Source of the DNA: Pacificibacter marinus
GTDB lineage: Bacteria > Pseudomonadota > Alphaproteobacteria > Rhodobacterales > Rhodobacteraceae
DNA: 64,000 bases
Direction: 5' to 3'
Assembly: GCF_900109555.1 (NCBI RefSeq)
Contig: NZ_FNZV01000002.1
Span: forward strand, 248,001-312,000
Of the stretch, positions 1-64,000 are shown in pieces. The notes beneath the pieces are model-generated. The model did not search any database. It was not told the origin of the DNA and worked only from the letters and a program-made list of their open reading frames with translations. Within the stretch, counting starts at the first letter, position 1, and every line of letters starts with the position of its first letter. A program made the position numbers and the translations under genes.

Positions 1-97
1 TCTTAAAGCCAATCTTGAAATCTAAGCCTATCGTGGGCGTTAAGTCAGTGTCATCTATTCTTATACGTGTGTGCTTTTATTTTACGTTGCTGCACGC

Positions 98-1282
98 CTA
101 TTTTCCCAAAAGTTTCATGCCTTTTGTGAGGCCCTCAAGTGTCATGGGCACCATACGGTCATCGAACAGTGTGCGTATCATGGCAATGGATTGGGTGAAA
201 CGCCAGTGTTGTTGTGGGACGGGATTGAGCCAAATGTGATCGGGCCAGTGTTGGCGTGCGCGTTGTAACCAAACTTCGCCGCTCTCAGCATTGTAATGTT
301 CATTTGCGCCGCCCTTTATCGCTATTTCATAGGGCGACATTGATGCATCGCCGACAAAAATGACTTTGTAGTCTTTGCCATAGGTGTTGAATACGTCTTG
401 GGTTGGCGTTTGGGCTGTCCAGCGGCGGACATTGTCGCGCCACACACCTTCGTAAAGGCAGTTGTGGAAATAGTAGTATTCAAGATGTTTGAATTCAGAG
501 CGGGCGGCGGAAAATAGTTCTTCGACCACTTTGATGTGATCATCCATTGACCCGCCGACATCGAAAAACATCAACACTTTTACAGCATTGCGTCGCTCGG
601 GGCGCGTTTTGACATCAAGGTAGCCGTTTTCAGCCGTGGCACGAATGGTGCCGTCTAAATCCAACTCATCATGCGCGCCATCACGGGCCCAAGACCGCAG
701 GCGTTTCATCGCAAGTTTGATGTTGCGCGTGCCCAACTGCGCGGTGTCATCTAGATTTTTGAAATCGCGTTTATCCCAGACTTTTACTGCGCGTCTGTGG
801 CGTGATGCATCTTGTCCGATCCGCACACCTTCGGGGTTATAACCGTAGGCGCCAAAGGGCGATGTGCCGCCGGTGCCGATCCATTTTGATCCGCCTTGGT
901 GGCGCTCTTTTTGTTCTGCAAGTCGCTGTTTGAGTGTTTCCATCAACACATCAAAGCCACCAAGCGCTTCAATCTCGGCGCGCTCTTCGGGGCTTAGATG
1001 TTTTTCAATTTCTTTGCGCAGCCAGTCTTGCGGTAGATCAATCGCGTCTAACACTTCACTTGATGAAATGTCTTCAAGACCCTGAAAGGACTGTGAAAAG
1101 GCGATATCAAATTTGTCTAAGTTGCGTTCATCTTTGACCATGATCGCGCGGGCGAGGAAATAGAATTCCTCAATGTCATACCGCGCCAAGCCTATTGAAA
1201 TACCTTCGAGAAACGCAAGATATTCGCGCAAAGACACTGGGATGTTCTGACTGCGCAGAGTTTGGAAAAAGGGCAGAAACAT
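98..1282 (-). CDS. VWA domain (CoxE-like) protein
   Basis: A 394-residue protein with a C-terminal von Willebrand factor A domain. The metal-ion-dependent adhesion motif DVGGSMDDH is visible near residue 240 and the N-terminal half is mostly helical. Proteins of this CoxE-like type usually act with a MoxR-class AAA ATPase as a chaperone or metal-insertion pair; the substrate here is unknown. It is the last gene of a minus-strand cluster that begins with the MoxR gene ending at 3050, which supports that pairing. The start at 1282 gives the expected N-terminus. The family call is firm, the biological role is not. Confidence 0.85.
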   Translation of the reverse strand: MFLPFFQTLRSQNIPVSLREYLAFLEGISIGLARYDIEEFYFLARAIMVKDERNLDKFDIAFSQSFQGLEDISSSEVLDAIDLPQDWLRKEIEKHLSPEERAEIEALGGFDVLMETLKQRLAEQKERHQGGSKWIGTGGTSPFGAYGYNPEGVRIGQDASRHRRAVKVWDKRDFKNLDDTAQLGTRNIKLAMKRLRSWARDGAHDELDLDGTIRATAENGYLDVKTRPERRNAVKVLMFFDVGGSMDDHIKVVEELFSAARSEFKHLEYYYFHNCLYEGVWRDNVRRWTAQTPTQDVFNTYGKDYKVIFVGDASMSPYEIAIKGGANEHYNAESGEVWLQRARQHWPDHIWLNPVPQQHWRFTQSIAMIRTLFDDRMVPMTLEGLTKGMKLLGK

Positions 1283-1316
1283 GGTTGGGCTCGCTGGGGC
1301 AGACTGTGCGCCGCGC

Positions 1317-1481
1317 CTAGATGAATGTGTCGATAATCAGCGTTAGAAACAAACCGATGACGCTAAACCCAAGCATTAATGCCGCAGCATATTGCAGTTT
1401 ATCAAGCCGATTTCCCTCGCGCTTTGACGCAATGCGCCAACCAAGAGCTGCGCCGATAATGGCCAAAAGAATGACGATCAT
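1317..1481 (-). CDS. small membrane protein, 54 aa
   Basis: A short ORF of 54 codons. The predicted product starts MIVILLAIIGAALGWRIASK and ends in a second hydrophobic stretch (residues about 34-52), so it looks like a two-helix inner-membrane protein with a basic loop between the helices. It fills the gap between the DUF2927 gene and the VWA gene on the same strand, as expected for an operon member. I recognise no family. Coding status rests on position, the hydrophobic pattern and lack of an alternative in the gap. Confidence 0.6.
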   Translation of the reverse strand: MIVILLAIIGAALGWRIASKREGNRLDKLQYAAALMLGFSVIGLFLTLIIDTFI

Positions 1482-1550
1482 ATTCTGTGTTCCTCATCTG
1501 CCAAACAGGCTGTGTACGCTGTTCGGAACGTTTTTGGGGGAACAGGGTGC

Positions 1551-2981
1551 CTAACGCCGCGCGAGATTTGCGATGTCGCGTGTCAGAGCAAGAACCTGTT
1601 CATCTGTACCAAATCCATACCGCGCCCAGCCGAGACTGTCGAGCCGAACCAGCCGCGCTTCTGAGGCGCGACCAATTGCCCTGAGGGCTTCGGCTTTGGT
1701 CAACATCAGTGATGCCAACAACGCTGCATTGCCCGCATCATAGGCGGCAGGCATGGCGGCGCTTGTCAGCTTTAAGGCCCCATCATAGTCACGTTCCAGC
1801 AATGCTATCGCCGACAATTGCAAGGCAACATGGGCGGCGTGATACGCGGTCGAGGCGCGGGCAGAGTAAATCTCATGGGCTTGTGTCAGAGCAGCATCGG
1901 CCAAATCACGATCTGCGCCCACTGACAGACGACCCAACAAAAATAACGAAAATCCTGTACGCGTGTCGTTCCAACCTTGGGCTCTGGCCGTGAGAACCGC
2001 ACGTTTGGCTGCCGCGCGACGCGCCGACACTGAGGTTTGCGACCCCATAGCAATCGATACGTCGTCAATCCATACACGCGGTGTCGGGGCAATGCGGGGG
2101 GTGTTGATGCGATCGCCCGCAGGGTTCAGGCGGCTCAAGATCGCGGGCAAACGCAGCGCAACCTCATCGCGGGTCATGCCATTGCGCAGATCGGGCGCAT
2201 AGGTCGCTCGTAAAATCAGCATGTCAAATTCGGTCAAGACGGAGTGAATATTGTCATCGTTGAACACGCTGTCATCAAGCCGGTACAGATCGTTGAGCGG
2301 CCCAAGCGATTGCGCCAATTCTTCGTGCAAACAGTCGCGGATTTCTTGTGGTGCTTCGTCATTGGGGATGAAGATCGCCAAGCGTTCACGCCGTGTCACC
2401 GCAGCCCAGCTCAGATTGGCGCGGCGTGATCTGCGAAAGCCGTCCCAACTTGAGATGTTCGGCGCCACAATGCAGGCCGTGTTGGGCGCACGGCGTCGCA
2501 GCTCGCTGTGTGGCAGGGTTTGGATGGTGATATTCGCGTCTACACTGGGGGCAACACGGGTGATGTTTATGCCCGCCTCGGACCGCAATCTCTTGATCAA
2601 AATATCTAAGTCAGGCCCCAAAGAGGCGGGAATCGAATTGCCTGTCACACGCAGGGTGATGGGGCCTTCAAACCGCGTGAACTGCGTTAGATCTGTGCCA
2701 TTTTCAAGCTGAAAACTCAGGTCTAAAAAATCACGCGCAATCGCTGAATTTGAGCGCCGTATAGGGGCAGGGCGCAGGGAGTTGAAACGCTTCATTTGCG
2801 GCAATTCAAGTGCATATGAGGGGGCTGTGCCAGTGTTTTGTGGTGCAGGTTGATTTTGCGGTGTGCCACATCCGATCAAAACACCACAGGCCAGCACCGC
2901 CAATTGCATCCGTGTTATGTGCGCCCAGCTCTGGGTGAATTTTTGCGCAGTGCCGCGCAGTCTGTGGGCAAATTTAAACAC
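1551..2981 (-). CDS. DUF2927 lipoprotein
   Basis: A 476-residue protein beginning at a GTG with an AAGG sequence nine bases upstream. A hydrophobic stretch ends in the lipobox LIGC (Cys at about residue 38), so the mature protein is probably a lipid-anchored envelope protein. The middle (about residues 120-270) resembles DUF2927, a putative protease-like domain of unknown function common in Rhodobacteraceae, including the stretch CLHEELAQSLGPLNDLYRLD with a possible metal-binding HEE. The C-terminal third looks like helical repeats. A later ATG at 2909 would remove the basic n-region and has no ribosome-binding site. It sits between moxR and the VWA gene, so all may work together. Confidence 0.75.
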   Translation of the reverse strand: MFKFAHRLRGTAQKFTQSWAHITRMQLAVLACGVLIGCGTPQNQPAPQNTGTAPSYALELPQMKRFNSLRPAPIRRSNSAIARDFLDLSFQLENGTDLTQFTRFEGPITLRVTGNSIPASLGPDLDILIKRLRSEAGINITRVAPSVDANITIQTLPHSELRRRAPNTACIVAPNISSWDGFRRSRRANLSWAAVTRRERLAIFIPNDEAPQEIRDCLHEELAQSLGPLNDLYRLDDSVFNDDNIHSVLTEFDMLILRATYAPDLRNGMTRDEVALRLPAILSRLNPAGDRINTPRIAPTPRVWIDDVSIAMGSQTSVSARRAAAKRAVLTARAQGWNDTRTGFSLFLLGRLSVGADRDLADAALTQAHEIYSARASTAYHAAHVALQLSAIALLERDYDGALKLTSAAMPAAYDAGNAALLASLMLTKAEALRAIGRASEARLVRLDSLGWARYGFGTDEQVLALTRDIANLARR

Positions 2982-3049
2982 TCGGAACGGCCTTTGGTGG
3001 GGGCAAGGCCTGCCAGAGCGGATCTCGGGCAGGAAGGTGATTTTTACGA

Positions 3050-3892
3050 TCAGCGGTGTCCCTTGCGGTCCAAAAAGGCCAAGCGTTCAAATAGGGCCAC
3101 ATCTTGTTCGTTCTTCAAAAGAGCGCCATGCAGTTTTGGCAGTGCATTGGCACCATCCCGTGCAAGGTCCTCTGGACTTAGGTCTTCTGCAAGCAGCAAT
3201 TTCAACCAATCCAAGACTTCTGATGTTGATGGTTTTTTCTTAAGCCCCTGCGTATCGCGAATTTCAAAAAATTGCGTTAAGGCGGTGGTCAATAGACGGT
3301 CTTTCAGCTTGGGAAAATGCACCTCAACGATCTGGCGCATCACATCCATGTCGGGAAAGCGAATGTAGTGGAAAAAACAGCGGCGCAAAAACGCATCTGG
3401 CAGCTCTTTTTCGTTGTTTGAGGTGATGATGATCACAGGGCGATGCTTTGCGCGCACGGTTTCGCCCGTCTCGTAAACGTGGAATTCCATCTTATCGAGT
3501 TCTTGCAGCAAATCGTTTGGAAACTCGATATCGGCTTTGTCGATTTCATCAATCAGCAGTACCACTTTTTCATCGGCCTCAAAGGCCTGCCACAGCTTGC
3601 CCTTTTTGATGTAATGGCTCACATCTTCGACCCGTGGATCGCCCAGCTGACTGTCGCGCAGCCGTGACACGGCATCGTATTCATACAGGCCTTGTTGTGC
3701 TCGGGTCGTGGATTTGATGTTCCACTCGATCATTGGCAACCCCATGCTGTGCGCCACCTGACGCGCCAGTTCGGTTTTGCCCGTGCCCGGTTCACCTTTG
3801 ACCAACAGCGGGCGTTCCAACGTGATGGCGGCATTGACGGCCACAGCCAAGTCTTGCGGTGCAATGTAGGTATCAGTTGACGCAAATTTCAT
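3050..3892 (-). CDS. MoxR-family AAA+ ATPase
   Basis: A 280-residue ATPase with Walker A GEPGTGKT at residues 33-40, Walker B LLIDEIDKAD and a sensor ITSNNEKELPDAFLRRC. MoxR ATPases remodel or load cofactors into partner proteins and are usually encoded beside VWA proteins, as here. I place the start at 3892 (MKFASTDTYIAPQDL), because the 51 residues upstream in the frame are not MoxR-like and lie in the region between this gene and the divergent dksA. It is the first gene of the minus-strand cluster that ends at 98. Confidence 0.88.
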   Translation of the reverse strand: MKFASTDTYIAPQDLAVAVNAAITLERPLLVKGEPGTGKTELARQVAHSMGLPMIEWNIKSTTRAQQGLYEYDAVSRLRDSQLGDPRVEDVSHYIKKGKLWQAFEADEKVVLLIDEIDKADIEFPNDLLQELDKMEFHVYETGETVRAKHRPVIIITSNNEKELPDAFLRRCFFHYIRFPDMDVMRQIVEVHFPKLKDRLLTTALTQFFEIRDTQGLKKKPSTSEVLDWLKLLLAEDLSPEDLARDGANALPKLHGALLKNEQDVALFERLAFLDRKGHR

Positions 3893-4076
3893 CGGTAAGC
3901 CTGCCCAATTTAAAGAGATTTCGATCAGATCATAGCAGCGCTTCACAAAGGTACAACTCGAGGGAGATATCCTAGTGACATCCCCTGTCAAAGAGGGTAA
4001 ATGAGCGGCAATTGGAGGTAGTCGATGGGGGATAAGTGACAACACTTATACAATCGGCGACAATGAGGTGAGCAAT

Positions 4077-4499
4077 ATGACGGCCGAATTAACCCTGCCT
4101 GATGATTATCGTCCTTCTGTGGACGAACCCTTTATGAACGAGCGCCAGCGCGAATATTTCCGCCGCAAATTGGAAAATTGGAAAGCTGAATTGCTCGACG
4201 AAAGCCGTAACACGCTTGAGGGTCTACAAGATGGCACACGCAGTATTCCCGATGTCGCAGACCGCGCGTCTGAAGAAACCGATCGCGCACTTGAATTGCG
4301 CACGCGGGATCGCCAGCGCAAGCTTGTTACTAAAATTGACGGAGCGCTGCGTCGCATTGACCAAGACGAGTTTGGCTATTGCGAAGAAACTGGCGAACCT
4401 ATTTCGCTCAAACGTCTGGATGCACGTCCAATCGCGACGATGAGCCTTGAGGCGCAAGAGCGTCACGAGCGCCGTGAGAAAGTCCATCGCGACGATTGA
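4077..4499 (+). CDS. dksA: RNA polymerase-binding protein DksA
   Basis: A 140-residue member of the DksA/TraR family, which binds the RNA polymerase secondary channel and works with ppGpp in the stringent response. The N-terminal coiled coil (residues about 20-90) ends in the zinc-finger region YCEETGEPISLKRLDARP. Only the first of the four zinc-finger cysteines is present (about residue 102); the others are replaced by Thr, Ser and Ala. Single-cysteine DksA is known in Rhodobacter. I chose ATG 4077 over an in-frame GTG at 4068 because GAGGTGA lies just upstream. A terminator follows at 4587. Confidence 0.9.
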   Translation: MTAELTLPDDYRPSVDEPFMNERQREYFRRKLENWKAELLDESRNTLEGLQDGTRSIPDVADRASEETDRALELRTRDRQRKLVTKIDGALRRIDQDEFGYCEETGEPISLKRLDARPIATMSLEAQERHERREKVHRDD

Positions 4500-4586
4500 T
4501 CTGGCTCGGTTTGGACCGCTTGCTTTGTGTTTTGCTGCCAAATGGCGCGGCATTGCGCGCAGGTGACGCACCATAAGAAATATGTC

Positions 4587-4618
4587 AAACACCGAGGCAA
4601 GCGCTTCGGTGTTTTGCT
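4587..4618 (+). terminator. rho-independent terminator of dksA
   Basis: A 9-bp perfect stem (4587-4595 with 4606-4614, AAACACCGA/TCGGTGTTT) with a 10-nt loop, ending in a T-rich run. It follows dksA and precedes the next plus-strand gene. Confidence 0.75.
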
Positions 4619-4658
4619 TTGTGCATTTGCCCCCAGATGACTGCCAGAAAGGTCGCTT

Positions 4659-5834
4659 ATGTTGATCGGACAAGATATCGCAATTTTGGGTGCTGGCGTT
4701 GCTGGCTTGGCGGCGGCGCGAGCTTTGGCGCTGCGCGGCGCGCAGGTGACGGTTTATGAACGCGCGCCTGAGATCACCGAAGTGGGCGCTGGTCTGCAAA
4801 TCTCACCAAACGGCGTGGCTGTTTTAACCGCGCTGGGGCTGGATGCGGGGTCTGTGGCGATGCGCTCGAACGGTGTGTCTTTGGTGGATGGCCTCTCTGG
4901 GCGCACGGTTTTGCATATGGATTTCAAGCGCTACAAGCCGGATAGTTTGTTTTTACTGATGCACAGATCTGATTTGATTGATCTTTTGGCCGATGGTGCA
5001 CGACAGGCTGGGGTGCAAATTAAGCTGTCCCATACGGTGCGCGATGTCGTGGAAACACCGGATTCCGTATCTGTGCTATTTGAAAACGGGGTTGATACCG
5101 CGCCCGAGCAGGCCACTCATTCTGTTGTGATCGGGGCCGATGGGTTGCACTCAAAAGTGCGCACACAATTGAATGGGGCCGCTGAGCCGTTTTTCACTGG
5201 GCAAACCGCATGGCGCGCCACCGTGCCTGCCCTCGGGGGCGAAGAAACAGCCGCTTTGGTGCATATGGCGGCGGGCAAGCATGTTGTGTGCTATCCGCTG
5301 CGCGCCGGCACGTTGATTAACATTGTTGCTGTTGAAGAGCGCGCGGAATGGACTGATGAGGGGTGGCACCATGTGGGTGATCCCGCGTTACTGATGGATC
5401 ACTTTTCGAATTTTGGCGGAGGGGTGACAGGTCTGCTGTCTCGCGTCACCAAAGTTTCGCGCTGGGGGTTGTTTCGTCATCCTGTGGCTCAGCGATGGTA
5501 TGGCGCACGCACCGCATTGATTGGCGATGCAGCACATCCGACTTTGCCCTTTTTGGCCCAAGGCGCGAATTTGGCGCTCGAAGATGCATGGGTTTTGGCC
5601 GATTGTTTGGCAAACTTGCCCTTGGATCAGGCGTTGCCAGCGTATCAATCACGTCGTCATGCGCGGGCGGCACGGGTGATCGACGTCGCCAATGGCAATG
5701 CGCGTAACTATCATTTGCGTGGGGCAAAACGTGTGGCAGGGCATATGGCGCTGCGATTGGGCGGGGCGATTGCACCACGGGCCGTGATCGATAAATTCAG
5801 CTGGCTGTATGATGTCGACGTCACCGCGCCCTAA
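4659..5834 (+). CDS. FAD-dependent aromatic monooxygenase-like protein
   Basis: A 391-residue flavoprotein of the salicylate/3-hydroxybenzoate hydroxylase type. It shows the dinucleotide-binding GAGVAG at residues 11-16, the DG motif VVIGADGLHSKVR and the GD motif LIGDAAHPTLPF near residue 289, the three fingerprints of class A flavin monooxygenases. These enzymes use NAD(P)H and O2 to hydroxylate aromatic or related rings. The substrate cannot be told: no ring-cleavage genes lie nearby, and the neighbours are dksA and tpiA. It appears to be transcribed alone. Confidence 0.85.
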   Translation: MLIGQDIAILGAGVAGLAAARALALRGAQVTVYERAPEITEVGAGLQISPNGVAVLTALGLDAGSVAMRSNGVSLVDGLSGRTVLHMDFKRYKPDSLFLLMHRSDLIDLLADGARQAGVQIKLSHTVRDVVETPDSVSVLFENGVDTAPEQATHSVVIGADGLHSKVRTQLNGAAEPFFTGQTAWRATVPALGGEETAALVHMAAGKHVVCYPLRAGTLINIVAVEERAEWTDEGWHHVGDPALLMDHFSNFGGGVTGLLSRVTKVSRWGLFRHPVAQRWYGARTALIGDAAHPTLPFLAQGANLALEDAWVLADCLANLPLDQALPAYQSRRHARAARVIDVANGNARNYHLRGAKRVAGHMALRLGGAIAPRAVIDKFSWLYDVDVTAP

Positions 5835-5863
5835 AAAAGCAAAGCGTGCCCATTTTAGGGCGC
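5826..5863. terminator. inverted repeat between convergent genes
   Basis: An 11-bp perfect inverted repeat (GCGCCCTAAAA at 5826-5836 and its complement at 5853-5863). It overlaps the stop codon of the monooxygenase gene and lies downstream of tpiA on the other strand. It is placed as a shared terminator of two convergent genes. There is no strong T-run on the plus strand. Confidence 0.5.
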
Positions 5864-5910
5864 GCAGCTTGTTCTGTGCGCGCCACCAATCTTTGGGGGC
5901 ATTTTGCTGA

Positions 5911-6657
5911 TTAGACTTGCTCTAGCGCGGTCACAATTCCTGAGAAATCAGCGGCTTTTAGAGATGCGCCACCAACCAGTGCGCCGTCAACATCGGGCAC
6001 AGCGAAAATTTCAGCCGCATTTCTGGGCTTCACAGACCCGCCATAGAGTAAGGGTAGGGCGTCTGCATCGGCGCCAAAACGCGCTTTGAGCGTGCTGCGC
6101 ATGTCTGCATGCACCTGCGCGATTTCATCCAAAGTCGGAACTTTTCCAGTGCCGATGGCCCAGACGGGTTCATAGGCGATAACGATTTTATCTGCGTCGA
6201 TGGTGTCAGGCAGCGATCCTTGCAGTTGCGTGCGTACGACATCAAGCGTCTCACCTGCGTCGCGTTGTGCCAGCGTTTCGCCGACACAGACGATGGCCAC
6301 AAGGCCCGCCGCCAGCGCGGTTTCGGTTTTTGCCCGTACAAGCGCATCACTTTCACCGTGATCAGCGCGGCGCTCTGAGTGACCTAAAATCACAGAGGTC
6401 GCGCCAATGTCCGCCAGCAGCGTGGCCGACGTGTCGCCCGTGTGTGCGCCGCTTGTATTTTGGTGACAATCTTGGCCGCCGGTTTGGATGGCTGTGCCAT
6501 TGAGTGCCTGTGCCATCGCGCCGATCAATGTTGTGGGCGGGCAGAGTAAAATGCCAACCTTGGGGGCGGGGAACTGGCTGGCCAGTGCTTTTGCCTCGGC
6601 CAAGCTTGCCCGTGTTCCGTTCATCTTCCAATTGCCTGCTGCCAACTTGCGTGCCAT
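5911..6657 (-). CDS. tpiA: triosephosphate isomerase
   Basis: A 248-residue TIM barrel that interconverts dihydroxyacetone phosphate and glyceraldehyde 3-phosphate in glycolysis and gluconeogenesis. All signature residues are visible: the catalytic lysine in GNWKMNG (Lys11), the histidine in GHSERR (His93), the catalytic glutamate in [11 protein letters not shown] (Glu163) and the phosphate-binding LYGGSVK near the C-terminus. Length is normal. It stands alone between the convergent monooxygenase and an intergenic region. Confidence 0.97.
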
Positions 6658-6806
6658 TGCGCCGCTCTCCCCTAAAATCTGTTTTGCGCATCATTGCAGC
6701 GCAGGCGGGACAGTCAAGACATGGCAGTCTTTGTTTGCGCTTTTGCGAGACTATTTTAACTGAGTTATCTCTGCGGGCGGGGAGGATCTTACGCGCAGCC
6801 CGGCTT

Positions 6807-7196
6807 TTAAGATTTAGCGGCCTTTTGGGCAGCTTTACGCGCTTTCGCGATGCGTTTCTTTTCGGTCGCTTTCAACGCGGGCGCATAGGACAAGCGCGCC
6901 CAATCGCGGGCCTCGTCTGGGTCATCACTGGCGCTTTCGGGCAGTGACATCAGCGATGCGACAATCGTTTCGCCATTTGCTTTTGGATAGGTGAAAGGGG
7001 CTGATCCAGCGTTGATGAAATCTGCTTGTGTGGTCCCGTCGGATTTCATGTAAATCGTACCGGCGATGATGCACGCAAACATCACATCGCCCTCGACGTA
7101 CAAAGCGCTGCCGCCAAACAGACCGCCAACCGTGATCTCGCCTATATCTGCGAAAAGATCACGGGCGTGGGCGATAAGTTCTGGCGATGCAGGCAC
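6807..7196 (-). CDS. TfoX/Sxy N-terminal domain protein
   Basis: A 129-residue protein matching the N-terminal domain of TfoX/Sxy (FADIGEITVGGLFGGSALYVEGDVMFA), with a lysine/alanine-rich C-terminal tail. Full-length TfoX regulates natural competence in gammaproteobacteria. This short form, common in alphaproteobacteria, has no established role. It starts directly after the stop of the HesB/IscA-type gene, so the two are probably co-transcribed. Confidence 0.8.
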   Translation of the reverse strand: MPASPELIAHARDLFADIGEITVGGLFGGSALYVEGDVMFACIIAGTIYMKSDGTTQADFINAGSAPFTYPKANGETIVASLMSLPESASDDPDEARDWARLSYAPALKATEKKRIAKARKAAQKAAKS

Positions 7197-7568
7197 TTAA
7201 ACGCCGCTTTGTGCAGGAATATTTTCGTCGAACTTAATGCTTTCGCCACAGCCGCATTCATCGACCACATTCGGATTGCGAAACTTAAAGCTCGCTTCGA
7301 GCAGCGAGACTTCATAGTCGATTTCAGTGCCAAACAAGAACATCTGCGCCATAGGGGCAATCATCACCCGCGCACCGTCTTGTTCAACGACTTCATCCAT
7401 CGGATCAATGTCTTGCACGTAGTTCATGGTATATTCCATGCCCGCACAGCCACCTTTTTTGATACCAATGCGCAAGCCTTTTGAGCCGTCTTTTGCCATC
7501 AATTTCGCGATCTGCTTTGCCGCTTTGGCCGTGATGCTGACCGCTTGTTTGCCTGGAATACCGAACAT
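7197..7568 (-). CDS. HesB/IscA-type iron-sulfur carrier
   Basis: A 123-residue A-type carrier. The three conserved cysteines are present: Cys41 in KKGGCAGMEY, and Cys105 and Cys107 in the ECGCGES motif. These proteins hold and hand over Fe-S clusters to apo-proteins. The gene directly precedes the TfoX-like gene on the minus strand. A SufT-like Fe-S factor is encoded about 1.7 kb away, also on the minus strand, but the main suf operon is not in the window. Confidence 0.92.
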   Translation of the reverse strand: MFGIPGKQAVSITAKAAKQIAKLMAKDGSKGLRIGIKKGGCAGMEYTMNYVQDIDPMDEVVEQDGARVMIAPMAQMFLFGTEIDYEVSLLEASFKFRNPNVVDECGCGESIKFDENIPAQSGV

Positions 7569-7591
7569 GTGCGTTCTCCTTTGGGGCTAAC

Positions 7592-8356
7592 TTAGTCTTT
7601 CGCGGCCATGATCTCAAGAAGCGGCGCGTCGTTTAACCCATTGTTGATCGCAAGTGTGAAGATCGCGATGGCAATCGCCCAGCTGAACGAGGCCAAAGTG
7701 CCGATGATCACGTATTCTGCTTTCTCGTTTTTTGATGCTGCATCAAAGCGCAAAACCGATTTCGCCGCGATCAAAAAGCCTATGCCTGCGGGTTGTCCAG
7801 CGAGGAACATCAAAAATATCAACCCACGTTCCAATATGCCAATCATCATGCCGCCCTTGGGCAAGCTTTCGGTTGGCGCGCCTGCCGCAAAGGGTGTCAT
7901 CAATTTACCCACAGCAAAGCCGCCCGCGCGGGTGGTGTAGATGGCCCCTGCGGTGAGCAACATCATCTTGGGTGCCCAAGCGCTGATGTCCAACAGGCCG
8001 CCTTGGGCCAAATCTTTGGTCCAAATACCATCTGCCCAAAGGGTGGGGGCCACAGCTGCGATGGCGGCGATGGTGATGAAATGTGCCACTTGGTCGGCCA
8101 AATAGGGTTTGATCCCATCATCGTCACGGGTTTTGACCCAGAGGACTTTCAAAGCGTCTATGGCAAGGTGCAGCCCAGCAAGGACAGCGATTTGCCACGC
8201 GATAGACCCCAGAGCGACAACGGCACAAAGATAAACCGTTATTGTGTGCAAGGCCATGGAGCCAAAACGGTCTTTAGTTTGAACCATCTTCGCGGTCTGA
8301 AACACGTAGTCTGCTAGGACGTGGGCGAAGAAGAGAGCGGACAGGGTTTCAAACAT
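7592..8356 (-). CDS. DUF3307 integral membrane protein
   Basis: A 254-residue polytopic membrane protein. The N-terminus FFAHVLADYVFQTAKMVQTK is the characteristic DUF3307 signature (His-Asp-Gln in the first helix, all facing the membrane interior). About six hydrophobic segments follow, with loops near residues 70-80 and 160-170. No biochemical function is established for the family. Its start overlaps the stop of the SatD-like gene by 8 bp, so translation of the two is probably coupled, and the pair should be treated as one functional module. Confidence 0.85.
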   Translation of the reverse strand: MFETLSALFFAHVLADYVFQTAKMVQTKDRFGSMALHTITVYLCAVVALGSIAWQIAVLAGLHLAIDALKVLWVKTRDDDGIKPYLADQVAHFITIAAIAAVAPTLWADGIWTKDLAQGGLLDISAWAPKMMLLTAGAIYTTRAGGFAVGKLMTPFAAGAPTESLPKGGMMIGILERGLIFLMFLAGQPAGIGFLIAAKSVLRFDAASKNEKAEYVIIGTLASFSWAIAIAIFTLAINNGLNDAPLLEIMAAKD

Positions 8357-8996
8357 TGGTGGCTTTCATTTCCATAAGTAAGAGAGCTTCGTTTATATGT
8401 TCATATCCCGCCGATTTTAAAGTTTTTGACACAGTTTGGCGTGACTTTTTTAGGGCGTCAGCTAGATCGGAAATTATAAATCCTGAAGTGGGGGAGCTTA
8501 GATATTTGTACATGGTTGCGGCCTGAACCGAGGTCCAGCTTTCAATAATTAAATCATAAAGTAATGCAAATGGTTCGCTTGGATGACTGCGTGTAAAATG
8601 CATGCGGCCTATGCATTTTCCTTTTTTTATGAATTCTAATTCTTGGCCCGATATGATGAAAACGCCTGCCGTTTCTTTGTTGAGGTCGGTGCTGATTTCT
8701 TTTGAGGCTTTGCCGTCAGCGATCCCAATGTAAGTATCAAATTCTTTTCCAAGCGACTTTAGGCAAGAACGAAATAGAATGGCAGACCGCAGTGCATATT
8801 TTGGCTCGGCCAGTGCGACTTGCCAGCCGTCGCCGCGATGGCGGGTAAAGTGCAGGCTCTTACCCATCCACTCGGCTTGCATTTCGGCGCAGTCACGCAA
8901 GGCGTCGAACGCCCGTTCGAGTTTTTCAGGGCCCAGCGCGGTGGAGCCGACGATATCGCCGGTTAAAACGGCTATTATGCGTGTTTTATGAGTCAT
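8349..8996 (-). CDS. SatD-like protein: cyclase-like domain plus HTH
   Basis: A 215-residue protein. The N-terminal part has the motifs of the SatD family: AVLTGDIVGST (residues 10-19), HRGDGWQ (53-59), YIGIADG (89-95) and FIISGQ (113-118). By eye Asp14 and Asp56 sit in contexts resembling the metal-binding aspartates of class III nucleotidyl cyclases (D-I-V-G-S-T and G-D-G); activity is unproven. The C-terminus, ISDLADALKKSRQTVSKTLK (175-194), is a clear helix-turn-helix. The second half is richer in A+T than its neighbours, which could indicate transfer. Its ATG lies three bases from the first of five phased palindromes at 9000-9137. Downstream it overlaps the DUF3307 gene. Confidence 0.8.
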   Translation of the reverse strand: MTHKTRIIAVLTGDIVGSTALGPEKLERAFDALRDCAEMQAEWMGKSLHFTRHRGDGWQVALAEPKYALRSAILFRSCLKSLGKEFDTYIGIADGKASKEISTDLNKETAGVFIISGQELEFIKKGKCIGRMHFTRSHPSEPFALLYDLIIESWTSVQAATMYKYLSSPTSGFIISDLADALKKSRQTVSKTLKSAGYEHINEALLLMEMKATNV

Positions 8997-8999
8997 GAT

Positions 9000-9137
9000 G
9001 CATCCAATATAGGGTGCGTTTGTTTATATGCAATCTAAATAGGCTGCGTTTTGTATTTCGCAATCTAAATAGGCTGCGTTTTGTATTTCGCATCCTAAAT
9101 GGATTGCATATGTGTGTTTGCACCCTAATTAGGCTGC
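9000..9137. repeat. five 18-bp palindromes at exact 30-bp spacing
   Basis: Five imperfect palindromes of 18 bp start at 9000, 9030, 9060, 9090 and 9120: GCATCCAATATAGGGTGC, GCAATCTAAATAGGCTGC (twice), GCATCCTAAATGGATTGC and GCACCCTAATTAGGCTGC. The half-site consensus is about GCAnYCTAA. Every spacer is 12 bp and T-rich on the plus strand; units 2 and 3 are identical through the spacer. The period of 30 bp is about three helical turns, so all sites face the same side of the DNA. The array lies directly upstream of the SatD-like gene; the first unit covers its ribosome-binding region and TATAAA (9022-9027, minus strand) lies in the first spacer. The HTH of that protein is the natural candidate binder. 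Confidence 0.85.
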
Positions 9138-9183
9138 GCGTAAGTCTGAGCGCAGTTCAAGCCAAAGCATATAGCAGGGGTAG

Positions 9184-9210
9184 AAAAACAAAAACGGCCC
9201 CGAAGGACCG
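9184..9210 (-). terminator. terminator of sufT
   Basis: Read on the minus strand: CGGTCC-TTCG-GGGCCG (9210 to 9195), a 6-bp stem with one G-T pair and a stable TTCG tetraloop, followed by TTTTTGTTTTT. A classic rho-independent terminator after the sufT-like gene. It also shields the palindrome array from read-through. Confidence 0.85.
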
Positions 9211-9244
9211 CTTTAAATCTTAATTGAGCCGTAAGACCGAGCGC

Positions 9245-9607
9245 TTACATAAAGCCCAGTTCAAGACGCGCTTCATCAGACATCATTTCCATGCCCCATG
9301 GAGGTTCCCACGCCAAATCGACGTCAACTTGTTTAACGCCGGGCAACGGTTCAATCGCATCGGCAACCCAGCCAGGCATTTCACCTGCCACAGGACAGCC
9401 CGGCGCGGTGAGTGACATGATCACATGCACCGCGTTTTCTTCGTTGATGTCGATGGTGTAGATCAGCCCGAGATCATAGATGTTGACCGGAATCTCTGGA
9501 TCATACACAGACCTGCAAGCTTCGACGATAGCTTCGTGAAGCGGATGGTCAGTGCTGGAAGGTTTGATCAGCGGTGTGCCTTCTACGGGGGCGTCTGAGT
9601 CTGTCAT
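9245..9607 (-). CDS. sufT: SUF-associated Fe-S assembly protein (DUF59)
   Basis: A 120-residue MIP18/DUF59 protein (CRSVYDPEIPVNIYDLGLIY; MSLTAPGCPVAGEMP). Family members help mature Fe-S proteins, and the cysteine in TAPGCP is the conserved one. It fits with the A-type carrier gene at 7197-7568. It has its own terminator and is divergent from the YciI gene. The symbol is given by family resemblance. Confidence 0.85.
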   Translation of the reverse strand: MTDSDAPVEGTPLIKPSSTDHPLHEAIVEACRSVYDPEIPVNIYDLGLIYTIDINEENAVHVIMSLTAPGCPVAGEMPGWVADAIEPLPGVKQVDVDLAWEPPWGMEMMSDEARLELGFM

Positions 9608-9732
9608 AGCGTTCCTCGTGTAAACTTGACCAAAGATATAGGGTTTGACTGAGGCAAGGTCCAGTCCCCGACTTGGCCTTTTGTCATTGCAAGGGTATCC
9701 AAGGTTAAAATAATGCGCAAAGGGTCGCTTAT

Positions 9733-10032
9733 ATGTCGATTATTCCAGCCGATCAAAATCTCTTTTACGTTGATATCGAATACAAGGTCGCACTGGATCA
9801 GGTCGCGCCATATCTAGAGGCGCATCTCGCCTTTGTGGATGAAGGCTATGCGCGTGGGTTCTTTTTGGCCTCTGGTCCCAAGGTGCCACGATCTGGTGGA
9901 TCAATCTTGGCAACGGCCCCTGAGCGCGGCTTATTGGAAGAGTTCCTCGCACGAGACCCATTTGTGACCCATGGCTTGATAACACTCATCCTCACCGAAT
10001 TCACACCACGCCGGACAGTCGCAGGGCTTTGA
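9733..10032 (+). CDS. YciI family protein
   Basis: A 99-residue ferredoxin-like-fold protein with the YciI pattern: a histidine in LEAHLAFVDEGYARG, followed by FLASGPKVPRSGGSILA and an acidic ARDPF segment. YciI proteins resemble small dehalogenase/isomerase-like enzymes but mostly lack known substrates. It lies upstream of tgt on the same strand with about 110 bp between them. Confidence 0.85.
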   Translation: MSIIPADQNLFYVDIEYKVALDQVAPYLEAHLAFVDEGYARGFFLASGPKVPRSGGSILATAPERGLLEEFLARDPFVTHGLITLILTEFTPRRTVAGL

Positions 10033-10145
10033 TACTTCGATGAAGGGGCAAGATGTGTGGACGATATGGCGAATTGGGTCATCTGCGGCCTTCTGTATGA
10101 TAGCCTCTCTGGTCCAGCGCGCCAATTGGGGGTAATCCCTTGCCC

Positions 10146-11276
10146 ATGACACAACGAATCTCATTTTCCCTCGATGCCACTGATGGCAAAGCCCGCACGG
10201 GCGTTATTTCCACTCCGCGTGGCGACATTCGCACGCCGGCCTTTATGCCTGTGGGCACGGCTGGCACGGTAAAAGCGATGATGCCCGAAAGTGTGCGTGC
10301 CACAGGCGCGGATATTTTGTTGGGCAACACCTATCATTTGATGCTGCGCCCGACTGCGGAACGTATTGATCGCCTTGGTGGTCTGCACAAGTTTATGAAC
10401 TGGGAACGGCCTATTTTGACCGACAGTGGCGGGTTTCAGGTGATGAGCCTTGCTGGCCTGCGCAAGCTGACGGAAGAGGGCGTGACCTTTGCCTCGCATG
10501 TCGATGGCTCAAAGCACGTCATCACGCCTGAGCGGTCTATGGAAATCCAAAAGCTGCTCGGCTCTGACATTGTCATGTGTTTCGATGAATGCCCTGCGTT
10601 GCCCGCCACTGAGGAAGATGTGGCCAAATCTATGCGCATGTCGATGCGCTGGGCGCAGCGGTCGCGCGATGCTTTTGGCGATCGTCCCGGACATGCGCTG
10701 TTTGGCATTATGCAAGGCGGCGTCACACAAGAGCTGCGCGAAGAAAGCTCTCAAGCCCTGACCGATATAGGCTTTGATGGTTACGCTGTTGGCGGTTTGG
10801 CTGTGGGCGAGGGGCAAGAGGCGATGTTTGGCGTGTTGGATTACGCGCCTGATTATCTGCCGCAAGACAAGCCACGCTATTTGATGGGCGTTGGCAAGCC
10901 TGATGACATCGTTGGCGCGGTCAAACGCGGCATCGATATGATGGATTGCGTTTTGCCGTCGCGCTCTGGTCGCAATGGACAGGTGTTCACGCGGCATGGG
11001 GCGATCAACATCAAGAATGCGCGTCACGCCGATGATCCGCGCCCTTTGGATGAAAATTGCACATGTCCCGCGTGTTCGCAGTATTCACGCGCCTATCTGC
11101 ACCATGTGTTCCGCTCGCATGAGATGATCTCGGGCATGCTTTTGACGTGGCACAATCTGCATTATTTCCAAGAGATCATGCAAGGGATGCGCGATGCGAT
11201 TGCGGCGGGCACGTTTGCCGCATGGGAAGCTGATTTTCATGCTGTGCGCGCTGCTGGAGACATTGAACCGCTTTAG
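10146..11276 (+). CDS. tgt: queuine tRNA-ribosyltransferase
   Basis: A 376-residue tRNA-guanine transglycosylase that swaps guanine-34 for the queuosine precursor in tRNAs with GUN anticodons. Visible marks are the substrate-binding aspartate in [10 protein letters not shown], the catalytic region [21 protein letters not shown] and the zinc site CTCPACSQY followed by a histidine ([13 protein letters not shown]). I chose ATG 10146 (MTQRISF); an in-frame TTG lies six bases earlier. A terminator follows at 11313. Confidence 0.95.
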
Positions 11277-11312
11277 GGGCTACGTTTGAGAGTAGCGCTT
11301 AAACCGAAATGT

Positions 11313-11353
11313 AATACGGGCCTCGCAGGTGATGCGGGGCCTTTCGTATTTTA
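11313..11353 (+). terminator. terminator of tgt
   Basis: AATACG and GGCCTCGCA pair with TGCGGGGCC and CGTATT across a short loop, and a TTTT run ends the structure. It lies about 35 bp after the tgt stop. Confidence 0.75.
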
Positions 11354-11477
11354 GGTAAATTTTCCGACAATTTTACCTGTTAACACCTTGTTTACCTTGT
11401 CTTTATGTTTCGCGCATCTGCCACAATTACGCCGAAACTGACCCGTAGCTATGGGGCATCAGTGAAAGGGTGTTGTC

Positions 11478-11798
11478 ATGCAGGTTTTAAAAGTTTGGGG
11501 TTTTGCCGGAGGATTATTTGGCATCAGTGTTTTGGCGTCAACGCTGCATTTGTCCGCAGCCTTGCCTAACAAAGCGGCGCAGGCCAAGGGGCTAAGCCCG
11601 ACAGGTATTCATAGCACGCAAAGCCCTGATCGTAATCTTCTTGATCATATTCCTATGGTGCAAGTGAATTGCACCAGGCCCCATATCACACCGCCCAATA
11701 TCACATTGCCCGTCACACACACGGCCACGCCCCCAAAGACAGGGTCAAGTAATACGCATCACATCGCGTACTGTGCTCTTAATTTAAGTGCCCAATAG
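11478..11798 (+). CDS. hypothetical exported protein, 106 aa
   Basis: A 106-residue ORF with an AAAGGG ribosome-binding sequence nine bases before the ATG. The N-terminus (LKVWGFAGGLFGISVLASTL) looks like a signal peptide or single membrane anchor. The rest is polar and low in complexity, rich in Thr, Pro, His and Asn, with two cysteines. I recognise no family. It is flanked by the tgt terminator and a long non-coding stretch before lon, so it would be transcribed alone. Confidence 0.45.
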   Translation: MQVLKVWGFAGGLFGISVLASTLHLSAALPNKAAQAKGLSPTGIHSTQSPDRNLLDHIPMVQVNCTRPHITPPNITLPVTHTATPPKTGSSNTHHIAYCALNLSAQ

Positions 11799-12137
11799 CC
11801 TCAATCGCAGCCCGTTATCTGGTTAAATTTTTAAACAGATGATTCAAAAACCAACTAATTTAGTCAAATAGCGTACTTGACGTTAAGGTGAACACACGCG
11901 CCGTTGACGAAATTGTGCATTTAAACGCAAAGGTTACGCAAAACTTGGTGATTTCGGGGCAATTTACAGCATTTCTACGCTTGCGGGCCGCGCACAAGGC
12001 GGGCAAACTGGCTGCAAATCCAACTGTACTTGGTTGAAATCAGGGGCGCAGGCCCCAAATGTGATTAACCTAGTCAGGAAAGGGCCCATGATTGCCGCCA
12101 AGCGGGATCCGGCTTTTTTGCAAAATAAGGACAAGAG
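11799..12137. other. intergenic region upstream of lon
   Basis: No gene was seen in this 339-bp stretch. It holds a heat-shock-type promoter (listed separately). Close to the lon start there is a GC-rich segment with the small hairpin CCGC-CAA-GCGG (12095-12105) and CGGC-TTTTTT (12110-12119). It resembles a weak terminator or leader structure, but its stem is short and may be chance. Confidence 0.5.
12033..12060 (+). promoter_or_regulatory. sigma-32-type heat-shock promoter of lon
   Basis: GTTGAAA at 12033-12039 and CCCCAAAT at 12053-12060, separated by 13 bp. This fits the RpoH consensus (cTTGAAA, 11-15 bp, CCCCATnT) closely. Transcription would start near 12067 and give a leader of about 70 nt before lon. 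lon is a well-known heat-shock gene. Confidence 0.7.
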
Positions 12138-14543
12138 ATGAACGAGCAAATTCAATCATATCCCGTACTGCCATTGCGCGACATCGTGGTTTTCCCCCAT
12201 ATGGTCGTTCCATTGTTCGTCGGGCGTGAAAAATCGGTCAAAGCCCTTGAGGAAGTGATGTCGCAAGACAAGCAAATCCTTTTGAGCGCGCAGATCGATC
12301 CCTCCATTGATGATCCCGAAGCTGATGGCATTTACCGCATGGGCGTTTTGGCCAATGTGCTGCAATTGCTCAAATTGCCCGATGGCACTGTGAAAGTGCT
12401 TGTCGAAGGCGAAAAGCGGGTTCAGATCACCGATTTCGTTGAAAATGACCGCTTCTTTGAAGCAGCAACAGCCGAATTGTTCGAAGTCGAAGGTGATCCT
12501 GCTGCGGTCACAGCTTTGGTGCGCTCTGTCGCCGAAGAATTCGCGCATTACGCCAAGGTCAAAAAGAACATCCCTGAAGAAGCTTTGACAGCTGTTGACG
12601 ACACGAAAGACCCAAGCAAATTGGCCGATCTCGTGGCGGGCCATTTGGGTGTCGAAGTCGCTCAAAAGCAAAACCTACTTGAAACCTTGTCGGTTGAGGA
12701 ACGCCTTGAGGCGATCTACGGCATGATGCAGGGCGAAATGTCTGTGCTTCAGGTCGAAAAGAAAATCAAAACCCGCGTGAAATCCCAGATGGAACGCACG
12801 CAGCGTGATTACTATTTGAATGAGCAAATGAAAGCCATTCAAAAGGAATTGGGTGACGGTGAAGAGGGTGCGAATGAAATCGCTGAACTCGAAGAAAAAA
12901 TCGCCAAAACCAAATTCTCAAAAGAAGCGGCTGAAAAGGTTGCGGCTGAGTTGAAAAAACTCAAATCCATGAGCCCAATGTCAGCCGAAGCCACAGTTGT
13001 GCGCAACTATTTGGATTGGATGCTGTCCATTCCATGGGGCGTGAAATCGCGCGTGAAAAAAGATCTTAAACGCGCCGAAGAGGTGCTTGATAAAGATCAC
13101 TACGGTCTGGAAAAGGTCAAAGAACGCATCGTTGAATACCTTGCCGTGCAACAGCGCAGCCAAAAGCTAAAAGGCCCGATTATGTGCCTTGTTGGCCCTC
13201 CTGGTGTGGGTAAAACGTCGCTTGGTAAATCTGTTGCGAAAGCCACGGGGCGTGAATTCATTCGCATCTCTTTGGGTGGTGTGCGTGACGAGTCTGAAAT
13301 CCGCGGTCACCGCCGCACTTACATTGGCTCTATGCCCGGTAAGATCATTCAGGCGTTGAAAAAAGCCAAGACAACCAATCCGCTTATTTTGCTCGATGAG
13401 ATCGACAAAATGGGCCAAGACATGCGTGGCGACCCCGCGTCTGCAATGCTGGAAGTGCTTGATCCTGAACAAAACTCCACATTTGTGGATCACTACATGG
13501 AAGTCGAATACGATCTGTCCAATGTGATGTTCTTGACCACATCCAACAGCTACAACATGCCTGGGCCGTTGCTGGATCGGATGGAAATCATTCCATTGTC
13601 TGGTTACACAGAAGACGAAAAAGCAGAGATCGCCAAACAGCATTTGATCCCAAAACAGATCAAAAACCACGGGCTGAAAGCGAAAGAGTTTTCACTGTCT
13701 GATGGCGCTGTGTCTGACATCATCCGTTACTACACCCGCGAAGCTGGTGTGCGGAATTTGGAACGTGAATTGGCAAAGGTTGCACGGAAATCTTTGACCA
13801 AGATCGTGAAAAAGGAAACGGATTCTGTCGCGGTGACCTCTGACAACCTCGAAGAGTTCTTGGGCGTCAAAAAGATGCGCTATGGCTTGGCCGAGAAAGA
13901 AGACCAAATTGGTGTTGTTACCGGCTTGGCCTACACGTCGGTCGGCGGTGATTTGTTGCAGATCGAAGCCTTGCGCTTGCCAGGCAAAGGTCGGATGAAA
14001 ACCACAGGGAAGCTCGGCGATGTGATGAAAGAATCCATCGATGCAGCCTCCAGCTATGTGCGGTCTATCGCGCCCGAAATTGGTCTGAAACCGCCTGTGT
14101 TTGACACGTTGGATATCCACGTCCACGTGCCTGATGGCGCAACGCCCAAAGACGGTCCCTCTGCGGGGCTGGCTATGGTCACCACCATCGTGTCTGTGCT
14201 CACCAGAATTCCGGTGCGTAAAGACATTGCTATGACGGGCGAAGTGTCGTTGCGTGGCAATGCGACTGCGATTGGTGGCTTGAAAGAGAAACTTTTGGCG
14301 GCTTTGCGCGGCGGTATCACTACCGTGCTGATCCCTGAGGAAAACGTCAAAGATCTCGCGGATATCCCTGCCAACGTCAAAGAAGGCTTGGAAATCATTC
14401 CGGTGAGCCATGTGTCTGAGGTTCTCAAACACGCTTTGGTGCGCGCACCAGAGCCTATTGATTGGGATCACGAGGCTGATGATGCTGCACGTTTGGCCAA
14501 AGCCACTGCGCCAGCCCCAGTTGAAGTGCCCGTCGCGCATTAA
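12138..14543 (+). CDS. lon: ATP-dependent protease Lon
   Basis: An 801-residue cytosolic protease with an N-terminal substrate-binding domain, AAA+ module (Walker A GPPGVGKTSLGK near residue 353; Walker B LILLDEIDKM) and C-terminal serine protease domain. The catalytic dyad is visible as Ser675 in PKDGPSAGLAM and Lys718 in GLKEKLLAA. Length and domain order are standard. It degrades misfolded and regulatory proteins. A heat-shock promoter precedes it, a terminator follows, and hup comes next on the same strand. Confidence 0.98.
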   Translation: MNEQIQSYPVLPLRDIVVFPHMVVPLFVGREKSVKALEEVMSQDKQILLSAQIDPSIDDPEADGIYRMGVLANVLQLLKLPDGTVKVLVEGEKRVQITDFVENDRFFEAATAELFEVEGDPAAVTALVRSVAEEFAHYAKVKKNIPEEALTAVDDTKDPSKLADLVAGHLGVEVAQKQNLLETLSVEERLEAIYGMMQGEMSVLQVEKKIKTRVKSQMERTQRDYYLNEQMKAIQKELGDGEEGANEIAELEEKIAKTKFSKEAAEKVAAELKKLKSMSPMSAEATVVRNYLDWMLSIPWGVKSRVKKDLKRAEEVLDKDHYGLEKVKERIVEYLAVQQRSQKLKGPIMCLVGPPGVGKTSLGKSVAKATGREFIRISLGGVRDESEIRGHRRTYIGSMPGKIIQALKKAKTTNPLILLDEIDKMGQDMRGDPASAMLEVLDPEQNSTFVDHYMEVEYDLSNVMFLTTSNSYNMPGPLLDRMEIIPLSGYTEDEKAEIAKQHLIPKQIKNHGLKAKEFSLSDGAVSDIIRYYTREAGVRNLERELAKVARKSLTKIVKKETDSVAVTSDNLEEFLGVKKMRYGLAEKEDQIGVVTGLAYTSVGGDLLQIEALRLPGKGRMKTTGKLGDVMKESIDAASSYVRSIAPEIGLKPPVFDTLDIHVHVPDGATPKDGPSAGLAMVTTIVSVLTRIPVRKDIAMTGEVSLRGNATAIGGLKEKLLAALRGGITTVLIPEENVKDLADIPANVKEGLEIIPVSHVSEVLKHALVRAPEPIDWDHEADDAARLAKATAPAPVEVPVAH

Positions 14544-14603
14544 GCCGATGCCCATCGTGTGGTATTTATCCTGCGCTGTGTGGTATAATTTAAAAATAAA
14601 GAA

Positions 14604-14632
14604 AGGCGTCTCATGTCGTGAGGCGCCTTTTT
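14604..14632 (+). terminator. terminator of lon
   Basis: AGGCGTCTCA (14604-14613) pairs with TGAGGCGCCT (14618-14627) with one G-T pair and a TGTCG loop, followed by TTTT. Confidence 0.85.
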
Positions 14633-14802
14633 ATGTGACAGTTCGGGGTTTATTTAGGCATCTGTATGCTACCAGTGACGCCAGCATGCCGTAAGGTGCT
14701 GCGACCGGTGCTCCGCCCCTGTGTTTTAATAATTTGTCATTTGCAACCAGCAAGAATGAGCGGCTATTGTGCCCACAAAAGTAATCATTAAAGGGTTTTC
14801 TC

Positions 14803-15207
14803 ATGGTCTCTTCTAAATTGTCAGCCTCAGATCCTAAAACAGACACAAAAACGGCGGTCATATCGACACCCGCAGAGCAAATTGAAGCTCCAGACAGCCA
14901 GATGAACAGTGTTCGCAAGAAAGAATTGATCGAACGTGTGTCCGATGCCTCTGGTGTTAAAAAAGGCGAGGCTAAAAAGGTGATCGAAGCTTTGCTCAAA
15001 GAAATGGGCGATATTTTGCAAGATGGCGGCGAATTGAACGTGCCACCTTTAGGTAAGCTGTCGGTCAATCGCCAAAAAGAAATCTCGAATGCATTTATTT
15101 TGATTACCAAATTGCGCCGCTCCAAGGGCATGTTGGCAGACAAAACACCCTCTGCTGAGGGGGATGGCATCGCCGCATCTGATGGCGCAGAGGATGACGC
15201 TGCATAA
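14803..15207 (+). CDS. hup: HU-family DNA-binding protein with long tails
   Basis: A 134-residue protein. The HU/IHF core starts at about residue 38 (RKKELIERVSDASGVKKGEA) and includes the short arm region NVPPLGKLSVNRQKEI. It is extended by a 37-residue polar N-terminal tail rich in Ser, Thr and Ala and an acidic C-terminal tail (EGDGIAASDGAEDDAA). A standard HU is about 90-95 residues. The core should bend DNA; what the tails do is unknown. It follows lon, as in many proteobacteria. Confidence 0.85.
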   Translation: MVSSKLSASDPKTDTKTAVISTPAEQIEAPDSQMNSVRKKELIERVSDASGVKKGEAKKVIEALLKEMGDILQDGGELNVPPLGKLSVNRQKEISNAFILITKLRRSKGMLADKTPSAEGDGIAASDGAEDDAA

Positions 15208-15218
15208 AGCTAAAAAAA

Positions 15219-15245
15219 GGATGTGATGCCTCTTGCATCGCATCC
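15219..15245 (+). terminator. hairpin after hup
   Basis: An 11-bp stem (GGATGTGATGC with GCATCGCATCC, one G-T pair) and 5-nt loop between hup and the tRNA gene. There is no clear T-run, so it may be a terminator or an RNA-stabilising hairpin. Confidence 0.5.
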
Positions 15246-15273
15246 ATTCTCAGTCTAAATACCGCGCCACGGC

Positions 15274-15349
<76 letters not shown>

Positions 15350-15489
15350 TTTACCCCCGTATCATACCTAAATCCCAATCACGTGCCGTTGGCTCAACGT
15401 TCTGTTTAGCTGCGTCAAATCGCTTGGGTCGGACGCTGCGCATCTGCCGATTTTGCATGATGCGCAGCGCTATATTTTTCAGAAAACAG

Positions 15490-16866
15490 TTACAAGATTT
15501 CGTCTACTGCCGCTTTTGTCGCGGTGACGATTTCATCTGCTTGCGCTTTGGTCAGTGAAAACGGCGGGGCATAGCCGATGATGTCGCCTTGTGGCATGGC
15601 GCGCGCGATGACGCCGCGGTCCAGCATAGCGGCGACAATGCGTGGCGCGACTTTTTGGCTTGGGTCAAAAAACACCCGATCATCGCGATCGCTGACAAAT
15701 TCAACCGCGCACATCATGCCTTCGCCTCGAATTTCGCCAACATTGGCATGAGCACCAAGTGCATCGGCCATAGCTGTGTTCAGATAGGCGCCAACATCGC
15801 GGGCGTTGTTGACCAAGTTCAACTCATCCAAAAGTTTCAGGTTGGCAACGCCAGCCGCTGCACCAATCGGGTGGGCAGAATAGGTCCAACCATGGCCGAT
15901 GGGGCCGTTTTCATCTGTACCGCGCTCAAGCACTTTCCACATACGATCCGACACGATTGAGCCAGACAGCGGGGCATAGGCCGATGTCAGGCCTTTGGCG
16001 ATGGTGATCAAATCGGGTTTCAACCCGTAGTGATCTGACCCCATCATTGTGCCAAGACGACCAAAGCCCGTGACAACCTCATCCGCGATCAGCAAGATAT
16101 CGTGCTTTTTCAAAACGGCTTGAATGGCGTCCCAATAGCCTGCGGGAGGGGGAACAATCCCGCCTGTGCCCAAAACAGGTTCGCCAATAAACGCGGCGAT
16201 GGTGTCTGGGCCTTCGCGCTGGATCAACTCTTCAAGCTTGCTGGCGCAATCGGCTGAAAATTCAGCTTCGCTCATAGAACGGTCTTCGCGGCGGAAATAA
16301 TAGGGGGCTTCTGTGTGGACCACACAATCAAGCGGTAGATCGAACTTTTTGTGGAACAGATCAAGGCCCGTCATAGACCCTGTGACCAAACCAGACCCAT
16401 GATAGCCGCGCCAGCGTGAGATGATCTTTTTCTTTTGCGGGCGGCCCAAAACGTTGTTGTAGTACCAAACCAGTTTCACGTTGGTCTCGTTCGCATCTGA
16501 CCCTGACATGCCGTAATAAACGTGGTTCATGCCCTCTGGCGCGCGCTCTGCGATCATCCGCGATAGGGTGATTGAGGCTTCGGTGCCGTGGCCGACATAG
16601 GAATGATAGTACGCCAATTCATGCGCCTGCGCTGCGATGGCATCGGCAATTTCAGTGCGCCCATAGCCCACGTTTACACAGTAAAGACCCGCAAATGCAT
16701 CCAGCGATGTTTTGCCTTCGCGGTCGGTGATGTGCACGCCTTTTGCGCTTGTGATGATCCTGTTGCCCATTTCGCGGCGGGCAAATTGACCAAGATGCGT
16801 GGAGGGATGGAAAAAGTGGTCATGATCCCATTGGCTCAATTGGTCGTTCGTCAAAGATGTTGTCAT
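15490..16866 (-). CDS. atf: class III aminotransferase of ectoine catabolism
   Basis: A 458-residue PLP enzyme. The class III lysine motif LITIAKGLTSAYAPLSG and the upstream LLIADEVVTGFGR are present. In ectoine-degrading Rhodobacteraceae such an enzyme (Atf/DoeD) is thought to convert L-2,4-diaminobutyrate to aspartate-semialdehyde. The assignment rests mainly on context: it is followed upstream by the semialdehyde dehydrogenase gene and lies next to enuR-ueh-eut. I chose ATG 16866 (MTTSLTNDQLSQWDH) because the earlier in-frame start would extend into the neighbouring gene's end. Sequence alone would also allow a general omega-aminotransferase. Confidence 0.82.
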   Translation of the reverse strand: MTTSLTNDQLSQWDHDHFFHPSTHLGQFARREMGNRIITSAKGVHITDREGKTSLDAFAGLYCVNVGYGRTEIADAIAAQAHELAYYHSYVGHGTEASITLSRMIAERAPEGMNHVYYGMSGSDANETNVKLVWYYNNVLGRPQKKKIISRWRGYHGSGLVTGSMTGLDLFHKKFDLPLDCVVHTEAPYYFRREDRSMSEAEFSADCASKLEELIQREGPDTIAAFIGEPVLGTGGIVPPPAGYWDAIQAVLKKHDILLIADEVVTGFGRLGTMMGSDHYGLKPDLITIAKGLTSAYAPLSGSIVSDRMWKVLERGTDENGPIGHGWTYSAHPIGAAAGVANLKLLDELNLVNNARDVGAYLNTAMADALGAHANVGEIRGEGMMCAVEFVSDRDDRVFFDPSQKVAPRIVAAMLDRGVIARAMPQGDIIGYAPPFSLTKAQADEIVTATKAAVDEIL

Positions 16867-16889
16867 GTCAGAGTCCTTTCTGTCTGGGC

Positions 16890-18374
16890 CTATGCCCAGT
16901 CGCGGCAAACGTATTTAATTTCGGTAAAAGCTTCGAGGCCGAGGCGTGATCCTTCGCGCCCCAAACCGGATTGTTTCATTCCGCCAAAGGGGATCGGCGC
17001 GCCAGTCACTTTTGTGCGGTTCACTGCAACCATGCCAAAGCGCAACGCGCGACTGGCGCGGTAAATGCGGCGTGGGTCTTGGGTGTGCAAATAGGCCACA
17101 AGCCCGTATTCGGTGTCATTGGCGCGGTGAATGGCTTCGTCTTCGGTGTCAAATGCAGCAATGGCCGCAACAGGGCCAAATGTTTCTTCATGCATAATTT
17201 TAGCATCGGCAGGCACATCGACCAAAACTGTGGGGGCAAAAAATAGATCGCCTGCGGGGTGTTTCGTGCCACCACAAAGCACCCGTGCCCCGCGTGCCAC
17301 GGCATCATCGGTGTGCTCTTGTTGTTTTGCCACGGCTTTGGCGTTCATCAAGGGGCCAATGTCAGGGTCATCCATGCCGATGCCAACGCTTAAAGCTTGG
17401 GCGCGTGCAGCAAAGGCATCGCAAAACGCATCATAGATAGGGCGTTCGATCAAGAACCTGTTGGCCCCCAAGCAATCCTGACCAGATGTGGCGAATTTCG
17501 CTTTGATGGCTTCTTCAACGGCTTGATCCAAATCGGCATCGGCAAACACTACGAACGGTGCATGACCGCCGAGTTCCAGCACCAGACGTTTGATTGTGGC
17601 GGCACCTTGGCGGTATAGCAAACGGCCGATTTCGGTTGATCCTGTGAAAGATACGGCCCGAATGCGCGGGTCTTCCATCCATGCGCCAACGATATCGGGC
17701 GCATTGCCTGTGACCACATTGAACACGCCAGCGGGCACACCTGCGCGTGTTGCCAATTCGGCCAACGCCAGCGCTGAATAGGGCGTCTCAATTGAGGGAT
17801 GTGCCACAATTGTGCAGCCCGCAGCCAGCGCTGCCGCTGCTTTTCGGGTCAACATAGCCGATGGGAAATTCCACGGGGTGATCAACGCCGCCACACCCAC
17901 AGGTTCGCGCCATACCTCGACTTCGGCATCGGGCAGATGCGATGTGACGCTTTCAATATTAGGGCGGCGGGCCTCTTCGGCGTAGAATTCCAAGAATGCG
18001 GCGGCATAGTCAATTTCGCCGCGTGCTTCGGAAATGGGTTTGCCTTGTTCCGCGGTCATCAGTTTGGCCAAATCTTCGCGATGTTCGATCATCAGTTCGA
18101 ACCAGCGGCGTAAGATGGCTGTGCGCTCTTGTGGCAATAATCCAGCCCAAGCTGGCCATGCATCCTGCGCAGCTTTCGCCGCGCGTTTGGCGTCTTCGGC
18201 GGTCATACAGGCCACGTCGCCAATCACTGCACCATTGGCTGGATTGTGCACGGCCTTGGTGGCATTGTCTGCGGCCTTGATCCACGTGCCGCCGATAAAC
18301 GATGTGTCCCGCAGCAAAGCTGTATCGGCGATACCGACCAGAGCTGCGATTTTGGGAATGAGTGTCTCAGACAT
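16890..18374 (-). CDS. ssd: semialdehyde dehydrogenase of ectoine catabolism
   Basis: A 494-residue NAD(P)-dependent aldehyde dehydrogenase of the succinate-semialdehyde type. The catalytic cysteine is in SGQDCLGANRF (about residue 300), the glutamate in VLELGGHAPFVVF, and the cofactor motif SFTGSTEIGR is present. In this genetic context (Ssd/DoeC) the likely substrate is aspartate-semialdehyde, yielding aspartate, the last step of ectoine breakdown. It is the first gene of a two-gene minus-strand unit with atf, 23 bp apart from it. Confidence 0.85.
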   Translation of the reverse strand: MSETLIPKIAALVGIADTALLRDTSFIGGTWIKAADNATKAVHNPANGAVIGDVACMTAEDAKRAAKAAQDAWPAWAGLLPQERTAILRRWFELMIEHREDLAKLMTAEQGKPISEARGEIDYAAAFLEFYAEEARRPNIESVTSHLPDAEVEVWREPVGVAALITPWNFPSAMLTRKAAAALAAGCTIVAHPSIETPYSALALAELATRAGVPAGVFNVVTGNAPDIVGAWMEDPRIRAVSFTGSTEIGRLLYRQGAATIKRLVLELGGHAPFVVFADADLDQAVEEAIKAKFATSGQDCLGANRFLIERPIYDAFCDAFAARAQALSVGIGMDDPDIGPLMNAKAVAKQQEHTDDAVARGARVLCGGTKHPAGDLFFAPTVLVDVPADAKIMHEETFGPVAAIAAFDTEDEAIHRANDTEYGLVAYLHTQDPRRIYRASRALRFGMVAVNRTKVTGAPIPFGGMKQSGLGREGSRLGLEAFTEIKYVCRDWA

Positions 18375-18481
18375 GTGCGCCTCGTGCTAGATGGTGGTCT
18401 ATAAGGGAAGACTACAGTCTCGCGCACCGAGGCTTTTGCGCTAATTTATATAGGCCAACCGAAAATCTTTCGGTAAACCCG

Positions 18482-18955
18482 TCAGTTTGGCAACAGACTA
18501 TCGAAAGGGGGCGGTGTGTTTTTGACAGATTTGGTTACGATATAGCTGAAATACCGCGATACGCCTACGCGTTGTTCAAGCACTGTCTCCATGAAAGTTT
18601 GGTAGCTGACGATGTCGCGTGTGATGATCTGAATCAGATAATCATAGCCGCCACCAAGGGCCAGCAGTCGACAATTTCATCTTATCGAGCAACTTCACGT
18701 TTAAACCGATCAAAATTTTGGGTGCGGTGTTCGCCCAATTCCACTGTACAAACATCGTCACGGATGGTCCCAAAACCCGCACAGAAACATCCGCGCTATA
18801 GCAGGTAATCACGCCCGCTTGTTCAAGTTTTTGGATGCGTTCCCAACAGCTTGTCGGTCCTAGGCCTACACGCTGGCAAGCTCACTTTTGCTCAACCGCC
18901 CATCACGGGCAAGGATGGACAGCAGTTCAAAATCCATCTTATTAAGTCGTTTCAT
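18482..18955 (-). pseudogene. asnC: broken asnC (Lrp/AsnC regulator)
   Basis: The remains of a roughly 157-residue Lrp/AsnC regulator. Pieces in three frames join into a good family member: MKRLNKMDFELLSILARDGR with the HTH start SKSELAS; then RVGLGPTSCWERIQKLEQAG; then VELGEHRTQNFDRFKREVAR; then LALGGGYDYLIQIITRD and TFMETVLEQRVGVSRYFSYI. It is broken by three frameshifts (near 18871, 18744 and 18664) and an in-frame TAA after EVAR (near 18683). Start and stop are still in place and the total length is normal. Intact asnC belongs to the ectoine cluster in Ruegeria, so the loss is meaningful if not a sequencing fault. Confidence 0.85.
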
Positions 18956-19026
18956 ATTCATTACATTATCACGTCAAGGTAACGGGTGCTCTTGTCAATT
19001 GTTATGAAAGTTAGGACAGTATTGTT

Positions 19027-20400
19027 ATGTATAATTGGCTCCCTGATAAAAGTACCCTCAAGCGCCCTCGATATAGGTCGTTGATGGAGGTGATCGAAAA
19101 CGCAATTGAGGATGGAGCCCTTCAACCGGGAGAGCGGTTGCCCACCCATCGAGAGCTGTCGTATCAGCTGGGGCTCAGTGTGCAAACCGTCAGTCGTGCC
19201 TATTCGCGGCTTGTTGAAGCGGGGCACGTGGTGGGTGAGGTCGGGCGCGGCAGTTTTGTGCGCGGTATTGCCAATGATAACGCGTTGCCATTTCCCGCGG
19301 TACGGGCAGGGACGCAGGTATTGGATTTGGCTTTGATCAAGCCTATCGTCGGGGATTTGCAAAAGGATGCGTTGCGCACTGCGTTGCGCCGCATTGCCCA
19401 AGATTTGCCTTATGAGGTTTTGTCGTCTTTTCGCGCGTCCACCATCGCTAACCGTCATGTGCCCATTGTGGATCACTGGTTGATGCGGTGCGGTGTGTCG
19501 CGCCATGGTCGTGATGTGATCCCGACCAATGGCAATACATCGGCGATGACGGTTGCTTTGATGAGCGTGGCTCACAGTGGCGATTTGATTGTGACGGAAT
19601 CGATGGGGCATCATACATTGCCCGCTTTGTGTCGCAGTCTTGGGATGCGTTTGCGCGGTATCGAGATGGACGATGAGGGCATTTTACCCGACGCTTTAGA
19701 GGAAATATGTAAGAATGAGGCGGTAAAGGCCTTGTTTATTGTGCCTCGGGCGGGACCTTTGTCTTGTGTCATGGGGCGCGAACGTCGGAGCGAAATCGTC
19801 AGAGTGGCGCGCAAATATGACATTGCAATTCTCGAAAATGACGCGTGGGGGCCGTTGTCGGCAGAGGCCACGTTGCCGCCACTTGCCGCTTTGGCACCTG
19901 AGCGCTGTTATTATTTTACCAGCCTGACAAAGTGTTTAATGCCGGGGTTGCGGGTTGGTTTTTTGGCCGTGCCGCAAGCGATGGCCAGCACTGTGCGCGA
20001 ACGGCACATGGTGACAAATTGGATGGTCACGCCGCTTATGTATGAGATCGCGACCCAGTGGATTTCCGATGGAACTGCCGATGCGCTATGCGATTGGCAG
20101 CGTGTGGCATTGCGGGAGCGAGGTGATATTGCGCAAGACGTCTTGTCGCCAAATGGCGTGCGTGTGACCCGTGCGGGTTTGCAAGCTTGGCTGCCTTGTG
20201 CCGATATCGGGTCTGAGGCGCGTTTGGTTGAGCGTTCTCGTGACGCGGGAATTCTTGTTGCGCCAGGCTCTACGTTTTCCATCGGACCGCTTGCGTCAAA
20301 GCCGGGTATTCGGATCGCATTGGGCGTCGAAGATACGACGGTTCTGCGTGAGGCTTTGCATGTCGTGCGAAAAATTGATGCAGAAAATAGAGAGCGCTAA
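19027..20400 (+). CDS. enuR: MocR-type regulator EnuR
   Basis: A 457-residue regulator with an N-terminal GntR-type winged helix (GERLPTHRELSYQLGLSVQT) and a C-terminal aminotransferase-like domain with the PLP lysine in SLTKCLMPGLRVGFL. EnuR is known to repress ectoine uptake and breakdown genes and to be released when its PLP reacts with diaminobutyrate derivatives. Identity is supported by its place directly upstream of uehABC-usp-eutABCDE and divergent from the asnC remnant. Candidate operators lie at 20417-20467. Confidence 0.88.
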   Translation: MYNWLPDKSTLKRPRYRSLMEVIENAIEDGALQPGERLPTHRELSYQLGLSVQTVSRAYSRLVEAGHVVGEVGRGSFVRGIANDNALPFPAVRAGTQVLDLALIKPIVGDLQKDALRTALRRIAQDLPYEVLSSFRASTIANRHVPIVDHWLMRCGVSRHGRDVIPTNGNTSAMTVALMSVAHSGDLIVTESMGHHTLPALCRSLGMRLRGIEMDDEGILPDALEEICKNEAVKALFIVPRAGPLSCVMGRERRSEIVRVARKYDIAILENDAWGPLSAEATLPPLAALAPERCYYFTSLTKCLMPGLRVGFLAVPQAMASTVRERHMVTNWMVTPLMYEIATQWISDGTADALCDWQRVALRERGDIAQDVLSPNGVRVTRAGLQAWLPCADIGSEARLVERSRDAGILVAPGSTFSIGPLASKPGIRIALGVEDTTVLREALHVVRKIDAENRER

Positions 20401-20416
20401 CTATTCGGATCGTAAG

Positions 20417-20467
20417 ATTGTAATGATTTAATGTAAATGTTGACTCTTAATTGTGATGATTTCATGT
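20417..20467 (+). promoter_or_regulatory. direct repeats in the uehA promoter, candidate EnuR sites
   Basis: ATTGTAATGATTTAATGT (20417-20434) and ATTGTGATGATTTCATGT (20450-20467) match at 16 of 18 positions and are offset by 33 bp, close to three turns. A -35-like TTGACT (20440-20445) lies between them and the second copy covers the spacer and -10 region. They are the only repeats between enuR and uehA. Binding by EnuR is inferred. Confidence 0.6.
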
Positions 20468-20525
20468 CTTGGTTAAAAATCGCTGCGTCACTCTGGCAAT
20501 GCGGCCCATCAACACTTTGGAGAAC

Positions 20526-21548
20526 ATGATGAACAATCACCTAACAGCCTTAACCACTGGCGCCTTGGCCTTTGTCCTTTCCGCGTCTGCTGCAACTGCC
20601 GACACTTGGCGCTACGCACACGAAGAAGCCGCATCAGAAGTGCAGGGTGTTTTTGCCCAAAAATTCAAAGAAGAGATCGAAGCAAATTCCGAACACACGC
20701 TGCAGCTTTTCCCATTTGGAACACTTGGTGAAAGCGCCGACATCATGGAACAAGCACAATCCGGCATCTTGCAATTTGTGAACCAGTCACCAGGCTTCAC
20801 AGGTGCTTTGATCCCCGAAGCACAGGTGTTCTTTGTTCCATATCTTTTGCCACAAGACGAGGCAACGCTGCAGGAATTCTTCACCAATTCTAAAGCCATT
20901 AAAGAAATGTTCCCAGCGCTTTACGCAGAGCAGGGGCTTGAGCTGTTGACGATGTACCCAGAGGGTGAAGTTTGCATGACGACACAAGAACCGGTGAAAT
21001 CACCTGCTGATCTTGCGGGCGTAAAATTCCGCGTGATGACCAACCCACTGTTGGTGGAAAGCTACAGCGCATTCGGCGCGACACCAACGCCGCTGCCATG
21101 GGGCGAAGTCTACGGCGCGCTGCAAACGGGTATCATCCAAGGTCAAGAAAACCCACGTTTCTACCTTGATTCAACCAAGATGTACGAAGTGACGGACGTG
21201 ATCACATGTATCGGTCACAACAACTTCACCACAGCTGCGATGGCCAACAAAGACTTTTACGATGGCTTGAGCGATGCAGATAAAACAGTGATCGCAAACG
21301 CCACAGATGCGGCATTTGAATACATCCTTGGGTATCAGTCTGAACTGGGAAAAACGAGCTTTGACAATATCTTGGCTGCGAAACCTGAGATGGAAATCAA
21401 CATTTTGTCCGAGGCAGAGCGTGAGCCATTCAAAGCGACGGCTGGTCCAGTTGAAGCTGCCTATATCGAAATGACAGGCGACACAGGCGAAGCCATTTTG
21501 ACCCAGATGAAAGCCGATCTCAAAGCGGCAGAGGTCGCAACACAATAA
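20526..21548 (+). CDS. uehA: TRAP ectoine-binding protein UehA
   Basis: A 340-residue periplasmic DctP-family binding protein with a signal peptide (cut after about residue 26, ASAATA). It carries the DctP pattern including FRVMTNPL with the ligand-binding arginine and WGEVYGALQTGIIQGQENP. The start at 20526 has GGAG five bases upstream and gives a clean signal peptide; the longer frame does not. Ectoine or hydroxyectoine as ligand is inferred from the operon. A strong palindrome separates it from uehB, consistent with higher expression of the binding protein. Confidence 0.88.
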   Translation: MMNNHLTALTTGALAFVLSASAATADTWRYAHEEAASEVQGVFAQKFKEEIEANSEHTLQLFPFGTLGESADIMEQAQSGILQFVNQSPGFTGALIPEAQVFFVPYLLPQDEATLQEFFTNSKAIKEMFPALYAEQGLELLTMYPEGEVCMTTQEPVKSPADLAGVKFRVMTNPLLVESYSAFGATPTPLPWGEVYGALQTGIIQGQENPRFYLDSTKMYEVTDVITCIGHNNFTTAAMANKDFYDGLSDADKTVIANATDAAFEYILGYQSELGKTSFDNILAAKPEMEINILSEAEREPFKATAGPVEAAYIEMTGDTGEAILTQMKADLKAAEVATQ

Positions 21549-21555
21549 GATCAAC

Positions 21556-21591
21556 AACAGGCACACGGGGGATCCCCCGTGTGCCTGTTTT
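21556..21591 (+). terminator. perfect 34-nt palindrome between uehA and uehB
   Basis: A 16-bp perfect stem (21556-21571 with 21574-21589) around an AT centre, containing GGCACACGGGGG, followed by TTTT. It can act as an attenuator that cuts most transcripts after uehA, or as a 3' stabiliser of the uehA message. Confidence 0.8.
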
Positions 21592-21618
21592 CCCTTGTGA
21601 GTGCAGGATTCAAACACC

Positions 21619-22245
21619 GTGACCAACGAACAAGAAAACGACATGCTTGCCGCCAGTCAGCCATTGGTTGAGCCGGATGCAGATATCCTGACCGATGACA
21701 CCTCGGCGCTGCCCGGTGTGTTGGGGGTGCTCGACATTGGTATAGCAAAGCTTGAGGCCTTTATGCTGGCCGCTGGCGTTTTGTTGATGGCCCTAAACAC
21801 TGTTGCCAACGTGATAGGGCGGGTGTTTTTTGAAAGCCTGTACTTTTCCGAAGAACTCAATCGCATTCTCATAATTCTGATCACCTTTGCAGGGATCAGC
21901 TATGCCGCACGGCATGGGCGACACATTCGTATGTCGGCGATTTATGACACGCTTCCGCCCAAGCCACGTAAAATGATGACGATCCTAATTTCTCTTGTCA
22001 CAGCGATCTTTATGCTGGGGTTGGCGTGGTATTCGCTGCAATTTCTTTTGACAACAATGGGCCGTGGTCGTGTGCTTCCGGCCTTGCAAATTCCCGTGTG
22101 GGTGACGCTGTGCTGGGTGCCTATGGGTTTCGTTTTGACGGGCCTGCAATATGTGCTGACCGCGATCAAAAACATCATCGAGCCAGACATATATCTGTCG
22201 ACCAATGTTTTGGAAGGCTACGACAACGACGAGCGGGAGATTTAA
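21619..22245 (+). CDS. uehB: TRAP small permease UehB
   Basis: A 208-residue DctQ-type membrane protein with four hydrophobic segments (starting at about residues 45, 85, 115 and 155) after a polar N-terminus. It forms the permease with UehC. I chose GTG 21619, which has AGGA ten bases upstream; GTG 21601 and ATG 21643 are alternatives. It follows uehA and its palindrome. Confidence 0.85.
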
Positions 22246-22248
22246 GCA

Positions 22249-23532
22249 ATGGCATGGATCGTATTTGGAGTGATGATCGTGCTTTTGCTGCTGGGGTTCC
22301 CGATGATGATCCCTTTGATGGCAGGCACACTCACGGGCTTTCTTTTAATTTTTGGCGATTTGAGCCAGATTGAAACGGCGGTGCAGCAAATCGTTGCAGG
22401 CATTCGCCCCGCATCGTTGATCGCTGTTCCGATGTTTATTTTCGCGGCTGATATCATGACGCGCGGCCAATCGGCGGGGCGTTTGATTGACATGGTCATG
22501 AGCTTTGTCGGCCATCTCAAAGGCGGCTTGGCGGTTGCGACAGCTGCGGCCTGTACCATGTTCGGCGCTGTGTCTGGATCAACGCAAGCCACCGTGGTGG
22601 CCATCGGGTCCCCTTTGCGGCCTAGGATGTTGAAAGCTGGTTACAAAGACAGCTTTATTCTGGCGCTGATCGTCAATTCCAGCGACATCGCGTTTCTTAT
22701 TCCCCCGTCGATCGGGATGATCATTTACGGCGTGGTGTCCAATACTTCGATTGCTGAACTGTTCATCGCGGGCATCGGTCCGGGCCTTTTGATCTTGGTC
22801 TGTTTTTCTATCTTTTCAGTGATCTATGCGATCCGAAATGATGTGCCGACCGAACCGCGCGCCAACTGGGCGCAGCGTTTGAAAGCTGTGCAAAGGGCGC
22901 TTTGGCCGATGGGATTTCCTGCCATTATCATTGGCGGCATCTACGGCGGTGTGTTTTCACCGACCGAAGCTGCTGCGGCCTGTGTGCTTTACGCTTTGAT
23001 CCTTGAGGTCGTTATTTTCCGTGAACTTGATTTGCGCGGTGTGTTTGACACTGCAAAATCTACAGGGCTGATCACGGCTGTTGTGTTCATTTTGGTTGGC
23101 GCGGGCGCTGCTTTTTCATGGATCATCTCTTTTGCACAAATCCCGCAAGCTGTTTTGGGCGCCGTTGGCATTGATGATATGGGGAGCATTGGCGTGCTCT
23201 TTGTGATCTCTGTGGCGTTCTTTATTGGGTGTATGTTTGTTGATCCCATCGTGGTGATTTTGGTCTTGGTGCCGGTCTTTGCGCCTGTGGTCGATGCCAT
23301 TGGTCTTGATCCGGTGCATGTCGGGATCATCATCACGCTTCAAGTTGCCATAGGGTCGGCCACGCCGCCCTTTGGGTGCGATATTTTCACCGCGATAGCT
23401 GTGTTTAAACGCCCCTATATCGAAGTGATCCGTGGAACACCGCCGTTTATCGCTATTTTGCTGTCGGTGTCCGTCGCACTTATTTTCTTCCCGCAAATCG
23501 CTTTGTTCCTTCGTGACCTCGCATTTAAGTGA
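22249..23532 (+). CDS. uehC: TRAP large permease UehC
   Basis: A 427-residue DctM-type permease with about 12 membrane segments. The typical motifs are visible: ITKGQ-like MTRGQSAGRLIDMVMSFVGH, AVSGSTQATVVAIGS near residue 110 and IPPSIGMIIYG. It starts three bases after uehB and moves the substrate using a sodium gradient. Confidence 0.9.
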   Translation: MAWIVFGVMIVLLLLGFPMMIPLMAGTLTGFLLIFGDLSQIETAVQQIVAGIRPASLIAVPMFIFAADIMTRGQSAGRLIDMVMSFVGHLKGGLAVATAAACTMFGAVSGSTQATVVAIGSPLRPRMLKAGYKDSFILALIVNSSDIAFLIPPSIGMIIYGVVSNTSIAELFIAGIGPGLLILVCFSIFSVIYAIRNDVPTEPRANWAQRLKAVQRALWPMGFPAIIIGGIYGGVFSPTEAAAACVLYALILEVVIFRELDLRGVFDTAKSTGLITAVVFILVGAGAAFSWIISFAQIPQAVLGAVGIDDMGSIGVLFVISVAFFIGCMFVDPIVVILVLVPVFAPVVDAIGLDPVHVGIIITLQVAIGSATPPFGCDIFTAIAVFKRPYIEVIRGTPPFIAILLSVSVALIFFPQIALFLRDLAFK

Positions 23533-23541
23533 GAATATCCC

Positions 23542-23979
23542 ATGTTCAAAACTATACTCGCAGCCTGTGATGGCTCTGCTCAATCGGAAAACGCTCTGCA
23601 TAAGGCTATCGAACTTGCGAATTTGGCGGGCGCTAAACTTTTGATCTTAACGGTGTATCGGCATCATTCGATGACCGAAGCCTCTTTGTCGATGATCAGG
23701 GGGGCAAAGCATTCAACGCCAGACAAAGCGTTGGAAGAAAACGCCCGCGAAATTGCCGATTGTGCGCGCAAAATTGCGACACAAGAGGGCGCGACAGAAG
23801 TGCGTGCCTTTACCCGTTCTGGTCAGCCTGCGCGATCCATTGTTGAGTTTGCCAAAAAGCATGAAGCGGATGTGATCGTTTTGGGGTCACGCGGCACAGG
23901 GTCAATCGACGGCTACTTTTTGGGCAGTGTTTCTCACAAGGTGACAGGATTGGCATCGATGCCGGTTTTGGTCGTTTAG
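23542..23979 (+). CDS. usp: universal stress protein in the ectoine operon
   Basis: A 145-residue UspA-type protein with the ATP-binding pattern G-x2-G-x9-G-S (GSRGTGSIDGYFLGSVS). In Halomonas a similar protein (TeaD) binds ATP and tunes the ectoine TRAP transporter. The position right after uehC suggests the same role. Confidence 0.88.
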   Translation: MFKTILAACDGSAQSENALHKAIELANLAGAKLLILTVYRHHSMTEASLSMIRGAKHSTPDKALEENAREIADCARKIATQEGATEVRAFTRSGQPARSIVEFAKKHEADVIVLGSRGTGSIDGYFLGSVSHKVTGLASMPVLVV

Positions 23980-23987
23980 GTCACGCT

Positions 23988-24782
23988 ATGTCACAGGGAA
24001 ATCCCGCTAAAATAGAACCACTCGTCCCTCGATTTTCACCGATCGACACGGCATTGCCGCGTCTTGGTGTGATCGCTTTGGCGACAGATTTGACATTTGA
24101 ACGGGACGCCGCGCGCCTGATCGATTGGAACGAGGCAAGGTTGCATGTCGCGCGCATTCCGTTTGATAACCCAACAACACCAGACAATTTGCGCGCTATG
24201 GGCCCCAATCTGAAAACCGCTGCAGCGCTTTTGGTGCCCGGTGTGGAATTGTCTGCGATTGCTTTTGCCTGCACGTCTGCGTCAATCACGTTGAGCAACG
24301 AAACGGTGACCCAAGCGATTGGTTTAAGCCGCCCGAATGTACCCGTGGTCACCCCATCAAGTGCGGGCCTTGCGGCGCTTAAAACGCTGGGTGCCAAACG
24401 TATCGCGCTTTTGACTCCTTATTTGCCTGAAACCACAGCACCCGTTGTGCGCTATTTTGAAACCAACGGCATTGCGGTCAAACGCTGCGGCTGTTTTGGT
24501 CTCGGCGATGATCGCGATATGGCGCGGATCGATCTGGACGCCTTGGTCGAGGCTGCCGTGTCTTTGGATGATCCCGATGTGGAGGCTTTGTTTTTATCAT
24601 GCACGTCACTGCCTGCGGTCGACGTTATTGACGCGATTGAAACACGCATCGGCAAGCCTGTGGTGTCATCCAATCAAGCAACACTTTGGGTCATGCGCGG
24701 CCTTGCTGGATTGCCAGCGCCTGCGCGCCGTGCTGGACGTTTGTTTGATTACCCGCCCCCAGATGCATCCGGTGCGATATGA
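23988..24782 (+). CDS. eutA: EutA, Asp/Glu racemase-like
   Basis: A 264-residue protein of the Asp/Glu racemase / maleate isomerase superfamily with two conserved cysteines (FACTSAS and LSCTSLPAVD). EutA works with EutB and EutC in the proposed conversion of hydroxyectoine to ectoine. It overlaps eutB by 4 bp. Confidence 0.82.
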   Translation: MSQGNPAKIEPLVPRFSPIDTALPRLGVIALATDLTFERDAARLIDWNEARLHVARIPFDNPTTPDNLRAMGPNLKTAAALLVPGVELSAIAFACTSASITLSNETVTQAIGLSRPNVPVVTPSSAGLAALKTLGAKRIALLTPYLPETTAPVVRYFETNGIAVKRCGCFGLGDDRDMARIDLDALVEAAVSLDDPDVEALFLSCTSLPAVDVIDAIETRIGKPVVSSNQATLWVMRGLAGLPAPARRAGRLFDYPPPDASGAI

Positions 24783-25756
24783 CGCAACCCTTTGTAACAC
24801 TGACTGAAATCCAAGCGGCACATGCGCGTATCAAGCCCCATGTGCGGCGCACATTTACAACGCGATCTGCGTCTTTGGGCGCGTATCTCGGACAGCCTGT
24901 TCATCTGAAACTTGAACATCAACAAATCACTGGCAGCTTCAAATTGCGCGGAGCGATGAACGCGGTCTTGTCACTTGATGAGACGACGCGGGCCCGTGGT
25001 ATTGTGGCGGTTTCAACTGGCAATCATGGTCGTGCCTTGGCGCACGCCGCCCGTGCTGTTGGTGCGCGTGCGACGATCTGCATGTCGACCCTTGTGCCTC
25101 AGGCTAAAATCGATGGAATTGCAGCGCTTGGGGCGGATATTCGCATCATCGGCGCGTCACAAGATGAGGCCCAGTACGAAGTCGATAGGTTGATCGCGGA
25201 CGAAGGCTTTGCCACCATTCCGCCTTTCGACAATCGCCACGTTATCGCGGGACAGGGCACGCTTGGCCTAGAGCTTTTGGATGATCTGCCCGAGCTTGCG
25301 ACCGTTTTGGTACAAGTGTCTGGGGGCGGGCTGGTGTCTGGCGTGGCTGCGGCCCTTAAAGCCCGCAAACCTGACGTGCGCATCATCGGCGTATCAATGG
25401 CGCGTGGTGCGGCGATGCATGCTTCGCTGGCGGCGGGAAAACCCGTTGAGGTTCCCGAATTGCCAACACTTGCGGACTCTTTGGGCGGCGGAATAGGGCT
25501 GGACAACCACCTGACCTTTGCCATGACCCGCGCACTTGTGGATGACATCGTGCTGCTAAGCGAGGACGAGATCGCAGCAGGTATTCGTCATTGTTATGAG
25601 CACGAAGGGCAGATCGTTGAGGGCGCAGGGGCCGTTGGCGTTGCTGCAGTGCTTGCGGGCAAAATTGACAGCACTGGTCCGCTTGGCATTATCTTAAGCG
25701 GTGGAAATATCGACATGGGCCAGCATCAGCGCTTGATCTGCGGTGATCCCGTATGA
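24779..25756 (+). CDS. eutB: EutB, threonine dehydratase-like
   Basis: A 325-residue PLP enzyme of the serine/threonine dehydratase fold. The PLP lysine is in ITGSFKLRGAMNAV, and the phosphate loop is SGGGLVSG. In ectoine degraders EutB is thought to remove the hydroxyl group of hydroxyectoine. It overlaps eutA and eutC by 4 bp each. Confidence 0.85.
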   Translation: MTQPFVTLTEIQAAHARIKPHVRRTFTTRSASLGAYLGQPVHLKLEHQQITGSFKLRGAMNAVLSLDETTRARGIVAVSTGNHGRALAHAARAVGARATICMSTLVPQAKIDGIAALGADIRIIGASQDEAQYEVDRLIADEGFATIPPFDNRHVIAGQGTLGLELLDDLPELATVLVQVSGGGLVSGVAAALKARKPDVRIIGVSMARGAAMHASLAAGKPVEVPELPTLADSLGGGIGLDNHLTFAMTRALVDDIVLLSEDEIAAGIRHCYEHEGQIVEGAGAVGVAAVLAGKIDSTGPLGIILSGGNIDMGQHQRLICGDPV

Positions 25757-26748
25757 ACGCCATTTCAGTTTTGAGCGAAGACCAATTGCGCGGCGCTGTC
25801 CCTTTGACACTTGATGTCGTGGACTGCATTGAGAATGCGTTCAAAATTTTAGCGCAAGACGGTGTAGTTATGCCGCCTGTATTGTCGATGCACTTGCCAA
25901 TGGTCAACGGCGAGGTGGATATCAAAACCGCATATCTGCCTGGGTTTTCGGGCTTTGCCGTGAAAGTCTCGCCCGGTTTCTTTAACAATCCCGCGTTGGG
26001 GCTTGCGTCAACATCAGGATTGATGGTGCTGTTTTCGGCCCAAACGGGGCAGGTGCAAGCGGTGCTGTTGGACAATGGCTATCTGACCGATCTGCGCACG
26101 GCTGCGGCTGGCGCTGTTGCTGCGCGGGCTTTGTCGCGACCAGATGCGCACCGCGCGGCGATCTTTGGTGCGGGCACGCAAGCCTTGTTGCAATTGCAAG
26201 CGCTCTGCCTTGTACGCCCGATTAAACAAGCAACGATTTGGGCGCGCAATCCAGACCAAGCTGTACAGGCTGCACGCATCGCAAGCACCCGTTTGGGTAT
26301 AGCTGTTGATGTGATCACAGACCCCGCAAAAGCTGTGGCTGGCGCGGATATAATTATTACCACCACGCCCGCGACACAGCCCATCGTGATGGCTGAATGG
26401 CTGCAAGCCGGCCAGCACATCACGGCGATGGGGTCGGATCAATCATCTAAAAATGAACTTGAAGCGGCATGTCTGACACGAGCAGATTTATATGTGGCGG
26501 ACAGGTTTTCACAAACCAAAACCATGGGGGAATTGCGTGCTGCGATAGAGGCGGGTGTGATTGACCGTGACCGCATTGATCATAGTCCAAATCTTGCAGA
26601 ATTGAGCGACGTTTTGACAGGCAAACACCACGGGCGTCGCACCTCAGACGACATTACGATTGCTGATTTAACCGGCACAGGCGCACAGGATACGGCAATT
26701 GCCACCTACGCGCTTGCAGCCATTCACAAAGGAGGACACGGGACGTGA
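25753..26748 (+). CDS. eutC: EutC, ornithine cyclodeaminase/mu-crystallin-like
   Basis: A 331-residue protein of the ornithine cyclodeaminase family with an NAD-binding FGAGTQALLQLQAL and the motif AMGSDQSSKNEL. In the Eut pathway it is proposed to reduce the keto intermediate made by EutB, giving back ectoine. It overlaps eutB and eutD by 4 bp. Confidence 0.85.
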   Translation: MNAISVLSEDQLRGAVPLTLDVVDCIENAFKILAQDGVVMPPVLSMHLPMVNGEVDIKTAYLPGFSGFAVKVSPGFFNNPALGLASTSGLMVLFSAQTGQVQAVLLDNGYLTDLRTAAAGAVAARALSRPDAHRAAIFGAGTQALLQLQALCLVRPIKQATIWARNPDQAVQAARIASTRLGIAVDVITDPAKAVAGADIIITTTPATQPIVMAEWLQAGQHITAMGSDQSSKNELEAACLTRADLYVADRFSQTKTMGELRAAIEAGVIDRDRIDHSPNLAELSDVLTGKHHGRRTSDDITIADLTGTGAQDTAIATYALAAIHKGGHGT

Positions 26749-27929
26749 CTACATTTGAAAATAACTTCACCGATGCAGAATATTACCGCCGCATCGACAA
26801 AACGCGCGCGGCGATGGCTGCGGCAGGTCATGAAGCCATCGTGGTGACCGATCCTTCTAATATGTCGTGGCTAACGGGATATGACGGTTGGTCGTTTTAT
26901 GTGTTTCAAGGCGTGATTTTGACCCATGAAGGCGATCCCGTTTGGTGGGGGCGTGGCATGGATGCGCTTGGCGCGCGCCGTACTGTTTTTATGCAAAGTG
27001 ATGATCGTATTCGCGGCTATGATGACACCTATGTGCAAAACCCTGAAAAGCATCCGATGGAAGATTTGGCATGGATTTTGGCCGATTTAGGGCTGGAAGG
27101 CGCACGTATTGGCGTTGAAATGGACAATTATTACTATTCTGCCACGGCACATGCCGAATTGGGAAAGGCCTTGCCAAAGGCTACGTTGAATGATGCCACC
27201 GCGTTGGTAAACTGGCAGCGTGCGGTGAAATCCGAGCGCGAGATTGAATATATGCAGCGCGCCGCGCGGATCGTAGAGGCCATGCATGCGCGTATTTTTG
27301 AACTTGCAGAGCCCGGAATGCGCAAGAACGATTTGATCGCGGAAATTTACGCCACAGGTATTCGTGGCGCTGACGGTTTTTGGGGGGATTACCCCGCTAT
27401 TGTGCCCATGGCCCCCTCTGGTTTGGATGCCACCGCGCCGCATTTAACATGGGATGACAGGCCTCTGGAAACAGGCGAGGCGACGTTTTTTGAAATTGCG
27501 GGGGCGCATCGGCGTTATCAATGCCCGCAATCACGTACGTTGTTTTTGGGCGATGTGCCTCAGAAATACCGCGATGCTGAAAATGCTGTGCTTGACGCGA
27601 TTGAGGCGGGTCTGGAACAGGCGCGCCCCGGCAATCAGGCCCAAGACATCGCCAACGCTTTCAATGCCACGTTGAACAAAGCGGGATTTGAGAAAGACAG
27701 CCGGTGCGGATATGCCATCGGCATCAGCTATCCCCCCGATTGGGGCGAACGCACGATTTCGTTTCGTCGGGGCGACACCACCGTGTTGGAACCCGGTATG
27801 ACATTCCACTTTATGCCAGCTCTATGGTTGGATGATGGGGGATTGGAAATCACTGAGCCGATCTTGATCACCGAAGAGGGCCATGAGTGTTTTTGCACTA
27901 CCGAGCGCGAACTATGGGTGAAATCATGA
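26745..27929 (+). CDS. eutD: ectoine hydrolase EutD (DoeA)
   Basis: A 394-residue M24 (creatinase-like) protein; it starts with GTG overlapping the eutC stop. The N-terminal domain DPSNMSWLTGYDGWSFYVFQ and the C-terminal pita-bread domain are both present. It opens the ectoine ring to N-acetyl-diaminobutyrate. The alpha isomer made here is also an inducer recognised by EnuR. Confidence 0.9.
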   Translation: MTTFENNFTDAEYYRRIDKTRAAMAAAGHEAIVVTDPSNMSWLTGYDGWSFYVFQGVILTHEGDPVWWGRGMDALGARRTVFMQSDDRIRGYDDTYVQNPEKHPMEDLAWILADLGLEGARIGVEMDNYYYSATAHAELGKALPKATLNDATALVNWQRAVKSEREIEYMQRAARIVEAMHARIFELAEPGMRKNDLIAEIYATGIRGADGFWGDYPAIVPMAPSGLDATAPHLTWDDRPLETGEATFFEIAGAHRRYQCPQSRTLFLGDVPQKYRDAENAVLDAIEAGLEQARPGNQAQDIANAFNATLNKAGFEKDSRCGYAIGISYPPDWGERTISFRRGDTTVLEPGMTFHFMPALWLDDGGLEITEPILITEEGHECFCTTERELWVKS

Positions 27930-28915
27930 TGAAAAACCCGATCCAACCGACCATTCCACTAGACGCGGATGGGGTGCATCATGGCTTTTTAAAACTGCCC
28001 TATAGTCGTGATGATAGTGCATGGGGGTCGGTTATGATCCCGATCACGGTCATTGCGAATGGCGCTGGCCCGACCGCACTTTTGACCGGGGGCAATCATG
28101 GTGACGAATATGAAGGCCCGATTGCGTTGCAAAACTTGGCGACGTCATTGTCTGCGGACGAGGTGCGCGGGCGCGTGATTATTGTGCCGATTATGAACAC
28201 GCCAGCTTTTCAGGCGGGCACGCGGTGTTCACCGATTGATGGCGGCAATATGAACCGCAATTTCCCCGGACGATCTGACGGCAGTGTGACTCAGAAAATC
28301 GCACACTATGTTGCGACCCATTTGGTACCACTTGCCGATATCGTTTTGGATTTTCACTCTGGTGGCCGCACGTTGGATTTCTTACCCTATGCTGCGGCAC
28401 ATGTGCTTGATAATAAAATACAAGAATCCGCTTGTATGGCCGCGATGCAGGCATTTAACGCGCCTTATTCTGTGCGGATGTTGGAAATTGACAACGTGGG
28501 CATGTTTGACACCGAGGTCGAAACCCAAGGCAAGGTTTTTGTGACCACTGAGCTTGGTGGGGCTGGCACAGCCACGGCCAAAAGTGTTGCAATTGCAGGC
28601 AAAGGCACGCGTAATTTGTTGAAACATGCGGGGATTTTGTCGGGTGCGCCTGACCTGTCAGAGACGGTGCAGCTTGATATGCCTGATGAGGACTGTTTTC
28701 AGTTTTCTATGGATGCTGGGTTGATCGAATATCTTGTCGATCTTGGCGATACCGTACAAAAAAACCAAATGATTGCCCGTATTTGGCCCAGTGATCGCAC
28801 GGGCTGCGACCCTGTGTCTTGTGTGGCAAAGCGGGCTGGTATTCTCGCGGCGCGCCATGTCCCGGGCTTGGTGAAAATGGGCGATTTCATCGGTTTGGTC
28901 GCGGTCCCCGTTTAG
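27926..28915 (+). CDS. eutE: N-acetyl-diaminobutyrate deacetylase EutE (DoeB)
   Basis: A 329-residue zinc deacylase of the succinylglutamate desuccinylase/aspartoacylase family. The zinc motif GGNHGDEYEG, the NMNRNFPG motif and DFHSGG are present. It removes the acetyl group to give L-2,4-diaminobutyrate. I chose ATG 27926, which overlaps the eutD stop codon as ATGA. Confidence 0.9.
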   Translation: MMKNPIQPTIPLDADGVHHGFLKLPYSRDDSAWGSVMIPITVIANGAGPTALLTGGNHGDEYEGPIALQNLATSLSADEVRGRVIIVPIMNTPAFQAGTRCSPIDGGNMNRNFPGRSDGSVTQKIAHYVATHLVPLADIVLDFHSGGRTLDFLPYAAAHVLDNKIQESACMAAMQAFNAPYSVRMLEIDNVGMFDTEVETQGKVFVTTELGGAGTATAKSVAIAGKGTRNLLKHAGILSGAPDLSETVQLDMPDEDCFQFSMDAGLIEYLVDLGDTVQKNQMIARIWPSDRTGCDPVSCVAKRAGILAARHVPGLVKMGDFIGLVAVPV

Positions 28916-29006
28916 GGGACGATTGCGCTCGCAGAGTGTTGATGCACTGTTAGTGATTTTGCCCGCCGATGTATCGCACATTCGCTGTCATCAAAAAGCG
29001 CTGTCG

Positions 29007-29285
29007 TCAAAAAGCGTCAATTTCGGGGACTGTGCCGTGTCTGGCTAAAAATGTAGGCAGGCCGACTTCGCCAGAATTGGGATCTTCGACAACCATATAA
29101 GCGTCCGCGCCGACGCAGTTTTCAGATCGGCATTCGCGCTCTGCACGTTCTTCTGCGGCTGAGGCTGTGGAGTATTGGATTTGTTTGCCAATCTGCAAGC
29201 TGGCTTGCTGAGCGTTGCCGCTTTTCTTTTCGATATACGTTTGGCAGATGTAATGCGTTTTGGGTGTTTCTTTTGAGTCGGGCAT
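29007..29285 (-). CDS. hypothetical protein, 92 aa
   Basis: A 92-residue soluble protein with an AGGA sequence eight bases before its ATG. It has four cysteines, an Ala/Glu-rich helical middle (SAAEERAERECRSE) and a C-terminal AYMVVEDPNSGEVG. I recognise no family. It lies alone between eutE and the divergent phosphatase gene. Confidence 0.65.
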   Translation of the reverse strand: MPDSKETPKTHYICQTYIEKKSGNAQQASLQIGKQIQYSTASAAEERAERECRSENCVGADAYMVVEDPNSGEVGLPTFLARHGTVPEIDAF

Positions 29286-29401
29286 GACTGTGTTCCTAGT
29301 TGCGTTAAGAACAAAATAAGAACATTTAAGGTGTTTGGCAAGTTAATCTTACGCCCGCCTTTTCCATTGCACGCATAGATGTCACCCGTTAATAAATCCG
29401 C

Positions 29402-30004
29402 ATGATTGAACACCAGATTTTTCTATTAAGACACGGCCAAACCGAGTGGAATCTTGAGGGGCGCTTGCAAGGGCGTTTGGACAGCCCACTGACGCAAAAA
29501 GGCCACGCGCAAGCTGTGCAGCAGCGCGATATTTTAAAACCTATTTTTGCAGCTATGCCGGACATTGCGATGGATGCCAGCCCGCTAAAGCGCGCTTGGG
29601 ATACCGCAACTTGCGCCGCTGACGGGCGCGTTGTGCAAAAAAATGACCTGTTGATGGAAGTGTCCGCAGGCAGCTGGGAAGGCCGTCTTCGTGCCGATAT
29701 CGTGGCTGAACGCGGCGGGTCCGCTGCCGAAGAAGACATGTTTGATCTGTTTTTATCTGCCCCTGATGGTGAAGGTGCGCAAGCGCTTGAGGCGCGGTGT
29801 CGTGCCTATTTGGGCGGAGTGTGCGGGCCAACGGTGATCGTGTCGCACGGTGTTGTGTCAGCGTTTTTGCGTGGTTTGTTGCGCGGTCTTGATCTGCCCG
29901 AAATAGCGCAACTGTCCCATCATCAAGGTGTTGTTTTTGCTCTGTCAGACGGGGTTGAAACTGTGCTGACCTCTGATGCGGATGCGCAAGCATATCTAAA
30001 ATAA
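29402..30004 (+). CDS. histidine phosphatase family protein
   Basis: A 200-residue protein with the phosphohistidine motif RHGQTEW (residues 10-16) and a second histidine in VIVSHGVVSAFLRG. Such enzymes remove phosphate from sugars or other small molecules (phosphoglycerate mutase/cobC-like). The substrate is unclear, and no cobalamin genes are near. Confidence 0.9.
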   Translation: MIEHQIFLLRHGQTEWNLEGRLQGRLDSPLTQKGHAQAVQQRDILKPIFAAMPDIAMDASPLKRAWDTATCAADGRVVQKNDLLMEVSAGSWEGRLRADIVAERGGSAAEEDMFDLFLSAPDGEGAQALEARCRAYLGGVCGPTVIVSHGVVSAFLRGLLRGLDLPEIAQLSHHQGVVFALSDGVETVLTSDADAQAYLK

Positions 30005-30024
30005 GCAATCATTCTGCTGTGATG

Positions 30025-31350
30025 TTACTGCGCCAATAGCTGTGCAATCGCGGCCTCTAACGCGGTGTCTTTGCCTTGTGAAAATGCTTCTGCATCAAAG
30101 GGTAACAATATATCTGGCGCGATGCCTGATGTGCCAACCAAATCCCCATTTGCCATGAAAAAGCGCTGATGCGGCAATGTGAACTTCCAACCATTGGGCA
30201 GCGTGCGTCCTAAAATATCCGACGGCGCGCCTGCGGTCGGCATCCCCATCACTGTTATATTTTGCAGCGATTTTAATGCCGCCACCAACACCTCAGACGC
30301 GCCCATGGTTTCACTTGAGGTCAGGGCGATGACAGGCTGGCGCAGCGGTGTTTGTGTGGATGTGACCCACAAAGGCGTGTTTTGCGTAAATTGCTCATGT
30401 GCCATCTGCGTGGCTTTATACCCCGCGACAAACAGGTTGTCTGAAAAGGCGCTGGCATAGCTCAAAGCCACCTTATCTGACCCGCCCGTGGCAAAGCGCA
30501 AATCCAACACGATCCCTGCCGCATCTTGATAGGTTTGCGTCAACTCGGTCACAACACGTAGCGCTTCATCGGACATATGTTTGCCAAAAGCAGGATCAGT
30601 GTTCATGTGGTGGATTGAAATAAATGCGATGGAGGTGTCGACCCATCCGTGGCGAATACCAGCGGTGTTGATGTGCTCAGGTGGGGCAATCAGATAGGCG
30701 TCGGTCGCGGCACAATACGCTTGTTGGTGCTCGACCCACGGCGCACTGGTGTGGGGGCTTGATCTGCGGTCTGGCGTGGCGAATTGAATGTTTGGATCAT
30801 CCAATCCCAAGAGGGCGGTCTCGATCGCAGTTTCAACCCGCTGTGGGTCGATGCTTTGGCCAATGGTTGCCAGTCCTGAGTGCAATCGGCCAGGCCAATT
30901 GACATCGTGTTCGTCAAAATTGGGGTAGTGCGTCTCGAAGCTGTCCCAAAAGGTGGCAAATACCTCGCGCGGACCAGCTGGTGCGCCGCCTGTGCATAGC
31001 GCGGGCAGGGTGGTTTGACGGATTGCGGTGATCGGCACGGCCATGTCTGCTACATCAATTTGCAACTGGTCGCCCTTGCGGGTGAATGTGTAGCCTGCAA
31101 AACGGCGGGCCAAGCCAAGATGTGCAGGCATCCGCGCCCCAATACGGCACGAGGACGAGGTGACTTCGAACACCGTGATTTTGGCGCGGCTAATGTCAAA
31201 GATCAAACCAGAGCCTTGGGTTTCCCATTGCCCCCGCAGGTCTTTTTCGGGCTGGTTTGGCACCCAAAGCGCCAGCAACACCAGCCCTGCCAAAACGCCA
31301 GAGGCACCAAGCACACGCAAAACTTTAAGAATCATATCCGTCAATGTCAT
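30025..31350 (-). CDS. S41-family peptidase-like protein, odd active site
   Basis: A 441-residue protein with an N-terminal membrane segment (VLAGLVLLALWV) followed by a beta-rich domain and an S41/C-terminal-processing-protease core. The catalytic segment usually reads T-x-S-x-x-E with serine as nucleophile. Here I read VIALTSSETMGASEV, with Gly at the place of the serine if aligned on Thr and Glu. Other serines are near, so a shifted nucleophile cannot be excluded. It is anchored outside the cytoplasmic membrane and is followed on the same strand by nothing before the convergent phosphatase. Confidence 0.75.
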   Translation of the reverse strand: MTLTDMILKVLRVLGASGVLAGLVLLALWVPNQPEKDLRGQWETQGSGLIFDISRAKITVFEVTSSSCRIGARMPAHLGLARRFAGYTFTRKGDQLQIDVADMAVPITAIRQTTLPALCTGGAPAGPREVFATFWDSFETHYPNFDEHDVNWPGRLHSGLATIGQSIDPQRVETAIETALLGLDDPNIQFATPDRRSSPHTSAPWVEHQQAYCAATDAYLIAPPEHINTAGIRHGWVDTSIAFISIHHMNTDPAFGKHMSDEALRVVTELTQTYQDAAGIVLDLRFATGGSDKVALSYASAFSDNLFVAGYKATQMAHEQFTQNTPLWVTSTQTPLRQPVIALTSSETMGASEVLVAALKSLQNITVMGMPTAGAPSDILGRTLPNGWKFTLPHQRFFMANGDLVGTSGIAPDILLPFDAEAFSQGKDTALEAAIAQLLAQ

Positions 31351-31385
31351 TGCGCGTGCTCGTTTTTAGGTCTCATGGCCAGGGA

Positions 31386-32780
31386 TTAGTCTTGTGACAC
31401 GGCATCCAAAATACGGGCCCAAGATCGCATACCTTTGTGAAAGCACTCAACGTCATATTTTTCATTGGGCGAGTGAATTTGGTCATCGTCGCGGCCAAAC
31501 CCAATCAGCATTGCGTCAACGCCAACGACTTTTTTGAAATGACCAGCGATTGGAATTGATCCGCCACAGCCAATGAACGCAGCCTCTTTTGGCCATTCAT
31601 CTGACAAGGCGTTGCGGGCTTTTTCAAACGCGGGGTGATCTGTCGCCATGACGGATGCTTTTGAGGCCCCGTGCGGGTTAAATTCGACGGTGCAATCTTC
31701 GGGCAGATTGGCGGTGATGTACTTGTGCAAGGCTGCGCGGATTTTATGCGGGTCTTGATCACCCACAAGGCGCGCAGACAGTTTGACCGAGGCTTGTGAT
31801 GGCAAAACAGTTTTAAACCCTTTGCCTGTGTAGCCGCCAATGATGCCGTTGAATTCAAGCGTTGGTTCGGACCAAATCATTTGCAGCCCGCTTTTGCCAT
31901 CTTCCCCAGCGGGAATTTTCAGGCCGACGTCGCCCAAGAATTGTTCTGGCTCAAACCCCAGCGCATCCCATTGCGCGCGCAGATCATCGGACAATTCTGG
32001 CACGCCGTCATAAAAGCCGGGCAGGGTGACGCGCCCTGAGTCGTCATGCAAGCCCGCCAAAAGCTTGGTTAAAACCCGAATTGGATTGCGTGCGATGCCG
32101 CCGAACATGCCAGAATGCAAATCTTTATTGGCTGCGGTGATCACAATTTCTTCACCCATCAACCCGCGCAGCATGGTGACAATCGCGGGTGTATCGTGGC
32201 CAAACAGCCCCGTGTCACAGATCAAAGCCACATCGCCTTTGAGCTTGTCTTTGTGCTCTTGCATAAACGGCACCAATGACGGCGAGCCGCTTTCTTCTTC
32301 GCCTTCAAAGAAAAACGTGATTTCGCAGGGCAGCGCGCCATGTTCGGATTTCCATGCGCGACATGCCTCGATAAAGGTCATCAGCTGGCCTTTGTCATCA
32401 GATGATCCTCGCCCGCGAATGACTTTGCCTTTGGCGGTGTTTTCCACTTGGGGATCAAACGGATCGCTTGACCATAAATTAATTGGATCAACAGGTTGCA
32501 CGTCGTAATGCCCGTAGAACACAAGGTGTGGTGCGCTGGAATTTTCCGGCCCATCAATGTGCCCCATCACCATAGGATGCCCCGGCGTCTCATAGGTTTG
32601 CGCGTCAATCCCGATGGATTTCAAATCGGTGACCAACCAGTCTGCAGCGCGGGCACATTCGGCTTTGTAAGCGGGATCTGTGGAAATGGACTTCAATCGC
32701 ATCAGGTCCAAAAGGCGATCCAAGGATGCAGAAAGATCAGTGTCGATGCGGGATAACACGGGGGTGAGACGAGAGGTCAT
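31386..32780 (-). CDS. M20-family dipeptidase
   Basis: A 464-residue zinc peptidase. Metal-binding motifs are all visible: VFYGHYDVQPVDP, GRGSSDDKGQLM and the catalytic EGEEESGSP. It resembles carnosinase-like dipeptidases. It lies 35 bp upstream of the S41-like gene on the same strand, so the two may be co-transcribed. Confidence 0.9.
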   Translation of the reverse strand: MTSRLTPVLSRIDTDLSASLDRLLDLMRLKSISTDPAYKAECARAADWLVTDLKSIGIDAQTYETPGHPMVMGHIDGPENSSAPHLVFYGHYDVQPVDPINLWSSDPFDPQVENTAKGKVIRGRGSSDDKGQLMTFIEACRAWKSEHGALPCEITFFFEGEEESGSPSLVPFMQEHKDKLKGDVALICDTGLFGHDTPAIVTMLRGLMGEEIVITAANKDLHSGMFGGIARNPIRVLTKLLAGLHDDSGRVTLPGFYDGVPELSDDLRAQWDALGFEPEQFLGDVGLKIPAGEDGKSGLQMIWSEPTLEFNGIIGGYTGKGFKTVLPSQASVKLSARLVGDQDPHKIRAALHKYITANLPEDCTVEFNPHGASKASVMATDHPAFEKARNALSDEWPKEAAFIGCGGSIPIAGHFKKVVGVDAMLIGFGRDDDQIHSPNEKYDVECFHKGMRSWARILDAVSQD

Positions 32781-32864
32781 AATGCGGGACGCCTTTTGCG
32801 AGAGAAGTGTAATATCGCGTCAACTTACCGCGCCCAAGTGCGGTGTCCAGTCGCGGGGGCCACT

Positions 32865-32878
32865 TTGATATAGATCAT
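32865..32878 (+). promoter_or_regulatory. FnrL-type box upstream of hemA
   Basis: TTGAT-ATAG-ATCAT matches the FNR consensus TTGAT-N4-ATCAA at 9 of 10 defined positions. It lies about 150 bp before the hemA start. In Rhodobacter hemA is controlled by FnrL in response to oxygen. Confidence 0.65.
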
Positions 32879-33030
32879 TCCTAAATGTTTTTGTTAGAAG
32901 CTAAACCAGAGGCGACAGATAACGTCGCACACATGATTGCTCAAATATCTTGCGTTTTTTGAATATGTTTCGCAAACTGGGCATCAAGCCGCCAAACTTG
33001 GCGATGAAAGTACGTAGAAGAGGACGACCC

Positions 33031-34254
33031 GTGAACTATAACGCACAGCTCGATGAGGCGCTTCAACGTCTACATGATGAAGATCGTTACCGGACATTCA
33101 TTGACATCGAACGCGAGCGTGGAAATTTCCCGCATGCTGTGTGGAATAAGCCCGATGGATCAAAGCAGCCCGTCACGGTGTGGTGTGGCAACGATTACCT
33201 CGGCATGGGGCAGCATCCCGCGGTTTTGTCCGCGATGAAAGAAGCTGTGGATGCAACGGGGGCCGGATCAGGCGGCACACGCAATATTTCGGGCACAACA
33301 GTTTACCACAAACGTCTTGAAGCGGAATTGGCCGATTGGCACCAAAAAGAAGCGGCCTTGGTGTTTTCATCTGCCTATATCGCCAATGATGCGACGCTAT
33401 CGACTTTGCCAAAGCTGTTCCCCGGGTTGATCATCTATTCCGATGCGCTCAATCATGCCTCTATGATCGAAGGCATCCGTCGCAACGGTGGTGCCAAGCG
33501 CATTTTCCGTCACAATGACGTTGAACACCTGCGCGCTTTGCTGGCTGCCGATGATCCTAAAGCACCAAAATTGATTGCCTTTGAATCGATCTATTCTATG
33601 GACGGCGATTTTGGCCCGATCAAAGCGCTGTGCGATCTGGCTGACGAATTCAACGCGCTGACATATATTGACGAAGTACATGCGGTTGGCATGTACGGCG
33701 CGCGTGGTGCTGGTGTTGCCGAACGCGATGGTTTGATGGGCCGTATTGATATCGTGAATGGTACTTTGGGCAAGGCTGTGGGTGTCTTTGGCGGCTACAT
33801 CGCTGCGTCTGAAAAAATGTGTGATGCCATTCGATCTTATGCACCGGGGTTCATCTTTACGACCTCTTTGCCGCCCGCCGTTGCTGCGGGGGCCGCGGCC
33901 TCTATTGCGCATCTGAAAAATGATCCAGGCCTGCGTGAGCGCCACCAAACACAAGCCAAAATCCTAAAACTGCGTCTCAAAGGGCTTGGCTTGCCGATCA
34001 TTGATCACGGTAGCCATATTGTGCCTTTGATTGTTGGGAACCCAAAACACACCAAATTGATGTCGGATATGATGCTTGATGGCTATGGTATTTACGTTCA
34101 ACCTATCAATTACCCAACCGTGGCACGCGGTACAGAGCGATTGCGCTTTACGCCTTCGCCAGTGCACGGCCCGCGCGAAATGGACAGCCTTGTGAATGCG
34201 TTGGACGAATTATGGGCGCATTGTGCGCTGAATCGTGCCGAATTGGCTGGGTAG
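33031..34254 (+). CDS. hemA: 5-aminolevulinate synthase
   Basis: A 407-residue PLP enzyme that condenses glycine and succinyl-CoA, the first step of haem synthesis by the C4 route of alphaproteobacteria. The PLP lysine is Lys248 in [13 protein letters not shown], with [11 protein letters not shown] before it. I chose GTG 33031, which has AGAGGA upstream and gives the family N-terminus ([20 protein letters not shown]); the longer ORF is not conserved in type. Confidence 0.96.
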
Positions 34255-34346
34255 CAGGTATTCGTACTGTGCGCAGCTGTTGACCCTATGCTAACTAAAT
34301 AACGATAGACGAACGATTCGTCTTATCGGATGAGGCAGGTCGAGGT

Positions 34347-35552
34347 ATGCGCAAGTTGGGGCTGTGGAACAAACCACCGGTCGAGGAAGAGCAGCGTCCA
34401 CGCGGTTTTGACGACTTCGAGCTTAAGCTCGGTGATGTCATGCGCGGGGAGCGTGCGACGCTTGGCAAGTCACTGCTTGATGTTCAACGCGAACTTAAAA
34501 TCAAAGCGACTTATATTGCTGCGATTGAAAATGCCGATCCTTCTGTCTTTCAAACCCAAGGGTTTATTGCTGGCTACGTGCGATCCTATGCGCGCTATCT
34601 AGAGTTGGACCCGGAATGGGCCTTTGCACGCTTTAGCGCGGAAAGCGGCTTTGCCGTGGCGCATGGCATGTCCCCTGCAGCGTCATCGCCCCGTGGTCCA
34701 TCCAACGCTGATATTGCAGCACGTAAACGCAAGTCAGATGATCCGTTTTCCGATCCTAACGCTTCTTTTGTGCCTCGCAGCGAAAGCTTTTTTGCGCGCA
34801 TTGAACCTGGGGCCGTTGGGTCCACAGCCGTTCTGCTCGCACTTGTGGCGGCAATTGGGTACGGCGGTTGGTCTGTTTTGCAAGAAATTCAAAAAGTGCA
34901 GCTTGCCCCCGTTGACCAAGCACCGGGTGTGGCGTCTGAAACCACGGGGCTGCCTGAAAATTCTGTTGTTGTCGCTGGTCTCAATGAAAACGTTGGGGTG
35001 TCCTCAGAAGCACTTGATCGTTTGTATCGTCCGCAAGCTTTAAACACGCCTGTGCTTGTGCCCCGTGACGGGCCAATCGCAACGCTTGATCCGCGGTCTG
35101 TCGGAACTTTGGCGCATGAAAGCGCAGAAGAGCGTTTGAACGCAACAACACTTCAATTGGCCCAAGCTGTTGCTATGGGCATAGACGATTCTGAGGTGCA
35201 GGTTGTTGAACAAGATGCGCCTGAATTGGCTTTGGTGGCTGTGCGTCCGTCTTGGGTGCGCGTCAGTTCTGCCGATGGGTCCGTTTTGTTTGAGAAAATT
35301 CTGGACGCAGGCGAACGCTATATCTTGCCCGCAACGGAACAAGCGCCGCTTTTGCGCACTGGCAATGGCGGGGGCGTATATTTCGCTTTGAACGGGCAGG
35401 CCTTTGGTCCGGCAGGGAAGTCTGGCTCAGTGGTGAAAAACATCGCCTTGTCTGAGGCAGATATTTCCAGCACCTTTGAGCCCGTTGATTTGGCTGCCGA
35501 TAATTTCGTGACTGAAATGTTCAAAGTTGCTCAAAACACAGCCACCGAATAA
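34347..35552 (+). CDS. rodZ: RodZ-like HTH membrane protein
   Basis: A 401-residue protein with an N-terminal HTH (KSLLDVQRELKIKATYIAAI, about residues 42-61), a single membrane segment near residues 152-175 and a C-terminal DUF4115-type domain (VRPSWVRVSSADGSVLFEK). RodZ links MreB to the envelope in rod-shaped cells. It lies upstream of ispG, as in many alphaproteobacteria. Confidence 0.85.
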   Translation: MRKLGLWNKPPVEEEQRPRGFDDFELKLGDVMRGERATLGKSLLDVQRELKIKATYIAAIENADPSVFQTQGFIAGYVRSYARYLELDPEWAFARFSAESGFAVAHGMSPAASSPRGPSNADIAARKRKSDDPFSDPNASFVPRSESFFARIEPGAVGSTAVLLALVAAIGYGGWSVLQEIQKVQLAPVDQAPGVASETTGLPENSVVVAGLNENVGVSSEALDRLYRPQALNTPVLVPRDGPIATLDPRSVGTLAHESAEERLNATTLQLAQAVAMGIDDSEVQVVEQDAPELALVAVRPSWVRVSSADGSVLFEKILDAGERYILPATEQAPLLRTGNGGGVYFALNGQAFGPAGKSGSVVKNIALSEADISSTFEPVDLAADNFVTEMFKVAQNTATE

Positions 35553-35702
35553 TCTTCATTTTCGTTAAAGACCCCTGTCGTATAGATTTGTGTGCGCCAT
35601 ATGTCCCTGACTGTGCGCGCCTGGCGCGAATGGCCCATTGCCCCTTTGGTGTCCGCGAACTATCTATAGCTCAAAGACGATCTTTGATCCGAAAGGTGTT
35701 CC

Positions 35703-36836
35703 ATGTCGATAAACCATATCCGCCCTTGGCGTAACATTTACCGCCGTGAAAGCCGCCAGATTATGGTTGGCAACGTACCGGTTGGTGGTGGGGCGCCCAT
35801 TTCGGTTCAAACGATGACAAACACCGACAGTTCTGATGTGCGTGCGACGTTGGATCAAGTCATTCGCGCGGCTGATGCAGGTGCAGATATTGTGCGGATT
35901 TCTGCCCCTGATGTGGGAGCCACGCAAGCGCTGAAAGAGATTTGCCGCGAAAGCCCTGTGCCCATCGTGGCCGACATTCATTTTCACTACAAACGTGCGA
36001 TTGAAGCGGCGGAAGCGGGGGCTGCGTGTCTGCGGATCAATCCGGGCAACATTGGTGACGAAAAACGCGTCAAAGAGGTGATAAATGCTGCCAAAGATCA
36101 TGGTTGCTCGATCCGTATCGGCGTGAACGCGGGGTCTTTGGAAAAACATTTGCTGGATAAATACGGCGAACCTTGCCCTGATGCCATGGTTGAGAGTGGC
36201 ATGGACCACATCAAAATTCTGCAAGACAACGACTTTCACGAATTCAAAATATCGGTGAAAGCCTCTGACGTGTTCATGGCCTCTGCTGCCTATCAACAAC
36301 TGTCTGAAGCCACTGACGCGCCGATCCATTTGGGGATTACTGAGGCTGGCGGGCTAACCTCTGGTACGATCAAATCTGCCATTGGCATGGGGCAATTGTT
36401 GTGGGCGGGCATCGGCGACACGATCCGCGTGTCTTTGTCGGCGGATCCCGTAGAAGAAGTTAAAGTTGGCTATGAAATTCTTAAATCGTTGGGGCTGCGT
36501 CACCGTGGTGTGAACATCATTTCTTGCCCATCTTGTGCGCGCCAAGGCTTTGATGTGATCAAAACAGTCGAGACCTTGGAAAAGCGTCTTGAGCACATCA
36601 AAACACCGATGAGCCTGTCGATCATCGGTTGTGTTGTGAATGGTCCGGGCGAAGCTTTGATGACGGATGTTGGTTGGACGGGTGGCGGCGCTGGCGCTGG
36701 TATGGTGTACCTTGCTGGCAAGCAGTCGCACAAACAGTCCAATGAAGATATGGTGGAACATATCGTCGAACAGGTTGAGAAAAAGGCCGCAGAAATCGCG
36801 TCTAAAATGGCAGCTGAAGCTGAGGCGGCAGAATAA
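35703..36836 (+). CDS. ispG: 4-hydroxy-3-methylbut-2-enyl diphosphate synthase
   Basis: A 377-residue iron-sulfur enzyme of the MEP isoprenoid pathway. The N-terminal TIM barrel ([19 protein letters not shown]) and the Fe-S cysteines ([19 protein letters not shown]) are present. It ends in an Ala/Glu-rich tail and a strong terminator follows. Confidence 0.96.
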
Positions 36837-36860
36837 GATCGCGCTATAATTGTCTGTAAT

Positions 36861-36901
36861 AAAAAGAAAAACCCCGCGTATTCGGCGGGGTTTTTCTTTT
36901 T
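36861..36901. terminator. bidirectional terminator ispG/dsbA
   Basis: AAAAAGAAAAACCCCGC (36861-36877) pairs with its complement (36885-36901) across a 7-nt loop. It has an A-run on one side and a T-run on the other, so it should work for both convergent genes. Confidence 0.92.
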
Positions 36902-36916
36902 AACGTTTGGTTTTAT

Positions 36917-37684
36917 TTAGCCTTTGGCACGCAGGTCGGCCACGATTTCTACCATGCTGTCATAGGGCACATAGCCACGAATAAGTTCGCTTTGCATCAC
37001 AAAAGCCGGCGTGCCATTGATTTGCATCGCTTGGCCCAGAGCGTGGTTTTGAGCGATGATTTGCGTGACTTCGTCTGAATTCATTTTGGCCATTACAGCG
37101 TCCACATCAAAATCCATCTTGCGCACAAGGCGTTTTAAACTGGCTTCTGACACGTTGTTTCCCGCGGTCATCAAGGCTTCGTGGACTTCGGCATAGGCGG
37201 CATTCCCCGCGACCAAATGTGTGGCTATGGCAAAACGCGAGGCTAAGACGGAAGCTTCCCCAAGGATGGGGAATTCTTTGACGATCAGTTTGATGTTGCC
37301 GTCGTTTTCCAGCAATGCGTTGACGTCAGGGTGGGCTTTTTTGCAGTACCCACAGCGGTAATCTAAAAACTCGACCATGGTGATGTCGCCGTCAGGGTTG
37401 CCCAAAATCAAATCGCTTGGACTTTCAAACAGTGCAACCGCATTGGCAGAAATCAGATCGCGATCTGTGGCTTCGACTTGTTGCGCGTTGCGGGTTTCTA
37501 GCACTGCGATAGCTTCCATCAACACTTCTGGGTTGTCCAAAAGATAGGCGCGCACTTCGGCTTGAAACGCTTTGCGGTCAGTGTCGGACAGGTTGGCAAG
37601 ATCGCTTGACCACGCTGCGCCTGTTGTGGATAGGGCGACAAGGGCGCTTGCGCCAAGTGTCAAAAGGGAGCGGGTAACGCGCAT
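36917..37684 (-). CDS. DsbA-family thiol oxidoreductase
   Basis: A 255-residue exported thioredoxin-fold protein with a signal peptide (MRVTRSLLTLGASALVALST), the active site CGYC at residues 111-114 and the cis-proline loop NGTPAFV. It has an N-terminal helical extension typical of the Com1/ScsC-like group, in which it may mediate oligomer formation. I chose ATG 37684 to give a proper signal peptide. It forms or shuffles disulfides in the periplasm. Confidence 0.88.
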   Translation of the reverse strand: MRVTRSLLTLGASALVALSTTGAAWSSDLANLSDTDRKAFQAEVRAYLLDNPEVLMEAIAVLETRNAQQVEATDRDLISANAVALFESPSDLILGNPDGDITMVEFLDYRCGYCKKAHPDVNALLENDGNIKLIVKEFPILGEASVLASRFAIATHLVAGNAAYAEVHEALMTAGNNVSEASLKRLVRKMDFDVDAVMAKMNSDEVTQIIAQNHALGQAMQINGTPAFVMQSELIRGYVPYDSMVEIVADLRAKG

Positions 37685-37843
37685 CTGGTCTCTCCGTACA
37701 AAAATTGCCTGCAATCTCTAACACACTTAGGCATAGGGTCCAGCTAACAGTTTTGTGAAAGGGTTTCATTTGCTTTTGCGGGATTGCGTTTTGTGCAGTG
37801 CGCTGGCATCGATAGATCACCCAAATTGAGAGAATAAGCTTCG

Positions 37844-38989
37844 ATGAAAACCTCACGCCGCAGCGCCGTTGACCCGTTTATTGTTATGGATGTGATGGAG
37901 GCCGCCCGCGCAGCCGAAGCCCAAGGACGTCACATCATTCACATGGAAGTGGGCCAGCCCGCGACAGGTGCGCCCCGCAATGCGCGCGCCAAATTGGCCA
38001 CTGAAATGGAACGAGGCCCGCTTGGGTATACGGTTGCTTTGGGCTTGCCCGAATTGCGCGCAGGGATCGCTGCGCTGTACCAAGATTGGTACGGGATCGA
38101 CCTTGATCCTGCGCGCGTTGTGGTCACGTCAGGTTCGTCGGGTGCATTTATTTTGGCCTTTACAGCGTTGTTTGATGCTGGGGCCAAAGTGGGGCTGGGG
38201 GAGCCCGGCTATCCATCGTATCGCCAAATCTTAAGTGCACTTGATCTTGATCCTATTGGCATTCAATCCAAGCTGGAAAACCGCTTGCAACCTGTGCCCA
38301 GTGATATGCCTGAGGGCTTGGATGGGTTGATCGTGGCCTCGCCAGGCAATCCGTCTGGCACCATGCTGGACCGTGCGGCCATGGGCGCGTTGATAGACGC
38401 TTGCGCTGCCAAAGATATCAGCTTTATCTCGGATGAAATCTATCACGGCATTCAATACGAGGGCCGTGCCGTTTCTGCGCTTGAGCTGTCAGATGATGTG
38501 TATGTCATCAATTCGTTTTCCAAGTATTTTTCCATGACAGGTTGGCGTGTGGGGTGGATGATCGTCCCAGAAGATCACGTGCGCGTGGTGGAACGACTGG
38601 CGCAAAACTTGTTTATTTGCCCGCCTCATGCGGCGCAGATTGCGGCTCTCGGGGCCTTAGGGGCCCGTGATGAATGTGACGCACACACGCAAGTTTACAC
38701 CGAAAACCGTCGGTTGATGTTAGAAGGCTTGTCGCGCATCGGTTTTGACAAAATCGCACCGCCTGATGGGGCGTTCTATATCTACGCCGATGTGTCGGAT
38801 TTGACCCAAGATAGCCGTGCCTTTTGTGCTGAAATTCTCGATAAAGCGGGCGTTGCCGTTACGCCAGGGTTGGATTTTGACAAACAACGCGGCGGACAAA
38901 CGTTGCGGTTTTCATACGCACGCGCCACAGATGATATTATCGAGGGCCTCAAACGTCTGGGAGATTTCATGCACGCGCGCAGAGGCTAG
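37844..38989 (+). CDS. class I/II aminotransferase
   Basis: A 381-residue PLP aminotransferase of fold type I. The PLP lysine is in INSFSKYFSMTGWRVGW and the C-terminal arginine in LRFSYAR. Substrate is not clear; relatives act on aspartate, aromatic or branched amino acids. It lies upstream of amiC on the same strand. Confidence 0.88.
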   Translation: MKTSRRSAVDPFIVMDVMEAARAAEAQGRHIIHMEVGQPATGAPRNARAKLATEMERGPLGYTVALGLPELRAGIAALYQDWYGIDLDPARVVVTSGSSGAFILAFTALFDAGAKVGLGEPGYPSYRQILSALDLDPIGIQSKLENRLQPVPSDMPEGLDGLIVASPGNPSGTMLDRAAMGALIDACAAKDISFISDEIYHGIQYEGRAVSALELSDDVYVINSFSKYFSMTGWRVGWMIVPEDHVRVVERLAQNLFICPPHAAQIAALGALGARDECDAHTQVYTENRRLMLEGLSRIGFDKIAPPDGAFYIYADVSDLTQDSRAFCAEILDKAGVAVTPGLDFDKQRGGQTLRFSYARATDDIIEGLKRLGDFMHARRG

Positions 38990-39094
38990 AGCGTTTCAGT
39001 CTGAAGGACAGGCGCATCTGTGCTGGAAATCACAGCCTTGGCTTGTTACAGTTGTACTCATAAGGACCAAACATAAGGTCTAGATGAGGTAAAA

Positions 39095-40330
39095 ATGCAG
39101 TTTTCCAAGGTCTGTTTAATCGCGGCCACGCTTGGCGTGTGCGGGGCTTTCATCCCGCAAAACCTAGTTGCCCAAGACGAATTTGTCGCATTGGCACAGG
39201 TCGGTGGCGCGAGCTCTCGGGTTGTGGATCGTGGCAATGGCGCGACGATGACGTTAACGTTAAGTCAGCCCGTGCCGTACAGGATTTTCACCCTGACAGA
39301 CCCTTTGCGCATGGTTGTCGATTTCGCCGAGGTCGATTGGACCGGATTTAACCCCATTGGATTTGATCAAACGACCGTTGTAACAGCCGTCAGAGTGGGC
39401 GGGTTTCGCCCCGGATGGTCGCGTATGGTGCTGGATTTGGCTGAACCTGTGGCCATTGAAGCCGCGCAAATGCTGCGCACAGATGAAGGCGCGACACTGC
39501 ATCTTAGCCTTGATCCTGTGACCGAAGATCGCTTTGCCCAAACCTCTGGCGTGCCTGAGACAGCGCAATTTGCGCTTGCTGGTGATCGGGTTGAACTCGG
39601 GCCCGTAGCGCGCACCCCGATTGGCACTGGTCCTTTGCGGATCGTGCTTGATCCGGGGCATGGTGGCATTGATCCGGGGGCTGAACGCGATGGTCAGCGC
39701 GAATCCGATTTGATGCTATCCTTTGCGCAAGAGCTGCGCGATGTGTTGGTGCGTGCAGGTGGGTTTGACGTGGTTTTGACCCGCAACGATGATACCTTTG
39801 TGCCGCTTGAAACCCGTATTTCCATTGCGCGCGCTGTGGCTGCCGATGTGTTTTTATCGTTGCACGCAGATGCCATTTCCGAAGGCCAAGCCGATGGGGC
39901 AACCGTGTATACATTGGCTGACCGCGCGTCAGATGAAGCATCTTTGAAACTGGCCGAGCGCCATGATCGGGCTGATCTTTTGGCGGGCATTGATTTGAGC
40001 GACCAAGATGATGTGATCGCGGCTGTGTTGTTGGACATGGCGCGCACTGAAACGAAACCGCGCACAAACCGCTTGGCAGATGCTTTGGTGTCGCGTTTGC
40101 AAAAAACGATTGAAATGCACACGCGCCCTCGGATGGAAGCGGGGTTTTCAGTGTTGAAATCCGCAGATGTACCGTCGGTTTTGCTTGAGGTCGGGTTTTT
40201 ATCATCCCCCAAGGATCGTGCCAATTTGATTGACCCCGTATGGCGTCAAAAGGCGGCACAGGCCATCCGTGATGCGCTGTCTACATGGGTCGATGAAGAG
40301 CGTGAGATTGCTCAAATGACACGGCAGTAA
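39095..40330 (+). CDS. amiC: N-acetylmuramoyl-L-alanine amidase
   Basis: A 411-residue exported zinc amidase with signal peptide (cut near NLVAQ), an AMIN domain (about residues 35-135) that targets the septum and a C-terminal Amidase_3 domain. The zinc ligands are visible in LDPGHGGIDPGA, the glutamate in GQRESD, the histidine in LSLHADAI and the catalytic glutamate in LLEVGFLSS. It separates daughter cells by cutting the peptide from peptidoglycan. PBP1A follows 180 bp later. Confidence 0.9.
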   Translation: MQFSKVCLIAATLGVCGAFIPQNLVAQDEFVALAQVGGASSRVVDRGNGATMTLTLSQPVPYRIFTLTDPLRMVVDFAEVDWTGFNPIGFDQTTVVTAVRVGGFRPGWSRMVLDLAEPVAIEAAQMLRTDEGATLHLSLDPVTEDRFAQTSGVPETAQFALAGDRVELGPVARTPIGTGPLRIVLDPGHGGIDPGAERDGQRESDLMLSFAQELRDVLVRAGGFDVVLTRNDDTFVPLETRISIARAVAADVFLSLHADAISEGQADGATVYTLADRASDEASLKLAERHDRADLLAGIDLSDQDDVIAAVLLDMARTETKPRTNRLADALVSRLQKTIEMHTRPRMEAGFSVLKSADVPSVLLEVGFLSSPKDRANLIDPVWRQKAAQAIRDALSTWVDEEREIAQMTRQ

Positions 40331-40509
40331 GTGCCATATGTCAAATCACCGCCCAATTTGCGCGACGGCATGTGAAATTCCCCGCTTGGATGGCGCAATT
40401 GTGCTTACAATCTTGCGTGTTGGTTTTGACCCTCGCGCCTGCGACGTATAAGTAGATACGATAAACGCAGGGGGCGACTCGTGCGATCACTGGCGGGAAG
40501 GCTCTCACT

Positions 40510-43020
40510 TTGGCTCGGTTTATTTTTTCCTTTTTTGGGACTATTTTTTCGTGGATCACGACAGCGGCCTTTTTGGGCGCTGCAGTCATCGGCGGCATCT
40601 TTTGGATGTATGGCCGTGATTTGCCCGATCACGAAGCTTTGGCGCAATACACTCCGCCAACCCTGAGCCGGATTTATTCCAGTGAAGGTCGGATCATTGA
40701 CGAGTTTGCCCGCGAACGCCGCCTGTACACCCCTGCAGATGAAATTCCAGATCTGGTGAAATACGCGTTTATTTCGGTCGAGGATAAGAATTTCTATTCC
40801 CACAAAGGGTATGATCCTGTTGGGATTTTGAAAGCGGCTGTGCAGTGTTTCCAAGGGGCGCGGTGTCGTGGTGCGTCGACGATCACCCAACAGGTGATGA
40901 AAAACTTCCTGCTGTCTTCTGATCGCTCTGCCGAACGTAAAATTAAAGAGATCATTTTGGCGGCACGGCTGGAAAAGACACTGTCAAAAGATGATATTTT
41001 GGCGCTTTATTTGAATGAAATCGATCTTGGCGCGCGCTCTTTCGGCGTCACTGCCGCTGCGCAGACCTATTTCAACAAATCCCTAAGTGAACTGACGATC
41101 GAAGAGGCCGCCTTTCTCGCGATTCACCCCAAAGCGCCGTATTCCTATCATCCTGTGAAAAACTACGATGATGCTTTGGCCCGACGCAACAATGTCGCGT
41201 TGAGCCTAATGTTCGACAATGGCTATATTTCGAAAGAGCAATATGACAGGGCCGTCGCAACACCGATCAAATCGGTGCAAAACGGCGATTACGAAAGTTA
41301 CCGTGCTGCTTTGCCGCCACGTGATTATTTCACCGATGAAATTCGCCGCCAGTTGTCCAAAGATTTTGGCGAAGAAGAATTTTTCGAAGGCGGGCTGTCC
41401 ATTCGCGCCACCATTGATCCCGAGTTGCAAACCCAAGCGGCACATGCGTTGCAAGGGCGTCTTGAAACGTTGGACCGTGATGGCGGGCGCTGGCGTGGAA
41501 CGGGCAAAACCATTGATGTTGCCGCACTTGACGGTGGCACATGGGAAGCGGCTTTGGCCGACGTAAACGTTGCGCGCGATGTGACGCTGGGCAGCAAATG
41601 GTATGTTGGCGCGGTTGACCAAATCGACGATCAATCGATGACCGTTATGGTGGAAACCATCGGCGAAGTGTCTGTGCCGCGCAAAGATATCGGTTGGATC
41701 AAAGGCGCGTTCAAAGACAATTTCACCCGTGGGGATGTGGTTCATTTACGTCAGATGACGTCGGGCGATAACGGAACTGGTGATTTCATTCGCTGGACGC
41801 TGCGCCAAGTGCCACAGGTCCAAGGTGGCTTTATGGCGATGGACGTCAACACGGGCCGCGTGATCGCGATGCAGGGTGGATTTTCCTACCAACATTCGGT
41901 GTTCAATCGTGCAACACAGGCCACGCGCCAACCGGGGTCATCATTTAAGCCGTTTGTCTATGCCGCCGCGCTTGATTCAGGGTTCACACCCGCGACAATC
42001 ATTGTGGATGCGCCTATTGAAATCAACACACCGCAAGGGGTTTGGCGCCCTAAAAATGCTTCTCGCCGCTTTTACGGACCAACGCCATTGCGCACAGGGA
42101 TCGAACAATCGCGGAACTTGATGACCATTCGTTTGGCCCAAGAGGTCGGCATGGATGTCGTTGCAAGCTACGCTGAACGCTTTGGTGTTTATGACCAGAT
42201 GGGGCAATTTTTAGCGTCGTCTTTGGGGGCTGAAGAAACTACATTGTTCAAAATGGTCGCTGCCTATGCGATGTTTGCCAATGGCGGTGAACGGGTGGAA
42301 CCGACCCTTGTAGACCGCGTTCAAGACCGTTGGGGCAAGACGATTTACAGCCACGATCAGCGCGAGTGTAATGAATGTGATCTGCTTGCTCTTGAGGCGG
42401 GGTTTGCCCCGACGATTGTTTCCAATCGTGAAAGAGTGATGAATGCGATTACGGCTTATCAATTAACCTCGATGATGCAGGGGGTTGTCAGTCGCGGGAC
42501 CGCAGCTGGGCGCGTGAATTTGCCTGTGCCTGTGGCGGGTAAAACCGGTACGACAAATGATGGCAAAGATGCTTGGTTTGTTGGTTTTACGTCAAATATC
42601 GTCGCTGGGTGTTACATTGGATACGACACGCCACGTTCCATGCCGGGCGCATCTGGTGGTGGGTTCTGTGGTCCTGTGTTCAACGAATTCATGCAAAAAG
42701 CTGTTGCAAAATACGGCTCTGGTAAGTTCCGCGTGCCTCCGGGCGGGCGATTTATCAAGATCGACCGGTTCACTGGCGCACGTTTGGCGGATGATGCGTC
42801 TGGTGAAAATGTTGTGGCTGAATATTTCCGCGATGGCGAAGAACCCGTCTTTGGGTTGGCCTTTGATGGTGGTTTTGCCATGGGATCAGATTTGCCTCTT
42901 TTCACCCCCGATGAACAAGGTGGCAGTGGCACGCGTGATGTCCAAACCGGTGCAGGTCGTGTGATTAAAGTGCCCAAAAAGGCGACCATCAATTCGCTGT
43001 CTTCTGGCGGTTTGTATTGA
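40510..43020 (+). CDS. mrcA: penicillin-binding protein 1A
   Basis: An 836-residue bifunctional peptidoglycan synthase with an N-terminal membrane helix, a GT51 glycosyltransferase domain (SVEDKNFYSHKGYDPVG near residue 90; GASTITQQVMKNFLL) and a transpeptidase domain (SSFK at 477-480, KTGTT at 678). The reading frame opens with TTG at 40510, preceded by GGAAGG at a good distance; no ATG or GTG in frame would keep the membrane helix. A hairpin follows. Confidence 0.94.
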   Translation: MARFIFSFFGTIFSWITTAAFLGAAVIGGIFWMYGRDLPDHEALAQYTPPTLSRIYSSEGRIIDEFARERRLYTPADEIPDLVKYAFISVEDKNFYSHKGYDPVGILKAAVQCFQGARCRGASTITQQVMKNFLLSSDRSAERKIKEIILAARLEKTLSKDDILALYLNEIDLGARSFGVTAAAQTYFNKSLSELTIEEAAFLAIHPKAPYSYHPVKNYDDALARRNNVALSLMFDNGYISKEQYDRAVATPIKSVQNGDYESYRAALPPRDYFTDEIRRQLSKDFGEEEFFEGGLSIRATIDPELQTQAAHALQGRLETLDRDGGRWRGTGKTIDVAALDGGTWEAALADVNVARDVTLGSKWYVGAVDQIDDQSMTVMVETIGEVSVPRKDIGWIKGAFKDNFTRGDVVHLRQMTSGDNGTGDFIRWTLRQVPQVQGGFMAMDVNTGRVIAMQGGFSYQHSVFNRATQATRQPGSSFKPFVYAAALDSGFTPATIIVDAPIEINTPQGVWRPKNASRRFYGPTPLRTGIEQSRNLMTIRLAQEVGMDVVASYAERFGVYDQMGQFLASSLGAEETTLFKMVAAYAMFANGGERVEPTLVDRVQDRWGKTIYSHDQRECNECDLLALEAGFAPTIVSNRERVMNAITAYQLTSMMQGVVSRGTAAGRVNLPVPVAGKTGTTNDGKDAWFVGFTSNIVAGCYIGYDTPRSMPGASGGGFCGPVFNEFMQKAVAKYGSGKFRVPPGGRFIKIDRFTGARLADDASGENVVAEYFRDGEEPVFGLAFDGGFAMGSDLPLFTPDEQGGSGTRDVQTGAGRVIKVPKKATINSLSSGGLY

Positions 43021-43053
43021 CGCGACTATGCTTTGCTAAAAAATATGCATTGA

Positions 43054-43079
43054 AAAGCCGTGCTTTGGGGCGCGGCTTT
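43054..43079 (+). terminator. hairpin after PBP1A
   Basis: A 10-bp stem (AAAGCCGTGC with GCGCGGCTTT, one G-T pair) and a 6-nt loop, 34 bp after the stop. It has no strong T-run. Confidence 0.5.
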
Positions 43080-43203
43080 GAAAAGACCTTGCGGGTTTGC
43101 GGCCAAATTGGGGGAAATCCCTTGTGTCTACTGTGCCGCGCTCGTAAATGTGTTCCCCAATTCCGATGCGGCCTTTTGGCCTGAAATTATAAGGTAGATG
43201 CAC

Positions 43204-44328
43204 GTGCGCGCCGAAATTCAAAACTCTGTGACGAAGATCGAAAAATCCGTTGAGCTGCTCAAACAGCGTCTCGACTGGGACACCGCGCCGCATCGTTTGG
43301 AAGAATTCGCGGCGATGATCGAAGACCCGACTTTGTGGGACGATCCTGAGCGGGCGCAACAACTGATGCGAGATCGTCAGATGTTGATGGATGCGGTCGA
43401 CATGGCCAAAAGCATCGCGCAAGAGATGCAAGACAACATCGATATGATCGAGCTTGGCGAAATGGAAGATGACCAAGAGGTTGTCACCGAAGCCGAGCAA
43501 GCGATTTTGGCGCTAGAAATTAAAGCCGCTGAAAAAGAATTGGAAGCACTGCTGGACGGCGAAGCCGACGGCAACGACACGTTTCTTGAGATCAACTCAG
43601 GCGCGGGCGGCACAGAGTCTTGCGATTGGGCGTCTATGTTGGCGCGCATGTATGTGCGGTGGGCTGAGAAAAAAGGCTACAAAGTCGAGTTGCAATCTGA
43701 AAGTGCGGGCGAAGAGGCGGGCATCAAATCTGCCGCTTATAAAATTTCAGGCCACAATGCTTATGGCTGGCTGAAATCCGAAAGCGGCGTCCACCGTTTG
43801 GTACGTATTTCGCCGTTCGATTCCGCAGCCAAGCGCCACACGTCTTTCACTTCGGTCAAAGTTTATCCCGTGGTGGATGACAACATCGAGATTGAAGTGA
43901 ACCCGTCTGACATTCGTATCGATACATATCGCTCTTCGGGCGCTGGCGGTCAGCACGTGAACACCACGGATTCCGCCGTGCGGATCACCCACGCGCCGAC
44001 AGGTATTGTTGTGACGTCATCCGAGAAATCACAGCACCAAAACCGCGATATTGCCATGAAAGCGTTGAAATCTCGTTTGTACCAAATCGAGCTGGATAAA
44101 CGGTCAGCTATGGTTAACGAAGTGCATGAAAACGCGGGCGATGCGGGGTGGGGCAACCAAATTCGGTCTTATGTTTTGCAGCCATACCAGATGGTTAAAG
44201 ACCTGCGCACCAATTTCGAAACCTCAGACACCAAAGGTGTGCTGGACGGTGATCTTGATGGCTTGATGGCCGCCACTTTGGCGCAAAATGTTTCAGGCAA
44301 ATCACGCGCGGATGCGCAAGGCGACTAA
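43204..44328 (+). CDS. prfB: peptide chain release factor 2
   Basis: A 374-residue RF2 that reads UGA and UAA stops. The SPF stop-codon motif ([15 protein letters not shown], about residue 203) and the GGQ motif ([16 protein letters not shown]) are present. I chose GTG 43204 because AAGGTAG lies at the right distance, whereas it is too close to ATG 43198. The gene is a single open frame with no programmed frameshift site near codon 26, unlike E. coli. Confidence 0.96.
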
Positions 44329-44356
44329 GCAAAGGCGCGTTTGATCCGCCTGTACG

Positions 44357-45514
44357 TTAATGAAAACGCCGTTTTTCTGGCGCTGCAACGAGTGCCTTGT
44401 TATTTTTCAAATGACGAAAAGCCAGTTTTCGGCCCAGTTTGCCTGCGAAAATTTGGCGCGCAGGTTTTGGCGCCTCTGGATCTGTCAGTAAGCTCGGAAA
44501 TAGCGCCCAAATTTCTTGACGGGCCTCAGACGAGATGGCTTTGAGTGCTTGTTCGCCAGTGTAGAGCGACTCTGTGGCTGCGCCTTGTGCAAAGATGATT
44601 TCATGCTGATCAAAGACGAGATGCAGATAGGTGACTTCGGTCACATTACGATCAATTTCTACGCCGGGCAGGGACAAAAGATGCTTTGCGGCCACCAATA
44701 CTTCGTGTGTGCCAGCCATACGTTCTGCGATGCGAGAGCGCACCAGCATCCGGTGTTGTGGCGAGACAAGCAGATCTTGCGCAGGAATATCTGGCCCCAA
44801 AGCGCCTTTGGTGATCCGGATTGGCAACATCTGCGGTGCGGTGTTCAAGAGGTCGGCTTGCAAGCGCCGTGATCCGATCCAGCGCAACGGTGCAACGCCG
44901 TGATCTGCAGTGACCACCAAATCACCCACTTTGAGCGTTTCAACGGCGCGCGGCCCCTGTGCGGTGTCAATCAATGTGCCTTTGGTAAAGCAGGGCACCA
45001 TGGATTGATAATCAGCATCATAGTTGTTGTTGTAATCGGGAACCCATCGACCCCATCGGTTATAGCTGCCGGGGTAGCTGAGCGTGACACCTTCATCAGG
45101 CACATCGCCTTCAAAGGTAAAGCCGATGATGTTATCGGTGTAGTTGCCCCATCTAGAATATTCTCGTACGGAAATGGCCACGACCCGGTAGAAGATGCCT
45201 GTGTCCGCATCAACGAGTGTGACTTCGTATTCGTTTTGCAACTCTGTGCCAGTCGCATAGGTGGTCGAACCAATAGTAAGCGGTGCAGTGAGCACTTGGT
45301 TGGTGCTGTCATCATCAAGCGTGTCCGCCGCCGATCCACTATCTGTGTCGTTTACTGTTACATGGGTTGCCGTTGCGCCAGTATTGACCGTCAATGTCGG
45401 CCGAGACCACTGATTGTCATCCCACTGCGCGCCATTGGTTTGGGCTGTCAGAATATTCGAGATATTCGTCGTCGCGTCGGAAAGACTGTACAGGTTGATC
45501 GAATAACTCGACAT
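44357..45514 (-). CDS. Hint-domain protein
   Basis: A 385-residue protein. The N-terminal 170 residues are rich in Thr, Asp, Asn, Trp and Tyr and look like a secreted or surface domain without a classic signal peptide. A Hint (hedgehog/intein) module starts at Cys175 (CFTKGTLIDTAQGPRAVETL) and continues with GDLVVTADHGVAPLRWIGSR and the C-terminal SPQHRMLV. Such proteins are common in Rhodobacteraceae and may self-cleave before the cysteine. Their role is unknown. It is convergent with prfB. Confidence 0.8.
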   Translation of the reverse strand: MSSYSINLYSLSDATTNISNILTAQTNGAQWDDNQWSRPTLTVNTGATATHVTVNDTDSGSAADTLDDDSTNQVLTAPLTIGSTTYATGTELQNEYEVTLVDADTGIFYRVVAISVREYSRWGNYTDNIIGFTFEGDVPDEGVTLSYPGSYNRWGRWVPDYNNNYDADYQSMVPCFTKGTLIDTAQGPRAVETLKVGDLVVTADHGVAPLRWIGSRRLQADLLNTAPQMLPIRITKGALGPDIPAQDLLVSPQHRMLVRSRIAERMAGTHEVLVAAKHLLSLPGVEIDRNVTEVTYLHLVFDQHEIIFAQGAATESLYTGEQALKAISSEARQEIWALFPSLLTDPEAPKPARQIFAGKLGRKLAFRHLKNNKALVAAPEKRRFH

Positions 45515-45980
45515 GATTTGGCACTACCACTACAAACACGAGGAAAATTAGAGCCTCGTAACGAACTAGATATGCGCACCCGCAGACAAACAACTTGGTC
45601 CACGGACCGATGCACATGGTTAAATCCTTAGCCTTATATAGGTCACTGCAAATGTGTTTTCAATCTGGCGGACGGGCTTGATGGCAGGTGCAATGTAAGA
45701 TGACGTAGCGGAATTGTTGCGCTTTGGGCACGATTTTTAAGGGTTGAGGGTACCGTACAGTTTGGTTTCCTTGTTTTCATAGCGCTTTGGGGGGGGGCGT
45801 GACCTGATCAACAGAGTCATCTGCAACTTATAGCGTCCCTGTCGGTGATCCGCTTCATATTCACTTTTTGAAATTTTATGTGACTAACTCACAGACAGTT
45901 TTGGATGTTGTGTTTACAAAGGGTGTCAAGATAGCGGCTGCGTTGCAAAAGCTCAGCATAAGAATGTAAGGAAACGCACA
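45515..45980. other. 466-bp intergenic region, Hint gene and sulfur cluster
   Basis: Divergent promoters for the Hint gene and the YeeE gene must lie here. It contains a run of nine G at 45789-45797 and an A+T-rich stretch with the imperfect palindrome TTCACTTTTTGAA (45860-45872). The latter loosely resembles the ATTC-N8-GAAT operator of sulfide-responsive ArsR repressors but has a 7-bp spacer. No gene, including no ArsR regulator, was seen. Confidence 0.5.
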
Positions 45981-46415
45981 ATGATAACGGAATTCACCCC
46001 ATGGGCCTCTTTGATCGGCGGTTTGCTGATTGGTGGCTCAGCTGTTTTACTGATGGCCTTGCAAGGGCGCGTTTTTGGCGCGACTGGTATTTTGGCTGGC
46101 TTTTTACAACCAAACGGCGCGAAAGATTGGATGTGGCGTGCCGCCATTTTGGCGGGCATGGTCACAGGCCCGACGCTTTACATGCTCATCACAGGCGTGA
46201 TGCCTGCAGTTGACGTGCCTGTGTCACGTGTGGCGCTTATCATTGGCGGATTCATTGTCGGGATCGGGGTCACTTATGGTTCTGGTTGTACCTCTGGTCA
46301 CGGTGTGTGCGGCATGGCGCGGCTCAGCCCTCGGTCTATTGCCGCGACCATTACGTTTATGATCACCACAGGCATCACGGTGTACATCGTGCGCCACGTT
46401 TTGGGAGGCATCTAA
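45981..46415 (+). CDS. YeeE/YedE sulfur transporter, first half
   Basis: A 144-residue membrane protein with about four helices and the YeeE motif GSGCTSGHGVCGMARLSPRS, whose cysteines carry thiosulfate or sulfane sulfur in TsuA-type transporters. AAGGAAA lies before the ATG. It is followed one base later by a second half-size YeeE gene, and the two probably form one transporter. Confidence 0.88.
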   Translation: MITEFTPWASLIGGLLIGGSAVLLMALQGRVFGATGILAGFLQPNGAKDWMWRAAILAGMVTGPTLYMLITGVMPAVDVPVSRVALIIGGFIVGIGVTYGSGCTSGHGVCGMARLSPRSIAATITFMITTGITVYIVRHVLGGI

Positions 46416-46416
46416 T

Positions 46417-46851
46417 ATGAAACATGTTTTGACATACTTGATCGGCCTGATGTTTGGTCTTGGAATCTCATTTGGCGGCATGGCCAATCCAGCCAAAGTG
46501 GTGAACTTTTTTGACGTTGCTGGCACGTGGGACCCGTCTTTGGCCTTTGTTATGGGCGGCGCTGTGATCACTGCATTTATCGGCTACCGCTTTGTCTTTG
46601 GCCGCTGGGACACGCCTGTGTTCGAACCACGGTTCAATGTGCCGACCAATCGCAAACTTGATGCCCGCCTGCTTGGTGGGGCGGCTGTGTTTGGCATTGG
46701 CTGGGGCATCGCGGGCTTTTGCCCCGGTGGCGCACTGCCAGCCCTTGGGACAGGCAATATAAATGTCTTCATCTTTTTCGCGGCGCTTGTCGTAGGGATT
46801 TTGACGGCAAAACTTTTAATGAAACGGTCCGCGCAGCGTTCAGCGGCCTGA
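46417..46851 (+). CDS. YeeE/YedE sulfur transporter, second half
   Basis: A 144-residue membrane protein (DUF6691 type) with the conserved GWGIAGFCPGGALPALG. It complements the preceding half. Together they match the length of a single-chain YeeE protein, and likely import sulfane-sulfur compounds. Confidence 0.88.
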   Translation: MKHVLTYLIGLMFGLGISFGGMANPAKVVNFFDVAGTWDPSLAFVMGGAVITAFIGYRFVFGRWDTPVFEPRFNVPTNRKLDARLLGGAAVFGIGWGIAGFCPGGALPALGTGNINVFIFFAALVVGILTAKLLMKRSAQRSAA

Positions 46852-46873
46852 TACACACACGAAAGGCGATCCT

Positions 46874-47767
46874 ATGACACACTCATACCCTGTTAACATG
46901 TCTTTGACTCCTGAAGTGAAAGCGTTTTTCGACCCTGCTACTTGGACCATTTCTTATGTGGTCAAAGACCCAGATTCAAAATCTTGCGCCGTCGTGGACA
47001 GTGTCATGGACATTGACTACGCCGCTGGCCACATTTCGTATGAAAGTGCGGATGAAATCATCGCGTATATCAAAGCCCAAGACCTAAAACTTGAATGGCT
47101 TTTGGAAACCCATGTGCACGCAGATCACCTGTCTGGCGCGCCCTATATTCAAAGCAAACTTGGCGGTAAAATCGGCATCGGTGAAAACATCACCATGGTA
47201 CAAGACGTGTTTGGCAAAGTGTTCAATGAGGGCACCGAATTCCAACGCGACGGGTCGCAATTTGATCGGCTGTTCAAGGATGGCGATACATATAAAATTG
47301 GCGGTATGGAATGTTTCACCATGCACACCCCCGGCCACACGCCGGCCTGTATGACGCACACCGTGGGCAACGCGACCTTTACGGGCGACACGTTGTTTAT
47401 GCCTGATGGCGGCTCTGCGCGCGCTGATTTCCCTGGTGGGGACGCCGCGACGCTGTACGACAGCATTCAAAAAGTTCTGGCTTTGCCCGATGATATGCGT
47501 CTGTTCATGTGCCACGATTACGGTCCAAATGGCCGCGATATCGAATGGGAAACCACTGTGGGTGCCGAAAAAGAACACAATATCCATGTGGGTGCAGGCA
47601 AGACCAAAGAGGACTTTGTTAAGTTTCGCGAAGCGCGCGACGCCCAATTAGAGATGCCGCGGCTGATTATTCCCTCTTTGCAGGTGAATATGCGCGGTGG
47701 GGAATTGCCCCCAGCCGATAAGGATGGCAAAACTTTCCTAAAGGTACCTGTGAACGGTCTGAAATAA
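46874..47767 (+). CDS. persulfide dioxygenase-like MBL protein
   Basis: A 297-residue metallo-beta-lactamase-fold protein of the ETHE1/Blh type. The metal motif THVHADHLSG, then HTPGHTPACMTH, GDTLF and CHDYGP are present. Such enzymes oxidise glutathione persulfide to sulfite. The place between the YeeE pair and the DUF442 protein supports a sulfide/persulfide detoxification role. Confidence 0.88.
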   Translation: MTHSYPVNMSLTPEVKAFFDPATWTISYVVKDPDSKSCAVVDSVMDIDYAAGHISYESADEIIAYIKAQDLKLEWLLETHVHADHLSGAPYIQSKLGGKIGIGENITMVQDVFGKVFNEGTEFQRDGSQFDRLFKDGDTYKIGGMECFTMHTPGHTPACMTHTVGNATFTGDTLFMPDGGSARADFPGGDAATLYDSIQKVLALPDDMRLFMCHDYGPNGRDIEWETTVGAEKEHNIHVGAGKTKEDFVKFREARDAQLEMPRLIIPSLQVNMRGGELPPADKDGKTFLKVPVNGLK

Positions 47768-47845
47768 TCCCGATCGTACACACATCCCGCTTTGCCCAAC
47801 AAATTTAGGGCAGGGCGGTTCAACACAGATCAAGGAAAATGCGTC

Positions 47846-48262
47846 ATGGATTTCAATGTCATAAACGACCAACTCACCGTCAGTGGTCAAATTTTACCGC
47901 AAGAGGTTAGTACCTTGGCCGAGCGCGGCTTTAAGACGCTGATTTGCAACCGTCCTGATGAAGAAGTCGAAGAGGCGCTGCAATCTACTGCGCTTGAAGC
48001 GGCTGCAAAAGCTGCGGGCTTGAACTTTCGTTATCTGCCGATTTATCCCGGCCAGTTCACCGAAGAAATGGCTGATGAGATGCGCACAGTTATGACCGAG
48101 CTTGATGGGCCCTTTTATGCCTATTGCCGCTCTGGCACGCGCTCTTGCACGCTTTGGGCTTTGTCTCAGGCAGGTATTTTAGACGCGCAAGATATCATCG
48201 CTCAAGCCGCTGCTGGTGGCTATGATTTAAGCGGCATGGCCGCATATCTCGCAGGACGCTAA
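47846..48262 (+). CDS. DUF442 (TIGR01244) sulfur-cluster protein
   Basis: A 138-residue protein with a phosphatase-like fold and the loop FYAYCRSGTRSCTLWAL. It corresponds to the domain that is fused to the metallohydrolase in Blh/BigR operons; here the two are separate genes. It may act as a sulfurtransferase. ATG 47846 has AAGGA upstream; the longer frame would overlap the spacer. Confidence 0.85.
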   Translation: MDFNVINDQLTVSGQILPQEVSTLAERGFKTLICNRPDEEVEEALQSTALEAAAKAAGLNFRYLPIYPGQFTEEMADEMRTVMTELDGPFYAYCRSGTRSCTLWALSQAGILDAQDIIAQAAAGGYDLSGMAAYLAGR

Positions 48263-48329
48263 GCGCGCACATCTAGCTGCGTGATTGATTGCTCTTGCCA
48301 ATTTTTTAAACTTAAGGATGAGCGCCGAT

Positions 48330-50069
48330 ATGTCTTTTGACCTCAACGCAGTGCGCCGATACTTCCCCATTTTAGAATGGGGATCACGCTACAATCGCGA
48401 CACCTTCACCAATGATGGAGTCGCGGCTTTGATCGTGACAATCATGTTGATCCCGCAGTCTTTGGCGTATGCTTTGCTTGCGGGATTGCCGGCTGAAATG
48501 GGGCTTTATGCGTCTATTTTGCCGCTTGTCGCCTATGCCATTTTTGGCACCTCTCGGGCTTTGGCTGTGGGGCCCGTGGCTGTTGTGTCATTGATGACTG
48601 CCGCCTCTGTCGGCAATATGGCGTTACAAGGCACGGCTGAATACGCGCTGGCGGCCATCACGCTTGCGTTTCTATCTGGTCTGATTTTGCTCGCTATGGG
48701 GCTGTTTCGACTTGGTTTTCTGGCCAATTTTCTCAGCCACCCAGTGATTGCGGGCTTCATCACTGCCTCTGGCATTCTGATCGCGACATCGCAGCTTAAA
48801 CATATTTTGGGTGTCTCTGCGTCGGGGCATACGTTGTTTGAAACGATCCAATCGATCCTTGGCAATTTGGGGCAGCTAAATGTTATCACGTTGATCATTG
48901 GCGTGTCTGCGACCGCATTTTTGTTTTGGGTGCGTAAGGGACTTAAGCCATTTTTGATCGGCATAGGTTTGAAGCCACGCATGGCAGATATCTCAGCAAA
49001 AGCTGGCCCTGTGGTTGCTGTGGTCGTGACGACGCTTGCGTCTTTTGCATTTGGATTGTCCGAACATGGGGTGAAAATCGTTGGCGAAGTGCCACGCGGA
49101 TTGCCCCCTTTAACGTTGCCCGTGTTTTCAGGTGAAATTTGGGCACAGCTTTTTGGCTCAGCGGTCTTGATTTCAATCATTGGGTTCGTTGAATCTGTCT
49201 CTGTTGCTCAAACTCTGGCTGCCAAACGTCGCCAAAGGATCGTTCCAGATCAAGAGCTTATCGGCTTGGGCGCATCAAATATTGCTGCTGCGATTTCTGG
49301 CGGATATCCTGTCACTGGCGGGTTTGCACGTTCTGTTGTGAACTTTGATGCAGGGGCAGAAACACCGGCTGCAGGGGCCTTTACAGCCATAGGCATTGCG
49401 CTTGCGGCGCTGTTTTTGACACCGCTTTTATACTTTTTGCCGATTGCCACTTTGGCGGCGACAATCATTGTCGCGGTGTTGTCTCTGGTTGATTTTTCAA
49501 TCTTGCGCGGGACTTGGGCCTATAGCAAAGCAGATTTTGCGGCTGTTTTGGCTACCATCCTGCTGACGCTTGGGCTTGGCGTGGAAACGGGCGTATCGGC
49601 TGGGGTTATTTTGTCGATTGGTCTGCATCTTTATAAAACATCGCGGCCGCATATTGCCGAAGTGGGACTGGTGCCGGGCACTGAGCATTTTAGAAACATC
49701 AAACGGCACGATGTTCTGACCGCGCCGCATGTGGTGACCATTCGCGTGGATGAAAGCCTATATTTTGCCAATGCACGGTTTTTGGAAGACTACATTTATG
49801 ACCGTGTCGCCGATTGCGATGAGATCAAACATATCATTTTGATGTGCCCTGCTGTGAATGAGATCGATCATTCCGCGTTGGAAAGTCTTGAAGCGATTAA
49901 TCTGCGTCTAAAAGATATGGGCATTTTACTGCATCTGTCTGAGGTCAAAGGGCCCGTGATGGATCGCTTGCAAAAATCGCATTTCTTGCAAGCTTTGACA
50001 GGGCAGGTGTTCTTGTCGCAATTCGCGGCAATCAAAGCACTTGAGCTGCCGGATGTCGCCGTAAGCTAA
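48330..50069 (+). CDS. SulP-family anion transporter
   Basis: A 579-residue transporter with 12-14 membrane segments (VAALIVTIMLIPQSLAYALL at the start), GGYPVTGGFARSVVNF in the core and a C-terminal STAS domain (IKHIILMCPAVNEIDHSALE). SulP proteins move sulfate, sulfite or other anions. In this cluster export of sulfite/sulfate made by the dioxygenase is a reasonable guess. Start 48330 is preferred over 48318 because AAGG touches the latter. Confidence 0.85.
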   Translation: MSFDLNAVRRYFPILEWGSRYNRDTFTNDGVAALIVTIMLIPQSLAYALLAGLPAEMGLYASILPLVAYAIFGTSRALAVGPVAVVSLMTAASVGNMALQGTAEYALAAITLAFLSGLILLAMGLFRLGFLANFLSHPVIAGFITASGILIATSQLKHILGVSASGHTLFETIQSILGNLGQLNVITLIIGVSATAFLFWVRKGLKPFLIGIGLKPRMADISAKAGPVVAVVVTTLASFAFGLSEHGVKIVGEVPRGLPPLTLPVFSGEIWAQLFGSAVLISIIGFVESVSVAQTLAAKRRQRIVPDQELIGLGASNIAAAISGGYPVTGGFARSVVNFDAGAETPAAGAFTAIGIALAALFLTPLLYFLPIATLAATIIVAVLSLVDFSILRGTWAYSKADFAAVLATILLTLGLGVETGVSAGVILSIGLHLYKTSRPHIAEVGLVPGTEHFRNIKRHDVLTAPHVVTIRVDESLYFANARFLEDYIYDRVADCDEIKHIILMCPAVNEIDHSALESLEAINLRLKDMGILLHLSEVKGPVMDRLQKSHFLQALTGQVFLSQFAAIKALELPDVAVS

Positions 50070-50097
50070 CAGGCTTTGAGTGTTTAACGTACAAAAT

Positions 50098-50134
50098 AAA
50101 AGCAGCCCCTCCAATTGGTGGGGCTGCTTTTTTC
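50098..50134. terminator. terminator after the sulP gene
   Basis: AAAAGCAGCCCC pairs with GGGGCTGCTTTT across TCCAATTGGT, followed by TT. With A and T runs on both sides it can serve both convergent genes. Confidence 0.88.
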
Positions 50135-50150
50135 TGTCGTAGGGTGCTTT

Positions 50151-51290
50151 TTACAAACTGACCCAAGCTGTGTCGTTGTTTGAGCTGTCGATACACGCTG
50201 CGATGAATTTCATCCCAAGAATGCCGTCTGAGATATCCGGCGTATGCACGCCATCTGGTACGCCTATGCCATCTTTTTTGACTTGAATGATCTGGGCAGC
50301 TTCCGCGTAAATCGTTGCAAAGGCTTCTAAATACCCCTCAGGGTGGCCCCCTGGTGTGCGCAAGTTGCGCAAGCCTGCACCAGCGGCAGCAGCGCCGCCA
50401 CGGGTGTAGATTTGTTTGGGTTCTCCAAAGCGGGTAAATGTCATTTGATTGGGTGTCTCTTGATCCCATTCAATGCCGCCTTTGGTGCCAAAAACCCGCA
50501 AGCGCAGCGCGTTTTCATTGCCAACCGCAATTTGTGACGCCCAAAGCATGCCTTTGGCCCCGCCTTTAAAGCGCAACATCACCTCAACATTGTCGTCCAC
50601 ACGGCGATCCGGCACAAACGCTGTCAGATCGGCTGCAAGCTTTTGCGTTTCCAAACCAGTGACATAGCTGGCAAGGTTGAACGCGTGGGTGCCAATGTCG
50701 CCAACACAGCCCCCCGCGCCAGACCGCGCTGGGTCCGTGCGCCAATCGGCTTGTTTGTTGTTTGGATCAGCCGCTTCGGTCAGCCAATCTTGCACATATT
50801 CCACATGCACCATGCGCAGATCACCAAGCTCGCCGTTTGCGATCATCTCGCGGGCTTGGCGCATCATGGGGTAACCCGTGTAATTGTGGGTTAAGATGAA
50901 CAACTTGCCAGTACGTTTGACCGCGTCTTCGATTTTAAGCGCATCTTCCATGGTTGCGGACAAAGGTTTATCGCAAATCACGTGAATGCCAGCCTCAAGA
51001 AACGCAATCGCGGGGCCAGCGTGCATGTGATTTGGCGTCACAATCGCAACCGCGTCAATGCCGTCGGCGCGCGCGGCCTCTGATTTGGCCATGTCGGCGT
51101 ATGAGGCATAAGATCGCGTGGCGTCGATCCCTAAATCTGCGGCGGATGCTGCGGCACGGTCTGGGTCGGACGACAGTGCCCCCGCAACCAAATCCCATTC
51201 GTCATCGATGCGTGCGGCAATCCGGTGCACCGCACCAATAAAGGCACCACGTCCGCCGCCAACCATGCCCAATTTGAGTTTTTGTGTCAT
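50151..51290 (-). CDS. Gfo/Idh/MocA-family dehydrogenase
   Basis: A 379-residue NAD(P)-dependent sugar or inositol dehydrogenase with the Rossmann motif LGMVGGGRGAFIG at the start, the EKP-type catalytic segment CDKPLSATMEDALK and GCVGDIGTHAFNLA. ATG 51290 gives a normal N-terminus. It is paired with the TIM-barrel gene 25 bp upstream. The substrate is unknown, but the regulon suggests a glycoside-derived sugar. Confidence 0.88.
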   Translation of the reverse strand: MTQKLKLGMVGGGRGAFIGAVHRIAARIDDEWDLVAGALSSDPDRAAASAADLGIDATRSYASYADMAKSEAARADGIDAVAIVTPNHMHAGPAIAFLEAGIHVICDKPLSATMEDALKIEDAVKRTGKLFILTHNYTGYPMMRQAREMIANGELGDLRMVHVEYVQDWLTEAADPNNKQADWRTDPARSGAGGCVGDIGTHAFNLASYVTGLETQKLAADLTAFVPDRRVDDNVEVMLRFKGGAKGMLWASQIAVGNENALRLRVFGTKGGIEWDQETPNQMTFTRFGEPKQIYTRGGAAAAGAGLRNLRTPGGHPEGYLEAFATIYAEAAQIIQVKKDGIGVPDGVHTPDISDGILGMKFIAACIDSSNNDTAWVSL

Positions 51291-51315
51291 GTTATCAATT
51301 CCTAAAGAGACAGTG

Positions 51316-52371
51316 TTAGAGCCCAAGAATTTTGTTGAGTGTGGCCTTATCGACAGCACCACCTGCAAAATCATCAAAGGCTTTGTCCGTCGTTTCAATG
51401 ATGTGTTGGGCGATAAAAGGCGCGCCTTCTGCCGCACCTTGCTCTGGTGATTTCAAGCAGCATTCCCATTCCAAAACCGCCCAAGAGTCGTAATTATATT
51501 GGGCTAATTTTGAGAAAATAGCTTTGAAATCGACCTGACCATCGCCCAAAGATCGAAACCGTGCGGCGCGGTTGATCCAAGATTGATAGCCTGAGTAAAC
51601 GCCTTGGCGGCCATCTGGATTAAACTCGGCATCTTTCACGTGATAGGCGCAAATGCGGTCGTGGTAGAGGTCAATAAAGGCTAGATAATCCATTTGCTGC
51701 AGCAAGAAATGTGATGGATCATAGTTAATCTGGGCGCGTTCATGCCCGCCAACGGCATCGACAAACATCTCGAATGTGGCACCATCAAACACGTCTTCGC
51801 CAGGGTGGATTTCGTAGCCAATGTTGACCCCTTGGTCTTCGTAGGCATTTAAAATGGGGGTCCAGCGACGGCCCAATTCTGCAAAAGTTTCTTCGATCAA
51901 GCCTTCAGGGCGCTGTGGCCAAGGGTAAAGATATGGAAAGGCCAAAGAGCCTGTAAACGACACGGAATTGTTCAACCCAAATTTGCGCGAGACAACCGCA
52001 GCTTTCATCATTTGATCTACGGCCCACGCTTGGCGGGCTTTTGGATTTCCATGCACATGGGCAGGCGCGAAGGCATCAAAAGATACATCATAGGCGGGAT
52101 TTACGGCCACAAGTTGTCCTTGCAAATGGGTGGACAACTCAGTGATTTGCACGCCTGCATCGGCACAAATCCCTTTGACCTCATCTATATAGGCATCGCT
52201 TTCAAACGCTTTATCGAGATCAAACAAATGGGTCACAAACGTTGGAATTTGCACGCCTTTGTAGCCAAGCCCCGCGGCCCATTTGGTGATGTTTTCCAGT
52301 GTATCAAAGGGCGCATGTGCCCCTGCAAACTGCGCCAGAAAAATCCCCGGACCTTTCAGTGTCGTTGCCAT
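51316..52371 (-). CDS. sugar phosphate isomerase/epimerase (TIM barrel)
   Basis: A 351-residue protein of the AP-endonuclease-2/xylose-isomerase-like TIM-barrel family. It has acidic and histidine metal ligands in YEIHPGEDVFDG, NYDPSHFLLQQMDY and CAYHVKDAEF. It is cotranscribed with the Gfo/Idh gene and divided from the LacI gene upstream by 77 bp. Confidence 0.88.
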   Translation of the reverse strand: MATTLKGPGIFLAQFAGAHAPFDTLENITKWAAGLGYKGVQIPTFVTHLFDLDKAFESDAYIDEVKGICADAGVQITELSTHLQGQLVAVNPAYDVSFDAFAPAHVHGNPKARQAWAVDQMMKAAVVSRKFGLNNSVSFTGSLAFPYLYPWPQRPEGLIEETFAELGRRWTPILNAYEDQGVNIGYEIHPGEDVFDGATFEMFVDAVGGHERAQINYDPSHFLLQQMDYLAFIDLYHDRICAYHVKDAEFNPDGRQGVYSGYQSWINRAARFRSLGDGQVDFKAIFSKLAQYNYDSWAVLEWECCLKSPEQGAAEGAPFIAQHIIETTDKAFDDFAGGAVDKATLNKILGL

Positions 52372-52448
52372 ATGTTGTTTCCTCCCAAAGTGTAATTCGT
52401 GCTTGTGTACTCAAGATAATATATGTGGTTTCAATGTGATATCAGGGT

Positions 52449-53492
52449 TTATGAACCCTGTAGTGGATCATCGAACGTGGGCGTATCGAGCACTTGAAGC
52501 GGCGGAGCATTCGGTGTTTCAATCGCCTGAATCACAGCCTGTGCAAGGCTTGTGCCTGTGTGCCGGACGTCTTCATGCACTGCTAAAATCTCACGCCGAA
52601 AGCGACGTAAAAACGGGATCGCTTCTTTTGAAAACACATCCATCGTGTCGCCAATTTTATGCCCCATCGTTTCAGCTACATCGACCACAACCATGGTCGA
52701 GGTTGTGGACGCACAAAAGAAACCGTCGATTTCAGGGTGTGTGGTCAACACCCCGCGTACGGCTATTTCGATATCTTGCGCAGGGCTATCGGATGCCACG
52801 TCTTGCAGCACGAGACGGCGTATTCCCAACCGTTCTGCGGCTTGTTTGGTGCTGTCCAACACTTCGCGCCCATAGTTTTGATAGGCTGGCGGGGGCAGCA
52901 CCAAAACGCATTTTCGCCCGCGTCGCGCCAGTGCCTCCATCCCGATGGTGCCGAATTTAAAGTTGTTAAAGTCGGCATAGGGGTGGGCAATCGGACTGTT
53001 GGTGCGCCCATGGGTGCTAAAGGGAAATCCACGTTTGATCAGGTATTCAACGCGTGCATCTTTTGGTTCTGTTTGGTTGATGATCAACGCATCGGCAGAT
53101 CTATTTTCGACGATGTACCTGATGGGCCGCATGGGGTCTTCATCGGGATAAAACGGTGTGACGATCAGATGATAGGGGGTTGTGCGCAGTGCGCCCGCGA
53201 CGGATGAAATGAGTTGCGCGGTGTGGTTCATCATGTCGTGTTCGGTCGACAGCACCAGCGAAATCACATTGGTTTTCCCTGTCCGCAGGCGCACCCCAGC
53301 TCTGTTGGGCAGGTATCCGATGGAATCCGCACAGGCTTTGACGCGCTTTTTGGTGTCTTGCGAAATATCATGGGCATCGTTTAACGCACGACTGACCGTC
53401 GCAACGGCAAGCCCCGTGATGCGGGATATGGTTTTCAGTGTCGGACGTTCGCCTGCGCGTAGCCCGATTTTGTCATCTTCTGATGAAGTCAT
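52449..53492 (-). CDS. LacI-family regulator of the glycoside regulon
   Basis: A 347-residue regulator with an N-terminal HTH (TLKTISRITGLAVATVSRAL) and hinge helix, and a periplasmic-binding-protein-like C-terminal sensor domain. It is divergent from the sugar ABC operon and next to palindromic operators at 53757-53789. It probably represses both directions until a sugar is present. Confidence 0.92.
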   Translation of the reverse strand: MTSSEDDKIGLRAGERPTLKTISRITGLAVATVSRALNDAHDISQDTKKRVKACADSIGYLPNRAGVRLRTGKTNVISLVLSTEHDMMNHTAQLISSVAGALRTTPYHLIVTPFYPDEDPMRPIRYIVENRSADALIINQTEPKDARVEYLIKRGFPFSTHGRTNSPIAHPYADFNNFKFGTIGMEALARRGRKCVLVLPPPAYQNYGREVLDSTKQAAERLGIRRLVLQDVASDSPAQDIEIAVRGVLTTHPEIDGFFCASTTSTMVVVDVAETMGHKIGDTMDVFSKEAIPFLRRFRREILAVHEDVRHTGTSLAQAVIQAIETPNAPPLQVLDTPTFDDPLQGS

Positions 53493-53811
53493 ATCCCATC
53501 CTTATTGCCATAGTAGAGGCGTGTTGTCGCAGTCATCCTATTGCGAGTGATTCGCGCCAGCCGTCGCTTGTTTTGTCGTGTCGCAGTTTGTTTTTGCGTA
53601 TTGTTGGTCTGTATTTGATAGCGGTAACATGTCGTGCGTACAGTAAAAAAAGCCAAGAAAACGATTTTGATTTTTTTTCCTTTGTGCCTTTCAAATCTGC
53701 TGACATACTCATGACTGTAGAGATGCTAAGCCCCCGAATCTAGGCTTTTTGCAAATCTATAACGTTATAGGTGATCCTGTAACGTTTTCGAAACAAGGGA
53801 GGACGACCAAC
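53493..53811. other. divergent promoter region of the glycoside regulon
   Basis: A 319-bp region between the LacI gene and the binding-protein gene. It holds two LacI-type operators (listed separately) close to the binding-protein gene, and GGGAGGA as its ribosome-binding site. No gene was seen. Confidence 0.6.
53757..53789 (+). promoter_or_regulatory. tandem LacI-type operators
   Basis: CTATAACGTTATAG (53757-53770) is a perfect 14-bp palindrome. A second, weaker copy TGTAACGTTTTC lies at 53778-53789. The AACGTT centres are exactly 20 bp apart, two helical turns. AACGTT centres are usual for LacI-family operators, and the LacI gene is divergent. Confidence 0.75.
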
Positions 53812-55044
53812 ATGAAACTGACCAAAGCACTTTTGAGCGCAACAGCTCTTTGCGCCGCAGCAACGACTGCGCATGCTGTAGATCTTGAAGTCACACACTG
53901 GTGGACATCTGGCGGTGAAGCCGCTGCTGTGACCCAGTTTGCCAAAGCATTTAACGAGAAAACCGAACACAATTGGGTCGACGGTGCGATTGCCGGCGGC
54001 GGCAGCACGGCGCGTCCCATCATGGTGTCCCGCATTCTGGGTGGCGATCCTATGGGCGCCACACAATTCAACCACGGCCGCCAAGCGCAAGAGCTTGTTG
54101 AGGCCGGCCTTATGCTTGATCTCACCGATGTTGCAGAAGCCGAAGGTTGGAAAGACGTGGTTCACCCGTCATCATTGCTGGACGCCTGTACGCTTGATGG
54201 TCGCATTTACTGTGCGCCTGTGAATATCCATTCTTGGCAGTGGTTGTGGTTGTCCAACTCTGCTTTTGCTGACATCGGCGTAGACGTTCCAGCAAACTGG
54301 GATGAATATGTTGCCGCTATGCCTGCACTTGATGCGGCAGGTATTGTGCCGCTCGCGATGGGTGGACAGGCTTGGCAGTCTTCTGGTGCATTTGGCGTTC
54401 TTGCCATTGCCATCGCAGGTCAAGACGCTTGGAAAGCTGTGAACATTGCAAAAGACGCTGACGTTGCAGGCGGCGAAGCCTATGCAAAAGTGTTTGACGC
54501 GGCTGCTGCTGCCCGCGAATATTCGAAAAAGACCAACGTACAAGATTGGAACCAAGCGACAGCTATGGTGATTGAAGGCAAAGCTGGCGGGCAAATCATG
54601 GGTGACTGGGCGCAAGGCGAATTTGCTGTTGCCGAAAAAGTTGCGGGCACCGATTACACATGTCTTCCAGGCTTGGGTGTAAATGCTGTGATCGACACTG
54701 CGGGCGATGCGTTTTATTTCCCAAAACAAGACGATCCTGAAGTCGAAGCAGCCCAAAAAGAATTGGCAGCTTTGATGTTGTCAAAAGAGGTTCAGGTTGA
54801 ATTCAACTTGAGAAAAGGCTCTTTGCCAGTGCGCGGTGACGTTGATTTGGCTGCCGCCAATGACTGTATGAAAAAAGGTCTCGCGATCTTGGAGTCTGGC
54901 AACATTATGCCATCTGGCGACATGGCGCTTTCCCCTGACACGTCCGGTCAAATCGAAGACCTTATGACTGAGTTCTGGTCCTCCGATATGTCAGCGGCAG
55001 ATGCGCAAGCGGAATACGCTGGCATCATTGCTGACGCTGATTGA
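53812..55044 (+). CDS. ABC sugar-binding protein (GtsA-like)
   Basis: A 410-residue exported binding protein (signal cut after TTAHA) of the carbohydrate family 1. The N-terminus EVTHWWTSGGEAAAVTQFAK resembles the glucose/mannose-binding type. ATG 53812 has a strong GGGAGGA site. It is the first gene of a long plus-strand operon. Confidence 0.9.
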   Translation: MKLTKALLSATALCAAATTAHAVDLEVTHWWTSGGEAAAVTQFAKAFNEKTEHNWVDGAIAGGGSTARPIMVSRILGGDPMGATQFNHGRQAQELVEAGLMLDLTDVAEAEGWKDVVHPSSLLDACTLDGRIYCAPVNIHSWQWLWLSNSAFADIGVDVPANWDEYVAAMPALDAAGIVPLAMGGQAWQSSGAFGVLAIAIAGQDAWKAVNIAKDADVAGGEAYAKVFDAAAAAREYSKKTNVQDWNQATAMVIEGKAGGQIMGDWAQGEFAVAEKVAGTDYTCLPGLGVNAVIDTAGDAFYFPKQDDPEVEAAQKELAALMLSKEVQVEFNLRKGSLPVRGDVDLAAANDCMKKGLAILESGNIMPSGDMALSPDTSGQIEDLMTEFWSSDMSAADAQAEYAGIIADAD

Positions 55045-55149
55045 TCCCGTGCATTCTTGATCTGGCCCGCGTCACGCGCGGCCAGATCTTTCAGTTTTGG
55101 GCTGAACTGGCACAGACCAGTCAGCCCGCAATAGGGGGGTGTTTCTGCC

Positions 55150-56079
55150 ATGGCAGTTACGGATCACGGTGTTGATCACGCGCGGCGCGAGTATGCCAAG
55201 CCGCCGATCAAGATATTCAAAAACCTAAGTTCAAAGATCGCGGCCATTCCGATGATTTTGACTGCGACGGTCATCTTTATCGGTTGTTCGGGCTGGACGA
55301 TTGTTCATTCGTTTACCAATTCCAAGCTTTTGCCAAAACTCGACTTTGTGGGGTTTGATCAATACGAGCGCCTGTGGAGTTCGCGGCGATGGCTGATCTC
55401 TGTCGAAAACCTGTTTATTTACGGACTGTGTTCGTTGGTTTTCACTTTGGTTATAGGGTTTCTCTTGGCTGCCTTGCTGGATCGTAAAATTCGATTTGAA
55501 AACACCTTTCGCACCATCTTTTTATACCCATTTGCGTTGTCGTTCGTGGTGACGGGGCTTGTGTGGCAATGGATTTTGAACCCTGAATTTGGGGTGCAAT
55601 CCATCGTGCGTGGACTGGGGTGGGAAAGCTTTACTTTTGACCCACTCTATAATTCCGACATCGTGATTTACGGCATCTTAATCGCGGGGCTTTGGCAGGG
55701 CACGGGGCTGATCATGTGCATCATGCTTGCAGGTTTGCGTGGCATTGATGAAGACATCTGGAAAGCCACCAAAGTGGATGGGATCGGCACGGTGAAAACC
55801 TATCTTGTGGTGATTATTCCGATGATGAAACCCGTGTTTGTGACGGCCCTCGTGTTGATCGCCTCTGGTATTGTCAAAGTTTATGACTTGGTGGTCGCTC
55901 AGACCTCTGGTGGGCCGGGGATTTCATCGGAAGTGCCCGCAAAATACGTTTATGACACGCTCTTTGGGCGCCAAAATTTGGGCCAAGGGTTCGCTGCCTC
56001 GACGATGATGTTGGTGATGGTTGTCATCATTCTCATCCCATATGTTTATCTTCAATTCGGGGGCAAGAAAGACCAATGA
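55150..56079 (+). CDS. ABC sugar permease, MalF type
   Basis: A 309-residue membrane protein with six helices and the EAA loop DIWKATKVDGIGTVKTYLVV, which contacts the ATPase. It overlaps the next permease gene by 4 bp. Confidence 0.92.
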   Translation: MAVTDHGVDHARREYAKPPIKIFKNLSSKIAAIPMILTATVIFIGCSGWTIVHSFTNSKLLPKLDFVGFDQYERLWSSRRWLISVENLFIYGLCSLVFTLVIGFLLAALLDRKIRFENTFRTIFLYPFALSFVVTGLVWQWILNPEFGVQSIVRGLGWESFTFDPLYNSDIVIYGILIAGLWQGTGLIMCIMLAGLRGIDEDIWKATKVDGIGTVKTYLVVIIPMMKPVFVTALVLIASGIVKVYDLVVAQTSGGPGISSEVPAKYVYDTLFGRQNLGQGFAASTMMLVMVVIILIPYVYLQFGGKKDQ

Positions 56080-56996
56080 CCAGAGTCTCACACCTCACAA
56101 CCGCAGATGCGCAGCTGCAAGGCCCCAAAGGCCCCAAGCCAAAGCGCGCTTTTTCTGGGGCCAATTTGTTCATCTATGGCACGCTGATTGTCATGTCTTT
56201 GTACTACCTTTTGCCGCTCTGGGTGATGATCGTGACATCGCTCAAAGACATGGCCGAAGTCCGCATGGGCAACATCTTTTCGCCCCCCGCCGAAATCACG
56301 TTTCAACCTTGGGTGAAAGCGTGGTCAGAGGCCTGTACGGGCATCAATTGTGACGGGCTTTCGCGCGGGTTTTGGAACTCTGTGCGTATCTTGATCCCAT
56401 CCGTTTTACTGTCGATCACCGTGGCGTCCGTATCTGGGTACGGCCTATCGATGTGGAAGTTCAAAGGTTCAGAAGTGTTCTTTAACATCTTGCTTTTGGG
56501 TGCCTTTATTCCCTACCAAATCATGCTGTATCCAATCGTGATCATCTTGCGTGAACTGGGCCTTATGGGGTCGCTTGGTGGGCTGGTTTTGGTGCATATG
56601 ATTTTTGGTATGCCGATCAACACATTGTTATTCCGAAACTATTTCTCAAGCATCCCACAAGAACTGTTCAAAGCGGCTCGCGTTGATGGCGCTGGGTTTT
56701 GGGCCATTTTCTTTAAGATCATGTTGCCCATGTCTTTGCCCATTTTCGTGGTCTCTATGATCATTCAGGTCACGGGTATTTGGAATGATTTCTTGTTTGG
56801 CGTCGTCTACACCAAACCCGCGATTTATCCGATGACGGTGCAACTCAATAATATCGTAAATTCCGTGCAAGGGGTCAAAGAATACAACGTCAATATGGCG
56901 GCCACTTTGCTCACTGGCCTTGTGCCTCTCGTTATCTATTTCATCTCCGGCAAGCTGTTCGTTCGCGGCATCGCAGCCGGCGCTGTGAAAGGCTAA
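56076..56996 (+). CDS. ABC sugar permease, MalG type
   Basis: A 306-residue membrane protein with six helices and the EAA loop ELFKAARVDGAGFWAIFFKI. Partner of the preceding permease. Confidence 0.92.
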   Translation: MTRVSHLTTADAQLQGPKGPKPKRAFSGANLFIYGTLIVMSLYYLLPLWVMIVTSLKDMAEVRMGNIFSPPAEITFQPWVKAWSEACTGINCDGLSRGFWNSVRILIPSVLLSITVASVSGYGLSMWKFKGSEVFFNILLLGAFIPYQIMLYPIVIILRELGLMGSLGGLVLVHMIFGMPINTLLFRNYFSSIPQELFKAARVDGAGFWAIFFKIMLPMSLPIFVVSMIIQVTGIWNDFLFGVVYTKPAIYPMTVQLNNIVNSVQGVKEYNVNMAATLLTGLVPLVIYFISGKLFVRGIAAGAVKG

Positions 56997-57000
56997 GACT

Positions 57001-58083
57001 ATGACAGTCATCGAAAATCCATCCGTTTCTATCAAAAATCTTGATCTGAATTTTGGCGCTGTCAAAGTGCTCAAAGACCTTAACCTCGATATCGCTTCTG
57101 GCGAATTTATCGTGCTCTTGGGCGCGTCAGGTTGCGGGAAATCCACGTTGCTCAATTGCATCGCAGGTCTTTTAGAAGTCTCTGGCGGGCAAATTCACAT
57201 TGGTGGTACAAATGTAACGTGGGCCGAGCCATCTGATCGCGGCATTGGCATGGTGTTTCAATCTTATGCGCTCTATCCGCAGATGACGGTGCGCGGCAAT
57301 CTGACCTTTGGTTTGAAAAACGCAAAAGTGCCGAAGGCCGAGATCGAAAAACGGGTCGCGCGCGCCGCCGAAATTTTGCAAATGGAAGAACTGCTCGACC
57401 GCAAACCGGGCGCTTTGTCTGGCGGGCAACGTCAACGTGTTGCCATTGGCCGTGCCTTGGTGCGGGATGTGGATGTGTTTTTGTTTGATGAACCCTTGTC
57501 GAACTTGGACGCCAAGCTGCGCACAGATTTGCGGGTCGAGTTGAAACAACTGCACCAGCAACTAAAAAACACCATGATTTATGTCACCCATGATCAAGTC
57601 GAAGCTCTGACTTTGGCAGACCGTATCGCGATTATGAAAGACGGTTTGATCCAACAGCTCGCCAGCCCGAAAGAAATCTACAATCGCCCTGTGAACAAAT
57701 ATGTGGCTGATTTTATCGGCTCGCCCGCGATGAATTTCTTTGAAGGCACCGTGGACAGTGGCGTCTTTACAGCGGGCAATTTGTCTATTGATCTCAAAGG
57801 CTACGAGTTCACGCCAACGGGCAAATTAGGCGGGCTTGCTTGGTTTGGCATCCGACCTGAAAATGTTATTGTCGGCGGGGATGGTCCTGTGCAAATCGAT
57901 GTGATTGCTGAAATTGTTGAACCTATGGGGGCAGATACTTTGGTCTGGACCCATGTTGCAGGCGCGCCGTTTCGCATTCGGATGGATGGCACATCTACTG
58001 TGAAAATGGGCGACACGTTCGGGGTTTCGTTTGATCCCGCTCATGCGTCTATGTTCGACAAAGTCAGCGAAGAGCGCCTTTGA
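57001..58083 (+). CDS. ABC sugar importer ATPase (UgpC/MsmK type)
   Basis: A 360-residue ATPase. Walker A GASGCGKST (residues 41-49), signature LSGGQRQRVAIGRAL and Walker B VFLFDEPLSNLDAKLR are present, followed by a regulatory TOBE domain. It powers the importer encoded just upstream. Confidence 0.95.
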   Translation: MTVIENPSVSIKNLDLNFGAVKVLKDLNLDIASGEFIVLLGASGCGKSTLLNCIAGLLEVSGGQIHIGGTNVTWAEPSDRGIGMVFQSYALYPQMTVRGNLTFGLKNAKVPKAEIEKRVARAAEILQMEELLDRKPGALSGGQRQRVAIGRALVRDVDVFLFDEPLSNLDAKLRTDLRVELKQLHQQLKNTMIYVTHDQVEALTLADRIAIMKDGLIQQLASPKEIYNRPVNKYVADFIGSPAMNFFEGTVDSGVFTAGNLSIDLKGYEFTPTGKLGGLAWFGIRPENVIVGGDGPVQIDVIAEIVEPMGADTLVWTHVAGAPFRIRMDGTSTVKMGDTFGVSFDPAHASMFDKVSEERL

Positions 58084-58209
58084 TTTATCAGCCCTAAGAG
58101 CGCCTTTTGATCACGGTCTTGGGGTCTCATTTTGTGCCTTACTTTGGGGTGTGCCCTTTTGGGTATGTTCCAATGCATTACTAATTTTCTACCCAAAGGA
58201 TACTTCTCC

Positions 58210-60621
58210 ATGCGTCTCAACGACAACTGGCTTTTGCGCGATGATTGCGGCACCTATAGCGTGCCTGTAACCTTGCCGTTTGATGGCATTAGCGCACTGC
58301 AAACTGCGGGTAAAATCGCGGACCCTTATTGGGGGCGCAACGAATATGATCTGCGTTGGATTTGCGCGCGCGACTGGACCGCCACAACAACATTCACCCT
58401 GCAAGACACGATGCAAGAACTGGTGCTTGAGGGGTTGGACGGGGTTGTTGACGTTGTGCTGAATGGCAAAACGGTTTTACAGGCGGACAACAGTTTTCGA
58501 ACATGGCGTGCGGATGTGTCCAAACAGGCTAAAATCGGTGACAACACGCTGAAATTGAACTTTCATTCGGTGGTATCCGAGGGCGCGGCCCGCCAAGAGG
58601 CGCAGCGCTATTCTATTCCTAACTCGTTCAATTGTCCCATTCCGAACGGCAATATGCTGCGTAAACCTGCGTGTGATTTTGGCTGGGATTGGAACATCGC
58701 GCTGGCACCTTTTGGTGTGACGGGGCAGGTGTATCTTGTCGCCAAAGCCCAGCCGCGCGTGGGGCATATCATGATTGACCAAGAGTTTGATGCCAGCGGC
58801 GCAGCAACTTTGCATGTCGCTGCCCATGTTCAAAACGCCGCTGATGGCAACACGGTTGAGATGCGTTTTGGCGGGCGCAGTCAGACGCCGAAAATCGAAC
58901 AGGGCGTTGCGCGTGCCGTGTTTAGCGTCGAGCATCCAGAACTTTGGTGGCCTGCGGGGCAGGGCATGCAACCGCTTTATGATTTGCAAGTGCGTCTTGA
59001 TGAAGACACTCACGAGCGTCGTATCGGGTTGCGTAAAATGGAACTGATCACCGAAAAAGACGATGCGGGTGTTGGGTTTAAATTCCGCGTCAATGGACGC
59101 GATGTGTTTGCCAAAGGGGCCAATTGGATTCCCGCTGATGCTTTGTCTGGCAAAATTAATCGCGCTGAGGTGGAAAAACTGCTGCAATCGGCGGTCGATG
59201 CCAACATGAACATGATCCGTATTTGGGGCGGTGGGCGGTACGAGCCGACATGGTTCTATGATCTGTGTGATGAAATGGGGCTGATGGTTTGGCAAGACTT
59301 CATGTTTGCCTGCAATTTATACCCTTGTGATGATGCATTCTTGCAAAATGTCGACGCTGAAGTGCGTGAAAACGTGCAACGTTTGCACCACCACGCGTCA
59401 TTGGCCGTTTGGTGTGGCGACAATGAATTGATCGGCGCTTTGACGTGGTACGACGAGAGCATCAAGAACCGTGACACCTATTTGGTGATGTATGATCGCT
59501 TGAATCGCACGCTTGAAAAGGCGCTGTTTGAAACGCATCCCAACGCTATTTGGTGGCCCTCGTCGCCTTCTGCGGGGCCACTTGATTTTGGCGATGCGTG
59601 GCATGATGACAGCTCTGGCGATATGCATTTTTGGTCTGTGTGGCATGAAAATAAAGACTTTGATCACTACCGCGATATTCGCCCGCGGTTTTGTTCGGAA
59701 TTTGGCTTTCAAAGCTACCCGTCCAACCAGATCATCGAGACATTCGTCGCGGCCGAAGACCGCAACATTTCAGCCCCCGTTTTGGAAAGTCACCAGAAAA
59801 ATGAGGGTGGCAATGAACGCATTGCGGCGACGATGTTTCGCTATTTTCGCTTTCCCGTGGATTTCCCAAATTTCGTGTATTTGAGCCAAGTACAGCAAGG
59901 CCTTGCGATCAAAACTGCCGTGTCGTGGTGGCGCTCGCTCAAACCCCATTGCATGGGCACGTTGATCTGGCAGCTTAACGATACATGGCCTTGTGCGTCG
60001 TGGTCGAGCCTTGATTATGGTGGGAATTGGAAGCTTTTGCACCACATGGCCAAAGACTTTTACGCCCCAGTTTTGGTCGCCATAGCGCCAGATAAAGATG
60101 ATGTGGTTTTCACTGTAACCTCTGATCTGGCTGAGGACCGCACTGTCGATCTGCGAATTTTTGCGCTGGATATGACGGGGCAAACGCGCGCCCTTGATCA
60201 TTTCACTGTCAATGTAGAAAACGCAAGCGCTGTAGAGGCATTGCGATTGCAGTCTTCGGTTTTGAACGCGGATGAAGTGCTTTATTTTGAATGGGATGCG
60301 GGGGATGACCTGATGGGCACGCCCCTGTCTGGCAATGATATTTATGCACCGCTGCCGTGGAAATCCATGGATCTTTTACCACCTCAAATCGACATGAAAA
60401 CGATGCAAAAAGACGGCGTGACGGAAGTGACGCTGACCGCCAAAGGCTTGGGCCTTTATGTCAGTTTAGAGGCTGATGTGGCTGGGCGGTTTAGCCAAAA
60501 TGCCTTTACGCTTTTGGCTGAAAAACCTCTGACCGTTACATTTACACCTGAACAGGCAGGCGCGGTTCCAACACTCACCCTGCGTGATTTGCATTCCGCG
60601 ACCTACGGAGAAACCCAATGA
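58210..60621 (+). CDS. beta-mannosidase (glycoside hydrolase family 2)
   Basis: An 803-residue cytosolic GH2 enzyme. The acid/base glutamate is Glu406 in VWCGDNELIGAL and the nucleophile Glu497 in FCSEFGFQSYPS, the form typical of beta-mannosidases. The N-terminal jelly-roll and immunoglobulin-like domains come first. I chose ATG 58210 with AAAGGA upstream. It releases mannose from imported beta-mannosides. It overlaps the next gene by 4 bp. Confidence 0.9.
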   Translation: MRLNDNWLLRDDCGTYSVPVTLPFDGISALQTAGKIADPYWGRNEYDLRWICARDWTATTTFTLQDTMQELVLEGLDGVVDVVLNGKTVLQADNSFRTWRADVSKQAKIGDNTLKLNFHSVVSEGAARQEAQRYSIPNSFNCPIPNGNMLRKPACDFGWDWNIALAPFGVTGQVYLVAKAQPRVGHIMIDQEFDASGAATLHVAAHVQNAADGNTVEMRFGGRSQTPKIEQGVARAVFSVEHPELWWPAGQGMQPLYDLQVRLDEDTHERRIGLRKMELITEKDDAGVGFKFRVNGRDVFAKGANWIPADALSGKINRAEVEKLLQSAVDANMNMIRIWGGGRYEPTWFYDLCDEMGLMVWQDFMFACNLYPCDDAFLQNVDAEVRENVQRLHHHASLAVWCGDNELIGALTWYDESIKNRDTYLVMYDRLNRTLEKALFETHPNAIWWPSSPSAGPLDFGDAWHDDSSGDMHFWSVWHENKDFDHYRDIRPRFCSEFGFQSYPSNQIIETFVAAEDRNISAPVLESHQKNEGGNERIAATMFRYFRFPVDFPNFVYLSQVQQGLAIKTAVSWWRSLKPHCMGTLIWQLNDTWPCASWSSLDYGGNWKLLHHMAKDFYAPVLVAIAPDKDDVVFTVTSDLAEDRTVDLRIFALDMTGQTRALDHFTVNVENASAVEALRLQSSVLNADEVLYFEWDAGDDLMGTPLSGNDIYAPLPWKSMDLLPPQIDMKTMQKDGVTEVTLTAKGLGLYVSLEADVAGRFSQNAFTLLAEKPLTVTFTPEQAGAVPTLTLRDLHSATYGETQ

Positions 60622-61307
60622 AGCGTTCTGATATTAATGACATCTTGACTGAATCGGACGCGTTTATGCGCTCTTTCGGGTTCATCATGCCCCCCTTTGC
60701 CTACCTGTCGCCCGAGGCATTCAAGGCCCATATTTCCGCAGACGGCACGATGATCCGCGACCACATGATGGGCTGGGATATTACCGATTATGGGCAGGGT
60801 CATTTTGAAGATTTAGGCCTGTTTTTGTTCACGGTACGCAATGGATCTGATGCCAATGTATCGGCTGGAATGGGCATGCTTTACGCTGAAAAGATGTTGA
60901 TTTCGAACGAAAATCAAATCTCGCCCATGCACCGTCATATCAAAAAGACCGAAGATATTATCAACCGTGGCGGGGCAACTTTGGTTATCGAATTGTTCAC
61001 GGCCACCAGTGATGGTGCGATCGATGATCAAGCGCCTGTGAAAGTGCTGACAGATGGACAATGGCGTACGCTTAAAGCTGGCGAACATCTTGCACTGGCC
61101 CCCGGCGAAAGCGTCACGCTTGAACCGCATCATTGGCATGCCTTTTGGGGCGAGGGCGGCAAGGTTTTGATCGGCGAAGTGAGCAACGTCAATGACGACC
61201 GCACAGACAATATTTTTAGCGATCCAATCGGCCGATTTTCGAACATCGTCGAGGATGCACATCCAAAACATCTGCTGGTGTCCGACTATGACACTTGGCT
61301 GACATAA
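60618..61307 (+). CDS. D-lyxose/D-mannose isomerase
   Basis: A 229-residue cupin. Metal ligands are visible in SPMHRHIKKTED and PHHWHAFWGE. D-lyxose isomerases of this family also convert D-mannose to D-fructose. Directly after a beta-mannosidase gene this is the natural next step. The start overlaps the mannosidase stop. Confidence 0.85.
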   Translation: MKRSDINDILTESDAFMRSFGFIMPPFAYLSPEAFKAHISADGTMIRDHMMGWDITDYGQGHFEDLGLFLFTVRNGSDANVSAGMGMLYAEKMLISNENQISPMHRHIKKTEDIINRGGATLVIELFTATSDGAIDDQAPVKVLTDGQWRTLKAGEHLALAPGESVTLEPHHWHAFWGEGGKVLIGEVSNVNDDRTDNIFSDPIGRFSNIVEDAHPKHLLVSDYDTWLT

Positions 61308-61319
61308 CACCGTTTTTTG

Positions 61320-61353
61320 GCAACCACGCACCGGAAGTTGGTGCGCTGGTTGC
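61320..61353 (+). other. intercistronic hairpin
   Basis: GCAACCACGCACC pairs with GGTGCG-C-TGGTTGC (one bulged C) across GGAAGTT, 13 bp after the isomerase stop. No T-run follows, so it could be an RNA-stabilising or processing element inside the operon. Confidence 0.55.
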
Positions 61354-61404
61354 GATGATAAATGAGCGTTCACAACACAATGGGAACGTAAGGGAGAGAC
61401 AGAC

Positions 61405-62160
61405 ATGACCAATTTTTCATACCAACTTTACAGTTCACGCAACTGGGGCAATGACGAAACCATCGCGATGATCGGTGAGCTTGGCTACGCCGAATGCGAA
61501 GGATACGGCGCATTTTACAACGAACTTGACGGGATCGATGCACTGAAAGCCAATCTCAAAGCAGCAGGACTTCATATGAAATCCGGCCACTTTTCACTTG
61601 ATATGGTTGAAAATGATCCTGATCGGGTTCTGGCCATTTGTGGCGCTTTGAATATCGAACACGTTTATGTGCCCTTTTTGATGCCAGAAGACCGTCCTAC
61701 CGACGCTGCAGGATGGCGTGCTTTTGGGGCGCGTTTGGAAAAAGCAGGCGCGCCTCTTGTCGCCAAAGGATTGATCTTTGGGTGGCACAACCATGATTTT
61801 GAATTCAACGATTTGACTTCGGGCGAACTGCCCCAAGACTTGATTGCCGAAGGTGGTCCAACATTGAAATTCGAACTAGATATTGCTTGGGTTGTGCGCG
61901 GGGGCAAAGACCCGATCGAAGTGATCAAACGCTATGGAAAACGGATCACGGCTGTTCATGTTAAAGACATCGCGCCAGCAGGTGAAAAAACATCAGAAGA
62001 CGGCTGGGCCGACGCGGGCACAGGCACGATGGATTGGCCTGCAATCATGGCCTGTGTGCGTGAATATACCTCAGCCAATCTGTTTGTGATGGAACATGAC
62101 AACCCATCAGATCACAAACGATTTGCCGCAGTTTCCATTGAAAATGCACGTAAATTTTAG
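61405..62160 (+). CDS. sugar phosphate isomerase/epimerase (TIM barrel)
   Basis: A 251-residue xylose-isomerase-like TIM barrel with metal ligands in FGWHNHDFEF, KFELDIAWVVRGG and TAVHVKDIAP. It is the second such gene in the window and again is paired with a Gfo/Idh gene, 21 bp downstream. Confidence 0.9.
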   Translation: MTNFSYQLYSSRNWGNDETIAMIGELGYAECEGYGAFYNELDGIDALKANLKAAGLHMKSGHFSLDMVENDPDRVLAICGALNIEHVYVPFLMPEDRPTDAAGWRAFGARLEKAGAPLVAKGLIFGWHNHDFEFNDLTSGELPQDLIAEGGPTLKFELDIAWVVRGGKDPIEVIKRYGKRITAVHVKDIAPAGEKTSEDGWADAGTGTMDWPAIMACVREYTSANLFVMEHDNPSDHKRFAAVSIENARKF

Positions 62161-62181
62161 AGTTTAAGAAAGAGAGTTTTT

Positions 62182-63321
62182 ATGAAAAAGCTTGGTGTTG
62201 GCATCATTGGATGTGGAAATATTTCGACCTCTTACTTAGATCTTGCCCCTAATTTTGGGGCGCTAGACATACGCGCAGTCGCGGATTTGAATATGGATGC
62301 AGCCACCGCGCGCGCTGGCGAATATGAGGGTGTGCGCGCCCTGTCTGTTGATGATCTTTTGGCTGCCGATGACATCGATTTGGTGCTTAATCTGACCATT
62401 CCTGCGGCGCATTTCGGGGTGACAAAACAAATTTTGAATGCGGGCAAACACGCCTATTCCGAAAAGCCATTTGTTTTGACTTTGGATGAGGGCGAAGAGT
62501 TGCGCAGTATTTGTGCAAAAACCGGCTTGCGGGTTGGCTCTGCGCCAGACACGTGGATGGGCGGCGCGCATCAAGCGGCGCGTGCGGCCATAGATGCAGG
62601 GAAAGTTGGCACAATCACCGCAGGCACAGCGCATGTGATGTCCCCCGGTATGGAAATGTGGCACCCAAATCCCGACTTTTTCTTTGTCGAAGGCGGCGGT
62701 CCGATGTTGGATTTAGGGCCGTATTACGTGACCAATCTGGTTCAATTGCTTGGCCCTGTGAAACGGGTTGTGGCGCTCACGTCTGCGGCGTCTGACACAC
62801 GCACAATCACCACGCCGGGGCCGCGCGCTGGTGAAAAAATCCCTGTTGAGACGCCGACAAACATTCACGCTTTGCTTGAGTTCGTCTCTGGCGCCACGAT
62901 CACGCTGTCCACGTCTTGGGATGTTTGGGCGCATCGCCATGCCAACATGGAACTTTACGGCACCCAAGGATCAATCTTTGTGCCTGATCCGAACTTCTTT
63001 GGCGGACTTGTGGAAATCTCGGGCATCGACAAAGAGATCAAGGAACTCAAGCAGCCAGAGCACCCTTTTGGCATCAACAACCAAGTGGATGGGCAAGGCG
63101 TGGATCGCGCCAATTACCGCACCGCAGGGTTGGCTGATATGGCCCAAGCGATTGTTGAAAACCGTCCGCATCGCTGTTCATTAGAATTGGCGCTGCATGC
63201 GGTTGAGGTGATGACGGGCGTGTTGAAATCTGGCGCAGAGGGGCGTTTTGTCGAGATGACAACAACCTGCGAGCGCCCGGCCGCCGTGACACCACAAGAG
63301 GCCGCGAAACTGCTTGGCTAA
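62182..63321 (+). CDS. Gfo/Idh/MocA-family dehydrogenase
   Basis: A 379-residue NAD(P)-dependent dehydrogenase with Rossmann motif VGIIGCGNISTSYLDLAP and catalytic SEKPFVLTLDEGE, followed by GPMLDLGPYYVTNL. It resembles the other Gfo/Idh protein only at family level. Operon position suggests oxidation of a sugar or glycoside. Confidence 0.9.
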   Translation: MKKLGVGIIGCGNISTSYLDLAPNFGALDIRAVADLNMDAATARAGEYEGVRALSVDDLLAADDIDLVLNLTIPAAHFGVTKQILNAGKHAYSEKPFVLTLDEGEELRSICAKTGLRVGSAPDTWMGGAHQAARAAIDAGKVGTITAGTAHVMSPGMEMWHPNPDFFFVEGGGPMLDLGPYYVTNLVQLLGPVKRVVALTSAASDTRTITTPGPRAGEKIPVETPTNIHALLEFVSGATITLSTSWDVWAHRHANMELYGTQGSIFVPDPNFFGGLVEISGIDKEIKELKQPEHPFGINNQVDGQGVDRANYRTAGLADMAQAIVENRPHRCSLELALHAVEVMTGVLKSGAEGRFVEMTTTCERPAAVTPQEAAKLLG

Positions 63322-63489
63322 ATTGACAACGGAGTGGCGCGGCGTTGGTGCGCCCTCCACATTTGTGCTCAAGGGGCATGCAGGCATGACACTGGTTTTT
63401 TCCGTGTTTTACTGCGCATCATGCCCACCAAGGCACTGGGATCGTGCAGCCGAGGAGGGCTGTGCCTTCCGTTATTTTTGGAGAATGTC

Positions 63490-64000
63490 ATGACTTATAC
63501 CCCCGCTGAAAATCGTTACGAGACAATGAAATACCGTCGCTGCGGCAATTCAGGATTGAAATTACCCGCGGTATCTTTGGGTCTTTGGCACAACTTTGGT
63601 GATGACACGCCACACCAAACCAAACGCGATATTTTGCACACCGCATTCGACGCAGGTATCACCCATTTCGATCTGGCCAACAACTATGGCCCGCGCCCGG
63701 GCGCTGCTGAATCTGCCTTTGGGGAGATTTTGAAAACCGACTTTGCGGGCTACCGTGATGAGATGATTATCTCATCCAAAGCGGGCTATCGCATGTGGGA
63801 TGGCCCCTACGGCGAATGGGGATCACGCAAATATCTGATGTCGTCTTGTGATGCATCGCTCAAACGTATGGGCTTGGATTACGTCGATATTTTCTATTCG
63901 CACCGCTTTGATCCCGACACGCCTTTGGAAGAAACCATGGGCGCTTTGGACAGCATCGTGCGTCAAGGCAAAGCGCTTTACGTTGGGATTTCCAGCTACA
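63490..64000 (+). CDS. aldo-keto reductase (YghZ-like), cut by the window end
   Basis: The first 170 residues of an aldo-keto reductase: MKYRRCGNSGLKLPAVSLGL, then the catalytic region THFDLANNYG and SSKAGYRMWDGPYGEWGSRK. It resembles L-glyceraldehyde 3-phosphate reductase of the YghZ group. The rest lies beyond base 64000. It probably belongs to the same operon. Confidence 0.85.
   Translation, partial: MTYTPAENRYETMKYRRCGNSGLKLPAVSLGLWHNFGDDTPHQTKRDILHTAFDAGITHFDLANNYGPRPGAAESAFGEILKTDFAGYRDEMIISSKAGYRMWDGPYGEWGSRKYLMSSCDASLKRMGLDYVDIFYSHRFDPDTPLEETMGALDSIVRQGKALYVGISSY

Follow-up and report, generated by a model that had tools for sequence, protein, structure and literature searches.

A phased palindrome array before a SatD-like gene of Pacificibacter marinus looks like part of a widespread self-regulating system

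In Pacificibacter marinus, the gene for a SatD-like protein is immediately preceded by a series of palindromes that follow each other at a constant distance. Such an arrangement raises the questions of which protein reads the palindromes and why there are so many of them at such a regular period. The stretch of DNA that was analysed, 64,000 nucleotides in length, is referred to as the window in the following. As read directly from the sequence, it contains five 18-bp palindromes with a start-to-start distance of exactly 30 bp (Table 1), and both this period and the 12-bp T-rich spacers between the palindromes are present as the initial annotation of this DNA had described them. The same annotation had given the half-site as GCAnYCTAA. 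Half-sites are indeed conserved, but this wording is too strict and GCAnYCYAW comes nearer, with one half-site reading GCATCCAAT and another GCAATCCAT. TRF independently reported a 30-bp array at 9009-9100 (and, elsewhere in the window, a 16-bp unit repeated 2.1 times at 28983-29016 with a score of 61). Copies 2 and 3 of the array are identical over the whole 30-bp unit and therefore likely stem from one recent duplication. The array ends 3 bp from the SatD-like gene, such that the palindromes lie directly before its ATG (8994-8996) on the minus strand.

Table 1. Features of the array and its genetic environment in the window
Feature	Position	Strand	Sequence or basis
Operator 1 (promoter-proximal)	9000..9017	.	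GCATCCAATATAGGGTGC
Operator 2	9030..9047	.	GCAATCTAAATAGGCTGC
Operator 3	9060..9077	.	Same sequence as operator 2
Operator 4	9090..9107	.	GCATCCTAAATGGATTGC
Operator 5 (distal)	9120..9137	.	GCACCCTAATTAGGCTGC
SatD-like gene, 215 aa	8349..8996	-	Predicted cyclase-like domain (about residues 6-134) and C-terminal HTH (recognition helix from residue 186)
DUF3307 gene, 254 aa, predicted membrane protein	7592..8356	-	Pfam PF11750, E 4.7e-14; hydropathy
Intrinsic-terminator-like hairpin of the upstream SUF gene, separate from the array	9191..9214	-	Terminator scan
Upstream gene, SUF-system Fe-S assembly protein (SufT/DUF59-like), outside the system	9245..9607	-	TIGR02945 match

The DUF3307 gene overlaps the end of the SatD-like gene. 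In order to place this arrangement in context, 295 genomes of the same family were searched and 65 yielded a match, the window genome included (one locus, L028, was left out in favour of L071, which represents the same locus with a longer sequence). DUF3307 lies downstream of satD in 63 of these 65 loci, the remaining two stopping at contig ends, and 60 loci have a SufT-like Fe-S gene on the upstream side. In five Celeribacter and Pacificibacter loci (L095-L099), a LysR-like gene separates the array from the SufT-like gene, whereas satD is still directly adjoined by the array. The chromosomal place is the same in these five cases, with sufT about 1.2-1.4 kb upstream and an IscA-like gene downstream. 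The array therefore goes with satD and not with sufT, and the idea that it is a property of the upstream Fe-S gene was rejected because the array keeps to satD across the LysR-like insertion.

The persistence of the array with another gene directly upstream also bears on a reading in which the palindromes act in RNA, as hairpins or as intrinsic terminators of the gene upstream, instead of as DNA operators. Palindromes followed by T-rich spacers would suit it, as would the distal copy that directly follows the upstream stop codon in some relatives and a single terminator-like match at 8997-9020 on the plus strand. However, the upstream gene possesses a terminator-like hairpin of its own (Table 1), an Rfam match is absent from 8300-9700, and neither a fixed spacing of centres nor the match between HTH and half-sites described below would be expected for RNA. 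We consider this reading very improbable and have rejected it.

To what extent might an array of this kind arise by chance? Palindrome pairs were scored with a motif-free scan that evaluates the similarity among the four half-sites of two palindromes at spacings of 19-50. When 55 upstream regions in the window were compared, taken from script-called ORFs of at least 120 aa outside the annotation, the satD upstream region ranked first with a score of 29, the runner-up reaching 24. A pair score of 29 is also the top value among 193 coding stretches of related loci. Judged by palindromy alone (4 of 6 matches, constant spacing of 20-50), the array is the sole chain of five in the window, and 20 Markov windows yielded three such chains in total. 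Because the coding score ties and Markov windows also give chains of five, the argument has to rely on the identity of the half-sites and on related loci. Throughout the 3.87-Mb genome, the operator pattern is matched exactly only inside the array, at operators 2-5; operator 1 deviates from the search pattern by two mismatches and the best site outside the array by one. With up to three mismatches allowed, there are 117+126 sites, slightly more than the 93+90 obtained with the pattern in reverse. It is unlikely that a large regulon exists, because not a single exact site lies outside the array in this genome.

Across the family, two to five palindromes at distances of 28-30 bp precede the SatD-like gene in 59 of the 65 loci, with half-sites that are specific for the respective lineage. 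The motif-free scan placed the best palindrome-pair spacing at 28-30 bp in 57 of 65 cases (three ties), and the mean score was 29.8 compared with 20.6 for 195 shuffles and 22.1 for the 193 coding stretches. Spacings in the controls were widely spread, those of coding stretches peaking at multiples of three, for example 45 and 30. A chain search, for which the half-site classes were written after viewing the data, detected at least two operators in 58 of the 65 loci (two in 29, three in 22, four in five and five in two, the window locus having five). Among the 96 intervals, 28 bp occurred 10 times, 29 bp 65 times and 30 bp 21 times; distances of 27, 31 and 32 bp were permitted and never seen. 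Controls gave at least two operators in 3 of 650 shuffles drawn from the 65 upstream regions (two chains of two and one of three) and in 3 of 130 coding stretches. L069, with the half-site GCAAGG, is the 59th locus with an array. Six family loci lack one (L019, L030, L034, L044, L058, and L059), and a wider scan likewise found none there. Spacing, too, is specific for the lineage: within the half-site class of the window, 19 of 20 intervals among the 58 loci measure 30 bp. Six further relatives came from named or isolate records. Three Celeribacter and two Pacificibacter loci among them carry three or four operators, all exactly 30 bp apart. The sixth, L100, belongs to an uncultured Rhodobacteraceae bacterium; it is of the same half-site class, lies outside the 58 and has four operators with spacings of 29, 29 and 30 bp.

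The period also matters for the geometry of the array. The initial annotation had concluded that every site lies on one face of the helix, and in this wording the conclusion could not be confirmed. At 10.5 bp per turn, 30 bp correspond to 2.86 turns and thus to a drift of about -51 degrees per site, and the steps of 29 and 28 bp drift by -86 and -120 degrees, respectively. As none of the three distances equals a whole number of turns, placement on one face is doubtful, and dimers bound at such steps would therefore wind round the DNA, off a single face.

In arrays of at least three operators, consecutive copies are 83% identical in the half-sites as opposed to 43% in the spacers. Half-sites have thus been kept while spacers diverged, from which it follows that the sites are maintained and that the period is more than the result of mere copying. 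The same comparison disposes of a neutral tandem repeat, that is, a minisatellite with palindromes by chance. The array found by TRF and the one exactly duplicated unit might be taken in its favour, but palindromes are retained while spacers diverge, and half-sites vary by lineage while palindromy and spacing persist. With the comparative data contradicting it, the chance that this reading is correct is negligible, and it was rejected. What is found here, namely repeated palindromes upstream of the gene for their presumed binder and conserved in relatives, is the hallmark of an autoregulatory operator array.

The picture extends beyond the family. A set of 28 loci from other families includes Vibrio lentus, Pseudoalteromonas, Sphingomonas parapaucimobilis, an Agrobacterium plasmid, Segatella copri (Bacteroidota), and three haloarchaeal plasmids. 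Among spacings of 19-50 bp, the best one was 28 or 29 bp in 22 of the 28 loci (one tie). A pair at 28-30 bp reached p<=0.05 against shuffles in 22 of 28 loci, and in 14 of 28 when any spacing was counted. A rescan that also allowed odd-centred palindromes was applied to eight distant loci and to the six array-less loci of the family; among the distant loci it added L117 and L118 (29 bp each) and withdrew L120, resulting in 23 of 28 loci with an array. In L105 and L116, the scans found no array before the satD-like gene, and the signal in L094 and L103 is weak. The distant set contains close kin (L110/L111, L114/L115, L106/L108, L092/L093, L089/L101, and L087 with L102-L104), and when loci are grouped by kinship according to our own grouping, an array is present in 16 of 20 groups. 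The initial annotation had named a lack of phased repeats in related gene pairs as an outcome that would refute it. With arrays in 59 of the 65 loci of the family and in 23 of the 28 distant ones, this comparison did not refute the claim, and the constant period noted in the window extends to related pairs as one of 28, 29 or 30 bp. A class-wide search of 385 genomes retrieved full-length relatives in only three, all from the same family, and the other 12 matches were partial. Around four other families, satD was found in 2 of 118, 1 of 119, 3 of 119, and 4 of 119 genomes, and six of these ten loci were already in the set. No relatives were detected in the phage records searched. With nearly the same spacing before relatives in distant bacteria and archaea, the array looks like the signature of a widespread self-regulating system.

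What kind of protein is encoded directly behind the array? The window protein has neither a Pfam match to SatD (PF16264) nor any NCBIfam match, and only one of 64 family members matches PF16264, at E 0.004. When the 64-row family alignment (L068 was left out because its contig ends before the HTH) was compared by hhalign with ten SatD proteins, which were either past the Pfam cut-off or annotated as SatD, 194 columns were aligned with a probability of 99.1, and a bridging group of nine proteins links the window family and SatD with probabilities of 100 and 99.4. The designation 'SatD-like' in the initial annotation can thus be retained at the superfamily level. Like the SatD family, known from the sat operon of Streptococcus mutans, the window protein shows a full-length profile match, a cyclase-like part with GD...GD motifs and a C-terminal HTH, and a gene annotated as DUF3307 often adjoins in that family, as such a neighbouring gene for a membrane protein does here; it differs in falling below Pfam detection. 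Two papers tie SatD to acid tolerance and to secretion or protein translocation (PMC12077213, PMC10326533).

An AlphaFold2 model of the window protein (mean pLDDT 95.9) predicts a cyclase-like domain followed by the C-terminal HTH. Foldseek matched the N-terminal part best to the adenylyl cyclase Ma1120 (E 5e-5, 124 columns, TM-score 0.43 by query), and the C-terminal part resembles the HTH of solved MarR-type regulators in a profile search (best E 0.002). Class III nucleotide cyclases are characterized by two metal-binding aspartates and by transition-state asparagine and arginine residues. Both metal-binding positions, D14 and D56, are invariant in all 64 members of the family and align with those of the cyclase-like rows. 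Unlike Ma1120, the window protein is fused to an HTH, and in a low-identity alignment it has glutamine at the arginine position, where the family consensus has arginine. In the same low-identity alignment, the asparagine position is not asparagine in eight SatD-like rows and is asparagine in just two of seven cyclase-like comparison rows (an eighth came out nearly empty). The catalytic residues of a class III cyclase may not be kept in the window protein, and our guess would be a sensor that binds a nucleotide without turnover. A search for class III cyclases in the organism's own genome found none.

If the SatD-like protein reads the sites of the array, its recognition helix should vary in concert with the half-sites, and such a match is observed. 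The half-site begins with G at each of the 46 loci whose protein has Arg186, and with T or A at each of the 12 loci whose protein lacks it. This means that residue 186, the first of the recognition helix, tracks operator base 1 without exception in the 58 loci, the half-site of L069 having been entered manually. According to a tree built from the N-terminal domain, the match reflects about three independent changes, a number insufficient for a sign test. Lys191 coincides with C at position 5 in nine of nine cases, and one further locus has C5 without the lysine. Because the trait changes only about three times on the tree, the match falls short of proof; it constitutes strong circumstantial evidence from sequence comparison that the SatD-like protein would be the binder. 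The six family loci without an array have glutamine (five) or lysine (one) at residue 186. A clean rule does not emerge, because L057 (Gln186, with a half-site beginning with A) and L047 (Lys186) do carry arrays. In these six array-less relatives, all of which possess DUF3307, the DNA target may have been lost or changed. The initial proposal of an operator array for the SatD-like protein is thereby supported by comparison across relatives, and so is the view that it is more than a one-operator autorepressor, since two to five operators occur in 59 of 65 family loci. The filament or nucleoprotein scaffold that the same annotation had suggested may form along such evenly spaced sites.

The position of the operators relative to the start codon suggests how they may work. 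The centre of the proximal operator lies 8-13 bp upstream of the start codon in 39 of 58 loci; in the other 19, its distance from the ATG is 20-57 bp, and operator 1 is thus not always located at the start site. The central dinucleotide of the proximal operators in the 39 loci has T as its first base in 79% and A as its second in 85% of cases, compared with 44% and 41% for the distal operators. In the window, the centre of operator 1 contains a -10-like TATATT (9006-9011, minus strand), and TTGCAT (9028-9033, minus strand), which consists of the promoter-side half-site of operator 2 plus 2 bp, lies 16 bp from this box and could, as assigned by eye, serve as the -35 element. A strict promoter scan reported no sigma-70 promoter at the locus. 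Taken together, a -10 element appears to be built into operator 1.

We consider it probable that the array is an operator array of the SatD-like protein, on which dimers arranged side by side over the promoter repress the satD-DUF3307 pair. We infer the following course of events, from binding and dimerisation via cooperativity and repression to the ligand and the effector role of DUF3307. A SatD dimer would bind each 18-bp palindrome via its C-terminal HTH, and neighbouring dimers, 28-30 bp apart, would most likely touch, resulting in cooperative binding along the array, an assumption made because the spacing is constant. Operator 1 would cover the -10 and operator 2 the -35 region of the satD-DUF3307 promoter, from which transcription would start at or beside the ATG and give rise to a near-leaderless mRNA. 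Bound SatD would block RNA polymerase and the operon would be autorepressed, with the extra upstream operators making the response steeper. DNA binding may be switched by the N-terminal class III cyclase-like domain when it senses a nucleotide or a metal, and DUF3307 would be a membrane effector whose unscheduled expression must stay low. SatD could also activate rather than repress.

A simpler autorepressor would bind as independent dimers, its two promoter operators being set by the geometry of the -35 and -10 elements and any extra copies being tandem duplications without a cooperative role. Only two operators are present in 29 of 65 family loci, an operator 1 that has a -10-like centre and lies 8-13 bp upstream of the ATG (39 of 58) would bring operator 2 near -35, and in the window the 30-bp units of copies 2 and 3 duplicate each other exactly, all of which would fit. 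Nevertheless, the same spacing recurs at operators 3-5 and in arrays located further upstream, the period is kept although spacers are divergent (43% identity), and the spacing is found in haloarchaea, whose promoters differ in type from bacterial ones. We therefore regard independent dimers as rather unlikely and explain the period by contact between dimers, because promoter geometry leaves operators 3-5 and the further-upstream arrays unexplained.

For the contact between dimers that we favour, the nearest analogue in mechanism would be BldC of Streptomyces, a MerR-like protein of 68 residues that is reported to oligomerise along repeated promoter sites consisting of direct repeats (PMC5859096). 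The analogy ends there, since domain make-up and type of repeat are unrelated: here, palindromes are 28-30 bp apart, the protein has a sensor-like domain, and oligomerisation is proposed. MarR-type regulators such as AdcR and ZitR are similar in the HTH according to the profile search, but they are devoid of a cyclase-like domain. Such regulators usually have one or two operators.

The partner of SatD was also inspected. The structural model of DUF3307 is all-helical (mean pLDDT 92.4). In an alignment using 35 of 62 proteins, with 27 left out, His12, Gln20, His63, Asp88, and Gln89 are invariant in all 35 aligned relatives and mostly reside within predicted helices; by their conservation, these residues could be the site of a membrane enzyme. 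Foldseek searches with the model against PDB and viral models returned nothing at E 0.001. In the open-access literature searched, DUF3307 appears in a single paper, which deals with a jumbo phage.

A cyclase-like domain combined with a membrane partner brings to mind a nucleotide-gated filament or a toxin-antitoxin-like module, in which SatD would act both as repressor and as sensor for a harmful DUF3307 protein, possibly in phage defence or stress. This reading is compatible with the operator array and adds a function to it. Several observations are in line with it: the pair resides on plasmids of only 10.3 and 4.4 kb, it occurs beside Pycsar-type and TIR genes on one Sphingomonas plasmid, and phrog_2470, a family of phage proteins with a relationship to DUF3307, falls into the moron/host takeover class. 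Furthermore, satD of Streptococcus pyogenes is reported in one study as essential in the strains tested, yet accessory, being present in 178 of 249 genomes (PMC11323703). By analogy, an essential yet accessory satD would be expected of a gene that restrains a harmful neighbour, which we take as a hint; the streptococcal essentiality could also have other causes. PADLOC, on the other hand, did not match the satD-DUF3307 pair to any described anti-phage defence system, gave no match for DUF3307 and recognized in the SatD-like protein only an HTH match to Csa3 (E 0.021, residues 145-205), and the SufT-like gene upstream in 60 of 65 family loci speaks for a stable chromosomal place. On balance, a module of this type is possible though not likely. 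An even bolder version is speculative and, in our estimation, somewhat improbable: SatD-DUF3307 would be a two-gene control module, shared by Bacteria and Archaea, in which a cyclase-derived regulator that senses nucleotides polymerises by successive dimers along the array with its period of 28-30 bp, and the potentially harmful membrane effector stays off until a nucleotide signal, arising from stress or phage, dissolves the assembly.

No description of an operator array for SatD/DUF3307 was found in the open-access literature, and since most subscription journals lie outside the literature searched, its novelty falls short of proof. As matters stand, SatD and DUF3307, two families known mainly by name, would gain a testable mechanism: the sites, the protein that likely binds them and a first rule connecting the two at the sequence level are all readable from genomes of alphaproteobacteria, gammaproteobacteria, Bacteroidota, and haloarchaea. 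With a near-constant period and freely changing half-sites, these loci would form a natural experiment in which the limits set to operators by the geometry between dimers can be studied. That a cyclase-like sensor is paired with a membrane protein further suggests a new module of nucleotide signalling. The system could even provide a reason why streptococcal satD can be essential though accessory (PMC11323703).

Some information on the plasmid-borne copies may be added. An annotated DUF3307 gene is located downstream in 10 of 16 plasmid records; three further records have an unnamed gene at this place and three are without annotation. In the array-less L105, the Sphingomonas insulae plasmid (1-6627) carries the satD-like and DUF3307 genes beside genes for a Pycsar-type effector, an adenylate/guanylate cyclase and a TIR-domain protein, an environment resembling a defence island. 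The satD-DUF3307 pair is also found on plasmids of Pseudomonas fragi (L116, 10.3 kb), Enterobacter kobei (L117, 119.5 kb), and Klebsiella pneumoniae (L118, 4.4 kb, ColRNAI type), and it occupies more than one third of the last of these.
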